Part shown: positions 1 to 64,000 of the stretch, piece after piece
How positions within the stretch are numbered: the first letter of the stretch is position 1
How the letters are laid out: each line of letters begins with the position of its first letter
The notes under the pieces: generated by a model
The model's input: the letters and a program-made list of their open reading frames with translations, nothing else
What the model was told of the DNA's origin: nothing
The model's database searches: none
NCBI GenBank assembly: GCA_902583455.1
Contig: CACHVY010000001.1
Coordinates: forward strand, 186,001-250,000
Source of the DNA: an uncultured Pelagibacteraceae bacterium
GTDB lineage: Bacteria > Pseudomonadota > Alphaproteobacteria > Pelagibacterales > Pelagibacteraceae
DNA: 64,000 nt
Direction: 5' to 3'
Translations under genes and position numbers: made by a program

Positions 1-75
1 TTTAGAGTAATTAATGAAATTCCTACGATTTTACTAATATTGATTGTCTTTTTGGCGATTTTAAAGCCTATGTAG
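1..75 (+). CDS. hemJ: HemJ-type protoporphyrinogen oxidase, C-terminal end only
   Basis: The window opens inside a reading frame that ends at TAG 73-75. The 24 visible residues form a hydrophobic helix: they begin FRVINEIPT and end in AILKPM. This matches the conserved tail of HemJ (UPF0093), the membrane protein that oxidises protoporphyrinogen IX in heme synthesis in many alphaproteobacteria. hemJ directly upstream of rho is a common alphaproteobacterial order, which supports the call. The rest of the gene lies before the window. Confidence 0.7.
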   Translation, partial: FRVINEIPTILLILIVFLAILKPM

Positions 76-134
76 GGTTGAAAAATTTATAATAATGTTT
101 ATATTAACTGTATCTTAACAAAACTTCCCTTATC

Positions 135-1406
135 ATGAAAATCGAAGAACTCAAAAAAAACCCCCCAGCACAGCTTATTACGCAAGCAGAAGAGCTTGGA
201 ATAGAAAATGCTAGCACTTTAAGAAAACAAGAAATTTTATTCGCTATACTAAAAAAACTTGCTGAAAAAGGTGAAGAAATAACTGGTATGGGTGTTTTAC
301 AATTATTACAAGATGGCTTTGGTTTCCTTAGAGCGCTGGAATCGAATTATTTACCAGGCGCAGATGATATTTACGTAAGCCCGAGCCAAATAAGAAAATT
401 TGGTCTTAGAACCGGAGATACTGTGGAAGGCCCTGTGAGAGCCCCTAAAGAGGGTGAAAGGTATTTTGCTCTATTACAAGTTAGCAAAATAAATAATGAA
501 GATCCTGCAAAGTCTAGACACAAAATAGCTTTTGATAACTTAACTCCTTTGTACCCTAATAAACAATTGGTTATGGAAATTGAAACTAATAAAACTGAAA
601 AAAAACCTGATTTAACATCAAGATTAATTGACTTAGTTAGCCCCATAGGCAAAGGTCAAAGATCATTAATTATATCTCCTCCCAAAGCAGGTAAAACCAT
701 GATACTTCAAAGTATTGCAAACTCAATAACAGCAAATCATCCTGAGTGTTCGTTGATGGTATTATTGATTGATGAAAGACCAGAAGAGGTTACAGACATG
801 CAAAGAACAGTCAAAGGAGAAGTCATTAGTTCCACTTTTGATGAACCAGCTCAAAGACATGTTGCTGTTGCAGAAATGGTAATTGAAAAAGCTAAAAGAC
901 TAACAGAGCATAAAAAAGATGTAATTATATTACTGGACTCTATTACTCGTTTAGGCAGAGCTTATAATGCAGTTGTTCCAAGCTCAGGAAAAGTTTTAAC
1001 AGGAGGTGTTGATGCTAATGCTCTTCAAAGACCAAAAAGATTTTTTGGTGCCGCAAGAAACATCGAAGAAGGAGGATCTTTAACAATTATAGCTACAGCA
1101 TTAATTGATACCGGAAGCAGAATGGATGAGGTAATTTTTGAGGAATTTAAAGGAACAGGAAATAGCGAAACAATACTTGATAGAAAGATTTCAGAAAAAA
1201 GAATTTTCCCTGCAATAGACATAACTAAATCCGGAACAAGAAGAGAGGAATTATTATTTGACAAAAATGATCTTCAAAAAATGAATGTTTTAAGAAGAAT
1301 AATTGCCCCAATGGGATCTATGGATGCTATTGAGTTTATTAATTCAAAGTTAAAAGCTACTAAATCTAATTCAGAGTTTTTTACTTCAATGAACAAGCCA
1401 GCTTAA
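135..1406 (+). CDS. rho: Transcription termination factor Rho
   Basis: ATP-dependent RNA helicase that ends transcription of untranslated RNA. The 423-residue length is normal. An N-terminal Rho domain is followed by the cold-shock-like RNA-binding fold (about residues 50-120, containing GFGFLR). The ATPase has Walker A SPPKAGKT near 181-188 and the Walker B region [10 protein letters not shown] near residue 260. The start ATG follows a 59-bp gap after hemJ. With few intrinsic terminators visible in the window, Rho probably ends many transcripts here (inference). Confidence 0.98.
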
Positions 1407-1474
1407 GCAGAAATTTTCATATTCAAGTTCGAAAAATTATTTATGTTCTTTAGCAATTCCCTCTATATACTGAT

Positions 1475-2809
1475 GTGATGACTATTTTTGCATTATCTTC
1501 AGCACCAGGACAATCAGGGGTGGCTGTAATTAGAATATCAGGCCCAGAAACAGGAAATATTATCAAATTAATTACAAATAAAGATTTACCACCTCCTAGA
1601 ACAGCAAAACTCCTAAAAATAAACAATATCAACAATTCTAGCTTAATAGATGAGGGTATAATTTTATGGTTTCCCGCTCCAAATAGCTACACAGGTGAGG
1701 ATATGGCAGAACTTCATGTACATGGAAGCAGAGGTGTAATTACAGAAATACAAAACAACCTTTTGAGTACAAAAAAATGTAGAATGGCAGAGGCAGGAGA
1801 GTTTACGAAAATAGCCTTCATCAATGGTAAAATAAACTTATTAAAAGCAGAAGCAATAGGAGATTTAATAGCTGCAGAAACGCAAATTCAGATTGATCAA
1901 GCGCAAAATATTATAAGAGGGAAAAGTTTTTTAAAATTTGAGAATATTAGGGAAAAAATTATTAAAATATTAGGGACCATGGAAGCTAAAATTGACTTTC
2001 CAGAAGAAGATATTCCTGAAAATGTGACCGCAAATATAAAAAATGAAGTCGAAAATATCGAAATAGAAATTAAAAAAATACTTGATGACAATAAAGTTGG
2101 AGAAAAGATTAGGACTGGTTTCAAAATTGCTATTGTTGGTCCGCCGAATTCAGGAAAATCAAGTTTAATGAATTACTTTTCGAAAAGAGATGTTTCAATA
2201 GTTTCTGAAATAGCTGGCACAACCAGGGATGTTTTGGAAACTCATCTAAATTTTGATGGATATCCCGTTATAATTTCAGATACAGCAGGCATTAGGGCAT
2301 CAAAAGATATAATAGAAAAAGAAGGTATAAAACTAGCGTTTAAAAAAGCAGAAGAAGCAGACCTAAGAATAGTAATAATAGAGCCAAAAAATGTTGAATT
2401 CTTTGGTTTTTTGAATGATTTATTCGATAAAAGCTCAATTTTATTGGTTAACAAAACAGATCTATATGATTTTAAAGTTCCAGAGCAATTAAAAAAATAT
2501 AATCCTTTTCCTATTTCTGTTCTTAAAGAAACCAATATCGATAAATTAATATCAGAAATCAAATACATTTTAAAAAAATCATTATATATAAGTTCAGATG
2601 TTTTTATTACTAGAGAACGTCACAGGATTGATCTAAATAATTGTATTCTTTCTTTACAAGATTTTAAAAATAAGAACATTAACGAAGATTTTGATAAAGC
2701 CACTGAGGATTTAAGAGTTGCTGTAAGAAATTTAGGTAAGGTTGTCGGAAAAGTTGATGTAGAAGAGATTTTATCGAGTATTTTCAATGATTTCTGTATA
2801 GGTAAATAA
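1475..2809 (+). CDS. mnmE: tRNA modification GTPase MnmE
   Basis: With MnmG it builds the 5-carboxymethylaminomethyl (or related) group on U34 of certain tRNAs. It has an N-terminal formyl-THF-binding domain (SAPGQSGVAVIRISG), a helical domain, and an inserted Ras-like GTPase with G1 GPPNSGKS near residues 222-229, DTAG near 270 and NKTD. It ends in the diagnostic CIGK, whose Cys is needed for activity. The listed start is GTG; an ATG follows at 1478 and could equally be used. It is followed by mnmG on the same strand after 95 bp. Confidence 0.97.
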   Translation: MMTIFALSSAPGQSGVAVIRISGPETGNIIKLITNKDLPPPRTAKLLKINNINNSSLIDEGIILWFPAPNSYTGEDMAELHVHGSRGVITEIQNNLLSTKKCRMAEAGEFTKIAFINGKINLLKAEAIGDLIAAETQIQIDQAQNIIRGKSFLKFENIREKIIKILGTMEAKIDFPEEDIPENVTANIKNEVENIEIEIKKILDDNKVGEKIRTGFKIAIVGPPNSGKSSLMNYFSKRDVSIVSEIAGTTRDVLETHLNFDGYPVIISDTAGIRASKDIIEKEGIKLAFKKAEEADLRIVIIEPKNVEFFGFLNDLFDKSSILLVNKTDLYDFKVPEQLKKYNPFPISVLKETNIDKLISEIKYILKKSLYISSDVFITRERHRIDLNNCILSLQDFKNKNINEDFDKATEDLRVAVRNLGKVVGKVDVEEILSSIFNDFCIGK

Positions 2810-2904
2810 ACCGCTATTTTTCTGTGTTATTGGCTTATTTTACAATTAATTAATAAAATTTAAGTTAGTCTTGTAAAAAAAGATTTCAAATATAAATTCA
2901 ATTA

Positions 2905-4776
2905 ATGGAAAATAATAAACAGTATGACGTTATAGTAATTGGGGGAGGTCATGCAGGCTGTGAAGCTGCCGCCGCGTCTGCAAGATTAGGAGTAAATACA
3001 GCTCTCTTTACTAATGATAAATCTTCTATTGGTGAGATGTCTTGTAACCCAGCAATTGGTGGTTTAGGTAAAGGCCATTTAGTCAGAGAAATAGATGCTT
3101 TAGATGGTGTTATGGGAGATGTGGCTGATAAATCTGGTATACAATTTAAGTTATTAAATAAAAGTAGAGGACCAGCTGTGAGAGGACCCCGAACTCAAAG
3201 TGATAGATCACTATATAAAAAATATATGCAAGAAAAACTTGTAAACTATTGTAATTTAAGCATTTTTTCTGACTCTGTAAATGGCTTTATATTTTGTAAA
3301 AATAGTATAAACGGTATATTAACTTCTTCTGGAAAAGAAATTCACTCTAAGAAGGTAATACTTACTACAGGCACTTTTTTGAATGGTATGATACATATTG
3401 GTGATAAAAGAACCCCTGCAGGTAGATATAATGAAAAGCCTACTACTGGTTTAAGTGAACAGTTACAAAAATATAATTTTAAAATTGGAAGGTTAAAAAC
3501 AGGCACACCACCTAGGTTAGATGGACTTACTATTAATTATTCAAATTTAGAAGTGCAACATCCAGATGATGAAGTATCTTTTTTCTCTTTCTTAACAAAA
3601 AAAAATATCAATAAACAAATTAGTTGTGGAATTACTTACACTAATGAAAAGGTTCATGATTTGATTTCAAAAAATATTCAACTAAGCGCAATGTATTCGG
3701 GAAGTATCAAGGGAGTAGGACCCAGGTATTGTCCTTCCATAGAGGATAAAATCCATAAATTTAAGGACAAGACTAGGCATCAAATTTTTCTAGAACCTGA
3801 AGGGCTCGAGGATAACACAGTCTATCCAAACGGAATTTCAACATCACTACCAGCTGATCTTCAACAAGAAATATGTAATAATATCAATGGTTTAGAAAAT
3901 GTTAAAATATTACGGCCAGGATACGCAATAGAATATGATTATGTTGATCCAAGGGAACTTTTTTTAACATTAGAGACGAAGAAGATAAAAAACTTTTATT
4001 TCGCCGGCCAGATTAACGGAACAACAGGTTATGAAGAAGCTGCAGCTCAAGGATTAATAGCTGGAGCAAATGCTGCTTTATCTATTAAGGCCAAAGAACC
4101 ATTAATTCTAGACAGGTCTCAGGCATACATTGGCGTGATGATAGACGATTTAGTTACAAAAGGAGTTGCTGAACCTTACAGGATGTTTACCTCAAGAGCA
4201 GAATACAGATTATCCTTAAGGTGTGATAATGCTGACTTGAGACTTACACCTGTTGGAATTAAGTTCGGTCTAGTCAAATCAGAGAGGAAGAAATTATTTG
4301 AGGATAAATCAATAAAAATAGAAAATTTGAATAAAAAAATGGATAAATTGAGGATTTCTCCATCTGAAGCAGAAAAATATGGTGTTAAAATTGCAAAAGA
4401 TGGAGTTTACAGGTCAGCCAACTCTGTTTTAGCTCAAAAAGGTGTAAATTTTAGTAAAATCAAGGATATTTGGCCTGAAATAGGCGATTATAGCCGTGAA
4501 ATTGAGGAGCAGATTGAAATTAACGCTCATTACAAAGGTTACATGAAGAAACAAAAGGCAGATATTTTAGCTTTTAAAAGAGATGAGAGCCTTAAAATAC
4601 CATTAGATATTAATTACGACAATTTTTCAGGGCTCTCTAATGAAGTTAAGTCTAAATTTAAGCAAATTAGGCCAAAAACAATGGGTCAGGCTTTGAGAAT
4701 AGACGGAATTACCCCGGCAGCTGTATTTATTCTATTGTCACATCTCAAAAGAAAGTCTATTAAGCATATAGCTTGA
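2905..4776 (+). CDS. mnmG: tRNA uridine-5-carboxymethylaminomethyl modification enzyme MnmG
   Basis: FAD-dependent partner of MnmE in wobble-uridine modification. The FAD-binding motif [10 protein letters not shown] sits at about residues 13-22. The family signatures [12 protein letters not shown] and, further on, [13 protein letters not shown] are intact, and the 623 residues match the family. The stop overlaps the TTG start of rsmG by 4 bp, the usual mnmG-rsmG coupling. Confidence 0.98.
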
Positions 4777-5408
4777 TCGAATCAAATCTTAAAAAATATT
4801 CCGAATTAGAAACATTAAACGTTTCACGTGAAACATTTCCTGCCTTAGAGGAGTTCAGATCATTATTATTGAGCGAAAACAAAAAAATAAACTTAATCAG
4901 CAAATCAACTGAGAAAGACTCAATAAAAAGACATATAATTGACTCAGCGCAAATCATTGATATTATTGATGAAAATACTAGAACCTGCGTAGACATAGGC
5001 TCAGGTTCTGGCCTTCCAGGCGTAGTACTAGCAATTATCTTAAAAAAAAAGGGATCCAAAATAAGATTTGAACTTTATGAGAAAAGCATCAGGAAAAGCA
5101 ATTTTTTAAAAAAAATGATAAGGCACTTCGAATTAAATGCCGAGGTAAAGCAAAAAAATATTTTTGAAGAGAGGGAATTAGAAGCAGACATAATAGTAGC
5201 TCGAGCTTTTAAACCACTGCAAACAATATTAGAATTAATAAACAAAAATTTTTCTCATTATAACAGCTTAATACTTTTCTTAGGAAAAAGTGGAAGAGAT
5301 AACATTAATGAATGTTTAAAATCGTGGAAGTTTGATTATGAAATTGTAAAAAGTTTAACAGATGTAAATTCAGTTATTGTAAAGATAAATAATTTAAGAA
5401 AAACATGA
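4773..5408 (+). CDS. rsmG: 16S rRNA (guanine-N7) methyltransferase RsmG (GidB)
   Basis: Methylates G527 of 16S rRNA using S-adenosylmethionine. The SAM-binding motif [11 protein letters not shown] (about residues 71-81) and the later [12 protein letters not shown] are family signatures. The start is a TTG overlapping the mnmG stop. The early segment NVSRET is encoded by a parS-like palindrome, so this stretch serves both protein and chromosome segregation. It is followed by parA with a 4-bp ATGA overlap. Confidence 0.95.
4820..4835. promoter_or_regulatory. parS: parS centromere site inside rsmG
   Basis: The 16-mer CGTTTCACGTGAAACA matches the widely conserved ParB-binding parS consensus at 15 of 16 positions; only the first base differs, and the 14-bp core is a perfect palindrome. 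It lies about 1.4 kb from parB in the same gene run. ParB would load here and spread, with ParA moving the origin region apart. Confidence 0.9.
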
Positions 5409-6205
5409 AAGAAAAAATTATTTCAATAATAAATCAAAAGGGTGGGGTTGGCAAAACCACAACCGTAATAAACTTAGCAGCAGGACTTTCTTCGAATAAT
5501 AAAAAAGTTTTGGTAATTGATCTAGATCCCCAAGGAAATGCTACAACGGGTTTAGGATTATCTAATATAGATCAAACATCTAATTCGATTTATCAAGTAT
5601 TGATTGGGACAAAGAAAATTGATGAAGCAATTTCTAAAACTAATTTTTCTAATCTGGATATAATTACTTCAAATGTAGATTTGTCTGGATTGGAGGTGGA
5701 AACAGCAGATGATGGTCGAAGAGCTTATATTTTAAAAGAGAAATTGACCGCATATTTTAACAATTCTAGAGCCTCATATGATTATGTGCTTATAGACTGT
5801 CCTCCATCCCTCAGTTTGTTAACTGTTATGGCCTTAGTGGCCTCTCATTCTCTTTTAGTTCCTCTTCAAACAGAATTCTTCGCCTTGGAGGGTATAACTC
5901 AACTGATCAAAACTATCGATAGAATTAAAGTTGGATTAAATCCAGAACTGACCATAAGAGGAATACTACTGACTATGTATGATAAGAGAAACAAACTTTC
6001 CGGTGAGGTTGAAATTGAAGCAAGAAATTATTTTAAAGAAAAAGTTTACAAAAATGTTGTTCCTAGAAATGTAAGATTATCAGAAGCACCTTCGCACGGC
6101 ATGCCTGTTATATTTTACGATAAAACTTGTTCAGGTAGCAAGTCATATATTAATTTTACAGAGGAATTTTTAGCTCAAGAAGAAAGTTTTGAAACGGCAG
6201 CATGA
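5405..6205 (+). CDS. parA: Chromosome partitioning ATPase ParA
   Basis: Deviant Walker-A ATPase that moves ParB-parS complexes. The motif QKGGVGKTTT is at residues 11-20, with the signature lysine before the G, and LIDCPPSL near 130 is the Walker B region. The 266 residues lack an N-terminal DNA-binding extension, as in chromosomal type Ib-like ParA/Soj. It overlaps rsmG and parB by 4 bp each, so the three genes are probably translationally coupled. Confidence 0.97.
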   Translation: MKEKIISIINQKGGVGKTTTVINLAAGLSSNNKKVLVIDLDPQGNATTGLGLSNIDQTSNSIYQVLIGTKKIDEAISKTNFSNLDIITSNVDLSGLEVETADDGRRAYILKEKLTAYFNNSRASYDYVLIDCPPSLSLLTVMALVASHSLLVPLQTEFFALEGITQLIKTIDRIKVGLNPELTIRGILLTMYDKRNKLSGEVEIEARNYFKEKVYKNVVPRNVRLSEAPSHGMPVIFYDKTCSGSKSYINFTEEFLAQEESFETAA

Positions 6206-7044
6206 TCAGCTTTAAAAATAAAAAAGGACTTGGACGAGGTTTATCATCTCTAATTGGTGAGGGCAAAGTATCATCAAACACTAAAGCTAGTATAAGCGAT
6301 CTTAGAAGAAACAAATATCAACCTAGAAAAAAGTTTGATGAAACAAGCTTAAATGAATTATCTGACTCTATAAAATCAAGAGGAATTATACAGCCAATAA
6401 TTGTCAGGAATTCAAATAGTGATGTTAAATACGAAATTATTGCTGGCGAGAGAAGATGGCTTGCTGCCCAGAAAGCAGGATTACATGAAGTGCCGATTGT
6501 AGTTATAGAAGCAGACGATAAAAAAGCTTTAGAATTTGGAATAGTTGAAAATGTACAAAGACACGACTTAAATGCTATTGAGGAAGCTGAGGGTTATAAA
6601 AGATTAATAGATGAATTTTCTTATGACCAAGAACAAGTTGCTAAATTTATAGGAAAAAGCAGAAGCCATATAACTAATTCACTAAGACTTCTTAGTTTAC
6701 CCAATGAGGTAATTGAATTTGTTAAGGAAAATAAAATTTCCGCTGGTCATGCTAAAATTTTAGTTGGATTAGAGAATTGCCTATCAATTTCTAAAAAAAT
6801 CATTTCTAAGAAGTTATCAGTAAGACAAACTGAGAACCTTGTTAGGGTATATAAAACGCCTTACAAAAAACTTTTAAGAAATAAAGATCCAAATATAAAA
6901 ATATTGGAGCAAAATTTGATTGAAAAGATAGGCATGAATGTTGAGATAAAAAATAGTAAAAACAATAAAGGATCTATAACTTTTAATTATAAAGAATTAG
7001 GACAATTAAATAGAATTATTGAACTAATAAAGCAGAACTACTAG
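6202..7044 (+). CDS. parB: Chromosome partitioning protein ParB (CTPase, parS-binding)
   Basis: Binds parS and slides on DNA as a CTP-dependent clamp. The N-terminal ParA-stimulating tail GLGRGLSSLIGE (residues 9-20), the CTP-binding motif GERRW (82-86), ENVQRHDLN near 116-124 and a helix-turn-helix region (around SRSHITNSLRLL) are all visible. The 280 residues are normal. Its 3' end overlaps the convergent holA by 29 bp. Confidence 0.97.
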   Translation: MISFKNKKGLGRGLSSLIGEGKVSSNTKASISDLRRNKYQPRKKFDETSLNELSDSIKSRGIIQPIIVRNSNSDVKYEIIAGERRWLAAQKAGLHEVPIVVIEADDKKALEFGIVENVQRHDLNAIEEAEGYKRLIDEFSYDQEQVAKFIGKSRSHITNSLRLLSLPNEVIEFVKENKISAGHAKILVGLENCLSISKKIISKKLSVRQTENLVRVYKTPYKKLLRNKDPNIKILEQNLIEKIGMNVEIKNSKNNKGSITFNYKELGQLNRIIELIKQNY

Positions 7045-8026
7045 ATTTTTTATGTAAAGTTTCATTAATAAAATTGTTTATTAATACCTTGCTTAATGAA
7101 TTATTTTTTTTAATTTTTATCTCTATTTCATTAAGTCCAAAAATTAAATCTTTAACTTCATTGCAAGTCCAAAGCTGCAATTGTTTTTTTATTATTGGTT
7201 TTTCTTTCCAGAAAATAGGAGGCTTATATTCGGACATAACTTTATCTATGTTATTCGTGTTATTAATACACTCTAATAAATTTAATATTTTTTTTGTTTT
7301 TCTTAAAAAAACTCTTAGAATTATAAATGTGTCTTCTTCTGTGTAATTATTCTCATTTATTATTTCGTATGTTTTTTTTATATTTTTACATAGACAGGCA
7401 TCAGCTAATTCAGCAGCACTATAATTCTCTGATAAATTTGTTAAAGCGTAAATTTCCTTTAAAGATATAATCTTTTTATCTGACAAGTAATTCGAAATTT
7501 TATCTAATTCTTGTCTTAGATGACCTCTGTCACCATTTGATCTGTTCACTAATAAATTTAAAGTTTCGTATGATATACTAATCTTTTTTTCATAAAAAAA
7601 ACTCTTAGCAATACTAATTAGTGATTGAGAGCTATCTTTATAAGTTGGTATGATCACGGCATGTTCGGATTTTTCTAATTGATTTCTAAGATTCGATTTT
7701 TTTTCAAGTTGCCCAAAATTGATTATTATTAAATCTTCTGTGAAGTTTTCAGATATTTCTAAGAGAATATCTGCAAGTTTTTCGGTGCACCTTTCTATCA
7801 AAAAAATTCTTTTCTCTTCAAACAGCGATCTGTTTTTTATTTCGTTGCTAAAGTCCGAGCTATTCTTTAAAATTTGAGATTCTTCGTATTTGATTTGTTT
7901 CCCAGGTTTATTACTTTTAATTTTATTAATTAATTCTCTTTTTAGTCCTTCATTTTCTCCATATAAAACAAAGAAATTAAACTTTAATATTTTTTTATTA
8001 TCTACTTCATAGGATTTTAAAATCAT
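7016..8026 (-). CDS. holA: DNA polymerase III subunit delta
   Basis: Clamp-loader subunit that opens the beta sliding clamp. The 336 residues show the HolA pattern: N-terminal FFVLYGENEGLKRELI, a central DLIIINFGQLEKKSNLR region, and an RSNGDRGHLRQELDKI helix. Similarity is weaker than for most genes here, as is usual for HolA, but placement next to lptE and leuS (leuS-lptE-holA) is the standard proteobacterial order and settles it. The start overlaps the lptE stop by 4 bp. Confidence 0.88.
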   Translation of the reverse strand: MILKSYEVDNKKILKFNFFVLYGENEGLKRELINKIKSNKPGKQIKYEESQILKNSSDFSNEIKNRSLFEEKRIFLIERCTEKLADILLEISENFTEDLIIINFGQLEKKSNLRNQLEKSEHAVIIPTYKDSSQSLISIAKSFFYEKKISISYETLNLLVNRSNGDRGHLRQELDKISNYLSDKKIISLKEIYALTNLSENYSAAELADACLCKNIKKTYEIINENNYTEEDTFIILRVFLRKTKKILNLLECINNTNNIDKVMSEYKPPIFWKEKPIIKKQLQLWTCNEVKDLIFGLNEIEIKIKKNNSLSKVLINNFINETLHKKSSSSALLVQ

Positions 8027-8478
8027 TTCACATTAGCCAAAAATTCTAAAATTTCCTGAGTAATTTGTTCTACTAAATTAAATTTGATATTCTTCTCGTA
8101 TTGTTTTAATTTAAACTTATTATCGTCTATATTGTATTCAAAGCTTTCTTTAAATGTACGTGACATAACTATACTCTGATTTATATCTAATAGAGTCAAC
8201 TCAACATTTATAGTCAACCTATTTCTTGCCGGATCTCCTTTTGAGTTTTTTAGTATCACAGAAAAATTTTCTGTTAAATTTAAGCTAATATTCAATTTTT
8301 TTTCAGACTGTTCGTTTGAAAAAACACTTATGCTGTTTTGAATATAATTTGTTAAATTATTATTAATATTTTTCTTAAAACTAACAACTTTGAAATTACT
8401 ATCTTTAGAGGAGTAGATAGGGGCATATCCACAATTACTTAATAATAACATTGTTATAATAAGAAATATTTTTTTCAT
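8023..8478 (-). CDS. lptE: LPS-assembly lipoprotein LptE
   Basis: Outer-membrane lipoprotein that plugs the LptD barrel for lipopolysaccharide insertion. The N-terminus has a lipoprotein signal ending LLLSNC followed by GYAPIYSS, which is characteristic of LptE. At 151 residues it is slightly short. It lies between leuS and holA with 4-bp overlaps on both sides. The assignment rests on the N-terminus and synteny; the body is poorly conserved. Confidence 0.85.
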
Positions 8479-11018
8479 TTAACGATAAGATTTACAAGTC
8501 TATTTTTCACTATAATATGTTTTAACAAATTTTTATTACTTATAATATTAGATATTTTTTCATCATTTTTGATCTTATTAATTACTTCTTTATCCTCAAG
8601 ATCTTTTTCAATCTTAATTAAAGATTTTTTCTTACCATTTACTTGAATAACTATATTTACATATTTTTCCTCTAAGTATTTTTGGTCTGTTGTAGGCCAT
8701 TCAGGTTTTTCTTCATAATTCAGATCGTTGAATGCTTCTGATATCACGTGAGGCAAAACAGGCATAATTAATATTAAAATCTTTAAATAGTTTTCTTTAA
8801 GTAAATTGGACTCATAATCCTTATCAATTTCTTTAATTAAAAAATTATATGTCTCATAAATATTAGCTACAATCACATTATAATTAAATTTTTCAAGGTT
8901 GAATGTAATTTTTTGAATCAATTTATTTGTAAATACATTCAGGTCATTAATATCTGATCCTTTTTTGTTTGATTTAATTTTTTCTAAAATTTTATTATGC
9001 AGAGACCAAAATTTGTTAATAAATTTATATGATGCAATTATTCCTTGTTCTGACCATTGTATATCTTTTTCTGGTGGACTATCTGATAGAATAAAAAGTC
9101 TTACTGCATCTGCACCATAAGTCTCAATTATTTTTTCAGGATCTATAACATTTTTTTTCGATTTGGACATTGACTCTGACGATCCAACAACGACTTTTTC
9201 TTTTTTATCATTAATTTTATAAAAGTTTTTCCCATCTTCTGTGAATACTTCATTTGGACTCAACCAATTATTATTTTTATCTTTGTAGGTTTCGTGACAA
9301 ACCATGCCTTGAGTGAATAATCCCTCAAACGGTTCTTTTGAAATAAAATCATCATTTTCATATCCAAGAGCTAACATAAAAAATCTAGAGTATAATAAAT
9401 GTAATATTGCGTGTTCCACACCTCCAATATATTGATCAACAGGCATCCAATATTTAATTTCATCGAGATTATAGCCGTAACTTTTATCACTAGGCGAGCA
9501 AAAACGCAGATAATACCAGGATGAGTCCACGAAAGTATCAAGTGTGTCAGTTTCTAATTTATACTTTTTTCCTTTTATTGTTATTGTTCTCCACTCTTCC
9601 TGATGATCCAAAGGATTACCCGTTGTTTTTAGATTAATATTTTCTGGCAATTTAATTGGCAATTGATCCTCTGGCACAGTTTGATAGTTTCCCTTATCGT
9701 CGTAAACTATAGGTATTGGACATCCCCAATATCTTTGTCTTGAGATACCCCAATCTTTTAATCTAAAATTTATTTTTTGCTTGCCAGATTTTTTTTCTTC
9801 AATTGTTTCAATAGCCTTTGAAATTGCCTCATTTGGGGTGCTCAACCCATTTAAAAAAGAGGAATTAATCATTATACCATCTCCTACATAAGCCTCATCT
9901 TTTACTTCAAACTCACCTTTCATATCTCTTGGTTTAACAACAGTTTTGATTGGTAGGTTATATTTTTTCGCAAATTCAAAATCTCTTTGATCATGAGCCG
10001 GACATCCAAAAACAGCTCCAAAACCATAATCCATCAAAACAAAGTTTGCAAAATAAACTGGAACTTTTTCATTTTGATCGAAAGGATTTATAGCAATCAA
10101 ATCTGTTTTAAATCCTATTTTCTCGGCTTGGGCAATAGACTCTTCAGTAGTGCCAGTTTTTGAACACTCTTGCTTAAACTTCTGAAAATCAGGGTTTTTT
10201 TCATAATACTTAGAAATAGGGTGATCAGCGGATACAGCTAAAAACGAAAATCCAAACAATGTGTCAGGTCGAGTAGTGAAGCACTTTATGCTATTTAATG
10301 ACGAGCTGCCTTCAATCTTAAAATCAATCTCACATCCAAAAGATTTTCCAATCCAATTTTTTTGCATAATTTTTACTTTATTAGGCCACTTATCAAGTTT
10401 GTCTAAACCTGATAAAAGTTCATCAGAAAATTTTGAAATTTTGAAAAACCATTGGCTTAATTTTTTTCTCTCAACTATCGCACCTGACCTCCATCCTTTA
10501 CCATCAATTACTTGTTCATTGGCTAACACAGTTTGATCAATCGGGTCCCAATTTACATAATTTTCTTTTTTATAAATTAATCCTTTTTTAAAAAGTTCTA
10601 AAAAGAATAATTGTTGGTGCTTATAGTACTCGGGTGAACATGTTGAAATTTCTCTATCCCAATCAATAGACAGCCCCAATTTCTTTAGCTGCGCTTTCAT
10701 GACAGATATGTTTTTTTCTGTCCAATCCTTTGGATCTAGATTGTTTTCTTTTGCAGCATTTTCTGCAGGCATTCCAAATGAATCCCATCCCATAGGATGA
10801 AGAACGTTATAATTTTGAAGTGTTTTGTATCTAGCAAGCACGTCACCGATCGTATAATTTCTTACGTGCCCCATGTGAATTTTGCCAGATGGATATGGGA
10901 ACATCTCAAGGCAATAAAATTTTTTTTTATTTTTATTTAACTTCGTTTTAAAAGCCTTATTTTTTTCCCAAAGTTTTTGCCATTTTTCTTCGACTATTTT
11001 AAAATTATATCGTTCCAC
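8475..11018 (-). CDS. leuS: Leucyl-tRNA synthetase
   Basis: Class I synthetase charging tRNA-Leu. The HIGH-like motif in [15 protein letters not shown] lies near residues 42-56, the editing domain contains TTRPDTLFG, and the KMSKS motif appears as SMSKSKKNV in the last third. The 847 residues match the bacterial enzyme. It leads a minus-strand leuS-lptE-holA run. Confidence 0.98.
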
Positions 11019-11046
11019 AAAATTTTTTTCTAAAAAAAAATATTTA

Positions 11047-11613
11047 TTATTTACTTCTAAGTGTTTTGGCCTTATTTTTTCCTTTTTTTTCGTAGTATTT
11101 ATCGAAACCTTCTTTTTCTATGATTGTTGCTTTTTTTAAAATGGCAAGTTTAATTTCTTTCTCTAATTTTGATTGAACTTTGTTAGTCTTACATTCATTG
11201 CTTTTACAAATTTTTTCAAAAATTGTTACATCTACAGCATCGGCTCTTATATCATTAGTTAAAAATTTTACCGTAATTTTAAGATCTCTTGTATTTGAAG
11301 GATTACTATTTTCTGCTGAAAACCAGTCTGTTATAATGATCCCGCCTGAGTAGCTAGCATTTGTTAGTGGTACAAAATCAAATATTTCAATTGAAGCTCT
11401 CCATAAAGGGTTTGATGAAGCAAAATCAAAATCACCCCCTCTTGTAGCGCCCTTACCAAATCTGATGCCTCTCCCTTCTTGAATATTTTTCTTTACTCTT
11501 TCATTAACGTTAACAGGATTGTCCGCCACATCTGACCTTTTATAAAATCCGCATGAGTTAAGATTTAAAATAATAACAATTAGAAGTAAGTTTAAAATTT
11601 TAGAATTAATCAT
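11047..11613 (-). CDS. DUF3576-family lipoprotein
   Basis: Predicted lipoprotein: a hydrophobic stretch ends LNLNSC-GF, a lipobox. The body carries the DUF3576 pattern, including [17 protein letters not shown] and [18 protein letters not shown]. Function is unknown; the family is widespread in alphaproteobacteria next to leuS. The frame stays open to an upstream ATG at 11643, but the ATG at 11613 gives a normal lipoprotein signal ([11 protein letters not shown]), so I use that. Downstream is leuS, 28 bp away on the same strand. Confidence 0.8.
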
Positions 11614-11681
11614 AAAAAGTAGCTTAAATAATATAAATTTCATGAATTATAGCAAAATATAACAAAATCCAATATTTTAAT

Positions 11682-11699
11682 TGTGACTTTTATATCACA
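11682..11699. promoter_or_regulatory. Inverted repeat upstream of the porin gene
   Basis: TGTGA and TCACA face each other across 8 bp, about 105 bp before the porin start and between it and the divergent lipoprotein gene. This looks like a regulator half-site pair, but the spacer is 8 bp rather than the 6 bp of a CRP/FNR site, so the regulator is unknown. Confidence 0.4.
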
Positions 11700-11763
11700 C
11701 ATTATTAAAAAATACCCAAAAATTAATGATTCTAGGGGTTTTAGGGGAAATCTTTGGTAAAAA

Positions 11764-11797
11764 ACTCCTGTTCATATGAATACAAACAAAAAGGAGT
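11764..11797 (+). promoter_or_regulatory. Porin leader: anti-SD/SD hairpin
   Basis: ACTCCT at 11764-11769 is exactly complementary to AGGAGT at 11792-11797, which contains most of the strong Shine-Dalgarno AAGGAG (11791-11796) placed 6 nt before ATG 11803. The loop holds a second self-complementary stretch, TTCATATGAA. Pairing would hide the ribosome-binding site, so translation could be gated by temperature, an sRNA or a ribosome-side factor. The pairing is visible; the regulatory role is inferred. Confidence 0.5.
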
Positions 11798-11802
11798 ACT
11801 TT

Positions 11803-12888
11803 ATGAATAAATTCAAAAAAGTTGGGCTTACAGCTCTAGCGGGTTCGCTTGTAGCAGTATCAGCTCATGCTGGTGAATTAAGTGTTTCAGGTGGTGTTAA
11901 CATCACTCTAAAACATGGTAATTCATCTTCAACATCAAACACATCTGGTAGAGGTATCGGTACGGACAAAGACGTAGCGTTTACTGGCGGTGGTGAACTA
12001 GATAACGGAACAACGTTTTCAGTTACTACAGCTACTACAGATGCACAGACCGACCTAACGTCTGGTTACATTACAATTTCGACACCTTCATTTGGTTCGT
12101 TCTTAATGGGTAACCACAGTGGTGCAGGTCACTACAAATACGATGAGGAAGTTCCGCAAGTATACGAGCAGATATCAGATATATCAGCTCTTGTTACTAC
12201 AAATAAAGTCGGTGACTTTATGGATAACAACCACATCACTTACACATCTCCAACATTTGAATTCGGTGGAGCATCAATAACTCTTGACTTAGGTTATGCA
12301 TCTGATGCAAACGACACTGAAACAAGTGATGGTGGAACTCCAGGTGGTGAAGGAACTTATGGTACTGGTCAAGAAGCTGGTGTTACAATCGCTTATGACG
12401 CTCTTAAATTTGGTATCTATGGTGCTGAAAGAGAAAATAAGACGAAAACAGCAGTTGGTTCTGACGCAGTTAGAGATGAGTTTAACGGTGTATGGTATGT
12501 TAAGTATGGAATGGGTCCAGTGTCAATTGGTTACTCAGAATCATACGTTGATTCAGGTGTATCAGGTTCAGCTGAAGCAACAACATCTGCCAAAACTCTA
12601 AGAACTGCAGCAGGTATCTTTGAAGGTCATCAAATTGGTATTGCGTTTAACGTAAACGACAATTTCTCAATTTCATATACTGAATCAGAAGAGACATACA
12701 ATGCTCAAAGTGATTCAGGTGGTACAGCTGTTGCTGACGTAGACCAAAAGATCGATGCAATTCAGTTTGCATATTCAATGGGTGGTATGTCAATAAAAGC
12801 TTATCAAATGGATGTAACAAATCCTGCATTTGATGAAGACGCAGATGATTCAAAAGTAACAGAAATTGCTTTAGGACTTGCGTTCTAA
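11803..12888 (+). CDS. Gram-negative porin (outer-membrane beta-barrel)
   Basis: Trimeric-type diffusion porin of the outer membrane. A signal peptide (KVGLTALAGSLVAVSAHA) is followed by the mature start GELSVSGGVNITLK and many alternating amphipathic beta strands rich in Gly, Asp and Thr. It ends LALGLAF, with the C-terminal Phe typical of BAM substrates. An upstream ATG at 11776 is in frame, but AAGGAG sits 6 nt before ATG 11803, and the signal peptide starts there, giving 361 residues. Base use is less AT-biased than its neighbours, suggesting high expression. A strong terminator follows. Confidence 0.9.
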   Translation: MNKFKKVGLTALAGSLVAVSAHAGELSVSGGVNITLKHGNSSSTSNTSGRGIGTDKDVAFTGGGELDNGTTFSVTTATTDAQTDLTSGYITISTPSFGSFLMGNHSGAGHYKYDEEVPQVYEQISDISALVTTNKVGDFMDNNHITYTSPTFEFGGASITLDLGYASDANDTETSDGGTPGGEGTYGTGQEAGVTIAYDALKFGIYGAERENKTKTAVGSDAVRDEFNGVWYVKYGMGPVSIGYSESYVDSGVSGSAEATTSAKTLRTAAGIFEGHQIGIAFNVNDNFSISYTESEETYNAQSDSGGTAVADVDQKIDAIQFAYSMGGMSIKAYQMDVTNPAFDEDADDSKVTEIALGLAF

Positions 12889-12907
12889 TTTGATTTTTTA
12901 CTAAGAT

Positions 12908-13462
12908 TTAAAACGGCCCAGTATTTATACTTGGGCCGTTTTTTTTTATCCAAGATATTCCAGCCAAACCTTTTACTGAGCAGATTTTTAATCTTTTAAC
13001 GTTTTTTTCGTTTATTCCACCTAGTGAAATAACATCTCTTTTTGTGACCAATTTAATTAAATTAAATCTTGTAACCCCAAGAAAATTTTTATGTTTATTT
13101 GTTTTAAATATTGGGCATAAAAAAATTTTAGTACAACCCTGTTTTTCCTTATTTAAAATTTCTTTAATATTATGTGCGGACCCAATGATTTCAAAATTTT
13201 TTTTTGAAATATTTTTGTAATTAAGTGTTTTGTTAAATGAAGGTATGTAAACTCCGTCAAAGTTAAATTTTAAAGCTAATTTTAAATTATTAGATATAAA
13301 AACTTTTTTCCTTTGTTTTTTGCAAAAATTAACCAATTTTAAAATTTCTCTTGTGTCAAACCTCTTTGAATAATTTCTATATATTATATTTATTGACTTA
13401 TCTAATTTATCAATTTCATCTTTATTAAATTTATCTATATAATAGTAAATAGTTTTAAACAT
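12908..13462 (-). CDS. Thiamine-phosphate synthase (TMP-TENI) family protein, divergent
   Basis: A small TIM-barrel of the ThiE/TenI superfamily. Visible family blocks are FDGVYIP, IGSAHNIKEI, a Cys-containing KIFLCPIFKTNKHKN (matching the GPxFxTxTK block), VISLGGINEKNVKRL and KGLAGISWI. At 184 residues it is shorter than ThiE (about 210), and the usual DGVHLGQ substrate loop reads DGVYIPS, so it may not be a standard ThiE. Its start abuts the divergent YggS gene with no spacer, and its last 12 codons are made from the porin terminator hairpin. Confidence 0.65.
   Translation of the reverse strand: MFKTIYYYIDKFNKDEIDKLDKSINIIYRNYSKRFDTREILKLVNFCKKQRKKVFISNNLKLALKFNFDGVYIPSFNKTLNYKNISKKNFEIIGSAHNIKEILNKEKQGCTKIFLCPIFKTNKHKNFLGVTRFNLIKLVTKRDVISLGGINEKNVKRLKICSVKGLAGISWIKKNGPSINTGPF
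12911..12948 (+). terminator. Intrinsic terminator of the porin gene, inside the convergent ThiE-like CDS
   Basis: AAACGGCCCA (12911-12920) pairs with TGGGCCGTTT (12932-12941), followed by an unbroken T run to 12947. An A run flanks the left arm, so it could partly work in both directions. It overlaps the final codons of the minus-strand gene. Confidence 0.9.
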
Positions 13463-14104
13463 ATGGAAAACGTAGTAAAGAATTTTAATTTAATAAAGCA
13501 AGAAATTACAGACAAAAAAAATGTCAGATTGGTTGCGGTTACTAAAACATTCCCAATTAGTCATGTATTGCCAATTATCAATGAAGGACACACTGATTTT
13601 GGTGAAAATAAAGTACAAGAGGCTATGGAGAAATGGACAAGTATCAAGCAAGATTTTCCAAAGATTAACCTGCATCTTATAGGTAAATTGCAAACTAATA
13701 AAGTTAAGTTTGTATTGCCTTTGTTTGATTATATACATTCCTTAGATAATATTAAATTGGCTAATAAGTTAGCAGAGGAACAAATTAAGAAAAATTTTAA
13801 ACCTAAAATATTTATTCAAGTTAATATTGGTGAAGAACCTCAAAAAGGTGGAATTGAAATTAGTAATTTAGAAAATTTCTATAAAAAATGTGTAGATGAA
13901 TTTAAATTAAATATAATTGGCCTAATGAGCATTCCACCTTTTGAAAAAGTTTCTAAACCTTATTTTATAAAAATGAAAGAGTTATCCGAAAATCTAGATT
14001 TAAAAGATATAAGTATGGGTATGTCAGATGATTATATGGAGGCTGTAAATCAAGGATCAACATTTATAAGAGTAGGCTCAAAAATATTTGGTGCTAGGAG
14101 CTAA
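13463..14104 (+). CDS. YggS/PROSC-family PLP homeostasis protein
   Basis: Binds pyridoxal phosphate on a TIM-barrel and balances vitamin B6 pools. The PLP lysine lies in VAVTKTFP near residue 28. Also seen are FGENKVQEAMEKW, LHLIGKLQTNK and the C-terminal MGMSDDYMEAVNQGSTFIRVG phosphate-binding block. The 213 residues are normal. Its ATG touches the start codon of the opposite-strand gene (CAT|ATG). The last 4 bp overlap the convergent L,D-transpeptidase gene. Confidence 0.93.
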   Translation: MENVVKNFNLIKQEITDKKNVRLVAVTKTFPISHVLPIINEGHTDFGENKVQEAMEKWTSIKQDFPKINLHLIGKLQTNKVKFVLPLFDYIHSLDNIKLANKLAEEQIKKNFKPKIFIQVNIGEEPQKGGIEISNLENFYKKCVDEFKLNIIGLMSIPPFEKVSKPYFIKMKELSENLDLKDISMGMSDDYMEAVNQGSTFIRVGSKIFGARS

Positions 14105-14592
14105 CAAATTTTAATTTTGGATTTTTTATCTATTATTTTTAACAATATTAATAAATCATTCTTTTTTAAAGCTATGCAACCTTGTGTTGGTTTATAATTT
14201 TTCGTTAAATGAATAAAAATAGCACTACCTTTAAACAGTTTTACTTTTTCTGTATTATATTCGATAACAATCAAAATATCATAAACGTTGTTTTTTCTAA
14301 AAAGTTTTTCACCTTTATTTTTTTTATTTAAAATAATTTCTTTATTATAATTCTTATTATATGGATCGTTGCACCAACCCATGTTTTTTTTAATTATTTT
14401 AGTTTTTAAAATCGTGTCCGGTTTCTTAACCCTATCTGGTCGATAGTAAACTTTACCAATCTTAAAAACTCCTATTGGAGTACAATTATCCCCCTCCTTT
14501 TTTTTTGAATTTAAACCCTTTTTACCAATAGAACATTTGAACTTAAATTCATCAACAATTAAGTATTCTTTATTTTTTAATTTTAATAGCAT
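14101..14592 (-). CDS. L,D-transpeptidase (YkuD) family protein
   Basis: Cell-wall cross-linking or peptidoglycan-modifying enzyme fold. The early block TPIGVFKIGKVYYRPDR and the catalytic region IHLTKNYKPTQGCIAL (His near residue 133, Cys near 144) fit the YkuD family. There is no obvious signal peptide in the 163 residues, as in some short cytosolic-looking alphaproteobacterial members, so export is unclear. Only 11 bp separate it from the divergent winged-helix regulator. Confidence 0.85.
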   Translation of the reverse strand: MLLKLKNKEYLIVDEFKFKCSIGKKGLNSKKKEGDNCTPIGVFKIGKVYYRPDRVKKPDTILKTKIIKKNMGWCNDPYNKNYNKEIILNKKNKGEKLFRKNNVYDILIVIEYNTEKVKLFKGSAIFIHLTKNYKPTQGCIALKKNDLLILLKIIDKKSKIKIC

Positions 14593-14603
14593 AATATAAC
14601 CTA

Positions 14604-15203
14604 ATGCATTCTCAAAAACTGCATATTTTGAATATACCAGAATTAGATAAAATTATTATAGAAATCAAAGATTATTTCAATTTCGAGGTTTTCTACTTCA
14701 ATGAAAAAAAGGATTTAATAAAAAAAATTGACGAAGATAAAAAATTTATAGCAAACTCAATAATTCTTGTTAATCAGATAGACTTTTCTTCTTTTAAAAG
14801 CAAAACATATAAAAAACAAATTCATTGTATTACAAAATTTCCAATAAAAATTTTGAATTTAATGGATCAAATAAACGCAAGATTAATACAACAAAATTAC
14901 TCCGCCCAATCAAATATCAATATAAATAAATATATATTAGATATTAATTCAAGGATATTAAGAAAATCTGATAATGCGCTTAAATTAACTGAACGAGAAA
15001 TTGATACTATTATATTTCTCAAAAATGAAAATAAACCAGTTAAGGTTGATGTTCTACAAAAAAAAGTATGGAAATATGGAGAGGACTTAGAAACTCATAC
15101 AGTTGAGACACATATTTATAGACTAAGAAAAAAAATTAAAAACACATTTGATGACGATTCATTTATACAAAGTAAAAAAAATGGGTACATAATTAGTGAG
15201 TAA
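14604..15203 (+). CDS. Winged-helix (OmpR-type) transcriptional regulator with degenerate receiver
   Basis: The C-terminal 70 residues form an OmpR/PhoB DNA-binding domain: LTEREIDTIIFLKN, VLQKKVWKYG, then THTVETHIYRLRKKI and the wing KNGYIISE. The N-terminal 120 residues have the size of a receiver domain, but I see no conserved acidic pocket plus phospho-acceptor Asp and Lys pattern, so control by phosphorylation is doubtful. The target may be the divergent L,D-transpeptidase gene 11 bp away (inference). The 3' end overlaps an ArfA-like mini-gene. Confidence 0.8.
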   Translation: MHSQKLHILNIPELDKIIIEIKDYFNFEVFYFNEKKDLIKKIDEDKKFIANSIILVNQIDFSSFKSKTYKKQIHCITKFPIKILNLMDQINARLIQQNYSAQSNININKYILDINSRILRKSDNALKLTEREIDTIIFLKNENKPVKVDVLQKKVWKYGEDLETHTVETHIYRLRKKIKNTFDDDSFIQSKKNGYIISE

Positions 15204-15303
15204 GAAAAATCTTTTAAAAAAAGAGCTATTTACAAAAAAATATAAACCTAGAATAATAAAACCTAAAAAAGGAAAAGGTAGCTTTAAAAGAAAAAAAAAA
15301 TAA
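15196..15303 (+). CDS. ArfA-like alternative ribosome-rescue mini-protein (35 aa)
   Basis: GTG-started 35-residue frame overlapping the previous gene by 8 bp. The sequence has LLKKELF, then KPRIIKPKKGKGSFKRK. The KKGKGSF/Y-x-RK block preceded by an LLxxxLF segment is the hallmark of ArfA, which enters the empty mRNA channel of stalled ribosomes and recruits release factor 2. E. coli ArfA has LLHDPLF and KKGKGSYMRK in the same order. It is shorter than E. coli ArfA (72 aa) but keeps the functional core. The coding end runs into an A-rich tract 1 bp from the convergent msrB stop. Confidence 0.65.
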   Translation: MSKKNLLKKELFTKKYKPRIIKPKKGKGSFKRKKK

Positions 15304-15304
15304 A

Positions 15305-15781
15305 TTAATTGCTACTTGTTGGTTTAAATATTAGGCAAAGACCATTATTACAAAATCTTTTTCCAGTTTCGCTTGGTCCATCTGCAAAAACGTGTCCATG
15401 ATGAACCCCACAATTTGCACAATGATATTCAATTCTTTTCATTCCAAATGAGTAATCAATTTTAGTTTTAAATGCACCTGGCAGAGCCTCTGTAAAAGAT
15501 GGCCAACCAGTTCCACTATCAAACTTAGCAGTTGATGCAAATAATTTTGCCCCACAGTTTGCACAATGATAGAAACCTTCTCTTTTTTCATTCAATAGAT
15601 CACTTGTAAAAGGCCTTTCTGTGCCTTCATTAAACATTATTTCCTTTTGCTTTTTGGTGAGATTCTCGTTTATAACTTTTTTTGTAACTGCTTTTGCATA
15701 TTTAGATGGCAATAAGAAAAAAGAAAAAAATGTGATACTAAATAATTTTATAAAAGTTCTTTTATCTAAATTATATTTCAT
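15305..15781 (-). CDS. msrB: Peptide-methionine (R)-S-oxide reductase MsrB, probably exported
   Basis: Repairs methionine-R-sulfoxide in proteins. Two CxxC zinc pairs (CANCGAKLF and CANCGVHHGHVF), SGTGWPSF and the catalytic Cys in RFCNNGL near the C-terminus are all present. About 31 N-terminal residues form a signal peptide (KLFSITFFSFFLLPSKYAKA), suggesting a periplasmic repair enzyme. It follows a DUF4149 membrane protein gene with a 1-bp overlap. Confidence 0.93.
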   Translation of the reverse strand: MKYNLDKRTFIKLFSITFFSFFLLPSKYAKAVTKKVINENLTKKQKEIMFNEGTERPFTSDLLNEKREGFYHCANCGAKLFASTAKFDSGTGWPSFTEALPGAFKTKIDYSFGMKRIEYHCANCGVHHGHVFADGPSETGKRFCNNGLCLIFKPTSSN

Positions 15782-16176
15782 TATTTTATTAATATTATTA
15801 TAAGAAATATCATTTGCACCAGGTTAATCAGCACAGATACAAAATGTGATATTTTGAAGTACTTTTCTTCACCATTGTCTTTAAATTTATTTATTAACGG
15901 CATTAAAAAAAAATTAGAGATAAAAAACAAAATACAAATAGACAGCATTAAATAAAATTTAAGACTAAAATCAATTGAGTAGGCGATCAATAAAACAACA
16001 ATTAAACTGATACTAAGATTGAGCAAGTAATATAAGGGAAATATACCTCTAATAAATTTCCTAGCATATTCTTCATTTAAAAATCTAAAAGTGGATGGTG
16101 CAACAACAAATGAAAAAAAAAACATAATTCCCAAAAGTATCGCAGTTAAATATGTAATGCTTTGTTCAATCATCAT
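15781..16176 (-). CDS. DUF4149-family membrane protein
   Basis: A 131-residue protein with four hydrophobic helices and the early motif VVAPSTFRFL typical of DUF4149/TMEM205-like proteins. Function is unknown. It lies between an ABM-domain gene (4-bp overlap) and msrB (1-bp overlap), so the three are likely one transcript, possibly linked to oxidative or heme stress (inference). Confidence 0.75.
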   Translation of the reverse strand: MMIEQSITYLTAILLGIMFFFSFVVAPSTFRFLNEEYARKFIRGIFPLYYLLNLSISLIVVLLIAYSIDFSLKFYLMLSICILFFISNFFLMPLINKFKDNGEEKYFKISHFVSVLINLVQMIFLIIILIK

Positions 16177-16475
16177 AAAACAACTTCAAATCCCTCAAAA
16201 TTAGGCGCACCCAAATAAAGATCTTGATGTTGACCAGCATTCTTATGAGCTAACCTGAAGGCTTCCGATTTAGTCCAATTTATAAAATCCTCCTTTGAAT
16301 TCCACATACTATGTGATGCATATAAGGTAAATTCTTCATTAGTGTTTCCCTTAACTAAATGAAATTCTTTAAAGCCTGGCACACCTTTTAAATGAGTATC
16401 TCTATTTCTCCAAACACTCTCAAAATCTTGTTCCTTACCAAGAACAATCTTAAATCTATTCATCGCTATAAACAT
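16173..16475 (-). CDS. ABM-domain (HmoA/IsdG-like) monooxygenase family protein
   Basis: A single ferredoxin-like antibiotic-biosynthesis-monooxygenase domain of 100 residues: MFIAMNRFKIVLGKE, FESVWRNRDTHLKGVPGFKEFHLVKG and YASHSMWNSKEDFINWTKSEAFRLAH. This pattern matches HmoA-type heme-degrading or related enzymes, but the substrate cannot be fixed from sequence. First gene of the ABM-DUF4149-msrB run. Confidence 0.8.
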   Translation of the reverse strand: MFIAMNRFKIVLGKEQDFESVWRNRDTHLKGVPGFKEFHLVKGNTNEEFTLYASHSMWNSKEDFINWTKSEAFRLAHKNAGQHQDLYLGAPNFEGFEVVL

Positions 16476-16585
16476 TTAGACTGTATATATTTATTAACTG
16501 AGGTTTTATAGCTTAATTAGTGTGACACTCTGTTACTTAAAATTTAAATAAAAAAAGCCATATATAAATCAACGAAAGGATAACA

Positions 16586-16792
16586 ATGAAAAAATTAGTA
16601 TTAATTTTATCTTTTGTATTATTTTCAAATTCTGTATTTGCAGGATCTTGTCCTATGTTGGCAAGCAAAATTGATGCAAAAATAGCAAAAGCTCAAGAAT
16701 TAAGGGAAGCCGGTATGAAGGCTCACGAAAGTGGCAAACATGAAAAATCAGTAGAACTCCTTAATCAAGCATTAGAAATGTTTAAAGGATAA
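16586..16792 (+). CDS. Small secreted protein, unknown function
   Basis: A 68-residue protein with a clear signal peptide (LVLILSFVLFSNSVFA, cleavage after AFA-like VFA). The mature part of about 49 residues begins GSCPMLASKIDAKIAKAQ and forms two amphipathic helices resembling a single TPR hairpin (EAGMKAHESGKHEKSVELLNQALEMF). AAAGGA precedes the ATG. I do not recognise a family. It is followed by a terminator containing a repeated hairpin. Confidence 0.75.
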   Translation: MKKLVLILSFVLFSNSVFAGSCPMLASKIDAKIAKAQELREAGMKAHESGKHEKSVELLNQALEMFKG

Positions 16793-16793
16793 C

Positions 16794-16856
16794 TTGTCCA
16801 AGGGGTCAAGGGCACCTAGCGACAGAACGCCCTTAAGGTTATGGACAATTTTTTTT
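16794..16856 (+). terminator. Terminator with a nested repeat hairpin (copy A)
   Basis: Outer arms TTGTCCA (16794-16800) and TGGACAA (16842-16848) pair and are followed by eight T. Inside, AAGGGC (16808-16813) pairs with GCCCTT (16829-16834) around the 15-nt loop ACCTAGCGACAGAAC, which recurs elsewhere in the window. It ends transcription of the small secreted protein gene. Confidence 0.75.
16808..16834. repeat. Hairpin repeat, copy A
   Basis: Stem AAGGGC/GCCCTT around ACCTAGCGACAGAAC. A short inner pairing would place GCGA, a GNRA-type tetraloop, at the tip. Related copies are at 16891-16909 and 52883-52907. Confidence 0.7.
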
Positions 16857-16890
16857 AAGCTTTAAATTTTGTAAATGTTCTGCTGAATAT

Positions 16891-16909
16891 CTGGCAACAG
16901 AACGCTCCT
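16891..16909. repeat. Hairpin repeat, copy B (partial)
   Basis: CTGGCAACAGAACGCTCCT shares the loop core CTGGCAACAGAACGC with copy C but lacks the left arm of the outer stem. CTG-GCAA-CAG could still fold. It ends 2 bp from the stop codon of the minus-strand esterase gene. Confidence 0.6.
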
Positions 16910-16910
16910 G

Positions 16911-17543
16911 CTAATCTAAATTAATTATACTCTTTCTTATTGTTTCTGAAATCACTTTAGCTCCTTCATAATTAGGATGAATACCATCACTTTGGTTTAA
17001 TTTTGGATTTAAAGCTACTTTTTTTAGTAAAAAAGGAATTAAAGTTAAATCATATTCCTTTGCTAATTTAGGAAAAATATCATCAAATTTTTTTTTATAT
17101 GCTAATCCATTTGTTGGAGACGCTCTCATACCTGCTAAAATTATATTTATATTGTTGGTTTTGATAATTTCTATAATATTTTTTAGATTACTCTCTGTTT
17201 TATCTGGATTAATTCTTCTTAGCATATCATTTGCACCTAGTCCTAAAACAATCAAATCAATATCACTATCAGAGGTATATTTTTCAATTCTATCTAATCC
17301 ATCTTTTGAAGTGTCTCCTGAAATACTTCCATTTATTACTTTAATATTATATCCAGCTTTTTTTAAATCATTTTCTAATATTATTGATAGTGCTTGGTTC
17401 TGTTTTAGACCATACCCAGACATTAAACTATCTCCAAACAATAGAATTTTATTTACATTCTTTAATTTATTAGTCTCGCTACAACCGATTAAAACAAGGC
17501 TGACTAAAATTATTTTAAAAAATATTAGAATTTTATTTTTCAA
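16911..17543 (-). CDS. SGNH/GDSL-type esterase (TesA-like lipoprotein)
   Basis: Lysophospholipase/arylesterase fold: block I FGDSLMSGYG with the catalytic Ser, block III LGLGANDMLR with Asn, and block V SDGIHPNYEGA with the Asp-His pair. The N-terminus has a lipoprotein signal ending VLIGC. The start is a TTG overlapping a small basic ORF by 11 bp. TesA-family enzymes hydrolyse acyl esters or thioesters in the envelope. Confidence 0.88.
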   Translation of the reverse strand: MKNKILIFFKIILVSLVLIGCSETNKLKNVNKILLFGDSLMSGYGLKQNQALSIILENDLKKAGYNIKVINGSISGDTSKDGLDRIEKYTSDSDIDLIVLGLGANDMLRRINPDKTESNLKNIIEIIKTNNINIILAGMRASPTNGLAYKKKFDDIFPKLAKEYDLTLIPFLLKKVALNPKLNQSDGIHPNYEGAKVISETIRKSIINLD

Positions 17544-17655
17544 TTTTTATTTTCTTTTTTTCTCTCTTAAGCTTTCTCTTTTCTTTTAAAGATAACTTGG
17601 CTTTCTTCATTACACTCGAATCTTTAAATGATTTTCCGCTATATCTTTTAGACAT
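17533..17655 (-). CDS. Small basic protein (40 aa), unknown
   Basis: Reverse-strand ATG at 17655 opens a 40-residue frame: MSKRYSGKSFKDSSVMKKAK followed by a Lys/Arg-rich helix (SLKEKRKLKREKKK). Its ATG shares one base with the stop of the upstream glycosyltransferase gene (TAATG), and its end overlaps the TTG start of the esterase, so it fills an otherwise empty gap with coupled translation. This placement is the main support for it being real. Such a basic peptide might bind RNA or ribosomes; no family recognised. Confidence 0.55.
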   Translation of the reverse strand: MSKRYSGKSFKDSSVMKKAKLSLKEKRKLKREKKKIKIEK

Positions 17656-18377
17656 TAAAATAATCTATTAATTATTGTTTTAAAAAAAAATCTAACAGCA
17701 TATATAAAATGTATCGAGGATCTTTCTGTTCCATAATAAGTCTTTATTGCAAATTCCTTAATTTTTAAGTTTCTATTTACTAATTTAATTCTTAAGTCGA
17801 TATCAAAGCAAAAATAATTATCTAATGTTTCAAAAGTCGTTTTATCAATTTTTTTTAAATTATATCCCCAATATCCTGTATGACAGTCTGTAAATTTAGT
17901 ATTATGAAGCAGATTAAATAATTTAGTTAAAAAAATATTTCCTATGAACTTGTACATAGGCATATTGCCCTTTAATGCATTAGATTTTTTTACCATTCTT
18001 GATCCAACTGTTGCAACTATATTTTTATTTTTTATAAGTTCTTTTACCATCACAGCTAAATATTTTGGATCGTATTGATTATCACCGTGTATCATAACTG
18101 CATAATTAAAATTATTTTTATAAGCGAACTTGAGGCATTTTTTAATATTGCCCCCATAACCTTGATTAATTTTATTAAAATTCAAAAATATTTTTGATTT
18201 ATATTTTTTTTTAATTTTCTTAATGTATTCTACAGTATCATCATTAGAATAATCATCACTAATAAGAATTTTAAAGTTTTTTTTTTTAAAATAATTAAAA
18301 GGTATCTTTCTAACAACATCTAAAACTCTAAATGAGGCTTTATACGTAATTATGAAAACTAAAATTTTATCTTTCAT
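17655..18377 (-). CDS. Family 2 glycosyltransferase (polyprenyl-phosphate sugar synthase type)
   Basis: Nucleotide-sugar transferase with a GT-A fold: VFIITYKASFRVLDVV, then ISDDYSNDDT, NQGYGGNIKKCLKFA and the metal-binding MIHGDNQYDP (DxD-like). This resembles dolichyl/undecaprenyl-phosphate mannose or glucose synthases without C-terminal membrane anchors. The frame extends upstream to 18416, but ATG 18377 begins the conserved core. It may supply lipid-linked sugar to the GT-C-like protein at 19061 (inference). Confidence 0.85.
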   Translation of the reverse strand: MKDKILVFIITYKASFRVLDVVRKIPFNYFKKKNFKILISDDYSNDDTVEYIKKIKKKYKSKIFLNFNKINQGYGGNIKKCLKFAYKNNFNYAVMIHGDNQYDPKYLAVMVKELIKNKNIVATVGSRMVKKSNALKGNMPMYKFIGNIFLTKLFNLLHNTKFTDCHTGYWGYNLKKIDKTTFETLDNYFCFDIDLRIKLVNRNLKIKEFAIKTYYGTERSSIHFIYAVRFFFKTIINRLF

Positions 18378-18402
18378 GGTTAAGTATGATATATAAAATT
18401 GA

Positions 18403-19068
18403 ATGATGAGATTCAAAGAAAATAATTATAATAAAATATTTGTAGGAATTTCAAATTTTATTAGGACAATTTGTGGTGGAGATAGGCTTAAAAGAATTAT
18501 TGAAATAATCGAAAAACTATTAAAAGAAACTTCCAAAGAAAGTAATAAGAAAATAAGAATACTTGATTTTGGATGTGGCTCAATGGAGATTTCAAAAAAA
18601 TTACAAAATAAAAAATATATTAAACAAATTGTGGGGTCCGATATTTTTAAGCATAAATTTAGAACAAAAAAAATGGTCTATTTGGAAAATGATAAATTGT
18701 TCAAAAGTAAAAAAAAATTTGACATAATATTTGTAGTTGATGTCCTTCATCATATTGGAGTAGAAGAGGCTCACAAAATTATTAAAAAATTATATAAACA
18801 TTCAAATAAAATAATTGTAAAAGATCATTTTGAACATGGTTTACTCTCAAGATCTCTTTTAAGATTTGTAGATTTTTATGCAAATTACGGATATGGGGTT
18901 AATGTGCCTGATAAATATTTTGATAAAAAAATGTGGAAAAAAACTATATTGAAATCTAAATCAAAGGAATTATTCCGCAAAGAAAATTTTCAGCAACACG
19001 ATGGGCTATTTAATATTATATTAAATAAAAAACACCACTTTGTATCTATTATAAAAGCTGATGAATAA
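18403..19068 (+). CDS. Class I SAM-dependent methyltransferase
   Basis: Motif I ILDFGCGSMEISKKL (about residues 56-70) binds SAM, and FDIIFVVDVLHHIG marks motifs II/III. The substrate is unknown. The 3' end overlaps the next membrane-protein gene by 8 bp and its start faces the glycosyltransferase gene 25 bp away, suggesting a role in surface glycan decoration (inference). Confidence 0.8.
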   Translation: MMRFKENNYNKIFVGISNFIRTICGGDRLKRIIEIIEKLLKETSKESNKKIRILDFGCGSMEISKKLQNKKYIKQIVGSDIFKHKFRTKKMVYLENDKLFKSKKKFDIIFVVDVLHHIGVEEAHKIIKKLYKHSNKIIVKDHFEHGLLSRSLLRFVDFYANYGYGVNVPDKYFDKKMWKKTILKSKSKELFRKENFQQHDGLFNIILNKKHHFVSIIKADE

Positions 19069-20308
19069 CTCATCAAAGATTAATGCATTAGGTTTGGTAT
19101 TCTTTGTAAGTATAATCTTTTCATATATTATTTCTGAAGATACTTTAGGTGGTGCCAAACATGATTATTTATTTCATGAAAGGCTAATCATTTCATTTGC
19201 AAACGATTTTTTTTACACTTTTAATAATTATGGTGATGGAGATCTTTTCACAAGAAATTCACCTATTTTTTACATTGCACTTTCTTTTTTATTTAAATTA
19301 GGTATCGAATTAGAAAGTATTAGATATCTTAATTTAGTTGCTGCGCCACTTATAATCTACTCATTTTATCAGTGTCTCAAAATTAGATTTAGAGACATAA
19401 ATGATACTTATTTAAAGTTTTTTTCTTTTATTATTTTTTTATCACCAACCGTAAGAAGTTTAATAATATGGCCTTACCCGATTTTATATGCGTTTATATT
19501 ATTTTTGGTTTCAATTAAATTTTATTTAAAATTTTTGAAAGATGATAACCACAAATTATCAAATGCATTAAAGAGCACATTATTTGTTGCTTTATCCGCA
19601 TATATAACACCAAATTTTAGCGTGTTTGCAATTTTTTTAATTTATAAATTTTATTTAGAATTTAAGTTATCAAAAAATTTAAATTACATAATTATACTTA
19701 ACTTCTTTTTAGCATTACCTGCAGTTATATATTATTACATATTTGATTTTTATTTTTTTAAACATACAGTATATGAAGTTAGTAACTTAATAAAATTTAA
19801 TGTTTTTAACAAAATTGTGATAATAACATCTTTGTTATTTTTTTATTTTTTACCTTTTTTAAAAAAAGACAATTTTCGAAAACTCATTTACGAATTATTA
19901 GATATAAAAAAAAATTATATAATTTATTTTTTCGTATTAATTTGTGTATATAGTTTTAATTACCCACCAGGGTTTGGAGGAGGCATTTTTTATCATATAT
20001 CCTCATATTTATTTTCTAGCAATTATTTTTTATTTTTGATTTTCTTTTTGAGCATATTTCTATTTAAATCAGCTAAATTGATTAATATTAATAATATTTT
20101 AATTTTTATATGTTTGATTTTATATAACTTGCAAATTTCAATTTATCACAAATATTTTGACCCTTTAATAATGTTTGTTTATTTGTTTTTATTTTCTTTT
20201 GAAAAATTTAATTTGAAAACTAATATTAAAGGTTTAATAAAAAAATATTATTGTTTATATATAATATTTTTGGGAATTAGTGTTTACAAAGTTGGATTTT
20301 TAGCTTAA
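19061..20308 (+). CDS. Polytopic membrane protein, possible GT-C glycosyltransferase
   Basis: A 415-residue protein with about ten to twelve hydrophobic helices. After the first helix comes a periplasmic-like loop (GGAKHDYLFHERL) and then RNSPIFYIALSFLFKLG, an arrangement seen in GT-C enzymes of the ArnT/PMT type, which use lipid-phosphate sugars. No firm motif is visible, so this is a structural guess. It overlaps the methyltransferase gene before it, and converges with the flavoprotein gene (9-bp overlap). Confidence 0.5.
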   Translation: MNNSSKINALGLVFFVSIIFSYIISEDTLGGAKHDYLFHERLIISFANDFFYTFNNYGDGDLFTRNSPIFYIALSFLFKLGIELESIRYLNLVAAPLIIYSFYQCLKIRFRDINDTYLKFFSFIIFLSPTVRSLIIWPYPILYAFILFLVSIKFYLKFLKDDNHKLSNALKSTLFVALSAYITPNFSVFAIFLIYKFYLEFKLSKNLNYIIILNFFLALPAVIYYYIFDFYFFKHTVYEVSNLIKFNVFNKIVIITSLLFFYFLPFLKKDNFRKLIYELLDIKKNYIIYFFVLICVYSFNYPPGFGGGIFYHISSYLFSSNYFLFLIFFLSIFLFKSAKLININNILIFICLILYNLQISIYHKYFDPLIMFVYLFLFSFEKFNLKTNIKGLIKKYYCLYIIFLGISVYKVGFLA

Positions 20309-21274
20309 GTAAATTTTGTTATACAAATCCTCAGCGCTTAACCATCCATTTTCAAGTCTTGGTCCACCAAACCAATCACCACAAATTCCTAAACCTATTT
20401 TTTTGTCCCAATAACTTAAGGTTTTTAGAGGTATTGAATTTGATGAATATTTCCAACCGTGAATATGTGTAAAATATATTTTTTTTATTTTTATCTTAGT
20501 TAATTTTTTAAATTTATTTATCAACACGTTTGTATAAAACTTTTTTTTATTTCTATAATTATCCGTATGTTTTTTTCCATATTCATAAGTGCTTTGAAGG
20601 ACCCACAAATCTTTATTATATTTAAATCTTTTCTTTGAATTTTCATTTGAAACCCAACCTAAAATATTATCATTAGTAAAAAAACTACTGACATTGCAAC
20701 CAGTTTTGTTTGTCATCAATAACACAGTTAGACTTGAATTCATTTTAACTTTATTTCTAAAAAGTTTCGTTTTAACGAACCTAGATGCTAACATTTTTAC
20801 TTGTGGAAATGGAGCTGTAATAATTAAGTTTTTTGCATAAGTACTCGTATTATCTTTAAATTTAAGAAACCAACAATTTTTTTGTCTTTGTATCTCTGAC
20901 AATTCTGATTGGAATTTACAATTTATACTTTTTAATAAATGTTTACTAATGTCGTTATTACCTCTTACTCCTATTAATTTAATGTGTTTTTTGTCTCTTT
21001 TTACTCTTTCATTTAAAAATTCGTGATTGCCTTTCCAATGTTTTATAACTCTTTTTCTAACAAGTTTATTAGTAAAAGATTTAAATTCTCTAGATCTTGG
21101 AGAAAGATATTGAAGACCATGATCAAAGCCTATTTTGTCTTTAAACCTTTTAAAAGAGCTCCTTCCACCAACTCCCTTAGCTTTTTCAAAAACTTTAATA
21201 GAATGTTTCTTTTTTAATTTATTAGATATAGTAGCACCTGATATTCCTGATCCTATTACAGCAAAATCAATCAT
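20300..21274 (-). CDS. FAD-dependent oxidoreductase, renalase-like
   Basis: N-terminal Rossmann FAD motif AVIGSGISGATISNKL (residues 4-19), followed by VFEKAKGVGGRSSFKRF and GFDHGLQYLSPRS, which is the renalase/amine-oxidase pattern. The C-terminal FAD block is GICGDWFGGPRLENGWLSAEDLYNKI. The 324 residues match short renalase-like bacterial proteins, which may repair misreduced NAD(P)H isomers; the substrate here is unproven. Same strand as the adenosine kinase gene, 12 bp downstream of this start. Confidence 0.82.
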   Translation of the reverse strand: MIDFAVIGSGISGATISNKLKKKHSIKVFEKAKGVGGRSSFKRFKDKIGFDHGLQYLSPRSREFKSFTNKLVRKRVIKHWKGNHEFLNERVKRDKKHIKLIGVRGNNDISKHLLKSINCKFQSELSEIQRQKNCWFLKFKDNTSTYAKNLIITAPFPQVKMLASRFVKTKLFRNKVKMNSSLTVLLMTNKTGCNVSSFFTNDNILGWVSNENSKKRFKYNKDLWVLQSTYEYGKKHTDNYRNKKKFYTNVLINKFKKLTKIKIKKIYFTHIHGWKYSSNSIPLKTLSYWDKKIGLGICGDWFGGPRLENGWLSAEDLYNKIYLS

Positions 21275-21286
21275 TAAGAATAATTT

Positions 21287-22216
21287 TTATATTCTTGCAC
21301 CAATCTGTTGAATAACTTTAGAAGACATTTCAGTACCTTTTTCTAAGCTTTCCTTTTGAGATAGACCGTTCACATGACCATGTAAAAATCCTGCAGCGAA
21401 TAGATCTCCAGCACCAGTTAGATCAACTATTTTAAGATTTTTTTGAATACCACATTCGGTTACTTCATCACCATTAATTGAGATTGCACCTTTTTCACCT
21501 CTAGTGATAATCAATAATTTTTTTAGACCTTTTCCAAAATTAATTACCTCATCAAAGTTTTTAGCGTCAATTAAAGACATAATTTCCTGTTCATTAGCAA
21601 ATGTTATATCTAATTTATTTTTAACTAAATTTAAAAAATGAGGCTTATGTCTATCAACACAAAATTGATCTGATAAAGACATTGCAACTTTATTTGCATT
21701 AGTTATTGCTTTATCAAAAGCTTTTTTAGGATCTCCTTCATCCCATAAATATCCCTCTAAAAGAATAATCTCACTTTGTTTAATAGCATTTGTATCTACG
21801 TCATTTTCATTAATTTTGCCTGCTGTTCCAAGAAAAGTGCACATTGTTCTCTCTGAGTCTGGTGTTACTAAAATTAAACAAGTACCTGTTGGCAATTCCT
21901 CCTTTTTTTTTGAGTAAAAATATTCAACATTTTCTTGTTTAAGTCCTTCTTCATATTTTCCACCCAAGTCATCATCACTTACTTTACCAATAAAACCAAC
22001 CTTGTTTTTAAGTTGAGAAAGACCAACAATCGAATTTGCAACAGATCCACCTGAGACTGTTTTTTCAATTTTTAAATTAGATAATAGTTGCTTAAATTCT
22101 TTTTCATCGAAAATAAGTTTCATCGTACTTTTAGTAAGACCATTTTTTTGAATAAAATCATCTTCAACTTTGCAAATTACATCTACAATTGCATTGCCTA
22201 TACCTAATATTTTCAT
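21287..22216 (-). CDS. PfkB-family adenosine kinase
   Basis: Phosphorylates adenosine (or a related nucleoside) for purine salvage. It shows the glycine-rich start ILGIGNAIVDVICKV, SGGSVANSIVGLSQL near residues 50-64, and the C-terminal PfkB signature DLTGAGDLFAAGFLHG with its catalytic Asp. The frame is open up to 22324, but that extension lies inside nth, and ATG 22216 starts the canonical N-terminus 1 bp after the nth stop. Confidence 0.88.
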   Translation of the reverse strand: MKILGIGNAIVDVICKVEDDFIQKNGLTKSTMKLIFDEKEFKQLLSNLKIEKTVSGGSVANSIVGLSQLKNKVGFIGKVSDDDLGGKYEEGLKQENVEYFYSKKKEELPTGTCLILVTPDSERTMCTFLGTAGKINENDVDTNAIKQSEIILLEGYLWDEGDPKKAFDKAITNANKVAMSLSDQFCVDRHKPHFLNLVKNKLDITFANEQEIMSLIDAKNFDEVINFGKGLKKLLIITRGEKGAISINGDEVTECGIQKNLKIVDLTGAGDLFAAGFLHGHVNGLSQKESLEKGTEMSSKVIQQIGARI

Positions 22217-22217
22217 G

Positions 22218-22886
22218 CTAAGCCTTTTTTGTTTTAATTGGTTTTTTTCTATTAGGATAACAACTCGTACAAATTTTACAAGAAATACCGTAACAATCAC
22301 GTGCTTTACAATATTCTCGACCATAAAAAATAATCTGCAAATGAAGTTTGTTCCAGTTTTTTTTTGGAAATAAACTCTTTAAATCTTCCTCAGTCTGAAC
22401 CACATTCTTCCCGTTAGTTAAACCCCATCTTTGAGCAAGCCGATGAATATGAGTATCAACTGGGAATGCAGGATAACCGAAACCTTGAGACATAACCACA
22501 CTTGCTGTCTTATGGCCAACACCTGGAAGTTCCTCTAATTCTTCGAAGGTGCTTGGAACCTTACTATTATATTTATCCACTAAAGTTTTAGATAAATAAT
22601 AAATACTTTTAGCCTTAATTCTAAATATTCCAATCCTTCTTATTAACTTCTCGATTTTTTTTCTTCCAAGTCTTACAAAATGAATCGGTTTGTAATATTT
22701 TGGATAAATATCTTTCGTTACATTATTAACATTTACATCTGTGCATTGTGCAGATAAAAGTACAGAAATTAAGAGAGTAAATACATTCCTACTTTCAAGT
22801 GGTACATTAATGTTTGGATAAGTTTTATTAAGTATTTTTAATACTATCTTTGCTCTTTTAATTTTATCAGCATTTATTGAACTCAT
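22218..22886 (-). CDS. nth: Endonuclease III (DNA glycosylase/AP lyase)
   Basis: Removes oxidised pyrimidines. The helix-hairpin-helix LEELPGVGHKTASVVM, with catalytic Lys in the HhH, is followed by PAFPVDTHIHRLAQRWGL with the catalytic Asp. The iron-sulfur region reads CKARDCYGISCKICTSC: six-two-five Cys spacing of the classic enzyme is altered to five cysteines with spacing 4-4-2-2. It sits between dapB (4-bp overlap) and adenosine kinase. Confidence 0.95.
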   Translation of the reverse strand: MSSINADKIKRAKIVLKILNKTYPNINVPLESRNVFTLLISVLLSAQCTDVNVNNVTKDIYPKYYKPIHFVRLGRKKIEKLIRRIGIFRIKAKSIYYLSKTLVDKYNSKVPSTFEELEELPGVGHKTASVVMSQGFGYPAFPVDTHIHRLAQRWGLTNGKNVVQTEEDLKSLFPKKNWNKLHLQIIFYGREYCKARDCYGISCKICTSCYPNRKKPIKTKKA

Positions 22887-23656
22887 TTAAAGTTCAATAC
22901 ATCTCTCATTGAGTAAAGACCTGGTTTTTTTTTCATCAACCATTTTGCAGCAGTTAGAGCGCCCTCAGAGTATAAAGCTCTATCGAATGCTTCATGATTT
23001 AAAGTTATAATTTCTTTGCCACTAGAAAATTTTACCTCATGCTCACCAACTACTTCGCCTTTCCTCATTGAATTAAAATTTATTTTTTTTCCATAAGGAA
23101 ATGATCTTTTATTTAGATATTTTTTCCCCATCAATCTATTTAGATCTTTATTCTTCCCAATAGCTATTCCTTTTCCGAGCATTAAAGCCGTACCAGATGG
23201 ATGATCTTTTTTATGTTTATGGTGAATTTCAAAAACTTTGCTTAAAAAATTATTTCCAAGAGATTTGGAGGTAATTTCTGTCAAATACATTAATAAATTA
23301 ATACCTAAGCTCATATTCCCTGCTTTTAATATTGGAATTTTTTTAGAATATTTTTTTATTATATTTTCCTGATTTTTAGTAAAACCAGTAGTGCCTATAA
23401 CAACCCTTTTTTTTAATTTAGAGGCAATTTTAAGCACTTCTAGAGTACATTTAGGAACTGTAAAATCTATAATGACATTAGTTTTTTTGAAAGAGTTAAT
23501 GTTATTAAATTCAGGTAAAATATTATTTATTTTTCTAATAATCTTAAAGTTTTCTGTGAGTGAAACTAACTTGAAGTTTTTATTTTTATTTGAGGATTTT
23601 ATAAGCTGTTGTCCCATTCTTCCCATACAGCCTGTAATTGTTAAATTTATTTTCAT
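22883..23656 (-). CDS. dapB: 4-hydroxy-tetrahydrodipicolinate reductase
   Basis: NAD(P)H-dependent step of lysine and meso-diaminopimelate synthesis. The NAD motif TGCMGRMGQQLI is at the N-terminus, VVIGTTGFT is near residues 90-98, the catalytic HHKHKKDHPSGTAL follows in the middle, and the C-terminal region EALTAAKWL-like GALTAAKWL is present. At 257 residues it is normal. First gene of the minus-strand dapB-nth-kinase-flavoprotein run; a Fur box lies 13 bp upstream of its ATG. Confidence 0.96.
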   Translation of the reverse strand: MKINLTITGCMGRMGQQLIKSSNKNKNFKLVSLTENFKIIRKINNILPEFNNINSFKKTNVIIDFTVPKCTLEVLKIASKLKKRVVIGTTGFTKNQENIIKKYSKKIPILKAGNMSLGINLLMYLTEITSKSLGNNFLSKVFEIHHKHKKDHPSGTALMLGKGIAIGKNKDLNRLMGKKYLNKRSFPYGKKINFNSMRKGEVVGEHEVKFSSGKEIITLNHEAFDRALYSEGALTAAKWLMKKKPGLYSMRDVLNFK

Positions 23657-23668
23657 ATAAAGATTTTT

Positions 23669-23683
23669 TGATAATGATTATCA
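23669..23683. promoter_or_regulatory. Fur box 1 (perfect 7-1-7)
   Basis: TGATAATGATTATCA is an exact match to the 7-1-7 Fur consensus TGATAAT-N-ATTATCA. It lies 13 bp before the dapB start and 112 bp before the Cys-rich mini-gene, in their shared divergent gap. Confidence 0.8.
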
Positions 23684-23728
23684 TTCATAAAGATTTTTTT
23701 AAAGATATGTTTTTAATTGGTTTTTTTG

Positions 23729-23743
23729 TGATAATGATAATCA
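23729..23743. promoter_or_regulatory. Fur box 2 (one mismatch)
   Basis: TGATAATGATAATCA matches the same Fur consensus with one mismatch. It is centred 60 bp (about six helical turns) from box 1 and ends 51 bp before the Cys-rich mini-gene ATG. Confidence 0.75.
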
Positions 23744-23794
23744 ATACTATACGATATTTCTTGAATAATATTTTTAATTTTCTATCTTTAAATT

Positions 23795-23974
23795 ATGCAA
23801 ACACAAAAATTCAGTTGTAAAAAGTGTGGATTAACGATTTCATCAGTGTGCTCTAAATGCGATAGGGTTGTTGATGTAAAATTGCTTGATAGTGGTTGTT
23901 TAGTTCAAGTAACTAAATGTGGAGACTGCTCAAGTGTTCCAGTTATTAAAGATATTTGCGCAGAAAATAATTAA
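23795..23974 (+). CDS. Cysteine-rich zinc-ribbon-like mini-protein (59 aa)
   Basis: An ATG-started 59-residue frame with three CxxC pairs (residues 8-11, 19-22 and 42-45) plus Cys 35 and 54: FSCKKCGL, VCSKCD and TKCGDC. The pairs could bind zinc or iron. No family is recognised. Two Fur boxes lie directly upstream, implying iron-dependent expression. It converges with a small membrane-protein gene, with 7 bp between their stops. Confidence 0.65.
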   Translation: MQTQKFSCKKCGLTISSVCSKCDRVVDVKLLDSGCLVQVTKCGDCSSVPVIKDICAENN

Positions 23975-23981
23975 TTAATAT

Positions 23982-24149
23982 TTATAATATAAAATATATA
24001 AATATTAATATTAGAGTTATTACTATAATCCATATTGAAAAATTCTTTATGAAGATTTTCAAGTTATAATTGGTTTGAATAAAACCAGGCAATACTAATA
24101 TAAGAACACCTATTAATGCTATAATAGGTACGATAACTTCGAGGCTCAT
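23982..24149 (-). CDS. Small membrane protein (55 aa), unknown
   Basis: Reverse-strand frame from ATG 24149, 2 bp after the FkbM gene stop. Two hydrophobic helices (VIVPIIALIGVLILVLPGF and WIIVITLILIFIYFIL) are joined by a short polar loop, giving a hairpin membrane protein. It fills the gap between two genes and is on the same strand and in tight succession with its upstream neighbour, supporting translation. Confidence 0.55.
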   Translation of the reverse strand: MSLEVIVPIIALIGVLILVLPGFIQTNYNLKIFIKNFSIWIIVITLILIFIYFIL

Positions 24150-24151
24150 GA

Positions 24152-24985
24152 CTATTTTACCTTAATACTTTTATGAACTAAAAAAAAGTTTTGTGATTTA
24201 TTTTGAAGTTTTTTAACAAAATCACTAATATTCAAAATCTTAATTAATTTTTCATCATAAAATATATAATTAAGTTCTCGTTTAATAAAATTTATTAAAG
24301 TTTTAGATGTATATCCAAACTCTTTGTACAAATAGGGTGCAAATTCAAAATATATAAAAGGCTTATGTTTCATGATTGTTTTTTTACCACTTTTTAATAC
24401 ATCTAATTCATACCCATCTACATCAATTTTGATGAATTCAACGTTTTTAATTCTTGAGCAAATATCATCAAGTTTTTTCGTCTTTAAAGATGTTTTTTTT
24501 AAGGTACCTAAATGAACCTTATGTTTTTTATCATTATTTGAAAAGTTCCATGATGAATGAACTTCTTTAATTGTTTTGTTTTTATTTGATATAAAAATAT
24601 TTTGGAGATTAATTCTCTTTTTTAGATTTGGATTCAAATTTATATTCTTTTTTAATTTAGAAAATGCATAAACTGTGGGTTCAATAGAAATTATTGTAGA
24701 ATTTTTAAACATTTTTGCTAACGGAAGTGATACCGAACCTATATTTGCACCGATATCAATTATAGTTTTTTTTTCGTTAATATTTGTAATTTTGTTGATA
24801 TTTGAAATAGAGTCTTCATTCTTAATACCTAGAAAAATGCCGAGGTCTATGCCCTCTCTAAGATTAATACAATAATTGATATTATTTCTTGTAATTATCC
24901 TATTTTTGTCTCCAAGAAAAATAATTAAAAAATTACTTATTAAGGATGCACATTTGATTTTCAATTTTGTAGAAAGAGAAATCAT
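24152..24985 (-). CDS. FkbM-family SAM-dependent methyltransferase
   Basis: SAM motif IIDIGANIGSVSLPLA near residues 75-90, then ISIEPTVYAFSKLKKNI and the FkbM block FIKIDVDGYELDVLKSG, followed by KPFIYFEFAPY. FkbM enzymes O-methylate sugars or polyketides; near surface-glycan genes this suggests glycan methylation (inference). It lies 27 bp downstream of dnaJ on the same strand and so may be cotranscribed with it. Confidence 0.85.
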   Translation of the reverse strand: MISLSTKLKIKCASLISNFLIIFLGDKNRIITRNNINYCINLREGIDLGIFLGIKNEDSISNINKITNINEKKTIIDIGANIGSVSLPLAKMFKNSTIISIEPTVYAFSKLKKNINLNPNLKKRINLQNIFISNKNKTIKEVHSSWNFSNNDKKHKVHLGTLKKTSLKTKKLDDICSRIKNVEFIKIDVDGYELDVLKSGKKTIMKHKPFIYFEFAPYLYKEFGYTSKTLINFIKRELNYIFYDEKLIKILNISDFVKKLQNKSQNFFLVHKSIKVK

Positions 24986-25012
24986 TAAAACTTAATATTT
25001 ATTTTATTAGTC

Positions 25013-26137
25013 TTATTTTTTCCAGAAATTTTTCGCTTTTTGAAAAAATTTTTTTATACTAGGATTAGATTTTTCATTTTCAATCTCTCTGAATTTTTCA
25101 AGTAGTTCTTTTTGTTCTTTATTAAGATTTATAGGAACCTCGGTATTTACTTGGACATATAAATCACCAACACCACCCCCCCTCATTAATGGCATGCCTT
25201 TTCCTTTTAATCTAAATTGTTTGCCACTTTGTGTACCAGATGGAATCTTAATTTTTGCTTTTCCCCCATCAATAGTTGGTATTTCAATTGATGCTCCAAG
25301 AGCAGCATCGGCAATTGACACAGGACATTCAAAAAATAAATTTTCCTCACTTCTTTTAAATAAATCATGTGAATAAATATTTATGAAAAGATACAAGTCT
25401 CCACTAGATGCACCCCTAGAACCAGCCTCCCCTTTACCGGATAATCTAATTCTAGTACCATCATCTACACCTTTTGGAATTGTTACTGATAATCTTTTTG
25501 AAGCTTGTTTTTTTCCTTGCCCGCTACAGCTGCCACAAGGATTAGTTATTTGTTCACCCGTACCTGAACATTGAGGGCAAGTTTGTTGAACAGTAAAAAA
25601 TCCTTGGCTTGATCTTACTTGACCGTTACCTCCACACATAGAACATGAACCAACATTTGTGCCTGGTTTAGAACCGTTTCCATTGCAGGTTTGACATTTT
25701 TCTGAAGTTGAAAACTTTATATCCTGTTTTTTTCCTGTGTAAGCTTCCTCTAATGAAATAGATAAATCGTATCTTAAATCAGAACCTCTAAAATTTGATT
25801 TTCTACTTCTTCTTCCGCCTCCACCAAAATCACCAAAAAAATCTTCAAATATATCTGAGAAGTGGCTGGAAAAGTCAAAATTGCTAAAACCCCCTCTTCC
25901 TCCACCTCCATTCTCAAATGCAGCATGTCCAAAATTATCATAATTTTGTTTTCGCTCTGTATTTGATAAGACGTGGTACGCCTCTGATGCTTCTTTAAAC
26001 TTTTCCTCAGAAGCTTTATCACCTTTATTTTTATCTGGATGATGTTTTACAGCAAGTTTTCTATATGCCGCTTTTATCTGATCTGCTGATGCTGATTTAT
26101 TTACACCTAAGACTTCGTAATAATCTCTTTTTGCCAT
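25013..26137 (-). CDS. dnaJ: Chaperone protein DnaJ
   Basis: Co-chaperone that delivers clients to DnaK. The N-terminal J-domain has HPD near residues 33-35, then a Gly/Phe-rich linker. Four CxxCxGxG zinc motifs follow (CQTCNGNG, CSMCGGNG, CPQCSGTG, CGSCSGQG), then the C-terminal substrate-binding domains. 374 residues, complete. It follows dnaK on the same strand after 28 bp. Confidence 0.98.
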   Translation of the reverse strand: MAKRDYYEVLGVNKSASADQIKAAYRKLAVKHHPDKNKGDKASEEKFKEASEAYHVLSNTERKQNYDNFGHAAFENGGGGRGGFSNFDFSSHFSDIFEDFFGDFGGGGRRSRKSNFRGSDLRYDLSISLEEAYTGKKQDIKFSTSEKCQTCNGNGSKPGTNVGSCSMCGGNGQVRSSQGFFTVQQTCPQCSGTGEQITNPCGSCSGQGKKQASKRLSVTIPKGVDDGTRIRLSGKGEAGSRGASSGDLYLFINIYSHDLFKRSEENLFFECPVSIADAALGASIEIPTIDGGKAKIKIPSGTQSGKQFRLKGKGMPLMRGGGVGDLYVQVNTEVPINLNKEQKELLEKFREIENEKSNPSIKKFFQKAKNFWKK

Positions 26138-26165
26138 AACTAATTAGACAAACAGTTGTTAGCTC

Positions 26166-28088
26166 TTAGGCACTTTTTTCTTTATTCTCGTCTTTCACTT
26201 CCTCAAAGTCTGCGTCAACAACGTTATCGTCTTTTTTTCCTTCTTCTTTTTTATCTTTTGCACCATCTTCTGGTTTAGCGCTTTGTTGTGACTTATAGAT
26301 AGCTTCACCTAATTTCATAGATGCTTGAACTAGATCTTGCGTTTTCTTTTTAAGGTCCTCAACATCAGTTCCTTTTAAAGAGTTTCTTAAATCTGCACAT
26401 GCGGTTTCGATAGCTTTTTTATCTGCCTCAGACACTTTACTTCCATGTTCTTTTAGGTTCTTCTCAGTAGAATGTAATAAAGTATCTGCTTGATTTCTTG
26501 CATCAACGGCTTCCCTTTTCTTTTTGTCAGCATCTTTATTAGCTTCAGCCTCTTTTACCATTTTGTTAATTTCTTCTTCACTTAAGCCACCTGATGCTTG
26601 AATTTGGATTTTTTGTTCTTTTCCAGTTCCTTTATCTTTAGCTGATACATTAACTATACCGTTTGCATCAATATCAAATGTAACTTCAATTTGAGGCACC
26701 CCTCTAGGAGCTGGTGCAATTCCGACTAATTCAAAATTACCTAAAACTTTGTTATCTGATGCCATTTCTCTTTCACCTTGAAGAACTCTTATAGATACAG
26801 CTGGCTGATTATCCTCTGCTGTAGAGAAAACTTGGCTTTTCTTAGTTGGTATAGTTGTGTTCTTATCAATTAATTTTGTTGATACTCCTCCCAGGGTTTC
26901 AATTCCAAGAGATAAAGGCGTAACGTCTAATAATAAAACATCTTTTACATCGCCTTGTAATACACCAGCTTGTATAGCTGCACCCATGGCAACAACCTCA
27001 TCAGGGTTTACAGATTTATTAGGCTCTTTTCCAAAAAAGTTTTTAACTTCTTCTATAATTTTAGGCATTCTAGTCATTCCACCAACAAGCACAATCTCAT
27101 CGATTTCACTCGCTGAAAGACCAGCATCTTTAAGAGCAGTTTCACATGGTGGCATAGTTCTTTTAATTAAATCTTCAACTAGGGCCTCTAATTTTGCTCT
27201 AGTCATTTTTAAATTTATGTGTTTTGGACCAGTTTTGTCCGCTGTAATAAAAGGAAGATTTATCTCTGTTTGTGCTGCTGAAGAAAGTTCAATTTTCGCT
27301 TTTTCTGCTGCCTCTTTTAATCTTTGAAGCGCAAGCTTATCGGATTTCAAATCTATTCCACTGTCTTTTTTAAACTCTGATAATAAATATTCAACAATTG
27401 TATTATCAAAGTCTTCACCACCTAAAAAAGTATCACCGTTCGTAGATTTAACTTCAAAAACACCATCACCCAATTCAAGTATTGAAACATCAAATGTTCC
27501 ACCACCTAAATCATATACTGCAATTTTCTTGTTAGTTTTTTTATCCAAACCGTAAGCAAGAGAAGCTGCCGTAGGTTCATTAATAATTCTTAGAACTTCT
27601 AAACCTGCAATTTTTCCAGCATCTTTAGTCGCTTGTCTTTGCGCATCATTAAAATATGCTGGCACAGTAATTACAGCTTTTTTTACTTCTTGTCCTAAAT
27701 ATTTTTCTGCAGTCTCTTTCATCTTTTGAAGAATAAAAGCTGAAATTTGAGATGGAGAATATTTATTACCTTTAGCCTCGATCCATGCATCACCTTTATC
27801 TGAATTTACTATTTTGAAAGGAGATGTTTCTATATCTTTTTTTACTGATGGATCGTCAAAATTTCTTCCGATTAATCTTTTAACAGCAAATACGGTATTT
27901 TCTGGATTGGTTACAGCTTGTCTTTTAGCTGGTTGTCCAATCAACTTTTCATCATTGTCAGTGAATGCAACAACTGATGGTGTAGTTCTTGCACCTTCAG
28001 CGTTTTCTAAAACTTTAGCTTGCGTACCATCCATGATTGCTACACAAGAGTTTGTTGTTCCTAAATCTATTCCAATTACTTTGCTCAT
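26166..28088 (-). CDS. dnaK: Chaperone protein DnaK (Hsp70)
   Basis: ATP-driven folding chaperone. N-terminal [31 protein letters not shown] and [13 protein letters not shown] mark the nucleotide-binding domain. The C-terminal lid ends with an acidic tail ([13 protein letters not shown]). 640 residues. Part of grpE-dnaK-dnaJ. I see no hrcA gene or CIRCE element nearby, so heat control, if any, is probably through a sigma factor (inference). Confidence 0.99.
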
Positions 28089-28148
28089 AGTCTTAAATTA
28101 TATTGGTCATATAAGTGTTAATTTTTAATCTACAAGTTATAACTAATA

Positions 28149-28739
28149 TTAATTTTTCTCCTTTTTTTGTTGTTTTTCCTCATTTTTTTGGGGTTTTTTT
28201 GAGACCCCAACGAGTGACGGTCTAAGCAACCTCCCTTTCAATGTAAATCCTTTTTGAATTTCTTGAACAATGGTACCTTGTTCTTTTTCTGCATCTTCAA
28301 TTTCAAGCATAGCTTGGTGCTTATTTGGATCCAATTTTTCACCAAGTGCTGAAATTTCATCAATCTGATTTTTTTTAAAAATTGATAATATATCTTTATA
28401 GATAATATCAAGGTGTTCAATTATTTTATCTTTATTATTTTTTTCAAGACTTTCGTCGTTAATAATAGACGATTTAGATCTTTCTAAGTTGTCTGTCAGA
28501 TTTAAACATTCTTTTGCGAGTGCCATGCCTCCAAATTCATAGGCTTCATCTTTTTCTTTTTCATATCTTCTTCTTTGGTTTTCTAATTCTGCATAACTTC
28601 TAGTTAGCTTATCTTCAGTCTCTCTTAGTTTATCCTCTTGAGACAACTCCTCTTTTTGTTCCTCTTTGGAATTGCTTTCTTCATTTACTGTTTTATCTTC
28701 GTTTTTTATTTCTGAAGTATTTTCGTTTTCTTTATCCAT
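28149..28739 (-). CDS. grpE: Nucleotide exchange factor GrpE
   Basis: Releases ADP from DnaK. A long acidic, charged N-terminus with coiled-coil character is followed by the family core: SYAELENQRRRYEKEKDEA, ALAKECLNLTDNLERS, then GEKLDPNKHQAMLEIED and GFTLKGRLLRPSLVGVSK. 196 residues. Only 36 bp separate its start from the divergent rdgB. Confidence 0.95.
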   Translation of the reverse strand: MDKENENTSEIKNEDKTVNEESNSKEEQKEELSQEDKLRETEDKLTRSYAELENQRRRYEKEKDEAYEFGGMALAKECLNLTDNLERSKSSIINDESLEKNNKDKIIEHLDIIYKDILSIFKKNQIDEISALGEKLDPNKHQAMLEIEDAEKEQGTIVQEIQKGFTLKGRLLRPSLVGVSKKPQKNEEKQQKKEKN

Positions 28740-28775
28740 AGTTACTTATATGGTATGTAAAATAAATATTTCCAG

Positions 28776-29378
28776 ATGAAAGCAAAAAAAATTTCACAAT
28801 TGTTAATTGGCACTAATAACAAAGGTAAATTAAGGGAAATCAAAGCTTTATTACCAAAAAAAATTAAGATTTATTCAACGTCTGATTATAATTTGAAAAG
28901 TCCAAAGGAAAATGGAAAAACATTTAAAGAAAATTCGCTCATTAAAGCACGTTTTTTTTCCAAAAAAACCAATCATATTTGTATGTCAGACGACTCTGGT
29001 TTGGAAATAAATCTTTTAAATAATCAACCTGGTATTTATTCAGCACGCTGGGGAGGGAAAAAAAATAATTTTGATTTAGCGATAAAAAAAGTATTTAAAA
29101 AATTAGATAAAAAAGTTTCTAACTGGAGAAACAGAAAAATAAATGCCAAATTTATTTGTGCATTAACAATTTATTGGCCCAGTGGAAAATATAAAACAAC
29201 AATAGGACAGATTTTGGGAAGAATATCGAGTAAAAAAATTGGCAACAAAGGTTTTGGATATGATCCAATTTTTATTCCACGTCGATCAAAGAAAACATTT
29301 GGTCAAATTTCACCCAAAAAAAAATATAAAATTGATCACAGATACAAAGCTTTTCAAAAAATTAAAAAATTTTTATAA
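28776..29378 (+). CDS. rdgB: XTP/dITP diphosphatase (RdgB/HAM1)
   Basis: House-cleaning pyrophosphatase that removes non-canonical purine nucleotides. Motifs: LLIGTNNKGKLREIK at the start, MSDDSGLEINLLNNQPGIYSARWGG with catalytic acids, and GFGYDPIFIPRRSKKTFGQISPKKK. 200 residues. Its 3' end overlaps the convergent PBP-activator gene by 17 bp. Confidence 0.96.
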   Translation: MKAKKISQLLIGTNNKGKLREIKALLPKKIKIYSTSDYNLKSPKENGKTFKENSLIKARFFSKKTNHICMSDDSGLEINLLNNQPGIYSARWGGKKNNFDLAIKKVFKKLDKKVSNWRNRKINAKFICALTIYWPSGKYKTTIGQILGRISSKKIGNKGFGYDPIFIPRRSKKTFGQISPKKKYKIDHRYKAFQKIKKFL

Positions 29379-30513
29379 ACTTTCCTTTTTCAACTTTATA
29401 GAAATTAAGAACATGTCTAATTTTTTTATCTTTAATTTCAAAAATACCTGTTTTTCCTTTGAAAACATTTTTTTGATTAAAAATTTTATTTACATCATCT
29501 AAACTATTTTTTTTTGTTAAATAATAAACTAATCCAACTAAATCATAGCTTAAAAAAGATATTTGATTTGGATAGCTATTGAATTTTTTAAAAAATAAAT
29601 TTGAGAAATTATCGTAATTTTTTTTGTTAATCGATGGAAAATAAATATTTTGTGAACTATCCTCTTTTAGTAAACTATCATCAAACCATTGATTAAGAGT
29701 TATAAAATGAACTCTTTTTGTGTTTACATCTGTGTAAATAAGAGATGTTATCACACTTTTTAAAGACTCATCAAAATCTGAAATTATAACTGAGTCAAAT
29801 CCTAGTTTTCCCAATGTATCTCTTTTCTCAAGATTTTTTATCTTTTTCTCTTTATTTGGATCATCTGAATTTTCAACTCTTTTAATTTCATCAAGTAGGT
29901 TTTGTTTTCTAACATCATACCTTGTAATTTTTTCAATTCTTTTAGTAATCTCTGTTGGTTCTGCATCATAATAAAAAACTTTTTTTAAATTAATTTTTGT
30001 CTGGGATATCCCTTTTTTAATTTCCTCTTTAAAGTCAGCCTCAGGTATAAGACAAATAGTTTTTTTTATACCATTATCTTCTAGAAATTTTTTTATTGTA
30101 GCTATCTGCGAAGTTGCATTTACACCTGCATAAATCAAATTTTTTTGAATAGTTTTATTTTTATTTGAAAAAGTAATAAAAATTGCGTCACTAAATTTTT
30201 CTAAATTTTTTATATTTTTATCAAAAATAGGCCCGATGAATATTCTTATACCTTGATTATATAATTCTTGTGCTGCTTTTATATTATCGTCAGGATTATC
30301 AAAATTGTTTTTTGGATAAATTTCTAAAATTGGATCATCTATTTTGTTAATTGCTAAATTTACAGATCTCAATACTGATTTTCCAATCTCTTGGTTTTGA
30401 CCAGCTAAAGGCAATAACAAACCAATTTTAATCTTATCTTCAGACGCAAAAAGCTTGTTTGTAAAATTAAAAAATATGAATACAAAAAATATTAAATTAA
30501 GTAATTTTTTCAT
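29362..30513 (-). CDS. Penicillin-binding protein activator (LpoA-like)
   Basis: Periplasmic-binding-protein fold: signal peptide (LIFFVFIFFNFTNKLFA), then IKIGLLLPLAGQNQEIGKSV and ELYNQGIRIFIGPIFDKN. The position divergent to rsmI and a BON-domain gene matches the conserved lpoA-rsmI-yraN-BON locus. The family activates peptidoglycan synthases in E. coli; no lipobox Cys is visible here, so it may be soluble. Confidence 0.82.
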   Translation of the reverse strand: MKKLLNLIFFVFIFFNFTNKLFASEDKIKIGLLLPLAGQNQEIGKSVLRSVNLAINKIDDPILEIYPKNNFDNPDDNIKAAQELYNQGIRIFIGPIFDKNIKNLEKFSDAIFITFSNKNKTIQKNLIYAGVNATSQIATIKKFLEDNGIKKTICLIPEADFKEEIKKGISQTKINLKKVFYYDAEPTEITKRIEKITRYDVRKQNLLDEIKRVENSDDPNKEKKIKNLEKRDTLGKLGFDSVIISDFDESLKSVITSLIYTDVNTKRVHFITLNQWFDDSLLKEDSSQNIYFPSINKKNYDNFSNLFFKKFNSYPNQISFLSYDLVGLVYYLTKKNSLDDVNKIFNQKNVFKGKTGIFEIKDKKIRHVLNFYKVEKGKFIKIF

Positions 30514-30544
30514 ATTATATATTATATAATAAACATTTAATTTA

Positions 30545-31387
30545 ATGATATCACAACCACAAAAAAAGGGACTTTATCTAGTTTCCACGCCTATAGGAAA
30601 CTTGGGGGATTTAACGTTCAGAGCGCTAGAAATTCTTAAAAATTCTGAACTAATTTTGTGTGAAGACACTCGGGTGTCTATAAAGCTCTTAAATCATTTT
30701 AAAATTAAAGCACAACTTATTGCATTTCATAAATTTAATGAAAGAAAAAAGACCAAAGAAATTATGAATCATTTAATAAATGGAAAAATAATATCACTTA
30801 TCTCTGATGCGGGAACCCCTGCAATCTCAGATCCAGGTAAATTATTAGTTCAAGAATGTATAATTAACGATATTCCAATTACACCAATACCTGGCGCTTC
30901 ATCAGTTATAACCTCGTTATCAATAAGCGGTTTTTCAGACAAGTTTATATTTTTTGGTTTTTTAGAAGAAAAAAAAAATAAATTAATTAAAGAGTTAGAA
31001 TTTCTCTCCAAAATGGATTGTTCAATAGTTTTATTTATTCCACCAAAAAAATTGATCAAAAATTTAGAGATGGTAATAAATTTTTTCAAGAAAAGAGAGA
31101 TCGTTCTATGTAGAGAATTGACAAAAATACATGAGGAATTCATCAGATGTAAAGTTGAGGATTTAAAAAAAATTAAAATATACGACAAAGGAGAACTTAC
31201 AATTGTTATCTCTGAGATAAAAGAAAGTACAAATTCTTTCGGTTTTTTGACCGAATCTGATAAGAAAATTATAAAAATGATGCTAAAAAATAAAAGTATA
31301 AAAGATATAATCAAAAAATTTTCAAATAAAAAAATACCAAAAAAAATAATCTATAATTTTTGTCTAAAACTTAAAAATGAGAAATAA
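30545..31387 (+). CDS. rsmI: 16S rRNA (cytidine-1402-2'-O) methyltransferase RsmI
   Basis: Tetrapyrrole-methylase fold enzyme acting on 16S rRNA C1402. The N-terminal GLYLVSTPIGNLGDLTFRAL, CEDTRVSIKLLNHF, LISDAGTPAISDPG and PGASSVITSLSISGF blocks are all present. 280 residues. The neighbouring yraN gene usual in this locus is absent; the BON lipoprotein gene overlaps directly. Confidence 0.96.
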   Translation: MISQPQKKGLYLVSTPIGNLGDLTFRALEILKNSELILCEDTRVSIKLLNHFKIKAQLIAFHKFNERKKTKEIMNHLINGKIISLISDAGTPAISDPGKLLVQECIINDIPITPIPGASSVITSLSISGFSDKFIFFGFLEEKKNKLIKELEFLSKMDCSIVLFIPPKKLIKNLEMVINFFKKREIVLCRELTKIHEEFIRCKVEDLKKIKIYDKGELTIVISEIKESTNSFGFLTESDKKIIKMMLKNKSIKDIIKKFSNKKIPKKIIYNFCLKLKNEK

Positions 31388-31973
31388 AAAATTTTATTTT
31401 TTTTTTATATTACTTATTTTCTTGAATAGTTGTTCTGGAACTAGTTCAAAAGGCCTGTTTGGGACTGGAGTTTCTGTAGCGATTGACCCAAGATCATTAG
31501 GTACGCAAATTGATGACTCAATAATGGAAAAAAACTTAATAACTAGACTTACAATGGTAGATAAAAAATATTTCTTGTCTGTTAAAACTAAAGTTTTAGA
31601 TGGCAGAATATTTATTACAGGTAAGGTTGATAATCCTGAGGAGAAGTTAAAAATTACAAAAATTGCATGGGAAACTAGTGGAGTTAGGTCTGTTAGAAAC
31701 GACATAAAAATTAAAGAAAAATTTAATTTTAAACAGACAGCTAAGGATACGCTAATAACTTCCCAATTAAGGGCTGCTTTGATTGTAAATAAAAATATAA
31801 AATCTAATAATTATCAAATAGATACTTATAAAAAAAATATCTACATTTATGGAATAGCGAGAAATAGAGATGAATTAGAAATAGTTGTTGATGAAGCAAA
31901 TTCAATCTTGGACGTAAATAAAGTCATTGCCAGTATTCTTCTAGTAGAAGACTTAAGAATTCAAAAAGATTAA
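31377..31973 (+). CDS. BON-domain lipoprotein (DolP/OsmY-like)
   Basis: Lipoprotein signal ending ILLIFLNSC, then two BON domains (about residues 45-115 and 118-195), each with the pattern of strands and a central Gly: DGRIFITGKVDNPEEK and KNIYIYGIARNRDELE. DolP-type proteins bind anionic phospholipid and support outer-membrane integrity. Overlaps rsmI by 11 bp and converges with maeB by 4 bp. Confidence 0.88.
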   Translation: MRNKKFYFFFILLIFLNSCSGTSSKGLFGTGVSVAIDPRSLGTQIDDSIMEKNLITRLTMVDKKYFLSVKTKVLDGRIFITGKVDNPEEKLKITKIAWETSGVRSVRNDIKIKEKFNFKQTAKDTLITSQLRAALIVNKNIKSNNYQIDTYKKNIYIYGIARNRDELEIVVDEANSILDVNKVIASILLVEDLRIQKD

Positions 31974-34255
31974 TTTTTTTTGTAATCAATTATTTCAGCC
32001 GAATAAGCAGCAACAGATGCTAAATTCAATATATCTGATGTCGAGCTTCTTAATGGCGCTATCTCAATAGCTTGTCCTAAACCTATTAAAAGTGGTCCGA
32101 TTAATTTTGCTCTACTCATAGACTGTATCATTTTGTATGATATTGCAGCACTATGTTGACTTGGCATAATCAAAACATTTGCATTTCCAACAATCTCAGA
32201 AAACGGATAAAGTTCTTGAAACATATCCTCTAAAGCAACATCTGGTTGCATTTCGCCATCAAATTTAAAGTCAACATTTTTCTTTTTAAGAAGCTCAACA
32301 GCATCACTAATTCTTTTTGTTCTATCTGTTGTTGGCTGACCAAAAGTAGAATGAGATAAAAAAGCAATTTTTGGATCAAATCCGAAAAGCCTTACGACTC
32401 TAGCAGCTGAAATTGCCATTTCAGCAAGTTGTTTTTCATCAGGGTATTCTATTACTGTAGTATCACAAATAAAAATGGTTTTTCCTCTATTGACTATCAT
32501 ATTTAAACCAAACATTATTTCCCCTGGTCTTGGATCAACAACTTTAGAAATTTTTTCTAGAGATGCAGAATATCTTCTTGTATTGCCGGTAACCATTGCA
32601 TCTGCATCACCACACGATACCATACACGCACCGAAAGTAACTCTATCATTTCTTATAAGCTTATCACAGTCACGTTCCAACAAACCCTCTGATCTTTGAA
32701 GTTTCCTAAATAAAAACTCTGTATATTTTTTTCTTAATTCCTCATTAGTAGAATTTATAATCTCGATATCAAAGTCTTCTCCATATCCAATTTCGTTCAA
32801 TTTCTTTCTTACTATCTCCTCTTTAGCAATTAAAATAGGAATTCCTAATCTGCTGTTTTTAAATGCTATCGCAGCCTTAAGGTTATTCTCATCTTCTCCA
32901 TCAGCAAATACAACTTTTTTTTGATTTTTTTTAATTTGTGAATTTATACCTTGCATTACAGCTACAGTTGGATCTAGCCTATTTTTAAGTTGTTCAGAAT
33001 AATTTTCTAAATTTTCAATTCCTATTCTTGCTACTTTAGTTTTAATTGCCGCTTTTGCTACTGCTAGCGGTATAACACTTATTAATCTTGGATCAAAAGT
33101 TGATGGAATAATATAGTCTTTGCCGTATACTGGTCTCTCTCCACCCATAGCTGCAACCACTTCATCTGGAACCCTCTCTCTTGCCAAAGAGGCTATAGCA
33201 TGAACTGCAGCAACTTTCATATCTTCGTTTATCGTTTTTGATCTAACATCAAGAGCTCCCCTAAAAATATAAGGGAAGCCAATTAAATTATTTACTTGAT
33301 TAGGATAATCTGACCTACCAGTTGCAATAATTGCATCGTCTCGTACTTCTTCAATTTCTTCAGGAGTAATTTCTGGATCAGGATTAGCACAGGCAAAAAT
33401 TATAGGATTTTTTGCCATACTTTTTACCATGTCTTTTTTGAGAACTCCTGCTTGAGATAACCCCAAAAAAACATCTGCATCTTTTATAGCATCCTTTAAA
33501 CTCCTGTCATTTGTTTTAATTGAGAATTCATTTTTCCATTCATTTAAGTTATCTCTCCCTTTATAGATAACTCCTTTTGAATCAAGCATTTTGATTTTAT
33601 TTTTATCTACTCCTGAATTTATAAAAAGCTTTGCACATGCCATTGCGGATGCACCAGCTCCGTTAATAACTACATTTATTTCGTTTAACTTTTTTTTAGC
33701 AATATCGCAGGCATTTATTAACGCCGCACTAGTTATTATTGCAGTACCATGTTGGTCATCGTGAAAAACAGGAATATCTAGTATCTCTTTTAATTTCCTC
33801 TCTATAATAAAACACTCAGGTGCTTTTATATCTTCGAGATTAATTCCTCCAAAACTTTTGGATATATTCTTTATTGATTTAATTATTTCTTCCGTGTCGT
33901 TTGTATCTATTTCAATATCAATTGAGTCTATGTCTGCAAATCTTTTAAATAAAACTGCCTTACCCTCCATGACAGGTTTTGAAGCAATAGCACCCAAATT
34001 ACCCAATCCTAATATTGCTGAGCCATTACTAATAACAGCAACTAAATTGCCTTTAGTAGTGTAATCGTAAGCTTTGTCTGGATTTTCAGCTATAGCTTTT
34101 ACAGGCGCTGCAACACCTGGAGAATAAGCTAATGCAAGATCTCTTTTTGAAGTCATTGGTTTTGATGAAATAATCTCAATCTTGCCTGATTTATTGCTAT
34201 TATGAAATTCTAATGCTTCTTTATCTGAGTAATGCTCGACTTTGTTTTTTTTCAT
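31970..34255 (-). CDS. maeB: NADP-dependent malic enzyme with phosphotransacetylase-like domain
   Basis: Converts malate to pyruvate and CO2 with NADPH formation. The N-terminal malic enzyme part has LALAYSPGVAAPVKAI, VFHDDQHGTAI and INGAGASAMACAKL (NADP fold). From about residue 430 the C-terminal part resembles phosphate acetyltransferase, which in MaeB is regulatory rather than catalytic. The 761 residues match the fused MaeB form. Confidence 0.95.
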   Translation of the reverse strand: MKKNKVEHYSDKEALEFHNSNKSGKIEIISSKPMTSKRDLALAYSPGVAAPVKAIAENPDKAYDYTTKGNLVAVISNGSAILGLGNLGAIASKPVMEGKAVLFKRFADIDSIDIEIDTNDTEEIIKSIKNISKSFGGINLEDIKAPECFIIERKLKEILDIPVFHDDQHGTAIITSAALINACDIAKKKLNEINVVINGAGASAMACAKLFINSGVDKNKIKMLDSKGVIYKGRDNLNEWKNEFSIKTNDRSLKDAIKDADVFLGLSQAGVLKKDMVKSMAKNPIIFACANPDPEITPEEIEEVRDDAIIATGRSDYPNQVNNLIGFPYIFRGALDVRSKTINEDMKVAAVHAIASLARERVPDEVVAAMGGERPVYGKDYIIPSTFDPRLISVIPLAVAKAAIKTKVARIGIENLENYSEQLKNRLDPTVAVMQGINSQIKKNQKKVVFADGEDENNLKAAIAFKNSRLGIPILIAKEEIVRKKLNEIGYGEDFDIEIINSTNEELRKKYTEFLFRKLQRSEGLLERDCDKLIRNDRVTFGACMVSCGDADAMVTGNTRRYSASLEKISKVVDPRPGEIMFGLNMIVNRGKTIFICDTTVIEYPDEKQLAEMAISAARVVRLFGFDPKIAFLSHSTFGQPTTDRTKRISDAVELLKKKNVDFKFDGEMQPDVALEDMFQELYPFSEIVGNANVLIMPSQHSAAISYKMIQSMSRAKLIGPLLIGLGQAIEIAPLRSSTSDILNLASVAAYSAEIIDYKKN

Positions 34256-34304
34256 TATGCTATTTAAGTATACAATTGAGACAATATTAGGACTAATATG
34301 ATTT

Positions 34305-35834
34305 ATGAATTTAATTAAGTCAACTGGGACTTTTAGTTTTTATACTTTAATAAGTCGGATTTTAGGTTATTTAAGAGATATTCTTATCGCGATATTTCTT
34401 GGATCAGGACCTTTGGCTGATGTTTTTTTTGTAGCATTTAGAATTCCAAATACATTTAGAAGATTATTTGGTGAAGGTTCTTTTAATGCGGCTTTTGTAC
34501 CAAGTTATTCTAAAGAGTTAGTCAAAGGAAAGGCAAAATCAGACGATTTTGCTAATAATATATTTAATTTATTAATAATTTTCCTTTTTGCATTAGTGCT
34601 TTTAATAGAGCTATTTATGCCTTTCTTTGTATCATTAATTGCACCAGGGTTTAAATCCGAACCTGAGAAGTTTATTTTGGCTGTTCAATTAACAAAAATT
34701 ACATTTCCATTTATACTATTTATCAGTTTAGCATCTTTTTTTTCTGCAATTTTAAATTCACATGACAGGTTTGCGGCGGCTTCCGCTGCCCCAATTATTT
34801 TAAATATTGTAATGATAGGAGTATTAGCATTTGGAAAAATTTTAGATGAGAAATTAGTTGTATATTTATCATACGGGGTATCCATTGCTGGACTTATTCA
34901 GGCTATTTTTTTAGTTATATTTGTTAAAAAATTTTTTAAACCTAAACTTCAATTTAATTTTAAAGTTTCAAAAGTGATAAAATTATTTTTTAAAAAACTT
35001 TTACCAAGTGTGTTTTCCTCGGGCGTTACCCAAATAAATATTTTAGTTGGGACAATTATTGCTTCATTTCAAGCAAGTGCGGTTTCATACTTATATTACG
35101 CAGATAGAATTTATCAAATAAATCTTGCAATTGCAGGTATTGCAATAGGAACTGTTATACTTCCAAAATTGTCTTCCTACATTCAACAAAATAAAAAATT
35201 ACATATAGACAAAATTCAGAACAAATCTTTAGAACTATCGCTACTATTAAGCTTTCCAGCAATGTTGGCACTTATAATTGCAAATGAGGAAATTGTATCA
35301 TCTCTTTTTGGATATGGTTCGTTTGATAAAATTAGTATAAAAAATTCAGCCGATGCTTTATTTTATTTTTCCCTAGGCCTTCCAGCATTTTCCTTAATAA
35401 AGATATTTTCAAGTTTTATTTTCGCCAGAGATAATACAAAAATTCCTTTTTATTTTTCTATAACAGCGGTTTTATTAAACATTTTAATTAGTGTATATTT
35501 TTTTAAAGATTTAGGCTTTATTATAATCCCGATAGCAACCTCAATATCATCTTGGGTTAATTCCATTTTATTGTACATTTTTTTACACAAAGAAAATTAC
35601 TACAAAATAAATAAAAAAATAATTTTACAAATTTTCAGAATTACTGTTTCAACTATTATAATGGGAATATGTCTCCACATTCTGCTATCTCATTTCGATA
35701 GTCAGCTGTCTTTCGAAAATAATTATAAATTTATCTATCTCGTTTTTTTAGTAATATTTAGCATATTAATTTATTTAGTAGTTTCATTGATGACTAAAGC
35801 TTTTAAATTGAGTGATATTAAATTAAAGTATTGA
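34305..35834 (+). CDS. murJ: Lipid II flippase MurJ
   Basis: MOP-superfamily flippase moving lipid II across the inner membrane. Begins with TFSFYTLISRILGYLRDILIA and RIPNTFRRLFGEGSFNAAFVP, both MurJ hallmarks. About 14 helices in 509 residues. trpS follows after 1 bp, so the two are probably one transcript. Confidence 0.95.
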   Translation: MNLIKSTGTFSFYTLISRILGYLRDILIAIFLGSGPLADVFFVAFRIPNTFRRLFGEGSFNAAFVPSYSKELVKGKAKSDDFANNIFNLLIIFLFALVLLIELFMPFFVSLIAPGFKSEPEKFILAVQLTKITFPFILFISLASFFSAILNSHDRFAAASAAPIILNIVMIGVLAFGKILDEKLVVYLSYGVSIAGLIQAIFLVIFVKKFFKPKLQFNFKVSKVIKLFFKKLLPSVFSSGVTQINILVGTIIASFQASAVSYLYYADRIYQINLAIAGIAIGTVILPKLSSYIQQNKKLHIDKIQNKSLELSLLLSFPAMLALIIANEEIVSSLFGYGSFDKISIKNSADALFYFSLGLPAFSLIKIFSSFIFARDNTKIPFYFSITAVLLNILISVYFFKDLGFIIIPIATSISSWVNSILLYIFLHKENYYKINKKIILQIFRITVSTIIMGICLHILLSHFDSQLSFENNYKFIYLVFLVIFSILIYLVVSLMTKAFKLSDIKLKY

Positions 35835-35835
35835 T

Positions 35836-36837
35836 ATGGGAGTCAAAAAAATTTTTTCAGGTGTTCAGCCTACTGGTAATCTACATCTAGGTAATTATAT
35901 AGGAGCAATAAAAAACTTTGTTGATTTACAAAATCAAAATAATGAATGCATATTTTGTGTAGTTGATTTACATGCAGTTACAGTCAAACAAGATCCAAAA
36001 ATTCTTAAACAAAATGTTAGAGAAACTGCTGCAACATTTTTAGCATGTGGCATTGATCCAAAAAAAAGCATAATTTTTAATCAATCTTCTGTATCTGCCC
36101 ACTCAGAAGTTTCTTGGTTGTTAAGTTGTGTTGCTAGGATGGGTTGGTTAAACAGAATGACACAATTTAAAGAAAAGGCTGGAAAAGATAAAGAAAAGGC
36201 AAGCGTAGGTCTCTATATTTATCCTGTCTTGATGGCTGCAGATATTCTTTTGTATGATGCAACTCATGTGCCAGTAGGAGAAGATCAAAAACAACATTTA
36301 GAATTGGCAAGAGACATTTCAAAAAAATTTAACACTGATTTTAATGCACCTGATTTTTTTAAAATTCCAGAACCATTAATTCAAAAAAACTTTGCGAGGA
36401 TCATGAGTTTAAAAGATGGAAATAAAAAAATGAGTAAATCAGATCCATCTGAATTAAGCAGAATAAACTTAACTGACTCAGATTTAGAAATAATTAATAA
36501 AATTAAAAAAGCGAAAACTGATACTGGTTCTTTTCCAACGAGTGTAAATAATCTAAAGTCTCGACCTGAAATCGAGAATTTAATTGGAATTTATTTAAGC
36601 TTGTCTGGAAATAAAATTGATCATCTGTTCAGTGAATTTAAAGACAAAAACTTTTCTTTTTTTAAGGAAAAACTATCAGATATCATAGTAAAAAAAATTT
36701 CACCAATATCAAAAGAGATCAAAAGATTAAACCAAGATCCGTCTTACATTGATCAAGTTTTAGAAGATGGTAGCCAAAAAGCTTATGAATTATCATCAAG
36801 AAAAATAAAAGATATTAAGAAAAAATTTGGTTTTTGA
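35836..36837 (+). CDS. trpS: Tryptophanyl-tRNA synthetase
   Basis: Class I synthetase: HIGH-like GNLHLGNYIGA near residues 14-24 and KMSKS as KKMSKSDPSE near 198-207. The characteristic YPVLMAADILLYDATHVPVGEDQKQH is present. 333 residues. Confidence 0.97.
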   Translation: MGVKKIFSGVQPTGNLHLGNYIGAIKNFVDLQNQNNECIFCVVDLHAVTVKQDPKILKQNVRETAATFLACGIDPKKSIIFNQSSVSAHSEVSWLLSCVARMGWLNRMTQFKEKAGKDKEKASVGLYIYPVLMAADILLYDATHVPVGEDQKQHLELARDISKKFNTDFNAPDFFKIPEPLIQKNFARIMSLKDGNKKMSKSDPSELSRINLTDSDLEIINKIKKAKTDTGSFPTSVNNLKSRPEIENLIGIYLSLSGNKIDHLFSEFKDKNFSFFKEKLSDIIVKKISPISKEIKRLNQDPSYIDQVLEDGSQKAYELSSRKIKDIKKKFGF

Positions 36838-36882
36838 GCATTATTTACTTTAAATATCTAATCTAATACCTATATTTAAAAT

Positions 36883-37422
36883 ATGTTTGTACAAACGGAA
36901 ATAACCCCTAATCCAAATTCATTAAAATTTCTTCCCGGAAGAAGCGTATCTTTGATTGGACCACTAGAAATCACAGATATTAGCAAAACTACCAATGAAC
37001 TGATAAGAAATATTTTATCGATAGATGGAATAAAAAGCGTTTTCCTTTCTGACGACTTTATCTCCGTAAATAAATTCAATAATTTTGAGTGGGAAGATCT
37101 AAAACATATTATTATATCTTTTATCAACGATTATTTTGCTAATGGAAACAAAAGTGTTATTTCAAAAAGGGAAGAAACAATAGAACTAGATACATCAACT
37201 GTAGAAGGTCAAATTATTAAAATATTAGAGACCAAGATTAGACCAGCTGTAGCTAGAGACGGAGGTGATATAAAATTTAAGGATTTTAAGGATGGAATAG
37301 TGCGAGTAGAGCTTCAGGGGGCATGCTCTGGGTGTCCAAGTGCTGCATTAACCTTGAAACAAGGGGTTCAAAATTTGTTATGCCATTATATACCGGAAGT
37401 AAGGGAGGTTGAAGCTATTTGA
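36883..37422 (+). CDS. NifU-family Fe-S scaffold (NfuA-like)
   Basis: Two domains: an N-terminal Nfu domain starting TEITPNPNSLKFLPG (about residues 5-90) and a C-terminal NifU domain with the cluster-binding motif CSGCPSAALTLKQG near residues 153-166. Carries and delivers Fe-S clusters. 179 residues. Overlaps the next gene by 4 bp. Confidence 0.93.
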   Translation: MFVQTEITPNPNSLKFLPGRSVSLIGPLEITDISKTTNELIRNILSIDGIKSVFLSDDFISVNKFNNFEWEDLKHIIISFINDYFANGNKSVISKREETIELDTSTVEGQIIKILETKIRPAVARDGGDIKFKDFKDGIVRVELQGACSGCPSAALTLKQGVQNLLCHYIPEVREVEAI

Positions 37423-38576
37423 ACAAAATTTTTCCAAATAAATTAATAAAAAAAAATTTTAATGTTAACCAATTTTTTAAGCTTAAAAAATTTTTATTAT
37501 CTCAAGGTATAGTCATTAAAAAAAAACCAACTTTTAAACTTGGATACGAAAAATTTAAAACTTTATATTTAACCAGTCTTTCGAGTTTTTTAATAATTTT
37601 AGCTGCTTATATAATACCACTGTTTTCAGATATAAACCCAAAAGTTGCAAAAAATTTAGAAATTAACAACTCAAACAAAAAATTTAAGGAAGTTCTCGAA
37701 GGTGGTGAGTTAGAAAATAAATCAAAAATAGATGAAGGGTTAGATTTATCGAATATTTTAGAGGACGTTTTTAAATTTGAGGATCTTCCAGAAGATACTG
37801 TTAGACTTAGCGCATCTACAATCGAACAACTTTTTAAGGATACTAACTATTCATTAAGTGAAGTTAGAAAGAATAAAAAGGTTAAACCTATTAGGCTATC
37901 GCTTTTACCTAATGAAATTAAACAAATCGAAAGTTCAAAAAAAAGAAAGAGCTTATTTATTCAAATAATATTGCCTCTAATACTAGAGGAGAATAATTTA
38001 ATTTTGTTAGATAGAAAAAAATTATTTAGTATTCTGAATAAAAATAAGAACTCAAAAAAAGAAATAAACTGGCTGAATAGAAAATTTAAACAATATGGAG
38101 TTTTAAATAAGGATATACCCACTTTAAAGGTTCGTATGGATATTGTCCCGGTCTCATTAGCAATAGCTCAAGCAGCAAAGGAAACGGGATGGGGAACGTC
38201 TAGGTTTGCGCTAGAGGGAAATGCATTATTTGGTCAGTGGACGTGGTCTGGAGATGGCATCAAACCTGCTGGTGCTGAAAATGATACAAAGCATAAAGTA
38301 ATGAAATTCAAAGTATTGAAAGCATCAGTGAGAGCTTATCAGAGAAACTTAAACACTCATTCAAGTTATAAAAGTTTCAGACAGTTAAGAGCTCAATTAA
38401 GGGATGATAGCGACTCACTTGATAGTTTATTACTTGCTGAACAATTGGATAATTACGCCGAGACTGGTAAAGAGTATACTAAAATACTAAAGCAGATTAT
38501 TAATCAGAACTCTCTGAAAGATTTCGACGATGTAAAATTAATGCCCTTAAGTGTTAAATACAAAAATTTGATCTAA
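37419..38576 (+). CDS. Bax-like glucosaminidase-domain protein
   Basis: TTG start overlapping the NifU-gene stop. One N-terminal membrane helix (residues about 50-68), then a long linker and a C-terminal Bax/glucosaminidase domain: VPVSLAIAQAAKETGWGTSR with catalytic Glu, GNALFGQWTWSGDG and YQRNLNTHSSYKSFR. Predicted peptidoglycan hydrolase anchored in the inner membrane and facing the periplasm. 385 residues. Confidence 0.88.
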   Translation: MNKIFPNKLIKKNFNVNQFFKLKKFLLSQGIVIKKKPTFKLGYEKFKTLYLTSLSSFLIILAAYIIPLFSDINPKVAKNLEINNSNKKFKEVLEGGELENKSKIDEGLDLSNILEDVFKFEDLPEDTVRLSASTIEQLFKDTNYSLSEVRKNKKVKPIRLSLLPNEIKQIESSKKRKSLFIQIILPLILEENNLILLDRKKLFSILNKNKNSKKEINWLNRKFKQYGVLNKDIPTLKVRMDIVPVSLAIAQAAKETGWGTSRFALEGNALFGQWTWSGDGIKPAGAENDTKHKVMKFKVLKASVRAYQRNLNTHSSYKSFRQLRAQLRDDSDSLDSLLLAEQLDNYAETGKEYTKILKQIINQNSLKDFDDVKLMPLSVKYKNLI

Positions 38577-39631
38577 TCAACTTCAATTGACATTTGGACA
38601 CCTAACCATCTCCAAATATCTCCATCTTTGAGTGAACAATTAACCCTGCCCCTCCTAAAAGTGAATTTTTCTCTAAAATTAATTTTAAGAAAATTTTCTT
38701 CAAATTTTAGGATTGAGTCTCTCCACTCATTTCCTTCATTTGAAAAACAATTGATATTTTGTATCATTTCTTGTTCTTTAAAAAATTCAATTTCAATAGT
38801 TGGAGGATTTTGGTCCTTGCTAATAAATTTTTCACTTGGTGTTAGATCCTTATAAGCAATAGGATATAATTTTATAATAAACTCAAATCTTTCTAAATCA
38901 CCATATTTTTCGTTAATTGGAAATCTTGGCAGCTCAAAACGATTTTTGGTTAAATCAATTACACCAGAATGTTGACCAAAACCATACTTAAAATTACGAG
39001 TAATAAATTTTGTTTGTTTTAAATTAAATTCTCCAAATGGATAAGAAAAAAAAATTGGATTATATCCTAACTTTTCTTTGAAAATTTTTATAGAATTTCT
39101 AATATCATCTTCAAATTCACCCTGAGAGAAATTTAATAAATATTCGTGCGTATGTGAATGATTGCCTATAAATGCAAAATCATGATTTGATACCTCTTTA
39201 ATCTGGTCCCAGCTCATGTATCCAGATTTGCCTACTGGCTCTGTTGAAACAAATAATATAAATGGTATTTTTCTTTTTTTAAGTATTGGCCATGCATTTT
39301 CGTAAAAAGATGAAAAAGCATCATCTATAGTTAATAAGATTTTTTTATTTTTTTTCGGACTATTAAATTCAGTATCGAAAATAGATGGATCATAATATTC
39401 TATATTATTTTTCTCGATAAGTTCGAGTTGCTTTTTAAAAACATCTATTTTAATATTTGTAGATGGATATTTATTTTCATTAAATCTATGGTACATAATT
39501 GATACGACACCATGATCATTAGGATAATATTTAATATTTTCTTCCGCTAGAGTTGAGCTATTTATGAAAAATAAAGTTAAAAAAAGTTTAATAATAGATG
39601 CAGCAAATGAAAAAATAATTTTCAAAATCAT
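38573..39631 (-). CDS. Polysaccharide deacetylase (NodB-fold) family protein
   Basis: Exported: signal peptide about residues 1-29 ending SSTLA. The NodB pattern has VSIMYHRF, LLTIDDAFSSFYENAWPIL (catalytic Asp pair region), GNHSHTHEYLL (metal-binding His) and FFSYPFGEFN. Likely removes acetyl groups from a cell-surface or wall sugar. The first 68 bp of the gene overlap, on the opposite strand, the start of the tsaB-like gene; both N-termini look authentic. Confidence 0.85.
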   Translation of the reverse strand: MILKIIFSFAASIIKLFLTLFFINSSTLAEENIKYYPNDHGVVSIMYHRFNENKYPSTNIKIDVFKKQLELIEKNNIEYYDPSIFDTEFNSPKKNKKILLTIDDAFSSFYENAWPILKKRKIPFILFVSTEPVGKSGYMSWDQIKEVSNHDFAFIGNHSHTHEYLLNFSQGEFEDDIRNSIKIFKEKLGYNPIFFSYPFGEFNLKQTKFITRNFKYGFGQHSGVIDLTKNRFELPRFPINEKYGDLERFEFIIKLYPIAYKDLTPSEKFISKDQNPPTIEIEFFKEQEMIQNINCFSNEGNEWRDSILKFEENFLKINFREKFTFRRGRVNCSLKDGDIWRWLGVQMSIEVD

Positions 39632-39956
39632 AGATGGAAATAAAACTTATACTAATGAATATGAAAACAGTAGAAAAAACTTTGATAAGTTTGCTCTTCT
39701 TTTATTCAAATTTCTGGATAAAAAGATGATGAGTTTTGATATTATAGAAAAAGTTCTGGTAAATTTAGGGCCCGGTAAATACTCAAGTATAAGAACCTCT
39801 GTATCGACTTTAAAAGCTCTTAACTTAATATATAAATTTAATATTTACGGTTTTTCCTCAAAAGATGTTGAAAAACATGACTATACAAGAGTTTTTGAAT
39901 TGTTTAAGAAAGGCAAACTAATAAAAAAATTGATTAAACCACTTTATATGAGTTAA
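39564..39956 (+). CDS. tsaB: TsaB-like protein, internally shortened
   Basis: Partner of TsaD in tRNA t6A synthesis. The N-terminus KKSLIIDAANEKIIFKII matches the first strands of TsaB, and VNLGPGKYSSIRTSVSTLKALN (split here: LGPGKYSSIR at residues 68-77) matches its GPGSFTGLR block. The C-terminal LFKKGKLIKKLIKPLYMS matches the tail of TsaB (FAEGK ... PVYLR). The roughly 90 residues between are missing, giving 130 rather than about 230. Followed by fur in the standard alphaproteobacterial order, without rimI. Confidence 0.72.
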   Translation: MKNKVKKSLIIDAANEKIIFKIIDGNKTYTNEYENSRKNFDKFALLLFKFLDKKMMSFDIIEKVLVNLGPGKYSSIRTSVSTLKALNLIYKFNIYGFSSKDVEKHDYTRVFELFKKGKLIKKLIKPLYMS

Positions 39957-39965
39957 GATAATATT

Positions 39966-40391
39966 ATGACAGATACTATAGAGCAAAAATGTCTAGCTAA
40001 AGGTGTAAAATTAACTGACCAGAGAAGGACTATTGCCAGAGTTATATCTGAGTCTAAAAAAAATTATGGTGAGTCAGATCATCCAGATGTTGATGAGCTT
40101 TATAAAAGAGTTTCGGACATTGACAGCAAGATAAGTATTGCAACAGTTTATAGAACAGTAAAGTTATTTGAAGAGTCAGGCATATTGATGAAGCATGATT
40201 TTAAAGATGGAAAAGCGAGATATGAATTAAACGATGATCATAATCATTTAATTGATATAAAGACTGGAAATATAATTGAATTCACTAGTGAGGAAATTGA
40301 AAATATTCAAAAAAAAATAGCAGAAAAGCATGGATACAAATTGGTTGACTCAAAATTAGAACTTTACTGTGTAAAAGATAAGTCTGTTTAA
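39966..40391 (+). CDS. fur: Fur-family metal-responsive repressor (Fur/Mur)
   Basis: N-terminal winged helix KLTDQRRTIARVI and SIATVYRTVKLFEESGIL, then a dimerisation and metal domain with DDHNHLIDIKTGNIIEF in place of the usual HHDHxxC block. No CxxC structural zinc pair is seen. Placement before miaB is typical of alphaproteobacterial Fur/Mur, which senses iron or manganese. It is the most likely reader of the two Fur boxes at 23.7 kb (inference). 141 residues. Confidence 0.9.
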   Translation: MTDTIEQKCLAKGVKLTDQRRTIARVISESKKNYGESDHPDVDELYKRVSDIDSKISIATVYRTVKLFEESGILMKHDFKDGKARYELNDDHNHLIDIKTGNIIEFTSEEIENIQKKIAEKHGYKLVDSKLELYCVKDKSV

Positions 40392-40393
40392 TT

Positions 40394-41728
40394 GTGAAAA
40401 AAATATTCATTAAAACTTTTGGTTGTCAAATGAATGAATATGATACAAATCGTATTTATGACACTGTCAAGAATATTGGTTACTTTAAAACGAATGATCA
40501 CTTAAATGCTGATTGTTATTTATTAAATACTTGTCACATTAGAGATAAGTCGAAGGAAAAAGTGTTTGATGAAATAGGCAGAGTTAGAAAAAATTATAAA
40601 TACAAAAGAAAACCGATAATTATAGTTGCAGGCTGTGTTGCTCAAGCTGAAAGTGGCGAAATGATCAAGAGAGAACCTTATATAGATATTATCATAGGTC
40701 CACAGTCATATCATAAAATAAATAAAATCATTAACAATTTTAATTACAAAAAAAAATATGAATTAACAGAGTTTGAAACTGAGGATAAATTTAATTATTT
40801 AGATAAAATTAAAAACAGTGATAGCAAAATATCCTCATTTTTAACTGTTCAAGAGGGATGCGATAAATTTTGTAGTTTTTGTGTCGTCCCTTATACAAGA
40901 GGACCGGAGTATTCTAGGCCCTATAAAAGAATTATTGAGGAGGCTGAGAATTTAGTAAAAAATGGCACAAGGGAAATAATTTTATTAGGACAAAACGTAA
41001 ATGCATATTTTTATAGGGATAAAGAAAAAAATTTTAAATTATCAGATTTGATATTAGAATTGGATAAAATAAAAGAGTTGGACAGAATTAGATATACCAC
41101 ATCACATCCAAAGGACATGACTGAGGATTTAATTGAGTGTTATTCAAGGTCAAAAAAATTAATGCCTTTTATACATTTACCAATTCAAAGCGGATCAAAT
41201 AAAATATTAAAATTAATGAATAGAAATCATAAAGTTGAAAAATATTTAGAAATTTATAATCTTATTAAAAAAAATAATAATAATGTTGAATTTTCCAGTG
41301 ATTTTATAGTTGGTTATCCGGGAGAAACCGATTGTGATTTTAATGATACTTTAAATTTAGTTAAAAAAATTAAATTTATTAATTCTTACTCTTTTATATT
41401 TAGCGCTAGGCCTGGAACGCCTGCATCAAAATTAAAACCCATCGATCAAGAAATCGCTAAAAAACGTTTAATAGAAATACAAAGTAACTTAGAGAGCCAC
41501 CAATTAAAAAAAAATGAGTCGCTAATAGGTTCATCTATTGAGGTTTTGGTAGAAAATAAATTAAAAAACCAGAATAAATATTTTGGAAGAAATTTTTTCT
41601 TGAATTCAGTGATCTTTGACGGTGAGGATAAATATATTGGAAAGTTAGTTTATGTTAAAATAAAAAATATAAATAGAAATACCCTATTTGGAAAAATAGA
41701 TAAGAACAAAAATATGAGAGCTGCCTAA
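40394..41728 (+). CDS. miaB: tRNA-2-methylthio-N6-dimethylallyladenosine synthase MiaB
   Basis: Radical-SAM methylthiotransferase acting on i6A37 in tRNA. The N-terminal domain has its three cluster Cys in TFGCQMNEYD, NTCHIRDKSKEKV and VAGCVAQAE. The radical-SAM motif CDKFCSFC (CxxxCxxC) is near residues 156-163, and a C-terminal TRAM domain follows. GTG start, 2 bp after fur. 444 residues. Confidence 0.97.
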   Translation: MKKIFIKTFGCQMNEYDTNRIYDTVKNIGYFKTNDHLNADCYLLNTCHIRDKSKEKVFDEIGRVRKNYKYKRKPIIIVAGCVAQAESGEMIKREPYIDIIIGPQSYHKINKIINNFNYKKKYELTEFETEDKFNYLDKIKNSDSKISSFLTVQEGCDKFCSFCVVPYTRGPEYSRPYKRIIEEAENLVKNGTREIILLGQNVNAYFYRDKEKNFKLSDLILELDKIKELDRIRYTTSHPKDMTEDLIECYSRSKKLMPFIHLPIQSGSNKILKLMNRNHKVEKYLEIYNLIKKNNNNVEFSSDFIVGYPGETDCDFNDTLNLVKKIKFINSYSFIFSARPGTPASKLKPIDQEIAKKRLIEIQSNLESHQLKKNESLIGSSIEVLVENKLKNQNKYFGRNFFLNSVIFDGEDKYIGKLVYVKIKNINRNTLFGKIDKNKNMRAA

Positions 41729-41729
41729 T

Positions 41730-42725
41730 TTGAATAATGCATCCTTTAAAAAAGCCGTTGATGATTTAAAATTTGTTTATTCTGAAAATACTTTAAGCAT
41801 TATATTTAAAAATAACAGCATATTGATGGGTGTTGTTGGTGAGTTTAACAATAACTTGAAAGAACTTGAAAAAATAATCAATACAAGCATCTATTCTCGT
41901 GGTAATTCAATCTTGGTAAAAAGTACGCCAAAAAAAAATGAATTAGTAAAGAATGCAATTGTCTTTTTATTTGATCAATTTATAAATAATGGCACAATTG
42001 AAAAAAAAGATATTATATCTTCGGTAAACAAATTTATGATTGAAGAAAAAACAGATAAGATAGAATACATAATCAAAACTCCAAAAAAATCAGTAATACC
42101 AAGATCTGAGAAACAAAAAAAATATGTAAGATCATTGAGAGACAGCGAAGTAATCATATCTTCTGGACCTGCTGGTACTGGAAAAACTTATTTAGCTGTT
42201 GCCGTTGCTTTGACAATGCTTTTGGACAAAAAAATTGAGAGAATAATACTATCTAGGCCAGCAGTTGAAGCTGGTGAAAGATTAGGTTTCTTACCAGGGG
42301 ATATGAGAGAAAAAGTTGATCCTTATTTACGTCCTTTATACGATGCTTTATATGATCTGTTAGATTTTGAAAAAATCCAAAAACGTATAGAAATAGGAGA
42401 TATAGAAATTGCACCCTTAGCGTTTATGAGAGGAAGGACTTTAAAAAATTCATTTGCTATACTAGATGAAGCTCAAAATGCTACAGACACACAGATCAAA
42501 ATGTTTTTAACAAGGATAGGCGAAAACTCAAAAATTGTAATTAATGGGGATCCCTCACAAATTGATTTACCCAATAAATCATTATCAGGTCTTAAAAGAT
42601 CAAAAGAAATACTTGGACACTTAAATGAAATATCGATAATCGATTTTGATCATACGGATGTTGTTAGACACCCTCTAGTTTCTAAAATCGTAAAAGCTTA
42701 CTCTGATCAAAATATTAAAAAATGA
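41730..42725 (+). CDS. phoH: PhoH-family ATPase
   Basis: P-loop protein with Walker A GPAGTGKTYLA near residues 147-157 and ILDEAQNAT as Walker B. Located between miaB and ybeY, its usual neighbours; family members link to RNA metabolism. TTG start, 1 bp after miaB. Overlaps ybeY by 4 bp. Confidence 0.95.
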   Translation: MNNASFKKAVDDLKFVYSENTLSIIFKNNSILMGVVGEFNNNLKELEKIINTSIYSRGNSILVKSTPKKNELVKNAIVFLFDQFINNGTIEKKDIISSVNKFMIEEKTDKIEYIIKTPKKSVIPRSEKQKKYVRSLRDSEVIISSGPAGTGKTYLAVAVALTMLLDKKIERIILSRPAVEAGERLGFLPGDMREKVDPYLRPLYDALYDLLDFEKIQKRIEIGDIEIAPLAFMRGRTLKNSFAILDEAQNATDTQIKMFLTRIGENSKIVINGDPSQIDLPNKSLSGLKRSKEILGHLNEISIIDFDHTDVVRHPLVSKIVKAYSDQNIKK

Positions 42726-43162
42726 TCAAAATCCACGTTGTTGTTGACTCTCCCAAATGGAGAAAAAAAATTAAAAATATAGATAAGTATTTCAAATTAA
42801 AACAAAGAAAGTTTAATTATCATTATAATTCAAAGAAAAGTATAAAGGAATTCACAATTTTTTTAACCAGCAACTCTAGAATGAAAAAATTAAATAATAA
42901 ATTTAGAAAAATTAATAAGTCAACTGATGTTTTGTCATTTCCATTAAATATTAAATTAAAAAAAAATATATATCTCGGTGATGTTGCAATTAGTTTTGAA
43001 ATAATTAATAAAAGATCACATGCATCTTTTTTTGCTCATGAACTCGACAAAATGTGGATACATGGATATTTACACTTAAATGGCTATGATCATGCAAAAA
43101 ATATAGACTTTAAAAAGATGTACAAAAAAGAAAATTTAATATTTAAACAACTTAATCACTAA
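42722..43162 (+). CDS. ybeY: Endoribonuclease YbeY
   Basis: rRNA-maturation metalloprotein. Family blocks are STDVLSFPLN and the zinc-binding MWIHGYLHLNGYDHA, which holds all three His (H-x3/4-H-x5-H pattern). 146 residues. The corC/ybeX gene that normally follows is absent; lnt comes next. Confidence 0.95.
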   Translation: MIKIHVVVDSPKWRKKIKNIDKYFKLKQRKFNYHYNSKKSIKEFTIFLTSNSRMKKLNNKFRKINKSTDVLSFPLNIKLKKNIYLGDVAISFEIINKRSHASFFAHELDKMWIHGYLHLNGYDHAKNIDFKKMYKKENLIFKQLNH

Positions 43163-43163
43163 A

Positions 43164-44684
43164 TTGGCGCAAATTTACAGTAACAAATTATTTATTATTT
43201 TAGTTTCACTAACACTAGGAATTTTTTCTTCATTTAGTTTACCTCCTTATAACTATTTTTTTATAAATTTTTTTACGTTCCCATTTTTTTTTTATCTTTT
43301 AGTCTATAATTTAAATAAAAAGCTGATTAATAATTTTTTAATCGGTTGGCTTTATGGATTTGGATATTTTTTATTCAGTTTGTATTGGATTTCTAATTCG
43401 TTAAAGTTCGACGAAAACTTTGAAAATTTCATCATTTTATCTATGATATTTATTCCAGCTTTGTTGTCTATATTTTATGGATTATTTTCAATTTTAATAA
43501 AATTCTTGAATATTAAAATAAATTTTAGTTCAATCATGATTTTTTCACTATCGCTTTCTATTATAGAATATTTAAGAGGTACAATTTTTGGCGGATTTCC
43601 GTGGAATTTGATTACATTTAGCTTAACACATTTTACTAGCTCTATACAATTACTTAACCTAATAGGAACTTATTCATTAAACTTGCTAGTTATAACTTTT
43701 TATTGTTTACCAATAGTAATTATATGTAAAATTAGTAAGTTTAAAAAATTTACTATCATTTTATCAGCTTCATTAATTTTAATAGTCAATTTTTATTATG
43801 GACAAAGTAGAATTGATCAGATCGAGAAAGCTGAAAAAAAAATTGTTAACCCCTCAATAAAATTAATTTCTCCGAAATTTAATATTGAAAGATTTCTTGT
43901 AGAGGAGCCAAAAAAAAATAAATTAAAAGAGTTAATTGAAATGAGTTATCCTATAAATAAGGACTTAATATTAATCTATCCAGAGGGAATGACTGATTTA
44001 GGCGAATTGAATAAATTAAATAATAATTTGAATAATATTTCTAATGAATTAACTGATAACTCAAAAATTATTTTAGGAATTACTTTAGACGATGGGGATA
44101 GTATATTCAATTCATTAGCCTTAATAAATAAAGAATTGATAATAGAAGAAATGTATAAAAAAAATAAACTTGTACCGTTTGGAGAATTCTTACCTTTTGA
44201 AAAATATTTAATCAATTTTGGCTTAAAAAAAATAACGCAAGGCTATAGATCATTTAATTCATCCAAAGAAAGAAATATAATAAATGTTGGTTCAATTTCA
44301 TTCCTTCCTTTAATTTGTTATGAAATAATATTTTCTGGTCAACTAAATAAAAATGAACAAGATTATGACATAATTTTAAATATCTCAGAAGATGGTTGGT
44401 TTGGAGACAGCATAGGACCTTTTCAACATTTTTCTCATTCTATATTTAGATCAATAGAGGAGGGAAAAGATATTTTAAGGGTTGCTAATAATGGAATTAC
44501 TGCTCACGTAAGTTTAAATGGTAAAGTTAATAAAAAAATTAACACAACTGAAAAGGGAAGCATCGAAATTAATTCAATTTCTAAGCCTTTTCCGACTATC
44601 TTCAGTATTTATGGAAATAAGATTTTCTTTTGTTTGTTATTTTTTTATATTAGTTTGATTTTATTTTTAAAAAAAATTAAATGA
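43164..44684 (+). CDS. lnt: Apolipoprotein N-acyltransferase
   Basis: Adds the third acyl chain to lipoproteins in the inner membrane. About six to eight N-terminal helices precede a nitrilase-like domain with the catalytic Glu in YPEGMTD, the Lys region [14 protein letters not shown] and the Cys in LICYEIIF. 506 residues, TTG start 1 bp after ybeY. Overlaps metK by 4 bp. It would serve the lipoproteins predicted elsewhere in this window. Confidence 0.96.
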
Positions 44685-45844
44685 AAAAAAACTATCTATT
44701 TACAAGCGAATCAGTTTCCGAGGGCCACCCAGATAAAGTGTGTGATAGGATTTCTGATATGGTAGTAGACACTTACCTGAGAGCTGAACCTCAGTCAAGA
44801 GTAGCATGTGAAACTTTAACAACAACAAATAAAGTTGTTTTAGCTGGTGAAGTTAGAGGACCAGATATAAAAAAAGATGAATTGATAAGCAAAGTTAGAG
44901 ATTGCATAAAAGACATTGGATACGACCAGGACGGTTTTACTTACAAAGAGGCAACTAAAATAGAAAGCCATTTACATGCCCAATCAGCTGACATAGCAAT
45001 TGGAGTAGACTCATCTGGAAATAAAGATGAAGGCGCAGGAGATCAAGGAATAATGTTTGGATATGCTTGTGATGAAACAGATGTTTTGATGCCAGCTCCA
45101 ATACATTATTCACATAAAATATTAAGATTAATGGCCGAAGATAGAAAATCAGGAAAGCTAAAAAATATTGAGCCAGATTCTAAAAGTCAAATAACAATTG
45201 AATATAAAGATGGAAAACCTGTGAATGTAAAATCTGTAGTAATATCTACACAGCATTCTGCTGATGTCAATCAGTCTCAAGTTAGAGATTTAGTTAAACC
45301 TTATATCGAAAAATCAATTCCTAAAGAATTATTAAATAATCTTCAAGATGAAGAAATTTATATAAACCCAACTGGTAACTTTGTTATTGGTGGTCCAGAT
45401 GGGGATAGTGGTTTAACAGGCAGAAAAATTATAGTTGATACATACGGGGGGGCAGCACCACATGGAGGTGGTGCCTTTTCTGGTAAAGATCCAACCAAAG
45501 TTGATAGATCAGCTGCATATGCATCAAGATATCTAGCAAAAAATATTGTTGCCTCAAAAATTACTGATAAATGTCTGATCCAACTAGCATATGCTATAGG
45601 TGTGTCAAAGCCACTTTCAATATATGTAGATCTATTTGATAACGATGAGGACAAGAATAAACACGTAGAAAGCCTAATTAAAAAAAATTTTGATTTAAGT
45701 CCTAGAGGAATTAGAGAAATGCTTGGATTAAACAAACCCATTTACGAGAAATCAGCTGCATACGGTCATTTCGGAAGGGATCCCGGGTCTGATGGTTCTT
45801 TTTCATGGGAAAAAGTTGATAAAAAAGACATTTTTAGCAAGTAA
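44681..45844 (+). CDS. metK: S-adenosylmethionine synthase
   Basis: Makes SAM from methionine and [24 protein letters not shown] at the start, [12 protein letters not shown] near residues 115-126 and [19 protein letters not shown] are the family signatures. 387 residues. It overlaps lnt by 4 bp, leaving no room for a SAM riboswitch upstream. Confidence 0.98.
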
Positions 45845-45851
45845 TAATAAG

Positions 45852-45879
45852 TTGAAAATTTAGAAATATTAATTATAAA
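45852..45879 (+). promoter_or_regulatory. Predicted promoter of nusA
   Basis: TTGAAA (45852-45857), 16-bp spacer, TATAAA (45874-45879), just after the metK stop. It would give a leader of about 55 nt containing the terminator hairpin. In such AT-rich DNA, promoter-like matches arise by chance. Confidence 0.45.
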
Positions 45880-45906
45880 ACTACTAACATTGTTGATATA
45901 TCAAAG

Positions 45907-45929
45907 TGGGCTTCGGCCCATTTTTTTTT
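45907..45929 (+). terminator. Intrinsic terminator or attenuator immediately before nusA
   Basis: TGGGC (45907-45911), the stable UUCG tetraloop, GCCCA (45916-45920), then nine T. The T run touches the nusA Shine-Dalgarno GGAG (45930-45933). It ends transcripts from metK and may attenuate nusA. Confidence 0.85.
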
Positions 45930-45941
45930 GGAGACTAAAAT

Positions 45942-47486
45942 ATGCTAAACAGGCGCGCAGATAAACTCGAATTATTAAGAATTGCAGAGGCAGTAGCGTT
46001 GGAAAAATCAATTGATAAAGAATTAATTATTAATTCTATGGAGACTGGTATCGCCAAGGCTGCGAAATCAAAGTTTGGCAATGAAAATGAAATCCAAGTT
46101 AATATTAATAGAGATAATGGTGATATAGAAATTTTTAGAAAATTAATAATTGTTGAAAATCCAGAAAATACTAATACTGAAATAAGCTTAGAAAATGCTA
46201 AGGCGTTAAATAATGAAAAAAAGTTAGGTGAGGAAATATTGCAACCTTTACCAACATTCGACTTTGGAAGGATTGCAGCCCAAACAGCAAAACAGGTAAT
46301 AAGCTTTAGTGTAAGAGAGGCTGAAAAAGAAAGACAATTTAATGATTTTATAGATAAAAAAGACACTATACTTAGTGGAATTGTTAAAAGATTAGAATTT
46401 GGAAATGTAATTGTTGATTTGGGGAAAGCAGAGGCAATAATTCAAAAAAATGAAATGATACCAAGAGAGAATATTAAAGCTGGTGATAGAGTAAAAGCTT
46501 ATTGTTATGACGTTAGAAGAGAGCAAAGGGGGCAGCAAATTTTTCTATCTAGAGCGCACTCAAAATTTATGGAAAAACTATTTATTCAAGAAGTTCCAGA
46601 AATATATGATGGCTTAATAGAAATTAAATCATCAGCAAGAGATCCAGGCAGCAGGGCAAAAATTTGTGTTAAAGCTATCGACACATCTTTAGATCCGGTA
46701 GGCGCATGTGTAGGAATGAGAGGTAGCAGAGTCCAAGCTGTTGTAAATGAATTACAAGGTGAAAAAATTGATATAGTGAACTGGTCAGAAGATATATCCG
46801 TAGTTGTTTCAAATGCACTTTCACCAGCAGAAGTTTTAAAAGTTAACATTTATGAGGATGCTAAAAAATTAGACGTTATATTAACAGAGGAAAATTTAAG
46901 CAAAGCAATAGGTAGAAGAGGACAAAATGTTAGACTTGCAACAAAACTTATTGATTATGAGATAAACATTATGACTGACAAGGAGGAGTCAGAAAGAAGA
47001 CAAGAAGAATTTAAAGATAGAACAGAAAACCTTATGAAAAATTTAGAGGTTGATGAAACATTGGGTCAACTTTTAGTAGCTGAGGGTTTCTCTACGATTG
47101 ATAAAATTAAAGACAGTGAATTAAATGAATTAGTAAAAATTGAGGGTATTGAAGATGAAACAGCAAAAGAATTAATAGAAAGAGCAAAAGAGTTTCATAA
47201 AAAAAATCAAGAGGAAATACAAAAGAAAATAAAAGATTTGGGTTTAGCTTCAGACTTAATTAATCATAAAGGTTTAACTCCAGGTATGCTTTTGACATTA
47301 GGTGAGAAAAAGATATTAACTCTAAATGATTTTGCTGATCTTGCCTCTGATGAAATAATAGGTGGTTATGATATTATTAAGGGCGAAAAAGTTAAAATTA
47401 ATGGTTATTTAGAGGATTTTGCTCTATCACGTGCAGAGGCAGATGAATTAATAATGAATGCTAGAGAAAAAATTTATAATAATTAA
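45942..47486 (+). CDS. nusA: Transcription termination/antitermination factor NusA
   Basis: RNA-polymerase-binding factor. N-terminal domain, S1 domain (GIVKRLEFGNVIVDLGKAEA near residues 147-166), KH domains (GACVGMRGSRVQAV and KAIGRRGQNVRLATKL), then C-terminal helix-hairpin-helix acidic repeats. 514 residues. The rimP gene that usually precedes it and the ylxR gene that usually follows are both absent. Confidence 0.97.
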   Translation: MLNRRADKLELLRIAEAVALEKSIDKELIINSMETGIAKAAKSKFGNENEIQVNINRDNGDIEIFRKLIIVENPENTNTEISLENAKALNNEKKLGEEILQPLPTFDFGRIAAQTAKQVISFSVREAEKERQFNDFIDKKDTILSGIVKRLEFGNVIVDLGKAEAIIQKNEMIPRENIKAGDRVKAYCYDVRREQRGQQIFLSRAHSKFMEKLFIQEVPEIYDGLIEIKSSARDPGSRAKICVKAIDTSLDPVGACVGMRGSRVQAVVNELQGEKIDIVNWSEDISVVVSNALSPAEVLKVNIYEDAKKLDVILTEENLSKAIGRRGQNVRLATKLIDYEINIMTDKEESERRQEEFKDRTENLMKNLEVDETLGQLLVAEGFSTIDKIKDSELNELVKIEGIEDETAKELIERAKEFHKKNQEEIQKKIKDLGLASDLINHKGLTPGMLLTLGEKKILTLNDFADLASDEIIGGYDIIKGEKVKINGYLEDFALSRAEADELIMNAREKIYNN

Positions 47487-47496
47487 TTGATGGAAA

Positions 47497-49668
47497 ATGG
47501 AAAAGCAAAAAAAAAAACTTACTATATCAGGAAAGCCAAAAAAAACATTTGTACCCAAGCACAATTTTGAAAATAAAAAAAATTTTTCATCTAACGATAA
47601 AAAATTTATAAAACCTTTCAATAAAAATTCAAATAACTTTAAAAAACATTTTAAAACTAAGCCGCTTATTTCAAAACTAAGTGATTATGAGCGGAGAAAG
47701 CTCGCTGAACAAAAGGCAATGAAAGGTATAAGGGGGGAAAATAACCAAAAAGATAAAGAAAATAAGTCCAAATTTACTACTAAAAAAAGAGAGACCAAGT
47801 TAACAGTCTCAAGAGCTTTGAGTGAAGATTTAGAATTTAAATCTAGAAGTCTTGCGTCAATTAAAAGAGCTAGGGAAAAAGAACTAAGAGTATCAAAAAA
47901 CAATATTAGTAATGAAGAAAATGCTAATATTAAAAGAGACATAAATATACCTGAATTTATTACAATCAGAGATCTTGCGAATAGAATGGCTGAACAGTCT
48001 TCAAATATAATAAAACATTTAATGGGTATGGGTGTAGCAGTAACAATTAATCATACAATTGACTCTGATACAGCAGAATACTTAGTCAAAGAATTTGGCC
48101 ATAATCCTATTAGAGAAAAAAAAGCTGACGAAATCCTAAAAAGTATTAAGGATACAAAAGCTGAAAACCTAAAAAACCGTCCACCTATTATTACTGTTAT
48201 GGGGCATGTTGACCATGGCAAAACTTCGGTTTTAGATGTTATTAGAAGTACAAATATTGTGTCTGGAGAGTTTGGAGGTATTACACAACATATTGGTGCT
48301 TATCAAATAACGAAAAATGAGGAAAAAATTACTTTTATAGATACACCAGGTCATGCTGCTTTTACAGAGATGAGAGCTAGAGGTTCAAAATTGACTGATA
48401 TAGTTGTTTTAGTAGTTGCAGCTAACGATGGCGTCATGCCACAAACAGTTGAGTCAATAAAACATGCAAAAGCTGCAAAGGTACCAATTGTTGTTGCAAT
48501 TAACAAATGTGATCTTCCTGATGCTGATCCTCAAAAAATTAAAAACCAACTTTTAGAGCACGAACTAATTTCTGAGGATTTATCTGGTGATACAATCATG
48601 GTTGAAATTTCAACTAAAACAAAAAAAAATATAGATAAATTACTAGAATTAATTTTATTACAGGCTGAACTTTTAGATTTAAAATGTGATTTTAATAGCA
48701 ACTCAAACGGTGTAGTTTTAGAGTCAAAAATAGATATAGGAAGAGGACCTATTGCAAACATTATCATCACTTCTGGTAATCTTAAAAAAGGAGATTACTT
48801 TGTTTGTGGTACAAAATGGGGAAAAGTCAGAGCAATTATAGATGATACTGGAAAACAAATTAACGAAGCATTACCATCAACACCCGTCGAAGTTTTAGGC
48901 ATAAATGGTGCGGCAAAATCCGGAGATGATTTTTTAGTTCTTGATTCAGAAAAAGAGGCCAAGTCTTTATCAGAAGCAAGAATTGAAGAGACCAAAACTT
49001 CAAAAAATCCTTTAACTATGTTTACCCAAGAATCTGCTTTTAAAGATAACAAGTCTGAAGATTTAAATATCATAGTAAAATCAGATGTGCACGGGTCTTC
49101 AGAAGCAATTAAAAGTGCAATTAATCAAATTAAACACGATGAAGTAAAGGTAAAAATAATTTTAGCCGATGTTGGAATGGTAACCGAGACAGACGTCAAT
49201 TTAGCTAAGGCTTCTAATGCAAGTCTAATTGCTTTTAACGTTAAACCTAGTAAGGAAGCTAAAAAAATAGCAGAACAAAATAACGTTAAAATTTCTTCAT
49301 TTAATATAATCTATGAATTAATTGATTATGTAAAAAATCAGATGTCTGGACTATTATCCCCAGATGTAGAGGAAAAAGTAATTGGTTCGGCTGAAATTTT
49401 AGAAATTTTTAAAGTATCAAAAGTTGGAAAAGTTGCTGGCTCAAAGGTGATAGATGGCGAAATTTCTCAGGACGCTTTAGCTAGAATTATTAGAGATGGA
49501 GCAATAATTTATAATGGTAAAATAAGCACTATTTTTAGGGAAAAAAACCAAGCCAAGCAAGTGTCAGCTGGACTGGAATGTGGTATATCTTTTAAAGATT
49601 TTAATGACTTTCAAAAAAAAGACATTATAGAGGCTTACAGTTCCACAACGACTGAAAGGGTAATTTAA
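47497..49668 (+). CDS. infB: Translation initiation factor IF-2
   Basis: GTPase that places initiator tRNA. A short, Lys/Asn-rich N-terminal region (to about residue 150) precedes the GTPase: GHVDHGKTSVLD, DTPGHAAFTEMRARG and NKCDLPDADP. Domains II-IV follow. 723 residues, shorter than E. coli IF-2 (890) because of the reduced N-terminus. rbfA follows after 4 bp. Confidence 0.98.
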   Translation: MEKQKKKLTISGKPKKTFVPKHNFENKKNFSSNDKKFIKPFNKNSNNFKKHFKTKPLISKLSDYERRKLAEQKAMKGIRGENNQKDKENKSKFTTKKRETKLTVSRALSEDLEFKSRSLASIKRAREKELRVSKNNISNEENANIKRDINIPEFITIRDLANRMAEQSSNIIKHLMGMGVAVTINHTIDSDTAEYLVKEFGHNPIREKKADEILKSIKDTKAENLKNRPPIITVMGHVDHGKTSVLDVIRSTNIVSGEFGGITQHIGAYQITKNEEKITFIDTPGHAAFTEMRARGSKLTDIVVLVVAANDGVMPQTVESIKHAKAAKVPIVVAINKCDLPDADPQKIKNQLLEHELISEDLSGDTIMVEISTKTKKNIDKLLELILLQAELLDLKCDFNSNSNGVVLESKIDIGRGPIANIIITSGNLKKGDYFVCGTKWGKVRAIIDDTGKQINEALPSTPVEVLGINGAAKSGDDFLVLDSEKEAKSLSEARIEETKTSKNPLTMFTQESAFKDNKSEDLNIIVKSDVHGSSEAIKSAINQIKHDEVKVKIILADVGMVTETDVNLAKASNASLIAFNVKPSKEAKKIAEQNNVKISSFNIIYELIDYVKNQMSGLLSPDVEEKVIGSAEILEIFKVSKVGKVAGSKVIDGEISQDALARIIRDGAIIYNGKISTIFREKNQAKQVSAGLECGISFKDFNDFQKKDIIEAYSSTTTERVI

Positions 49669-49672
49669 TCTT

Positions 49673-50038
49673 ATGGCGAATGGAGGCAAACCAGTTACTC
49701 AAAGACAATTAAGAGTTGGGGAAATGATAAAACAATCATTAAGCATGATATTTTTAAAAGATGAAGCAAAAATACCAGGTATTAATACAAAAGAAATTAC
49801 AGTTACGGAGGTAAGAATGGGCCCTGATCTAAAAACTGCTAAGGTTTTTGTGCTACCACTGGGAGGTAAAAATTCAGAGGAAATTATAGGAAAATTAAAA
49901 GAATTTTCTTTTATTGTAAGAAAAGTACTGTCCAAAAAAATTATAATGAAATTTTTACCAAAACTTTTTTTTGTTAAAGATGAGTCTTTTGATTATGCGG
50001 AAAAAATTGAAAATTTAATAAAACAAGCTAATAAATAG
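49673..50038 (+). CDS. rbfA: Ribosome-binding factor A
   Basis: Small KH-like 30S maturation factor: RQLRVGEMIKQSLSMIF, VTEVRMGPDLKTAKVFV and a C-terminal LFFVKDESFDYAEKIENLI. 121 residues. The truB gene normally between rbfA and rpsO is missing here. Confidence 0.93.
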   Translation: MANGGKPVTQRQLRVGEMIKQSLSMIFLKDEAKIPGINTKEITVTEVRMGPDLKTAKVFVLPLGGKNSEEIIGKLKEFSFIVRKVLSKKIIMKFLPKLFFVKDESFDYAEKIENLIKQANK

Positions 50039-50046
50039 GAAAAATT

Positions 50047-50295
50047 ATGAAAAAAAATATTAATGAAGTAAGTTTACATGAAAAAGATACAGGTTCCTCA
50101 GAGGTTCAAATCGCTCTCTTAACAGATAAAATACAAATTTTATCAAAACATGTTAAGCAGTACAAAAAAGACAAACACTCATCTGTTGGATTATTAAAAG
50201 CAGTTAATAAAAGAAAAAAACTACTGGATTATCTAAAGAAAAATAAGATTGAGTCATACAAAAATATATTAACGAAATTAAATTTAAGGAAATAA
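50047..50295 (+). CDS. rpsO: 30S ribosomal protein S15 (uS15)
   Basis: Binds 16S rRNA early in 30S assembly. Typical DTGSSEVQIALLTDKI, LSKHVKQYKKDKHSSVGLLKAVNKRKKLLDYL. 82 residues, slightly short at the N-terminus compared with E. coli (89). Directly followed by pnp with no gap, the conserved rpsO-pnp pair. Confidence 0.97.
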   Translation: MKKNINEVSLHEKDTGSSEVQIALLTDKIQILSKHVKQYKKDKHSSVGLLKAVNKRKKLLDYLKKNKIESYKNILTKLNLRK

Positions 50296-52368
50296 ATGTT
50301 TAAAATTTTTAAAAAGGAAGTTGAAGTTAGCGGAAAGAAAATTAGTCTAGAAACTGGAAAAATTGCAAGGCAGGCAGATGGTGCAATAATTGCTACATGC
50401 GGTGAAACGGTTGTTCTAGCAACTGTTGTTGGTGCAAAAAAAGTAAATCCTGATATAGATTATTTTCCATTATCGGTAAATTATCAAGAAAAGTACTACG
50501 CTGCAGGAAAAATTCCTGGTGGATATTTTAAAAGGGAGGCTAGACCTACAGAAAGCGAAACTCTTATTTCAAGACTGATTGATAGACCCATTAGACCCTT
50601 ATTTCCAGATGAATTTAGAAATGAAGTTCAATTATTACCTACTGTAATTTCTTATGATAAAGAAAACGAAGCTGATATTCTATCAATTATTGCATCTTCA
50701 GCCGCGTTAGCAATATCAGGTATGCCATTTATGGGGCCGGTCGGTGCATCAAGAGTAGGTTTTATAGGTGGTAAATATGTTTTAAATCCCACCAAAAAAG
50801 AATTAGAAAATTCAAAACTAGATTTAGTTGTAGCAGGAACCAAAGATGCTGTTTTAATGGTTGAGTCTGAAGCAAAGGGTCTGACAGAACAACAAATGCT
50901 AGATGCAGTAAAATTTGGTCATGAAGGTTTTGTTCCAGTTATAAAAATGATTGAGGAACTTGCGAAAGAATGTAGAAAACCTGATTGGGTTGTCGAAAAG
51001 AAGGACTTATCAGAAGTAAAGAAAAAATTGAATAGTGAATTTACTAAAGACCTAAAAAAAGCGTTTTCAATTAAAGATAAACAAGAAAGATCTAATTTAA
51101 TATCTGTAGTAACTGAAAAAGCTAAAAAGTTATACGAAGAAGATGAAAATTATTCAGAACTAGATGTCATGCATGAATTAAAAAACCTTGAAAAAGACAT
51201 TGTAAGAACGGATATACTAAAAAATAAAAATCGTATCGATGGGAGAGGCTTATCTGATGTAAGACCAATTAAATGTGAAGTTGGAATACTACCAAGAGTT
51301 CATGGTTCAGCATTATTCACAAGGGGAGAAACACAAGCAATTGTCACAACAACACTAGGAACATCTGATGATGAACAAAGGATCGAAAGTTTAGAAGGTC
51401 TTCAACGCGAAAGATTTATGCTCCATTATAACTTTCCACCTTTCTCAGTTGGTGAAACTGGTAGAATAGGAACTGGAAGAAGAGAAATAGGTCACGGCAA
51501 GTTAGCTTGGAGAGCGATAAATTCATCTTTGCCTACAAAAGAAAGTTTCCCATATACATTTAGAATAGTTTCAGAAATCACAGAGTCTAATGGTTCTTCA
51601 TCAATGGCTACTGTTTGTGGTTCATCTTTAGCACTTATGGATGCAGGTGTACCAATTAAAGAGCCAGTTGCTGGTATAGCAATGGGATTAATTAAAGAGG
51701 GAGACGATTTTAGTGTCCTATCAGATATCTTAGGTGATGAGGATCATTTAGGTGATATGGATTTTAAAGTTGCTGGTACAAAAGATGGAATTACTTCTCT
51801 GCAAATGGATATAAAAATAACAGGGATTACATTTGAAATTATGGAGCAAGCTTTAAAACAAGCTAAAGATGGTAGAGTACATATATTAGATGAAATGAAT
51901 AAAGCATTATCCAAATCAAGAGACGATGTAGGAAAACATACTCCTAAAATGGAAAAAATAACCGTAGAAAAGAAAGATATTGCTACTGTAATTGGAAAAG
52001 GTGGTGCAACAATTAGAGAGATTGTTGAAAAATCAGGCGCAAAGGTCGACGTGAATGATGAGGGCGAAGTAACTGTAGCAGCGCCAGATGAAGACTCAAG
52101 AAATAAAGCAATGCAAATGATTAAAGATTTAACAGCTAAAGCTGAACTTAACAAAATTTATAACGGCAAAGTTATGAAGATTATGGAGTTTGGTGCATTT
52201 GTTAATTTCTTAGGTAAACAAGATGGACTTGTACACATATCAGAACTAGCTGACAAAAGAGTTGCAAAAGTTACTGATGTTGTCAAAGAAGGTGATGAAG
52301 TAAAAGTAAAAGTTATAGGTTTTGATAGAGGTAAAGTTAAACTATCTATAAAACAAGCAGCTGTCTAA
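50296..52368 (+). CDS. pnp: Polyribonucleotide nucleotidyltransferase (PNPase)
   Basis: 3'-5' phosphorolytic exoribonuclease. Two RNase PH domains (first with [11 protein letters not shown], second with [10 protein letters not shown] and [13 protein letters not shown]), then KH ([11 protein letters not shown]) and S1 ([17 protein letters not shown]) domains at the C-terminus. 690 residues. Confidence 0.98.
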
Positions 52369-52371
52369 TTA

Positions 52372-52524
52372 ATGTTCTCATTGTCAAAAATTAAAAATAT
52401 TTTTTTAAAAAATAAATATGGGAAATATTTAGCTATTGGAGGCTTTGCATTCTTCTTTGTAAAAGGACTTATTTGGTTAGCAGTTATATTTTCAGTTGGT
52501 TTTAGTGCTTTTAACTTCATTTAA
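52372..52524 (+). CDS. Small membrane protein (50 aa) after pnp
   Basis: ATG-started frame 3 bp after pnp. A basic N-terminus (LSKIKNIFLKNKYGKY) leads into a hydrophobic segment, LAIGGFAFFFVKGLIWLAVIF, giving one to two helices with positive-inside topology. Its position close behind pnp and good composition suggest a real gene of unknown role. Confidence 0.6.
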   Translation: MFSLSKIKNIFLKNKYGKYLAIGGFAFFFVKGLIWLAVIFSVGFSAFNFI

Positions 52525-52597
52525 ATCCCTGTTCATTTTGCGTTTGATATCCTTTAAGTAGTTGCAATAACTTTTTAAAAATGTAAGCTTTTTATTG

Positions 52598-52661
52598 ACC
52601 ATATCTCATGGTGATAAAGAGACCGATATCGCATCGGTTAAAAGCGAGTTTTGGAAAAACT
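52598..52661 (+). ncRNA. Three-hairpin structured leader (candidate cis-regulatory RNA)
   Basis: Three perfect hairpins in a row upstream of the small basic protein gene: ACCAT-ATCTC-ATGGT (52598-52612), ACCGAT-ATCGC-ATCGGT (52622-52638) and AGTTTT-GGA-AAAACT (52647-52661). The first two have nearly identical 5-nt loops and are related in sequence, like a duplicated binding element. The third ends 3 nt before the Shine-Dalgarno. No known riboswitch class is recognised. Confidence 0.55.
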
Positions 52662-52675
52662 AACAAGGAGTGTGT

Positions 52676-52867
52676 ATGAAAAGAATGCACAGAGTTCTTA
52701 ATTCGTTTAGCCGAGGCTCAAAGATCGCTAGGCTAAATCAATTAATGTTCCGAAATTTAAAATCTGTTGAAGCTAATGGCAATGGCACAAGTGGATACGT
52801 TATTAAATCTGGAAAAAACTCTGGAAAAGTTGTTGGGCATTTAAAAAAAGAGCCTAAAAACATTTAA
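52676..52867 (+). CDS. Small basic protein (63 aa), unknown
   Basis: ATG 52676 is preceded by AAGGAG (52665-52670), a strong Shine-Dalgarno, so I choose it over the in-frame upstream start at 52670. The protein begins MKRMHRVLNSFSRGSKIARL and has about a quarter Lys/Arg and a Gly/Asn/Ser-rich middle (ANGNGTSGYVIKSGKNSG). It looks like a nucleic-acid or ribosome-associated protein, but no family is recognised. It stands alone between pnp and the convergent fabI, with a structured leader. Confidence 0.75.
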   Translation: MKRMHRVLNSFSRGSKIARLNQLMFRNLKSVEANGNGTSGYVIKSGKNSGKVVGHLKKEPKNI

Positions 52868-52882
52868 TTAAGATTGGGGTAT

Positions 52883-52907
52883 GGGGCACCTGGCAACAGA
52901 ACGCCCC
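52883..52907. repeat. Hairpin repeat, copy C
   Basis: GGGGC (52883-52887) pairs with GCCCC (52903-52907) around ACCTGGCAACAGAAC. Inside the loop CTG-GCAA-CAG can form a GNRA-capped mini-stem. Compared with copy A the stem differs by a paired A-T to G-C change. It lies 6 bp from the fabI stop. Confidence 0.7.
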
Positions 52908-52913
52908 TTACAT

Positions 52914-53699
52914 TTAACTAATATTTTTTGGATCTGGCATTCCTACCTTATTATAACCAGCATCAACATAGTGTATTTCACCTGTAACACCACCAGCCAT
53001 ATCACTTAATAGATATAAAGCAGAATTTCCTACATCAAGATTATCAACGTTTCTTTTTAAAAAAGAATGATCAGCATTCCATTTATATAAAAATTTTGCA
53101 TCTCCAATTGCTGATGCTGCTAAAGTTTTAATGGGTCCAGCGCTTATTGCATTCACTCTTATACCCTTTGAACCTAAGTCTCTTGCCAAATATTTAACGC
53201 TTGCTTCAAGAGCAGCTTTACATACTCCCATCACATTATAATTAGGAATTGCTTTATTGGCTTCATAACTTAACGTAATCATACTCCCACCTTGTTTCAT
53301 AATTTTAGATGCTTCTTTTGCAACTTCTGTAAATGAGAAACAAGAGATTAACATACTTCTTAAAAAATTTTCTCTAGTTGTGTTTAGATATTCACCTGAT
53401 AATTCAGATTTATCTGAAAATGCTATTGCGTGAACTACAAAATCTATTTCACCCCATTTAGATTTTATATCTTCAAATAATTTTGTTACTTCCTCTTTTT
53501 TCTCAACATCACAACTAAAAGTAACATTTGAATTTAATTTTTCTGCTAAAGGAACAACTCTTTTCTTTAATGCATCACCTAAATAGGTAAATGCAAGTTC
53601 TGCTCCTGCTTCTGCAAGTTTTTGAGAAATACCCCAAGCAATTGATCGCTCGTTAGCAACACCCATGATCAATCCTTTTTTACCTTTCATCAAACTCAT
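52914..53699 (-). CDS. fabI: Enoyl-[acyl-carrier-protein] reductase (NADH) FabI
   Basis: Last reduction step of fatty-acid elongation. GLIMGVANERSIAWGI binds NADH; catalytic Tyr and Lys lie in SYEANKAIPNYNVMGVCKAALE. 261 residues. Third gene of fabA-fabB-fabI, 2 bp after fabB. Confidence 0.96.
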   Translation of the reverse strand: MSLMKGKKGLIMGVANERSIAWGISQKLAEAGAELAFTYLGDALKKRVVPLAEKLNSNVTFSCDVEKKEEVTKLFEDIKSKWGEIDFVVHAIAFSDKSELSGEYLNTTRENFLRSMLISCFSFTEVAKEASKIMKQGGSMITLSYEANKAIPNYNVMGVCKAALEASVKYLARDLGSKGIRVNAISAGPIKTLAASAIGDAKFLYKWNADHSFLKRNVDNLDVGNSALYLLSDMAGGVTGEIHYVDAGYNKVGMPDPKNIS

Positions 53700-53701
53700 T
53701 A

Positions 53702-54913
53702 TTAAACCTTTTCAAATACTAAAGTGGCATTAGTGCCACCAAAACCGAAACTGTTAGACATTACAGAATTTAAATTAACATCTTTTTCAACTTTAGTTAC
53801 TATTGGGTAATTTTTTGCTTCATCGTCCATATCCTGAATATTTGCGGATGCAGCAATAAACTTATTTTTCATCATTATTAAACTGTAAACTGCTTCATGA
53901 ACCGAGGTTGCACCTAAAGAATGACCAGCTAATGATTTTGTTGAACTTATTTTTGGTTTGTAATCTTTAAAGGCCTCTCCAACTGCTTTTAATTCCGTTA
54001 TATCTCCAACTGGAGTAGATGTTCCATGAGTATTTATATAATCGATTTTATTTTTTGTCGTGCTTAATGCCATTTGCATACATCTTACGGCTCCCTCACC
54101 TGACGGAGCAACCATATCGTAACCATCGGAGGTAGCACCATAACCAGTTAATTCAGCATAAATTTTTGCACCTCTAGCTTTTGCATGTTCGTATTCTTCT
54201 AGTACCAAAACTCCACCTCCACCAGATATAACAAAACCATCTCTTGTTTTATCATAAGGTCTTGATGCTTTTTCAGGAGTATCGTTGTATTTAGAAGAAA
54301 GAGCAGTCATTGCATCAAACATAGCTGTCATTGCAAAATGCACTTCATCACTTCCACCAGCAAAAATTATTTTTTGTTTTCCTAATTGAATTATTTCCAT
54401 TGCATTACCAATACAATGGCCACTTGTTGCACATGCTGAACTGATTGTATAATTAATCCCTTTAATCTTAAATGGTACAGCCAAGGTTGCTGATGCCGTA
54501 CTGGACATTGTTCTAGGAACAATAAAAGGTCCCATCCGTTTTGGACTTTTTGCTCTTGTTTTATCTGCTGCTAAAATAACATTTTCTATAGACGGGCCGC
54601 CTGAACCCATTATCATACCAGTTGAGGTGTTACTTACATCTTTTTCTTCCAGACCAGAGTCTTTAACTGCTTCTGCCATAGAGATATAATTATAAGCAGA
54701 TCCTGGTCCCATAAATCTAATAAATTTTCTATCAACATGATCTTCAAGATTAATATTTGGCTTACCATGCACGTGGCTCTTTAAATTATATTCTTTGTAT
54801 TCTTCTGAAAAAGAAATTCCTGACTTTGAATTTAATAGTGATTGATAAACTTCCTCTTGGTTGTTCCCTAAACAAGAAACAACACCTATCCCTGTCACAA
54901 CAACTCTTTTCAT
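53702..54913 (-). CDS. fabB: 3-oxoacyl-[acyl-carrier-protein] synthase I
   Basis: Condensing enzyme of unsaturated fatty-acid synthesis. Cys-His-His triad in [23 protein letters not shown] and [13 protein letters not shown]; the Cys follows a normal nucleophile elbow. 403 residues. Overlaps fabA by 1 bp; fabA-fabB pairing marks the FabB rather than FabF subtype. Confidence 0.96.
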
Positions 54914-55413
54914 TATTTAAATAAACCTACTTTTAAATTTTCTGTTGAGTAAATTTTTTTGCCGTCTGCCAGCAAAATTCCATTTGCTAAACCTACAGTA
55001 GTACCTTCTTTTATAAGAACTCTTTTCATATTAATCTCATAAACTGCTTTTTTGACATTTTTAAGAACTTCGCCAGTAAACTTTACCGTGTTAACTCCTA
55101 GAGCTCTTCCTCTTCCAGGATTTCCTAGCCATCCCAAATAAAATCCTACAAGCTGCCACATGGCATCTAATCCAAGGCATCCTGGCATTACAGGATCTTT
55201 TTTGAAATGACAGTCAAAAAACCATAGACTATCTTTTATATCTAATTCAGCAACAATTAATCCTTTGCCAAATTCACCTTTTTTTTCAGTAATTTCTGTG
55301 ATTCTATCAAACATTAACATTGGAGGTGCAGGTAATTTTGCGTTACCTGGACCAAAAAGATCACCATTAGCACAACTGATTAAATCGTCATAAGTGTATG
55401 AGCTTTTTTTCAT
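54913..55413 (-). CDS. fabA: 3-hydroxydecanoyl-ACP dehydratase/isomerase FabA
   Basis: Makes the cis double bond of unsaturated fatty acids. The active site is [23 protein letters not shown], with the catalytic His and Asp. 166 residues. Divergent from irr across 72 bp that hold an ICE-box-like site. Confidence 0.96.
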
Positions 55414-55447
55414 TTTTCGATATCCTTAATACTTGATTTAGCAAAAA

Positions 55448-55480
55448 TATAATATAGATTTAGTTTAGAATAGTTATAAA
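55448..55480 (+). promoter_or_regulatory. irr control region: TATAAT and ICE-box-like site
   Basis: TATAAT at 55448-55453 is a perfect -10 element. TTTAGAA-TAG-TTATAAA (55464-55480) matches the published iron-control element TTTAGAA-N3-TTCTAAA with one mismatch and lies 5 bp before the irr ATG, just after the likely transcription start. Suggests autoregulation, and possibly an effect on divergent fabA. Confidence 0.6.
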
Positions 55481-55485
55481 TTACT

Positions 55486-55905
55486 ATGTTAAATAATAGC
55501 CAATATATAGATAAATTAAGAAGTTCTGGCTTAAGACCAACGAAACAAAGAATAAAAATTTGCGAAGTTCTGTTTAATACACATAAGACTTTTCATTTTA
55601 CTATTAACGAACTTGTTAAAAGAATAAGTAAGTTAACAAATGACAAAATCTCACTTGCAACTGTTTATAACACAGTTCATGCTTTCAAAAATAAAGGTTA
55701 CTTAAAAGAGATACCAATTAACTCTGATCAAAGTTATTTTGATACCAATACGTCGCATCACCACCATTTCTATGATGAGACCCAAAAAGATTTAATCGAT
55801 ATAGATGATGCAGATGTTGAGCCAGTTAAAATAAATACAAGAATTCCTGGAAAAAAAATCAAGTCAGTAGAAGTACTTGTTAAAGTCGAAGACGACAAAT
55901 CTTAA
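55486..55905 (+). CDS. irr: Irr, iron response regulator (Fur family)
   Basis: Alphaproteobacterial heme-sensing repressor. KLRSSGLRPTKQRIKICEVL and SLATVYNTVHAFKNKGYLKEI form the DNA-binding domain, and SYFDTNTSHHHHFYDE is the Irr-specific heme/metal region (His cluster). The N-terminal GCPWHD heme motif of Bradyrhizobium Irr is absent. 139 residues. irr next to fabA-fabB-fabI is common in alphaproteobacteria. Confidence 0.93.
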   Translation: MLNNSQYIDKLRSSGLRPTKQRIKICEVLFNTHKTFHFTINELVKRISKLTNDKISLATVYNTVHAFKNKGYLKEIPINSDQSYFDTNTSHHHHFYDETQKDLIDIDDADVEPVKINTRIPGKKIKSVEVLVKVEDDKS

Positions 55906-55937
55906 TTCAATTTCTACATTATAATAGTTCTAAACTG

Positions 55938-55966
55938 TTGACAAATTTATTTAGAATTATTATAAA
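55938..55966 (+). promoter_or_regulatory. katG promoter overlapped by an ICE-box-like Irr site
   Basis: TTGACA (55938-55943), 17-bp spacer and TATAAA (55961-55966) form a near-consensus promoter. TTTAGAA-TTA-TTATAAA (55950-55966) covers the -10 and has the same half-sites as the irr-upstream site. Bound Irr would block RNA polymerase, so katG should be repressed by Irr, probably when iron or heme is scarce (inference). AAAGGA lies 5 nt before the ATG. Confidence 0.65.
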
Positions 55967-55972
55967 ATATAA

Positions 55973-58219
<2,247 letters not shown>

Positions 58220-58223
58220 TAAA

Positions 58224-58835
58224 ATGGAAACTGCACTTAATACACCTAAAGTAAGCTTTGAAGATTTCTACGAAGTACCTAACTTAAAATTCGATATTGA
58301 AAAACTTAGAGCTGATTTAGACAAAATTCTTGAAGAAAAAAAGTTTAATTCACCAGGAGTTACACACTTTGGTGCAATCCCGCTTAACCAGATCCCTAAT
58401 GATGAAAATTCTATTAAAGGTAATAATATTAGAGGTAAATATTGGACTATAGCAGACGAGACAGGAAAAGAAGTTTCAAGAGATGTAGAAATTGATGAGT
58501 CTAAATATACTAAACTTTTACCAGAATTTGAAAAAACATATTTCAAAGAGGTATATGAAACTTTAAGTAAAAAGTTTAAATTAGGAAGAGTAAGATTACT
58601 GTTAAAAGAACCCAGATCTACTTTGAGTTGGCATAAAGATCCAGAGTGTAGATTGCATGTACCAATAATTACAAACCCGGGTTGTTCGATGGTAATCGAA
58701 AATGTTGCAAAACATTTACCAGCTGATGGCAGGGTTTGGATTACAAATAATACTAAATACCATAATTTTTTTAACGGAGGGGAGCAAGCGAGAATACACC
58801 TAGTAGCGTGTGTTTTAGACAGTCCATTTAAGTAA
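58224..58835 (+). CDS. Aspartyl/asparaginyl beta-hydroxylase-like Fe(II)/2-oxoglutarate oxygenase
   Basis: Cupin-type oxygenase: the metal triad is likely LSWHKDPECRLHVPI (HxD) with a distal His in WITNNTKYHNFFNGGEQARIHLV; the Arg nearby would bind 2-oxoglutarate. 203 residues, complete. Starts 4 bp after katG and overlaps the next gene by 1 bp, so the three should be cotranscribed. Substrate unknown. Confidence 0.75.
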   Translation: METALNTPKVSFEDFYEVPNLKFDIEKLRADLDKILEEKKFNSPGVTHFGAIPLNQIPNDENSIKGNNIRGKYWTIADETGKEVSRDVEIDESKYTKLLPEFEKTYFKEVYETLSKKFKLGRVRLLLKEPRSTLSWHKDPECRLHVPIITNPGCSMVIENVAKHLPADGRVWITNNTKYHNFFNGGEQARIHLVACVLDSPFK

Positions 58836-59080
58836 TGACTGAATTTACCAAAGGCATATTTGAGGTAAGTAAAGACGTTTACAAAAATAACAAAGGCTCA
58901 ATATTAAGAACAATTGTTTATACAATTGGTCACTTTGCAATTGCTATTACAGTATTGATGCTTGTGGCAGATGTATCTTTTATGATTGCCCTGACAGATG
59001 CAATTGTTGAACCAATAGCAAATTCAGTTTGGTACTTTGTTTTAGATAAGTGGTGGGCAAGTAAAAGTAAAAAGTCCTAG
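58835..59080 (+). CDS. DUF2061-family membrane protein
   Basis: 81 residues with two hydrophobic helices and the DUF2061 pattern (KGSILRTIVYTIGHFAIAITV and EPIANSVWYFVLDKWWA). Function unknown. Third gene of the katG run, converging with the SH3 gene by 4 bp. Confidence 0.8.
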   Translation: MTEFTKGIFEVSKDVYKNNKGSILRTIVYTIGHFAIAITVLMLVADVSFMIALTDAIVEPIANSVWYFVLDKWWASKSKKS

Positions 59081-59535
59081 TTACCCCACAAAAATTCGTT
59101 ACTAATCCATCCCACATAGTTTCCAGTTTCCACTTTAAACCATTTTTTTTCTTCTTTTTTAACAATCAATAATCTACCGCTTTTAATTACTGCAATCGGT
59201 GTTGAATATTTTGTAGAATTTTTAAAGAGTATTTTTTCCTGAAGTGTAATTAATGATTTGTTTTTTTTAAGCTGAGACCTGTGAACCCATCCACCATTAT
59301 TTTTATAATCTAGAATTTTTCTAAAATTTTCTTTTTCATCAATTATTTCAACTGGAAAATTTTTTTTTAAGTATATAAATTTGATTGGGTAGTCTAACCC
59401 AGGACCATATCTTACATTTACCTTATTATATTTCAAAGAAAGAAAGTAATTTTCTTCTGCTTTTGTGTTATTAAAAAAAATTAAAAAAAAAAATATAAAT
59501 ATTATACTAAACGTTTTTATTATATTAAATCGCAT
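59077..59535 (-). CDS. SH3-like domain protein, exported
   Basis: A hydrophobic N-terminal segment (FSIIFIFFFLIFFNNTKA) signals export. Two bacterial SH3-like repeats follow: VNVRYGPGLDYPIKFIYLKK with WVHRSQL, then LLIVKKEEKKWFKVETGNYVGWISNEFLWG. Family members (SH3_4/DUF1058 type) likely bind peptidoglycan. 152 residues. The start overlaps the ThiF-type gene by 16 bp. Confidence 0.82.
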   Translation of the reverse strand: MRFNIIKTFSIIFIFFFLIFFNNTKAEENYFLSLKYNKVNVRYGPGLDYPIKFIYLKKNFPVEIIDEKENFRKILDYKNNGGWVHRSQLKKNKSLITLQEKILFKNSTKYSTPIAVIKSGRLLIVKKEEKKWFKVETGNYVGWISNEFLWGN

Positions 59536-60242
59536 ATTCTGAATTCTAAATTTAACAAATTAATAATTAAAACTTTTCCATTTAAACACTTTCCAACATC
59601 TAAAATATATTTAATAGCTTCATTAGCTTGAATATTGCCAACTATACCTGCAACTGTACCAATTACCCCATCTTCCTCACAAGTAGCTAAGTCATCATCA
59701 GGTGTACCCTGGTAAAAAGACTCCAAGCAAGGTTTTGTTTTTTTTGAAAAATTGAACCCAAAAATATGTCCATCAAATTTTCCTATTGCCCCTGAAATTA
59801 AAACTTTTTTTAAAATTTTGGAAAATTTGTTTATTAAAAATTTACTATTAAAATTATCGGTCCCATCTATTATTATATCAAAAGATTGTATTATTTTTTT
59901 TGTGTTAAAATCATCAATTTTTTTCTTAAAGCTTTTTATTTTAATGTGAGGATTAACTTTTTTAATTCTTTGTTTTACAATATCAACTTTATATTTTTTA
60001 ATATCACTAGTAGTAAATATAGATTGCCTATGGATATTAGATAAATTAACTTTATCATGGTCAATTAAGCCTATTGTTCCAACCCCGGCTCTACTTAAGT
60101 ATTCTGCTGCAGGACAACCTAGTCCTCCAAGACCAACGATTAAAACTTTTGATTTCTTAAGTTTTTTTTGCCCACTGACACCTATATCTTTAAGAATAAT
60201 TTGCCTCGAATATCTCTCTATTTCATTATTTGTTAGGCTCAT
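59520..60242 (-). CDS. ThiF/MoeB-family adenylyltransferase
   Basis: E1-like enzyme that adenylates a sulfur-carrier protein C-terminus. ATP motif VLIVGLGGLGCPAAEYLSRAGVG near residues 34-56, then LIDHDKVNLSNIHRQ and IIDGTDNFNSKFLIN. The MoeB/ThiF zinc pairs (CxxC) are reduced to single cysteines (PCLESFY and FRICDLI). 240 residues. Whether it serves thiamine or molybdopterin synthesis cannot be told from here. Confidence 0.85.
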   Translation of the reverse strand: MSLTNNEIERYSRQIILKDIGVSGQKKLKKSKVLIVGLGGLGCPAAEYLSRAGVGTIGLIDHDKVNLSNIHRQSIFTTSDIKKYKVDIVKQRIKKVNPHIKIKSFKKKIDDFNTKKIIQSFDIIIDGTDNFNSKFLINKFSKILKKVLISGAIGKFDGHIFGFNFSKKTKPCLESFYQGTPDDDLATCEEDGVIGTVAGIVGNIQANEAIKYILDVGKCLNGKVLIINLLNLEFRICDLI

Positions 60243-60679
60243 TTTTTTCCCGTGGATCCGAAACCACCTTGACCTCTAACAGTATCAGGTAAACTATCAA
60301 CTTCCTCAAATTCCATTTTAAGAATTGGAACTAAAACCATTTGAGCAATTCTATCACCATTATTAATTATGAAATCTTTGTTACTATGATTGAATAAAAT
60401 AATTTTTAGTTCACCTCTATAGTCACTATCTATGGTGCCAGGAGAATTTAATACACCTATACTTTCTTTTGCAGCTAAACCCGATCTAGGCCGTATTTGA
60501 ATTTCAAATTCTTCAGGTATTGCAACTTGCAACCCTGTTGGAATTAGCTCTGAGCTGTTTGGTTTAATTACAACTTTTTTTTCTAAAAAAGCAGACAAGT
60601 CAACGCCTGATGAACCGTCAGTTTTATATTTTGGAGTAATTACTTCTTTATCAGTCTTTTTAATTAATATTTTGACCAT
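60239..60679 (-). CDS. dut: dUTP diphosphatase
   Basis: Trimeric dUTPase keeping uracil out of DNA. Motifs: GSSGVDLSAFL, RPRSGLAAK, NSPGTIDSDYRGELK with catalytic Asp, DRIAQMVLVP and the C-terminal RGQGGFGSTGK lid. 146 residues. Overlaps the genes on both sides by 4 and 1 bp. Confidence 0.97.
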   Translation of the reverse strand: MVKILIKKTDKEVITPKYKTDGSSGVDLSAFLEKKVVIKPNSSELIPTGLQVAIPEEFEIQIRPRSGLAAKESIGVLNSPGTIDSDYRGELKIILFNHSNKDFIINNGDRIAQMVLVPILKMEFEEVDSLPDTVRGQGGFGSTGKK

Positions 60680-61887
60680 TAAATCAAATTTAGCTGATTG
60701 ATAACTCTTTTTACAATCTCATCAGCTACTACTGATTTATAGGTTTTAGAAATAATTTCATCTTCAACATTTTTGTCTTTATAAAATATTGATACCTCGT
60801 TAAAATCAGAGTCAAATCCAATATCATTTTTACTAACATCATTAGCTATTATCCAATCACAACCTTTATTTTGCAGTTTTTGTTTACTATTCGAGTGTAA
60901 GTTATTAGTTTCCGCAGAGAAACCTATTACTAATTTTGGCTTATTATTATTTTTTGATATTAACTTTAGAATATCTATATTTTTTTCAAAATCTAAATTT
61001 ATATCTTTATTTTTTTTAATTTTATCTTCCCTTAGATTTTTTGCTTTAAAATCACATACAGCCGCACAAAAAATTGCAACATCGCAAGGTAAATTTTCTA
61101 TTGTCTTCTGATACATTTCTTCAGCAGTATTTACTTTTAATAAATTAATGTTTGGATCAGGGGTAAGCTTTGATGGACCAGAAATTAAAGTTGTATCAAA
61201 ACCATAATTAAATAATGATTTTGCTATCTCGTAGCCTTGTTTTCCACTTGATCTGTTTGAAATATATCTAACTGGGTCTATAAATTCTCGTGTAGGACCT
61301 GCCGTAACAACTGCTCTAAATTTTTTGTTATTAGTTTTGGATTTAAAAAAATTATCAAGTTCATTTAATATATACTTTATATCAGCCATGCGTCCGTCAC
61401 CATATTCTCCACATGCCATTTCCCCATTAAATGGCCCTATGATCCTGTAATTATAGCTTTTAATTTTTTCTAAATTTTGTTTATTTGATGCATGTTCCCA
61501 CATTCTCACATTCATTGCAGGACAAACAAATATGATTTTATTAGATGCTTGAACTACAGTCGTTGCTAAATCATCACTTATACCTTGACTCATCTTAGCA
61601 ATAATATTTGAGGTAGCTGGAGCTATAAGTATTAAATCTGCCCACCTTGATAGTGAAATATGGTCCATCCCAGACTCATTTTCAACAGAGTACATGTCTG
61701 AATAAACTTTATTTTTCGAAAGTGAGGCAATAGACAAAGCTGTAACAAATTCAGCACCACCTTTTGTAAGTATAGTTTTAACTTCACACTGAATCTTTAT
61801 AAGAGATCTAATTAAATCTAATGATTTATATGCGGCTATGCCACCTGAAATTATAAGTAATATCTTTTTTTTTTCTAAAAAATTCAT
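60679..61887 (-). CDS. coaBC: Bifunctional phosphopantothenoylcysteine decarboxylase/phosphopantothenate-cysteine ligase
   Basis: Two steps of coenzyme A synthesis. CoaC half: KKKILLIISGGIAAYKSLDLI, PAMNVRMWEH and the catalytic Cys in GEMACGEYGDGRMAD. CoaB half (from about residue 190): VTAGPTREFIDPVRYISNRSSG, AAVCDFKAKN and CDWIIANDVSK. 402 residues. Confidence 0.96.
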   Translation of the reverse strand: MNFLEKKKILLIISGGIAAYKSLDLIRSLIKIQCEVKTILTKGGAEFVTALSIASLSKNKVYSDMYSVENESGMDHISLSRWADLILIAPATSNIIAKMSQGISDDLATTVVQASNKIIFVCPAMNVRMWEHASNKQNLEKIKSYNYRIIGPFNGEMACGEYGDGRMADIKYILNELDNFFKSKTNNKKFRAVVTAGPTREFIDPVRYISNRSSGKQGYEIAKSLFNYGFDTTLISGPSKLTPDPNINLLKVNTAEEMYQKTIENLPCDVAIFCAAVCDFKAKNLREDKIKKNKDINLDFEKNIDILKLISKNNNKPKLVIGFSAETNNLHSNSKQKLQNKGCDWIIANDVSKNDIGFDSDFNEVSIFYKDKNVEDEIISKTYKSVVADEIVKRVINQLNLI

Positions 61888-61893
61888 ATTGAA

Positions 61894-63462
61894 TTAAAAT
61901 ACTATGAAACCTAAAAAAACAAGTATTAATAAACCAATAATACTTTGATTTCTAATAGATTTCATCTCGTTTTTCTTCTCAGTTAATGAAGAATAAGAAT
62001 TAGTATTTTGTGGAATTTTACCACTAGCTAAAAATGCTAAAGCTTGATTTGCGTTTTCCATAACTTTCGGAAATTCTGGAATTTTTTTTAAAATCTCAGC
62101 AGAATCTTTTAAAGAGTCTACAACATTTTTAATAGGATCTTTTGTTTCTTTTAACCAGTTTTCTAGCACAGGTCTTGAGGTTTCCCATATATTAGTATTT
62201 GGATCTAATTTTCTTGAAACCCCTTCTACAACTACCATTGTCTTTTGAAGTAACAAAAGTTGTGGCTGTGTTTGCATGTTAAATTTTTCAGTAATATCAA
62301 ACAATTGTTTTAATAATTTTCCACCAGATATATCTTTAATACTTTGACCAAATATTGGTTCCCCAATTGATCTTAATGCTTGAGCAAGTTCATCAACTGA
62401 AACATTTTTAGGCACTAATCCTGCAACTAAATGAACCTCAGCTACTTTCTTATAATCTCGACTTACAAAACCAAACAATATCTCAGCAAGATATCTCCTA
62501 TTTAGCTTATCAATTCTACCCATAATTCCAAAATCTATTGGTACAATTTGTCCTGATGAATTAATAAAAATATTTCCTTGATGCATATCAGCATGAAAAA
62601 AACCATCCCTAACAGCTTGTCTTAAAAAATGTTGTATTAAGTCAGTTGCAATTTTTGAAGTATCTTTTCCACTGTCAATTAATTTATCTTTTTCTCTTAT
62701 AGATATTCCATCAACCCAATCTAAAGTCAGCACACTTTCACTAGTAAAATTCCAATATATTTTAGGCACATTAAAACCTAAATCATTTTTAGTATTCTCT
62801 AAATATTCGTTAGCTGCTGCCGCTTCAAATCTGAGGTCCATTTCATGATTAGTTATTTCTTTGAATAAAAAGACAACCTCAATTAATTTTAATCTTTTAG
62901 TCTTTGGCATTAAAGTTTCTACCAAATAAGCCAACATCATTATTGCATCAATTTCAGAATTAAATATTTCTTTAATATTTGGTCTTAAAACTTTTATAGC
63001 TACATCCTTGATGGTATTACCCTCGTTTATCTTAGCCTTATGAACTTGTGCAATTGATGCAGCTGCAATAGGATCAGAGAATTCAATTATGTTTTTTACT
63101 GTTAACTCTCCAAGCTCATCTCGTATAATATTTTCTGCTAATGATTTTGAAAATGGAGGTAATTTATCCTGCAATTTTTCTAAATTTTTTGTAAGTTCTT
63201 CTCCAATTATATCTGGTCTTGTTGCTAAGAATTGTCCAAGTTTTATAAAAGTAGTACCCAAGTCTTGAATTGAAGCGCTTAAATCATTCGTGCGATCTGT
63301 TTTTTTTTGATTTTTACTGAAAGATAATGAGACTAAATTAAAAAATATTTTGATAAAAAATGGAACTTTGTGAGATCTATCTACAATTTCTATAATATCT
63401 GAAGAGCCTATTTTTCTAGCAATTTTAAATAATATAATAATTTTATTGATCATATTTTCCAT
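61894..63462 (-). CDS. ubiB: Ubiquinone biosynthesis regulatory kinase-like protein UbiB
   Basis: ABC1/ADCK-family atypical kinase needed for ubiquinone synthesis. The KxGQ motif is in FIKLGQFLATRPDIIG, the Ala-rich loop is AAASIAQVHKA, and HADMHQGNIF plus PIDFGIMGRID form the catalytic core. A C-terminal helix (IIGLLILVFLGFIVF) anchors it in the membrane. 522 residues. Overlaps ubiE by 13 bp. Confidence 0.95.
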   Translation of the reverse strand: MENMINKIIILFKIARKIGSSDIIEIVDRSHKVPFFIKIFFNLVSLSFSKNQKKTDRTNDLSASIQDLGTTFIKLGQFLATRPDIIGEELTKNLEKLQDKLPPFSKSLAENIIRDELGELTVKNIIEFSDPIAAASIAQVHKAKINEGNTIKDVAIKVLRPNIKEIFNSEIDAIMMLAYLVETLMPKTKRLKLIEVVFLFKEITNHEMDLRFEAAAANEYLENTKNDLGFNVPKIYWNFTSESVLTLDWVDGISIREKDKLIDSGKDTSKIATDLIQHFLRQAVRDGFFHADMHQGNIFINSSGQIVPIDFGIMGRIDKLNRRYLAEILFGFVSRDYKKVAEVHLVAGLVPKNVSVDELAQALRSIGEPIFGQSIKDISGGKLLKQLFDITEKFNMQTQPQLLLLQKTMVVVEGVSRKLDPNTNIWETSRPVLENWLKETKDPIKNVVDSLKDSAEILKKIPEFPKVMENANQALAFLASGKIPQNTNSYSSLTEKKNEMKSIRNQSIIGLLILVFLGFIVF

Positions 63463-64000
63463 CCTGAATGGATAGAAACTATACCACCTGAAAGATTTTT
63501 ATAATTTGGTTTATAAAATTTGTTACTCTTTAAAATTTCAATTAATTCCTCTTGATTTACAAAATTTTCAATGCTTTCTATTAAATATTCATATGGTTTA
63601 CTTTCTCCTACAATTATTTTGCCAATTGTTGGAATAAACTTAGAGTAATTTTTGTATAAAAACTCTAAATTTTGATTTTGAATTTTTGAAAATTCTAAAC
63701 AAAAAAATCTTCCACCTTTTTTTAATACTCTGTAAGCTTCTTTAATAGATTTATTTAAACTTTTAGTGTTTCTTAGTCCAAAACTAATTGTATAAAAATC
63801 AAAACTATTACTTGGCAAATTTAGGTTTTCAGCATTAGACAGTTTCCATTTAATATTTTTATAATTTTTCAATCTTTTTTTTCCTTCATCCAACATTTTG
63901 CGATTAAAATCTACGCACAATATTTTTGATTTATTTTGATTTACATCCGAAAATAGTTTTGCGATATCTCCCGTACCACAAGCCACATCAACAAGCGTAT
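63450..64000 (-). CDS. ubiE: Demethylmenaquinone/ubiquinone C-methyltransferase UbiE, 5' part missing
   Basis: C-methyltransferase of quinone synthesis. SAM motif DVACGTGDIAKLF opens the visible part; the frame continues without stop past that point to the window edge (codons for TLVDV precede it), so the N-terminus lies beyond 64000. FDFYTISFGLRNTKSLNKSIKEAYRVLKKGGRF and the C-terminal SGGIVSIHSGWKI are family blocks. Followed by ubiB, as in many proteobacteria. Confidence 0.93.
   Translation of the reverse strand, partial: TLVDVACGTGDIAKLFSDVNQNKSKILCVDFNRKMLDEGKKRLKNYKNIKWKLSNAENLNLPSNSFDFYTISFGLRNTKSLNKSIKEAYRVLKKGGRFFCLEFSKIQNQNLEFLYKNYSKFIPTIGKIIVGESKPYEYLIESIENFVNQEELIEILKSNKFYKPNYKNLSGGIVSIHSGWKI

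Follow-up and report, generated by a model that had tools for sequence, protein, structure and literature searches.

Does a 35-codon open reading frame in an uncultured Pelagibacteraceae bacterium encode a ribosome-rescue factor? A published account confines ArfA to some of the beta- and gammaproteobacteria (PMC8012679), and a 2024 survey of 15,259 genomes records arfA in none of 2,376 Alphaproteobacteria (PMC11633108). We analyzed a 64,000-nucleotide stretch of the genome (the window), in which the original prediction had placed an ArfA-like gene that overlaps a regulator gene and ends in an A-rich stretch 1 bp from the stop of a convergent msrB gene. Reading of the open frames bore out the 35-codon frame, both junctions and the A-rich 3′ end. 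The features of the locus are as follows.

14604..15203, + strand: OmpR-type winged-helix regulator gene (PF00486), 199 codons, by domain match; the usual upstream neighbor
15196..15303, + strand: arfA-like gene, GTG start, 35 codons, TAA stop (15301-15303); PF03889 match of 26.5 bits, conserved family
15196..15203, + strand: overlap of the arfA start with the regulator stop, 8 bp, GTGAGTAA
15208..15258, + strand: N-terminal half, Asn5 to Ile21, in gapless alignment with E. coli ArfA Asn14-Glu30
15259..15300, + strand: C-terminal basic half, Lys22 to Lys35, with KPKKGKGSFKRK, aligned with E. coli Lys31-Lys44
15291..15300, + strand: run of ten A at the 3′ end of the arfA-like gene, read from the sequence
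15305..15781, - strand: msrB (SelR domain, methionine sulfoxide reductase) by domain match; convergent neighbor, its stop at 15305

The predicted product has 35 residues, VSKKNLLKKELFTKKYKPRIIKPKKGKGSFKRKKK, about half of the approximately 70 aa that ArfA has in most organisms (PMC5378476), as had been stated.

Similarity of the short peptide to ArfA

The Pfam model of ArfA, PF03889, matched the window peptide with an E-value of 4.3e-6 over profile positions 12-42 of 44, and the score of 26.5 bits exceeded the curated cut-off of 25.5. This was the sole Pfam family matched, and the RF-1-type domain (PF00472) was absent. An NCBIfam search with the window peptide returned no match, and the model of DUF7230 (PF23876; curated cut-off 27 bits) did not match it at E-values up to 1.

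From 20 same-genus peptides, read from DNA and then aligned, we built a SAR11 profile, which matched six distinct ArfA chains in the PDB (E 4.9e-6 to 1.5e-5), all from E. coli according to the structure papers. The alignment with E. coli ArfA was gapless over 33 residues, E. coli 12-44 in the numbering of chain 5h5u. The profile scored E. coli ArfA 29.4 bits, while the best of 300 column-shuffled profiles reached 10.3 bits; as none of the 300 approached the true score, the similarity is not the purely random likeness of a Lys/Gly-rich peptide that had been considered at the outset. The SAR11 peptide corresponds to about E. coli residues 10-44, with extra lysines at its end: E. coli residues 1-9 have no counterpart in the window peptide, which stops at the position of Lys44. 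The KKGKGS[FY]xR tail sits at the same distance from the A-site segment in both proteins.

The ArfA core had originally been recognized by two elements, one of which held. The KPKKGKGSFKRK stretch is present and the PF03889 threshold is passed, whereas LLxxxLF was misread: Leu11-Phe12 of the window peptide fall on E. coli Leu20-His21, which rules out equating its LL...LF with the LLxDPLF motif of E. coli. Tyr16 aligns with Phe25, and E. coli Ala18, Leu19 and Leu24 align with Lys9, Glu10 and Lys15, respectively, so that of the Ala18/Leu19/Leu24/Phe25 patch the aromatic position alone is kept.

A PF03889 search of 386 alphaproteobacterial genomes gave 10 matches. Three were from SAR11, six were ArfA-like peptides in scattered other families (L151 and L154-L158), and one, in a 220-aa frame, was rejected as not ArfA. 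The L154 peptide lies at the end of a 588-aa open frame and that of L151 reads KKGKRAY; two of the six assemblies carry 7-10% contamination. We compared the N-terminal half of the SAR11 peptide with these sequences and with E. coli ArfA. By itself, this half showed no detectable similarity to the E. coli protein, 163 of 300 shuffles being as good (111 of 200 in a repeat), nor was it like L151 (60 of 200). L155, an alphaproteobacterial peptide over the Pfam cut-off, scored 11.8 bits (0 of 200 shuffles as good), L154 and L158 3.9 bits (1 of 200 each), L157 2.7 bits (5 of 200) and L156 2.0 bits (2 of 200). The phage protein gp30, described below, scored 22.6 bits (0 of 200). Judging from these comparisons, the chain of resemblance runs from SAR11 through other alphaproteobacteria and phages to E. 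coli ArfA, the link to E. coli being made by the KKGKGS[FY]xR motif at the right spacing together with alphaproteobacterial and phage members that resemble both. Since L155 also passes the Pfam cut-off without Leu19 and Leu24, the patch does not define ArfA as Pfam draws the family.

Distribution and conservation in SAR11

We searched the source genome and 40 relatives with PF03889, i.e. 25 genomes of the genus (the source genome included) and 16 sister-family genomes of the order. In the genus, 20 of 25 genomes carried a short frame with the motif, in agreement with the predicted family assignment of the peptide; 12 of these exceeded the Pfam cut-off and eight scored below it (17.2 to 25.0 bits). 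The five genomes with no match (G002, G014, G015, G017 and G019) are all incomplete assemblies (55-72%). Weak matches in five sister-family genomes were located inside 366-371-aa frames, and we put them down to chance.

A scan of named GTDB genomes found at least 374 stretches encoding a relative, of which we took 80, all labeled Pelagibacteraceae, Pelagibacterales or Candidatus Pelagibacter; this assigns the window to SAR11. The order was sampled by 298 genomes of 80% completeness or more, taken from a larger group; 231 of them matched at E 0.001 or better, including 114 of the 150 high-quality ones. The seven poorest matches, in G074 and in six genomes of the sister family (E 7.5e-5 to 5.6e-4), are look-alikes lacking KKGKGS, to which we give the provisional label DUF7230-like; the remaining 224 scored E 2.1e-10 or better, most of them being known by score alone. 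The G074 look-alike matched DUF7230 with 19.9 bits, below the cut-off of 27, and two sister-family forms had no Pfam match. Synteny fails as proof that these look-alikes are the same gene, as four of their loci have other neighbors.

For an analysis of selection, we assembled 108 SAR11 loci (20 found by Pfam, 80 from the GTDB scan and eight further loci of the order) with 105 distinct sequences, a few of them probably representing one genome met twice. Predicted products were 34-45 aa long (median 36); hence the shortness noted in the original prediction is real but not peculiar to this genome. Start codons, predicted by rule, were ATG in 88, TTG in 12 and GTG in eight loci. Asn5, Leu11, Lys24, Lys25, Gly26, Gly28 and Arg32 were invariant in all 108 and position 16 was Tyr in 104 and Phe in four, although these invariances are biased because the loci were partly chosen by motif. 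The dN/dS ratio over 43 disjoint close pairs was 0.114, pointing to purifying selection. Widening the pair limit slightly (47 pairs) gave a pN/pS of 0.158 for all codons and of 0.284 for codons outside both search patterns; the 20 loci that the Pfam model had found gave 0.188, from six pairs only.

The regulator gene adjoined arfA in 93 of the 108 loci; six more lay at contig edges and nine had another or no detected neighbor. The two genes overlapped in 82 of the 93 adjoining loci, most often by 4 or 20 nt. The convergent 3′ neighbor was a kinase gene that we name PfkB-type from its sequence in 81 loci and msrB in nine, with neither found within the distance limits in 18. The order of a YkuD-type gene (recognized by eye), the regulator and arfA recurs in two other genera (L121 and L127). 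The neighbors differ in one sister genus (L125 and L126, from G041 and G044), where the arfA-like gene would have been either relocated or gained separately; at L125 they are a 494-aa frame, photolyase-like by eye, and a 465-aa frame, transporter-like by eye.

Among high-quality genomes of the genus, 20 that gave no match were searched for the convergent kinase gene, which 17 have and three do not. At all 17 readable loci the regulator gene directly meets the kinase gene, the two overlapping or lying at most about 35 bp apart, and the 700 bases before the kinase gene held no profile-like remnant (best 6.9 bits, E 0.05). At its usual site arfA is either cleanly present or cleanly absent. As it is missing from a sizeable minority of genomes, including single-contig ones, the gene is dispensable.

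These data bear on whether the frame is a gene at all. A chance Lys/Gly-rich open frame in AT-rich DNA overlapping a regulator gene would also be short and lysine-rich, and the missing NCBIfam match fits such a reading. However, a dN/dS of about 0.11, with constraint persisting outside the search patterns, the near-constant length and overlap in about 100 loci, the clean absence at 17 of 17 loci and the existence of homologs in phages all speak against it, and we regard a chance frame as scarcely credible, ruled out by conservation, selection and the shuffle control. Absence of conservation among relatives would have pointed the other way; what we found was a frame conserved under purifying selection among SAR11 relatives. 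On this comparative evidence, we consider the frame 15196-15303 to be a real gene and a member of the ArfA family.

Other rescue systems and RF2 in SAR11

The original prediction had singled out the coexistence of a minimal rescue factor with tmRNA, and the source genome does encode tmRNA beside the arfA-like gene. An alpha-type tmRNA (226.8 bits; tag ANNKFALAA by ARAGORN) lies on a contig other than that of the window, and SmpB is present. Overall, tmRNA exceeded the cut-off in 33 of 41 genomes, and SmpB was found in 38 of 41, the source genome included. The window itself has a weak match to the alpha_tmRNA model at 52836-52910 (+ strand; 28.5 bits, below the cut-off of 50), which is probably due to chance since similar weak matches occur in other genomes.

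No ArfB was seen among the RF-1-domain (PF00472) proteins of 70 genomes, i.e. the 41 genomes and a further 30, with G012 in both sets; we take the PF00472 model to pick up ArfB as well. This reading follows from the size of the frames, 310-378 aa as expected of RF1 and RF2, except for fragments in G007 and for G032, where one RF-1-domain open frame of 5,795 is outside the RF1/RF2 size range. A 151-aa frame of G007 was considered as ArfB and rejected: a contig end divides a prfB gene there, and both fragments belong to it.

The source assembly is 81% complete, and the one release-factor gene seen in it is by sequence prfA, not prfB. RF2 of a complete genome of the same genus, G012, could be aligned with the E. 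coli protein (3.5e-106); it retains SPF, Phe217 and Trp319 and has Ile in place of Val198.

Proposed function of the SAR11 peptide

In E. coli, the ArfA tail (residues 31-48) fills the empty mRNA tunnel and the N-terminal part lies in the A site, where Leu19, Leu24 and Phe25 of an N-terminal minidomain hold RF2 at Trp319, Val198 and Phe217 (PMC5378476). The A18T variant is inactive, with release blocked, and truncation at Asn47 is tolerated while shorter forms are inactive (PMC5378476, section 5). The end of the SAR11 peptide is three residues short of this reported minimum.

Our preferred reading, to which we assign a probability of roughly 0.8, is that the frame is a genuine gene for a naturally minimal ArfA that would serve as an RF2-recruiting backup rescue factor. 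In outline, a ribosome that reaches the end of an mRNA without a stop codon would stall with its A site empty. The basic C-terminal half of the peptide, KPKKGKGSFKRKKK, would enter the mRNA tunnel left empty, with the N-terminal half positioning RF2 to hydrolyze the peptidyl-tRNA without a stop codon. In this way the minimal ArfA would serve as a backup to the alpha-type tmRNA-SmpB system that the cell also has. Ribosome binding, RF2 dependence and constitutive or coupled expression of SAR11 ArfA are what we infer by comparison with E. coli. Both working parts are present in outline, but the E. coli patch is mostly replaced and the end is short, and the RF2 interface is therefore most likely somewhat different.

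The same features would suit a peptide derived from ArfA whose KKGKGS tail still binds the ribosome or RNA but which has lost RF2 recruitment; it might, for instance, be a small factor that binds the ribosome or plugs the mRNA tunnel. Conservation is highest in the tail, the RF2-facing Leu19 and Leu24 are replaced along with Ala18, the N-terminal half on its own is unlike E. coli ArfA, and the peptide ends before the shortest active E. coli truncation. Yet the N-terminal half is itself conserved, Asn5, Leu11 and Tyr/Phe16 each occurring in 108 of 108 loci; it matches several alphaproteobacterial and phage ArfA-like peptides, though not L151; and the RF2 contact residues are kept in the aligned SAR11 RF2, apart from the Ile for Val198. 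We therefore consider loss of RF2 recruitment improbable and retain an RF2-recruiting ArfA as the more plausible function.

Regulation of the SAR11 arfA gene

E. coli ArfA is normally translated from a non-stop mRNA that results from cleavage at a 3′ hairpin, and a hydrophobic tail makes the full-length protein unstable (PMC3989581, PMC8012679). A scan for terminator-like sites in the window region found none, and neither an RNase III hairpin nor unusual 3′ folding stood out from shuffled sequences in the window (z -0.79 and +1.02); on these grounds we reject a hairpin or terminator like that of E. coli at this locus. Over seven stretches from six loci, z-scores ranged from -1.81 to +1.02, within or near those of shuffles; L037 (-1.54) and L052 (-1.81) had mildly more stable 3′ folds, but the structures differ. 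The arms GGUAGC...GCUACU, which flank the stop of the window's gene, base-pair in the window and, in part, in L021, but the overall fold is within the range of shuffles. Slippage on the poly-A run was also considered as a regulator and rejected, because the run is not kept in all relatives read; ordinary AT-richness is its simplest reading.

With the stop codon right after the core, no hydrophobic tail and no hairpin seen, control by tmRNA has probably been lost. The E. coli switch, by which ArfA is made only upon failure of trans-translation, thus seems to be missing from the SAR11 gene. GTGAGTAA, the 8 bp in which the regulator stop and the arfA start coincide, is a likely translational-coupling junction and, the overlap being conserved, coupling to the regulator gene would be the likeliest substitute control. 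The level of ArfA would then probably be set by transcription and by translational coupling with the overlapping upstream gene.

Relatives in phages and the DUF7230 family

A scan of viral contigs (IMG/VR) found at least 147 stretches encoding relatives, of which 80 were taken (L160-L239). The motif preceded by a basic-aromatic stretch was present in 74 of the 80, and of the other six at least L208 and L219 hold KPKKGKGS[FY]. The viral genes vary widely: some are near-copies of the SAR11 peptide (L160-L162 share 73% identity with that of the window), and others have long extensions at the N or C terminus, with an MPGKWDGRSR... front in several. Two viral contigs were checked and both are phage, L168 with a clamp loader and a DNA polymerase processivity factor and L161 with an endolysin. 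One viral ArfA-like gene adjoins the clamp-loader genes of a T4-like phage.

Among named phages, a tblastn search with a SAR11 consensus gave no match, probably owing to the low-complexity filter, and one with a phage protein as the query gave 10 records. Gp30 of pelagiphage HTVC027P has been called ArfA on the basis of PF03889 and is highly expressed 3 h and 12-15 h after infection (PMC12753301). In our analysis, gp30 (QGZ17811.1) has the ArfA core and scored 20.2 bits, below the Pfam cut-off, and gp63 of HTVC034P (QPZ53497.1) passed it with 25.7 bits. PHROGs returned only weak matches, to families of unknown function. Three further viral or phage genes are listed by position.

L150:15768-15944, - strand: ArfA-like viral gene, listed with the IMG/VR copies
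L268:401-505: unannotated ArfA peptide of Roseobacter phage CRP-212, encoded within an annotated gene but in a different frame
L269:401-484: unannotated ArfA peptide of Caulobacter phage Cr30

HTVC027P is a phage of Ca. Pelagibacter HTCC1062, to which our genome G046 may correspond by its size. G046 is a single contig of 1,308,759 bp and has no arfA at the usual regulator-kinase junction (L250), while HTVC027P brings an ArfA, a possible case of phage supplementation of a lost host factor.

The SAR11 gene may itself have come from phages: marine phages would keep their own translation going with the factor, and an ancestral Pelagibacteraceae would have captured one copy, or the transfer ran in reverse. 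The number of viral relatives, the expression of gp30 during infection (PMC12753301) and the closeness of L160-L162 to the window peptide would fit such an origin. But the SAR11 gene occupies one conserved chromosomal site in several genera, so that any capture must be ancient, and 35 residues are too few for a reliable tree; we thus treat a phage derivation as rather unlikely, if conceivable. It concerns origin alone and is compatible with the rescue function, for which a minimal ArfA remains our preferred reading.

DUF7230 was related to these sequences by profile comparison, with a probability of 96 against the ArfA-like set and of 95 against the SAR11 set; the sets compared were small, with 8 and 5 rows, and the SAR11 profile had itself supplied three of the five that are DUF7230-like. 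For the other two, L266 and that of phage ZZ1, the DUF7230 scores were 41.4 and 49.1 bits. Both Pfam models also pick up the peptides of Cr30 and CRP-212, the DUF7230 match being weak (0.0084 and 0.09). With its own model, DUF7230 was found in 2 of 191 alphaproteobacteria, and the literature searched yielded no mention of it. The DUF7230 or DUF7230-like proteins at L266, L272:386-511, L129 and L130-L135 have the N-terminal half of the alphaproteobacterial ArfA-like peptides and lack KKGKGS. From these profiles, DUF7230 may be a sister family of rescue factors. We tentatively suggest, at rather less than even odds, that ArfA, DUF7230 and the small phage NP[VI]AK...[KR][YF][KR] proteins form one mini rescue-factor superfamily, sharing a half that would seat the release factor and differing in the basic tail that would probe the mRNA tunnel. 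Pelagibacteraceae would keep a tail-less version free of tmRNA control, and Pelagibacter lineages without the gene would be infected by phages bringing their own.

Discussion

The SAR11 peptide shares with E. coli ArfA (YhdL, PF03889) the KKGKGS[YF]xRK motif within a gapless alignment over residues 12-44 and, in the role that we propose, service as a backup beside tmRNA-SmpB. E. coli arfA is reportedly convergent with mscL, and the SAR11 locus likewise has a convergent 3′ neighbor gene. E. coli encodes 72 aa (PMC3989581), in contrast to 35 aa here. In the SAR11 gene the core is followed at once by the stop codon, neither a hydrophobic tail nor a hairpin was found, Ala18, Leu19 and Leu24 are replaced, and the host is an alphaproteobacterium. 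In the characterized ArfAs, the tail and the 3′ hairpin are traits of regulation, not of activity.

The phage proteins HTVC027P gp30 and HTVC034P gp63 have the same core, ending in KKG[KR]GSFKR, but they are phage-borne, and gp30, at 58 aa, is extended at its N terminus by about 21 residues. DUF7230 (function unknown) has the NP[VI]AKxLRxxxYK half of the alphaproteobacterial ArfA-like peptides, whereas it lacks the KKGKGS loop and its tail resembles DRTKYSRKxRHK. BrfA of Bacillus and ArfT of Francisella are small release-factor-dependent rescue proteins (PMC8012679); small size and a rescue role, the latter proposed for SAR11, are the points of likeness, and neither name occurred among the Pfam and PDB matches. 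ArfB (YaeJ/ICT1) would share the backup rescue of non-stop ribosomes with SAR11 ArfA, but it is itself a hydrolase of the release-factor family, a domain that the SAR11 peptide does not have.

The literature searched, which was not exhaustive, contains in the excerpts available a report of ArfA for a pelagiphage, not for the host (PMC12753301). The 2024 survey used nucleotide profiles with nhmmer (PMC11633108), and our guess is that such profiles would overlook an AT-rich gene of 105 nucleotides or that SAR11 was sparsely represented among the genomes surveyed. By sequence comparison, SAR11 ArfA would be a variant of a known factor that is new in length, control and host range.

If it acts as proposed, the SAR11 case shows how much of ArfA evolution may discard, namely all but about 35 residues, the feedback from tmRNA included, and it makes a testable point on phages that carry the same factor.
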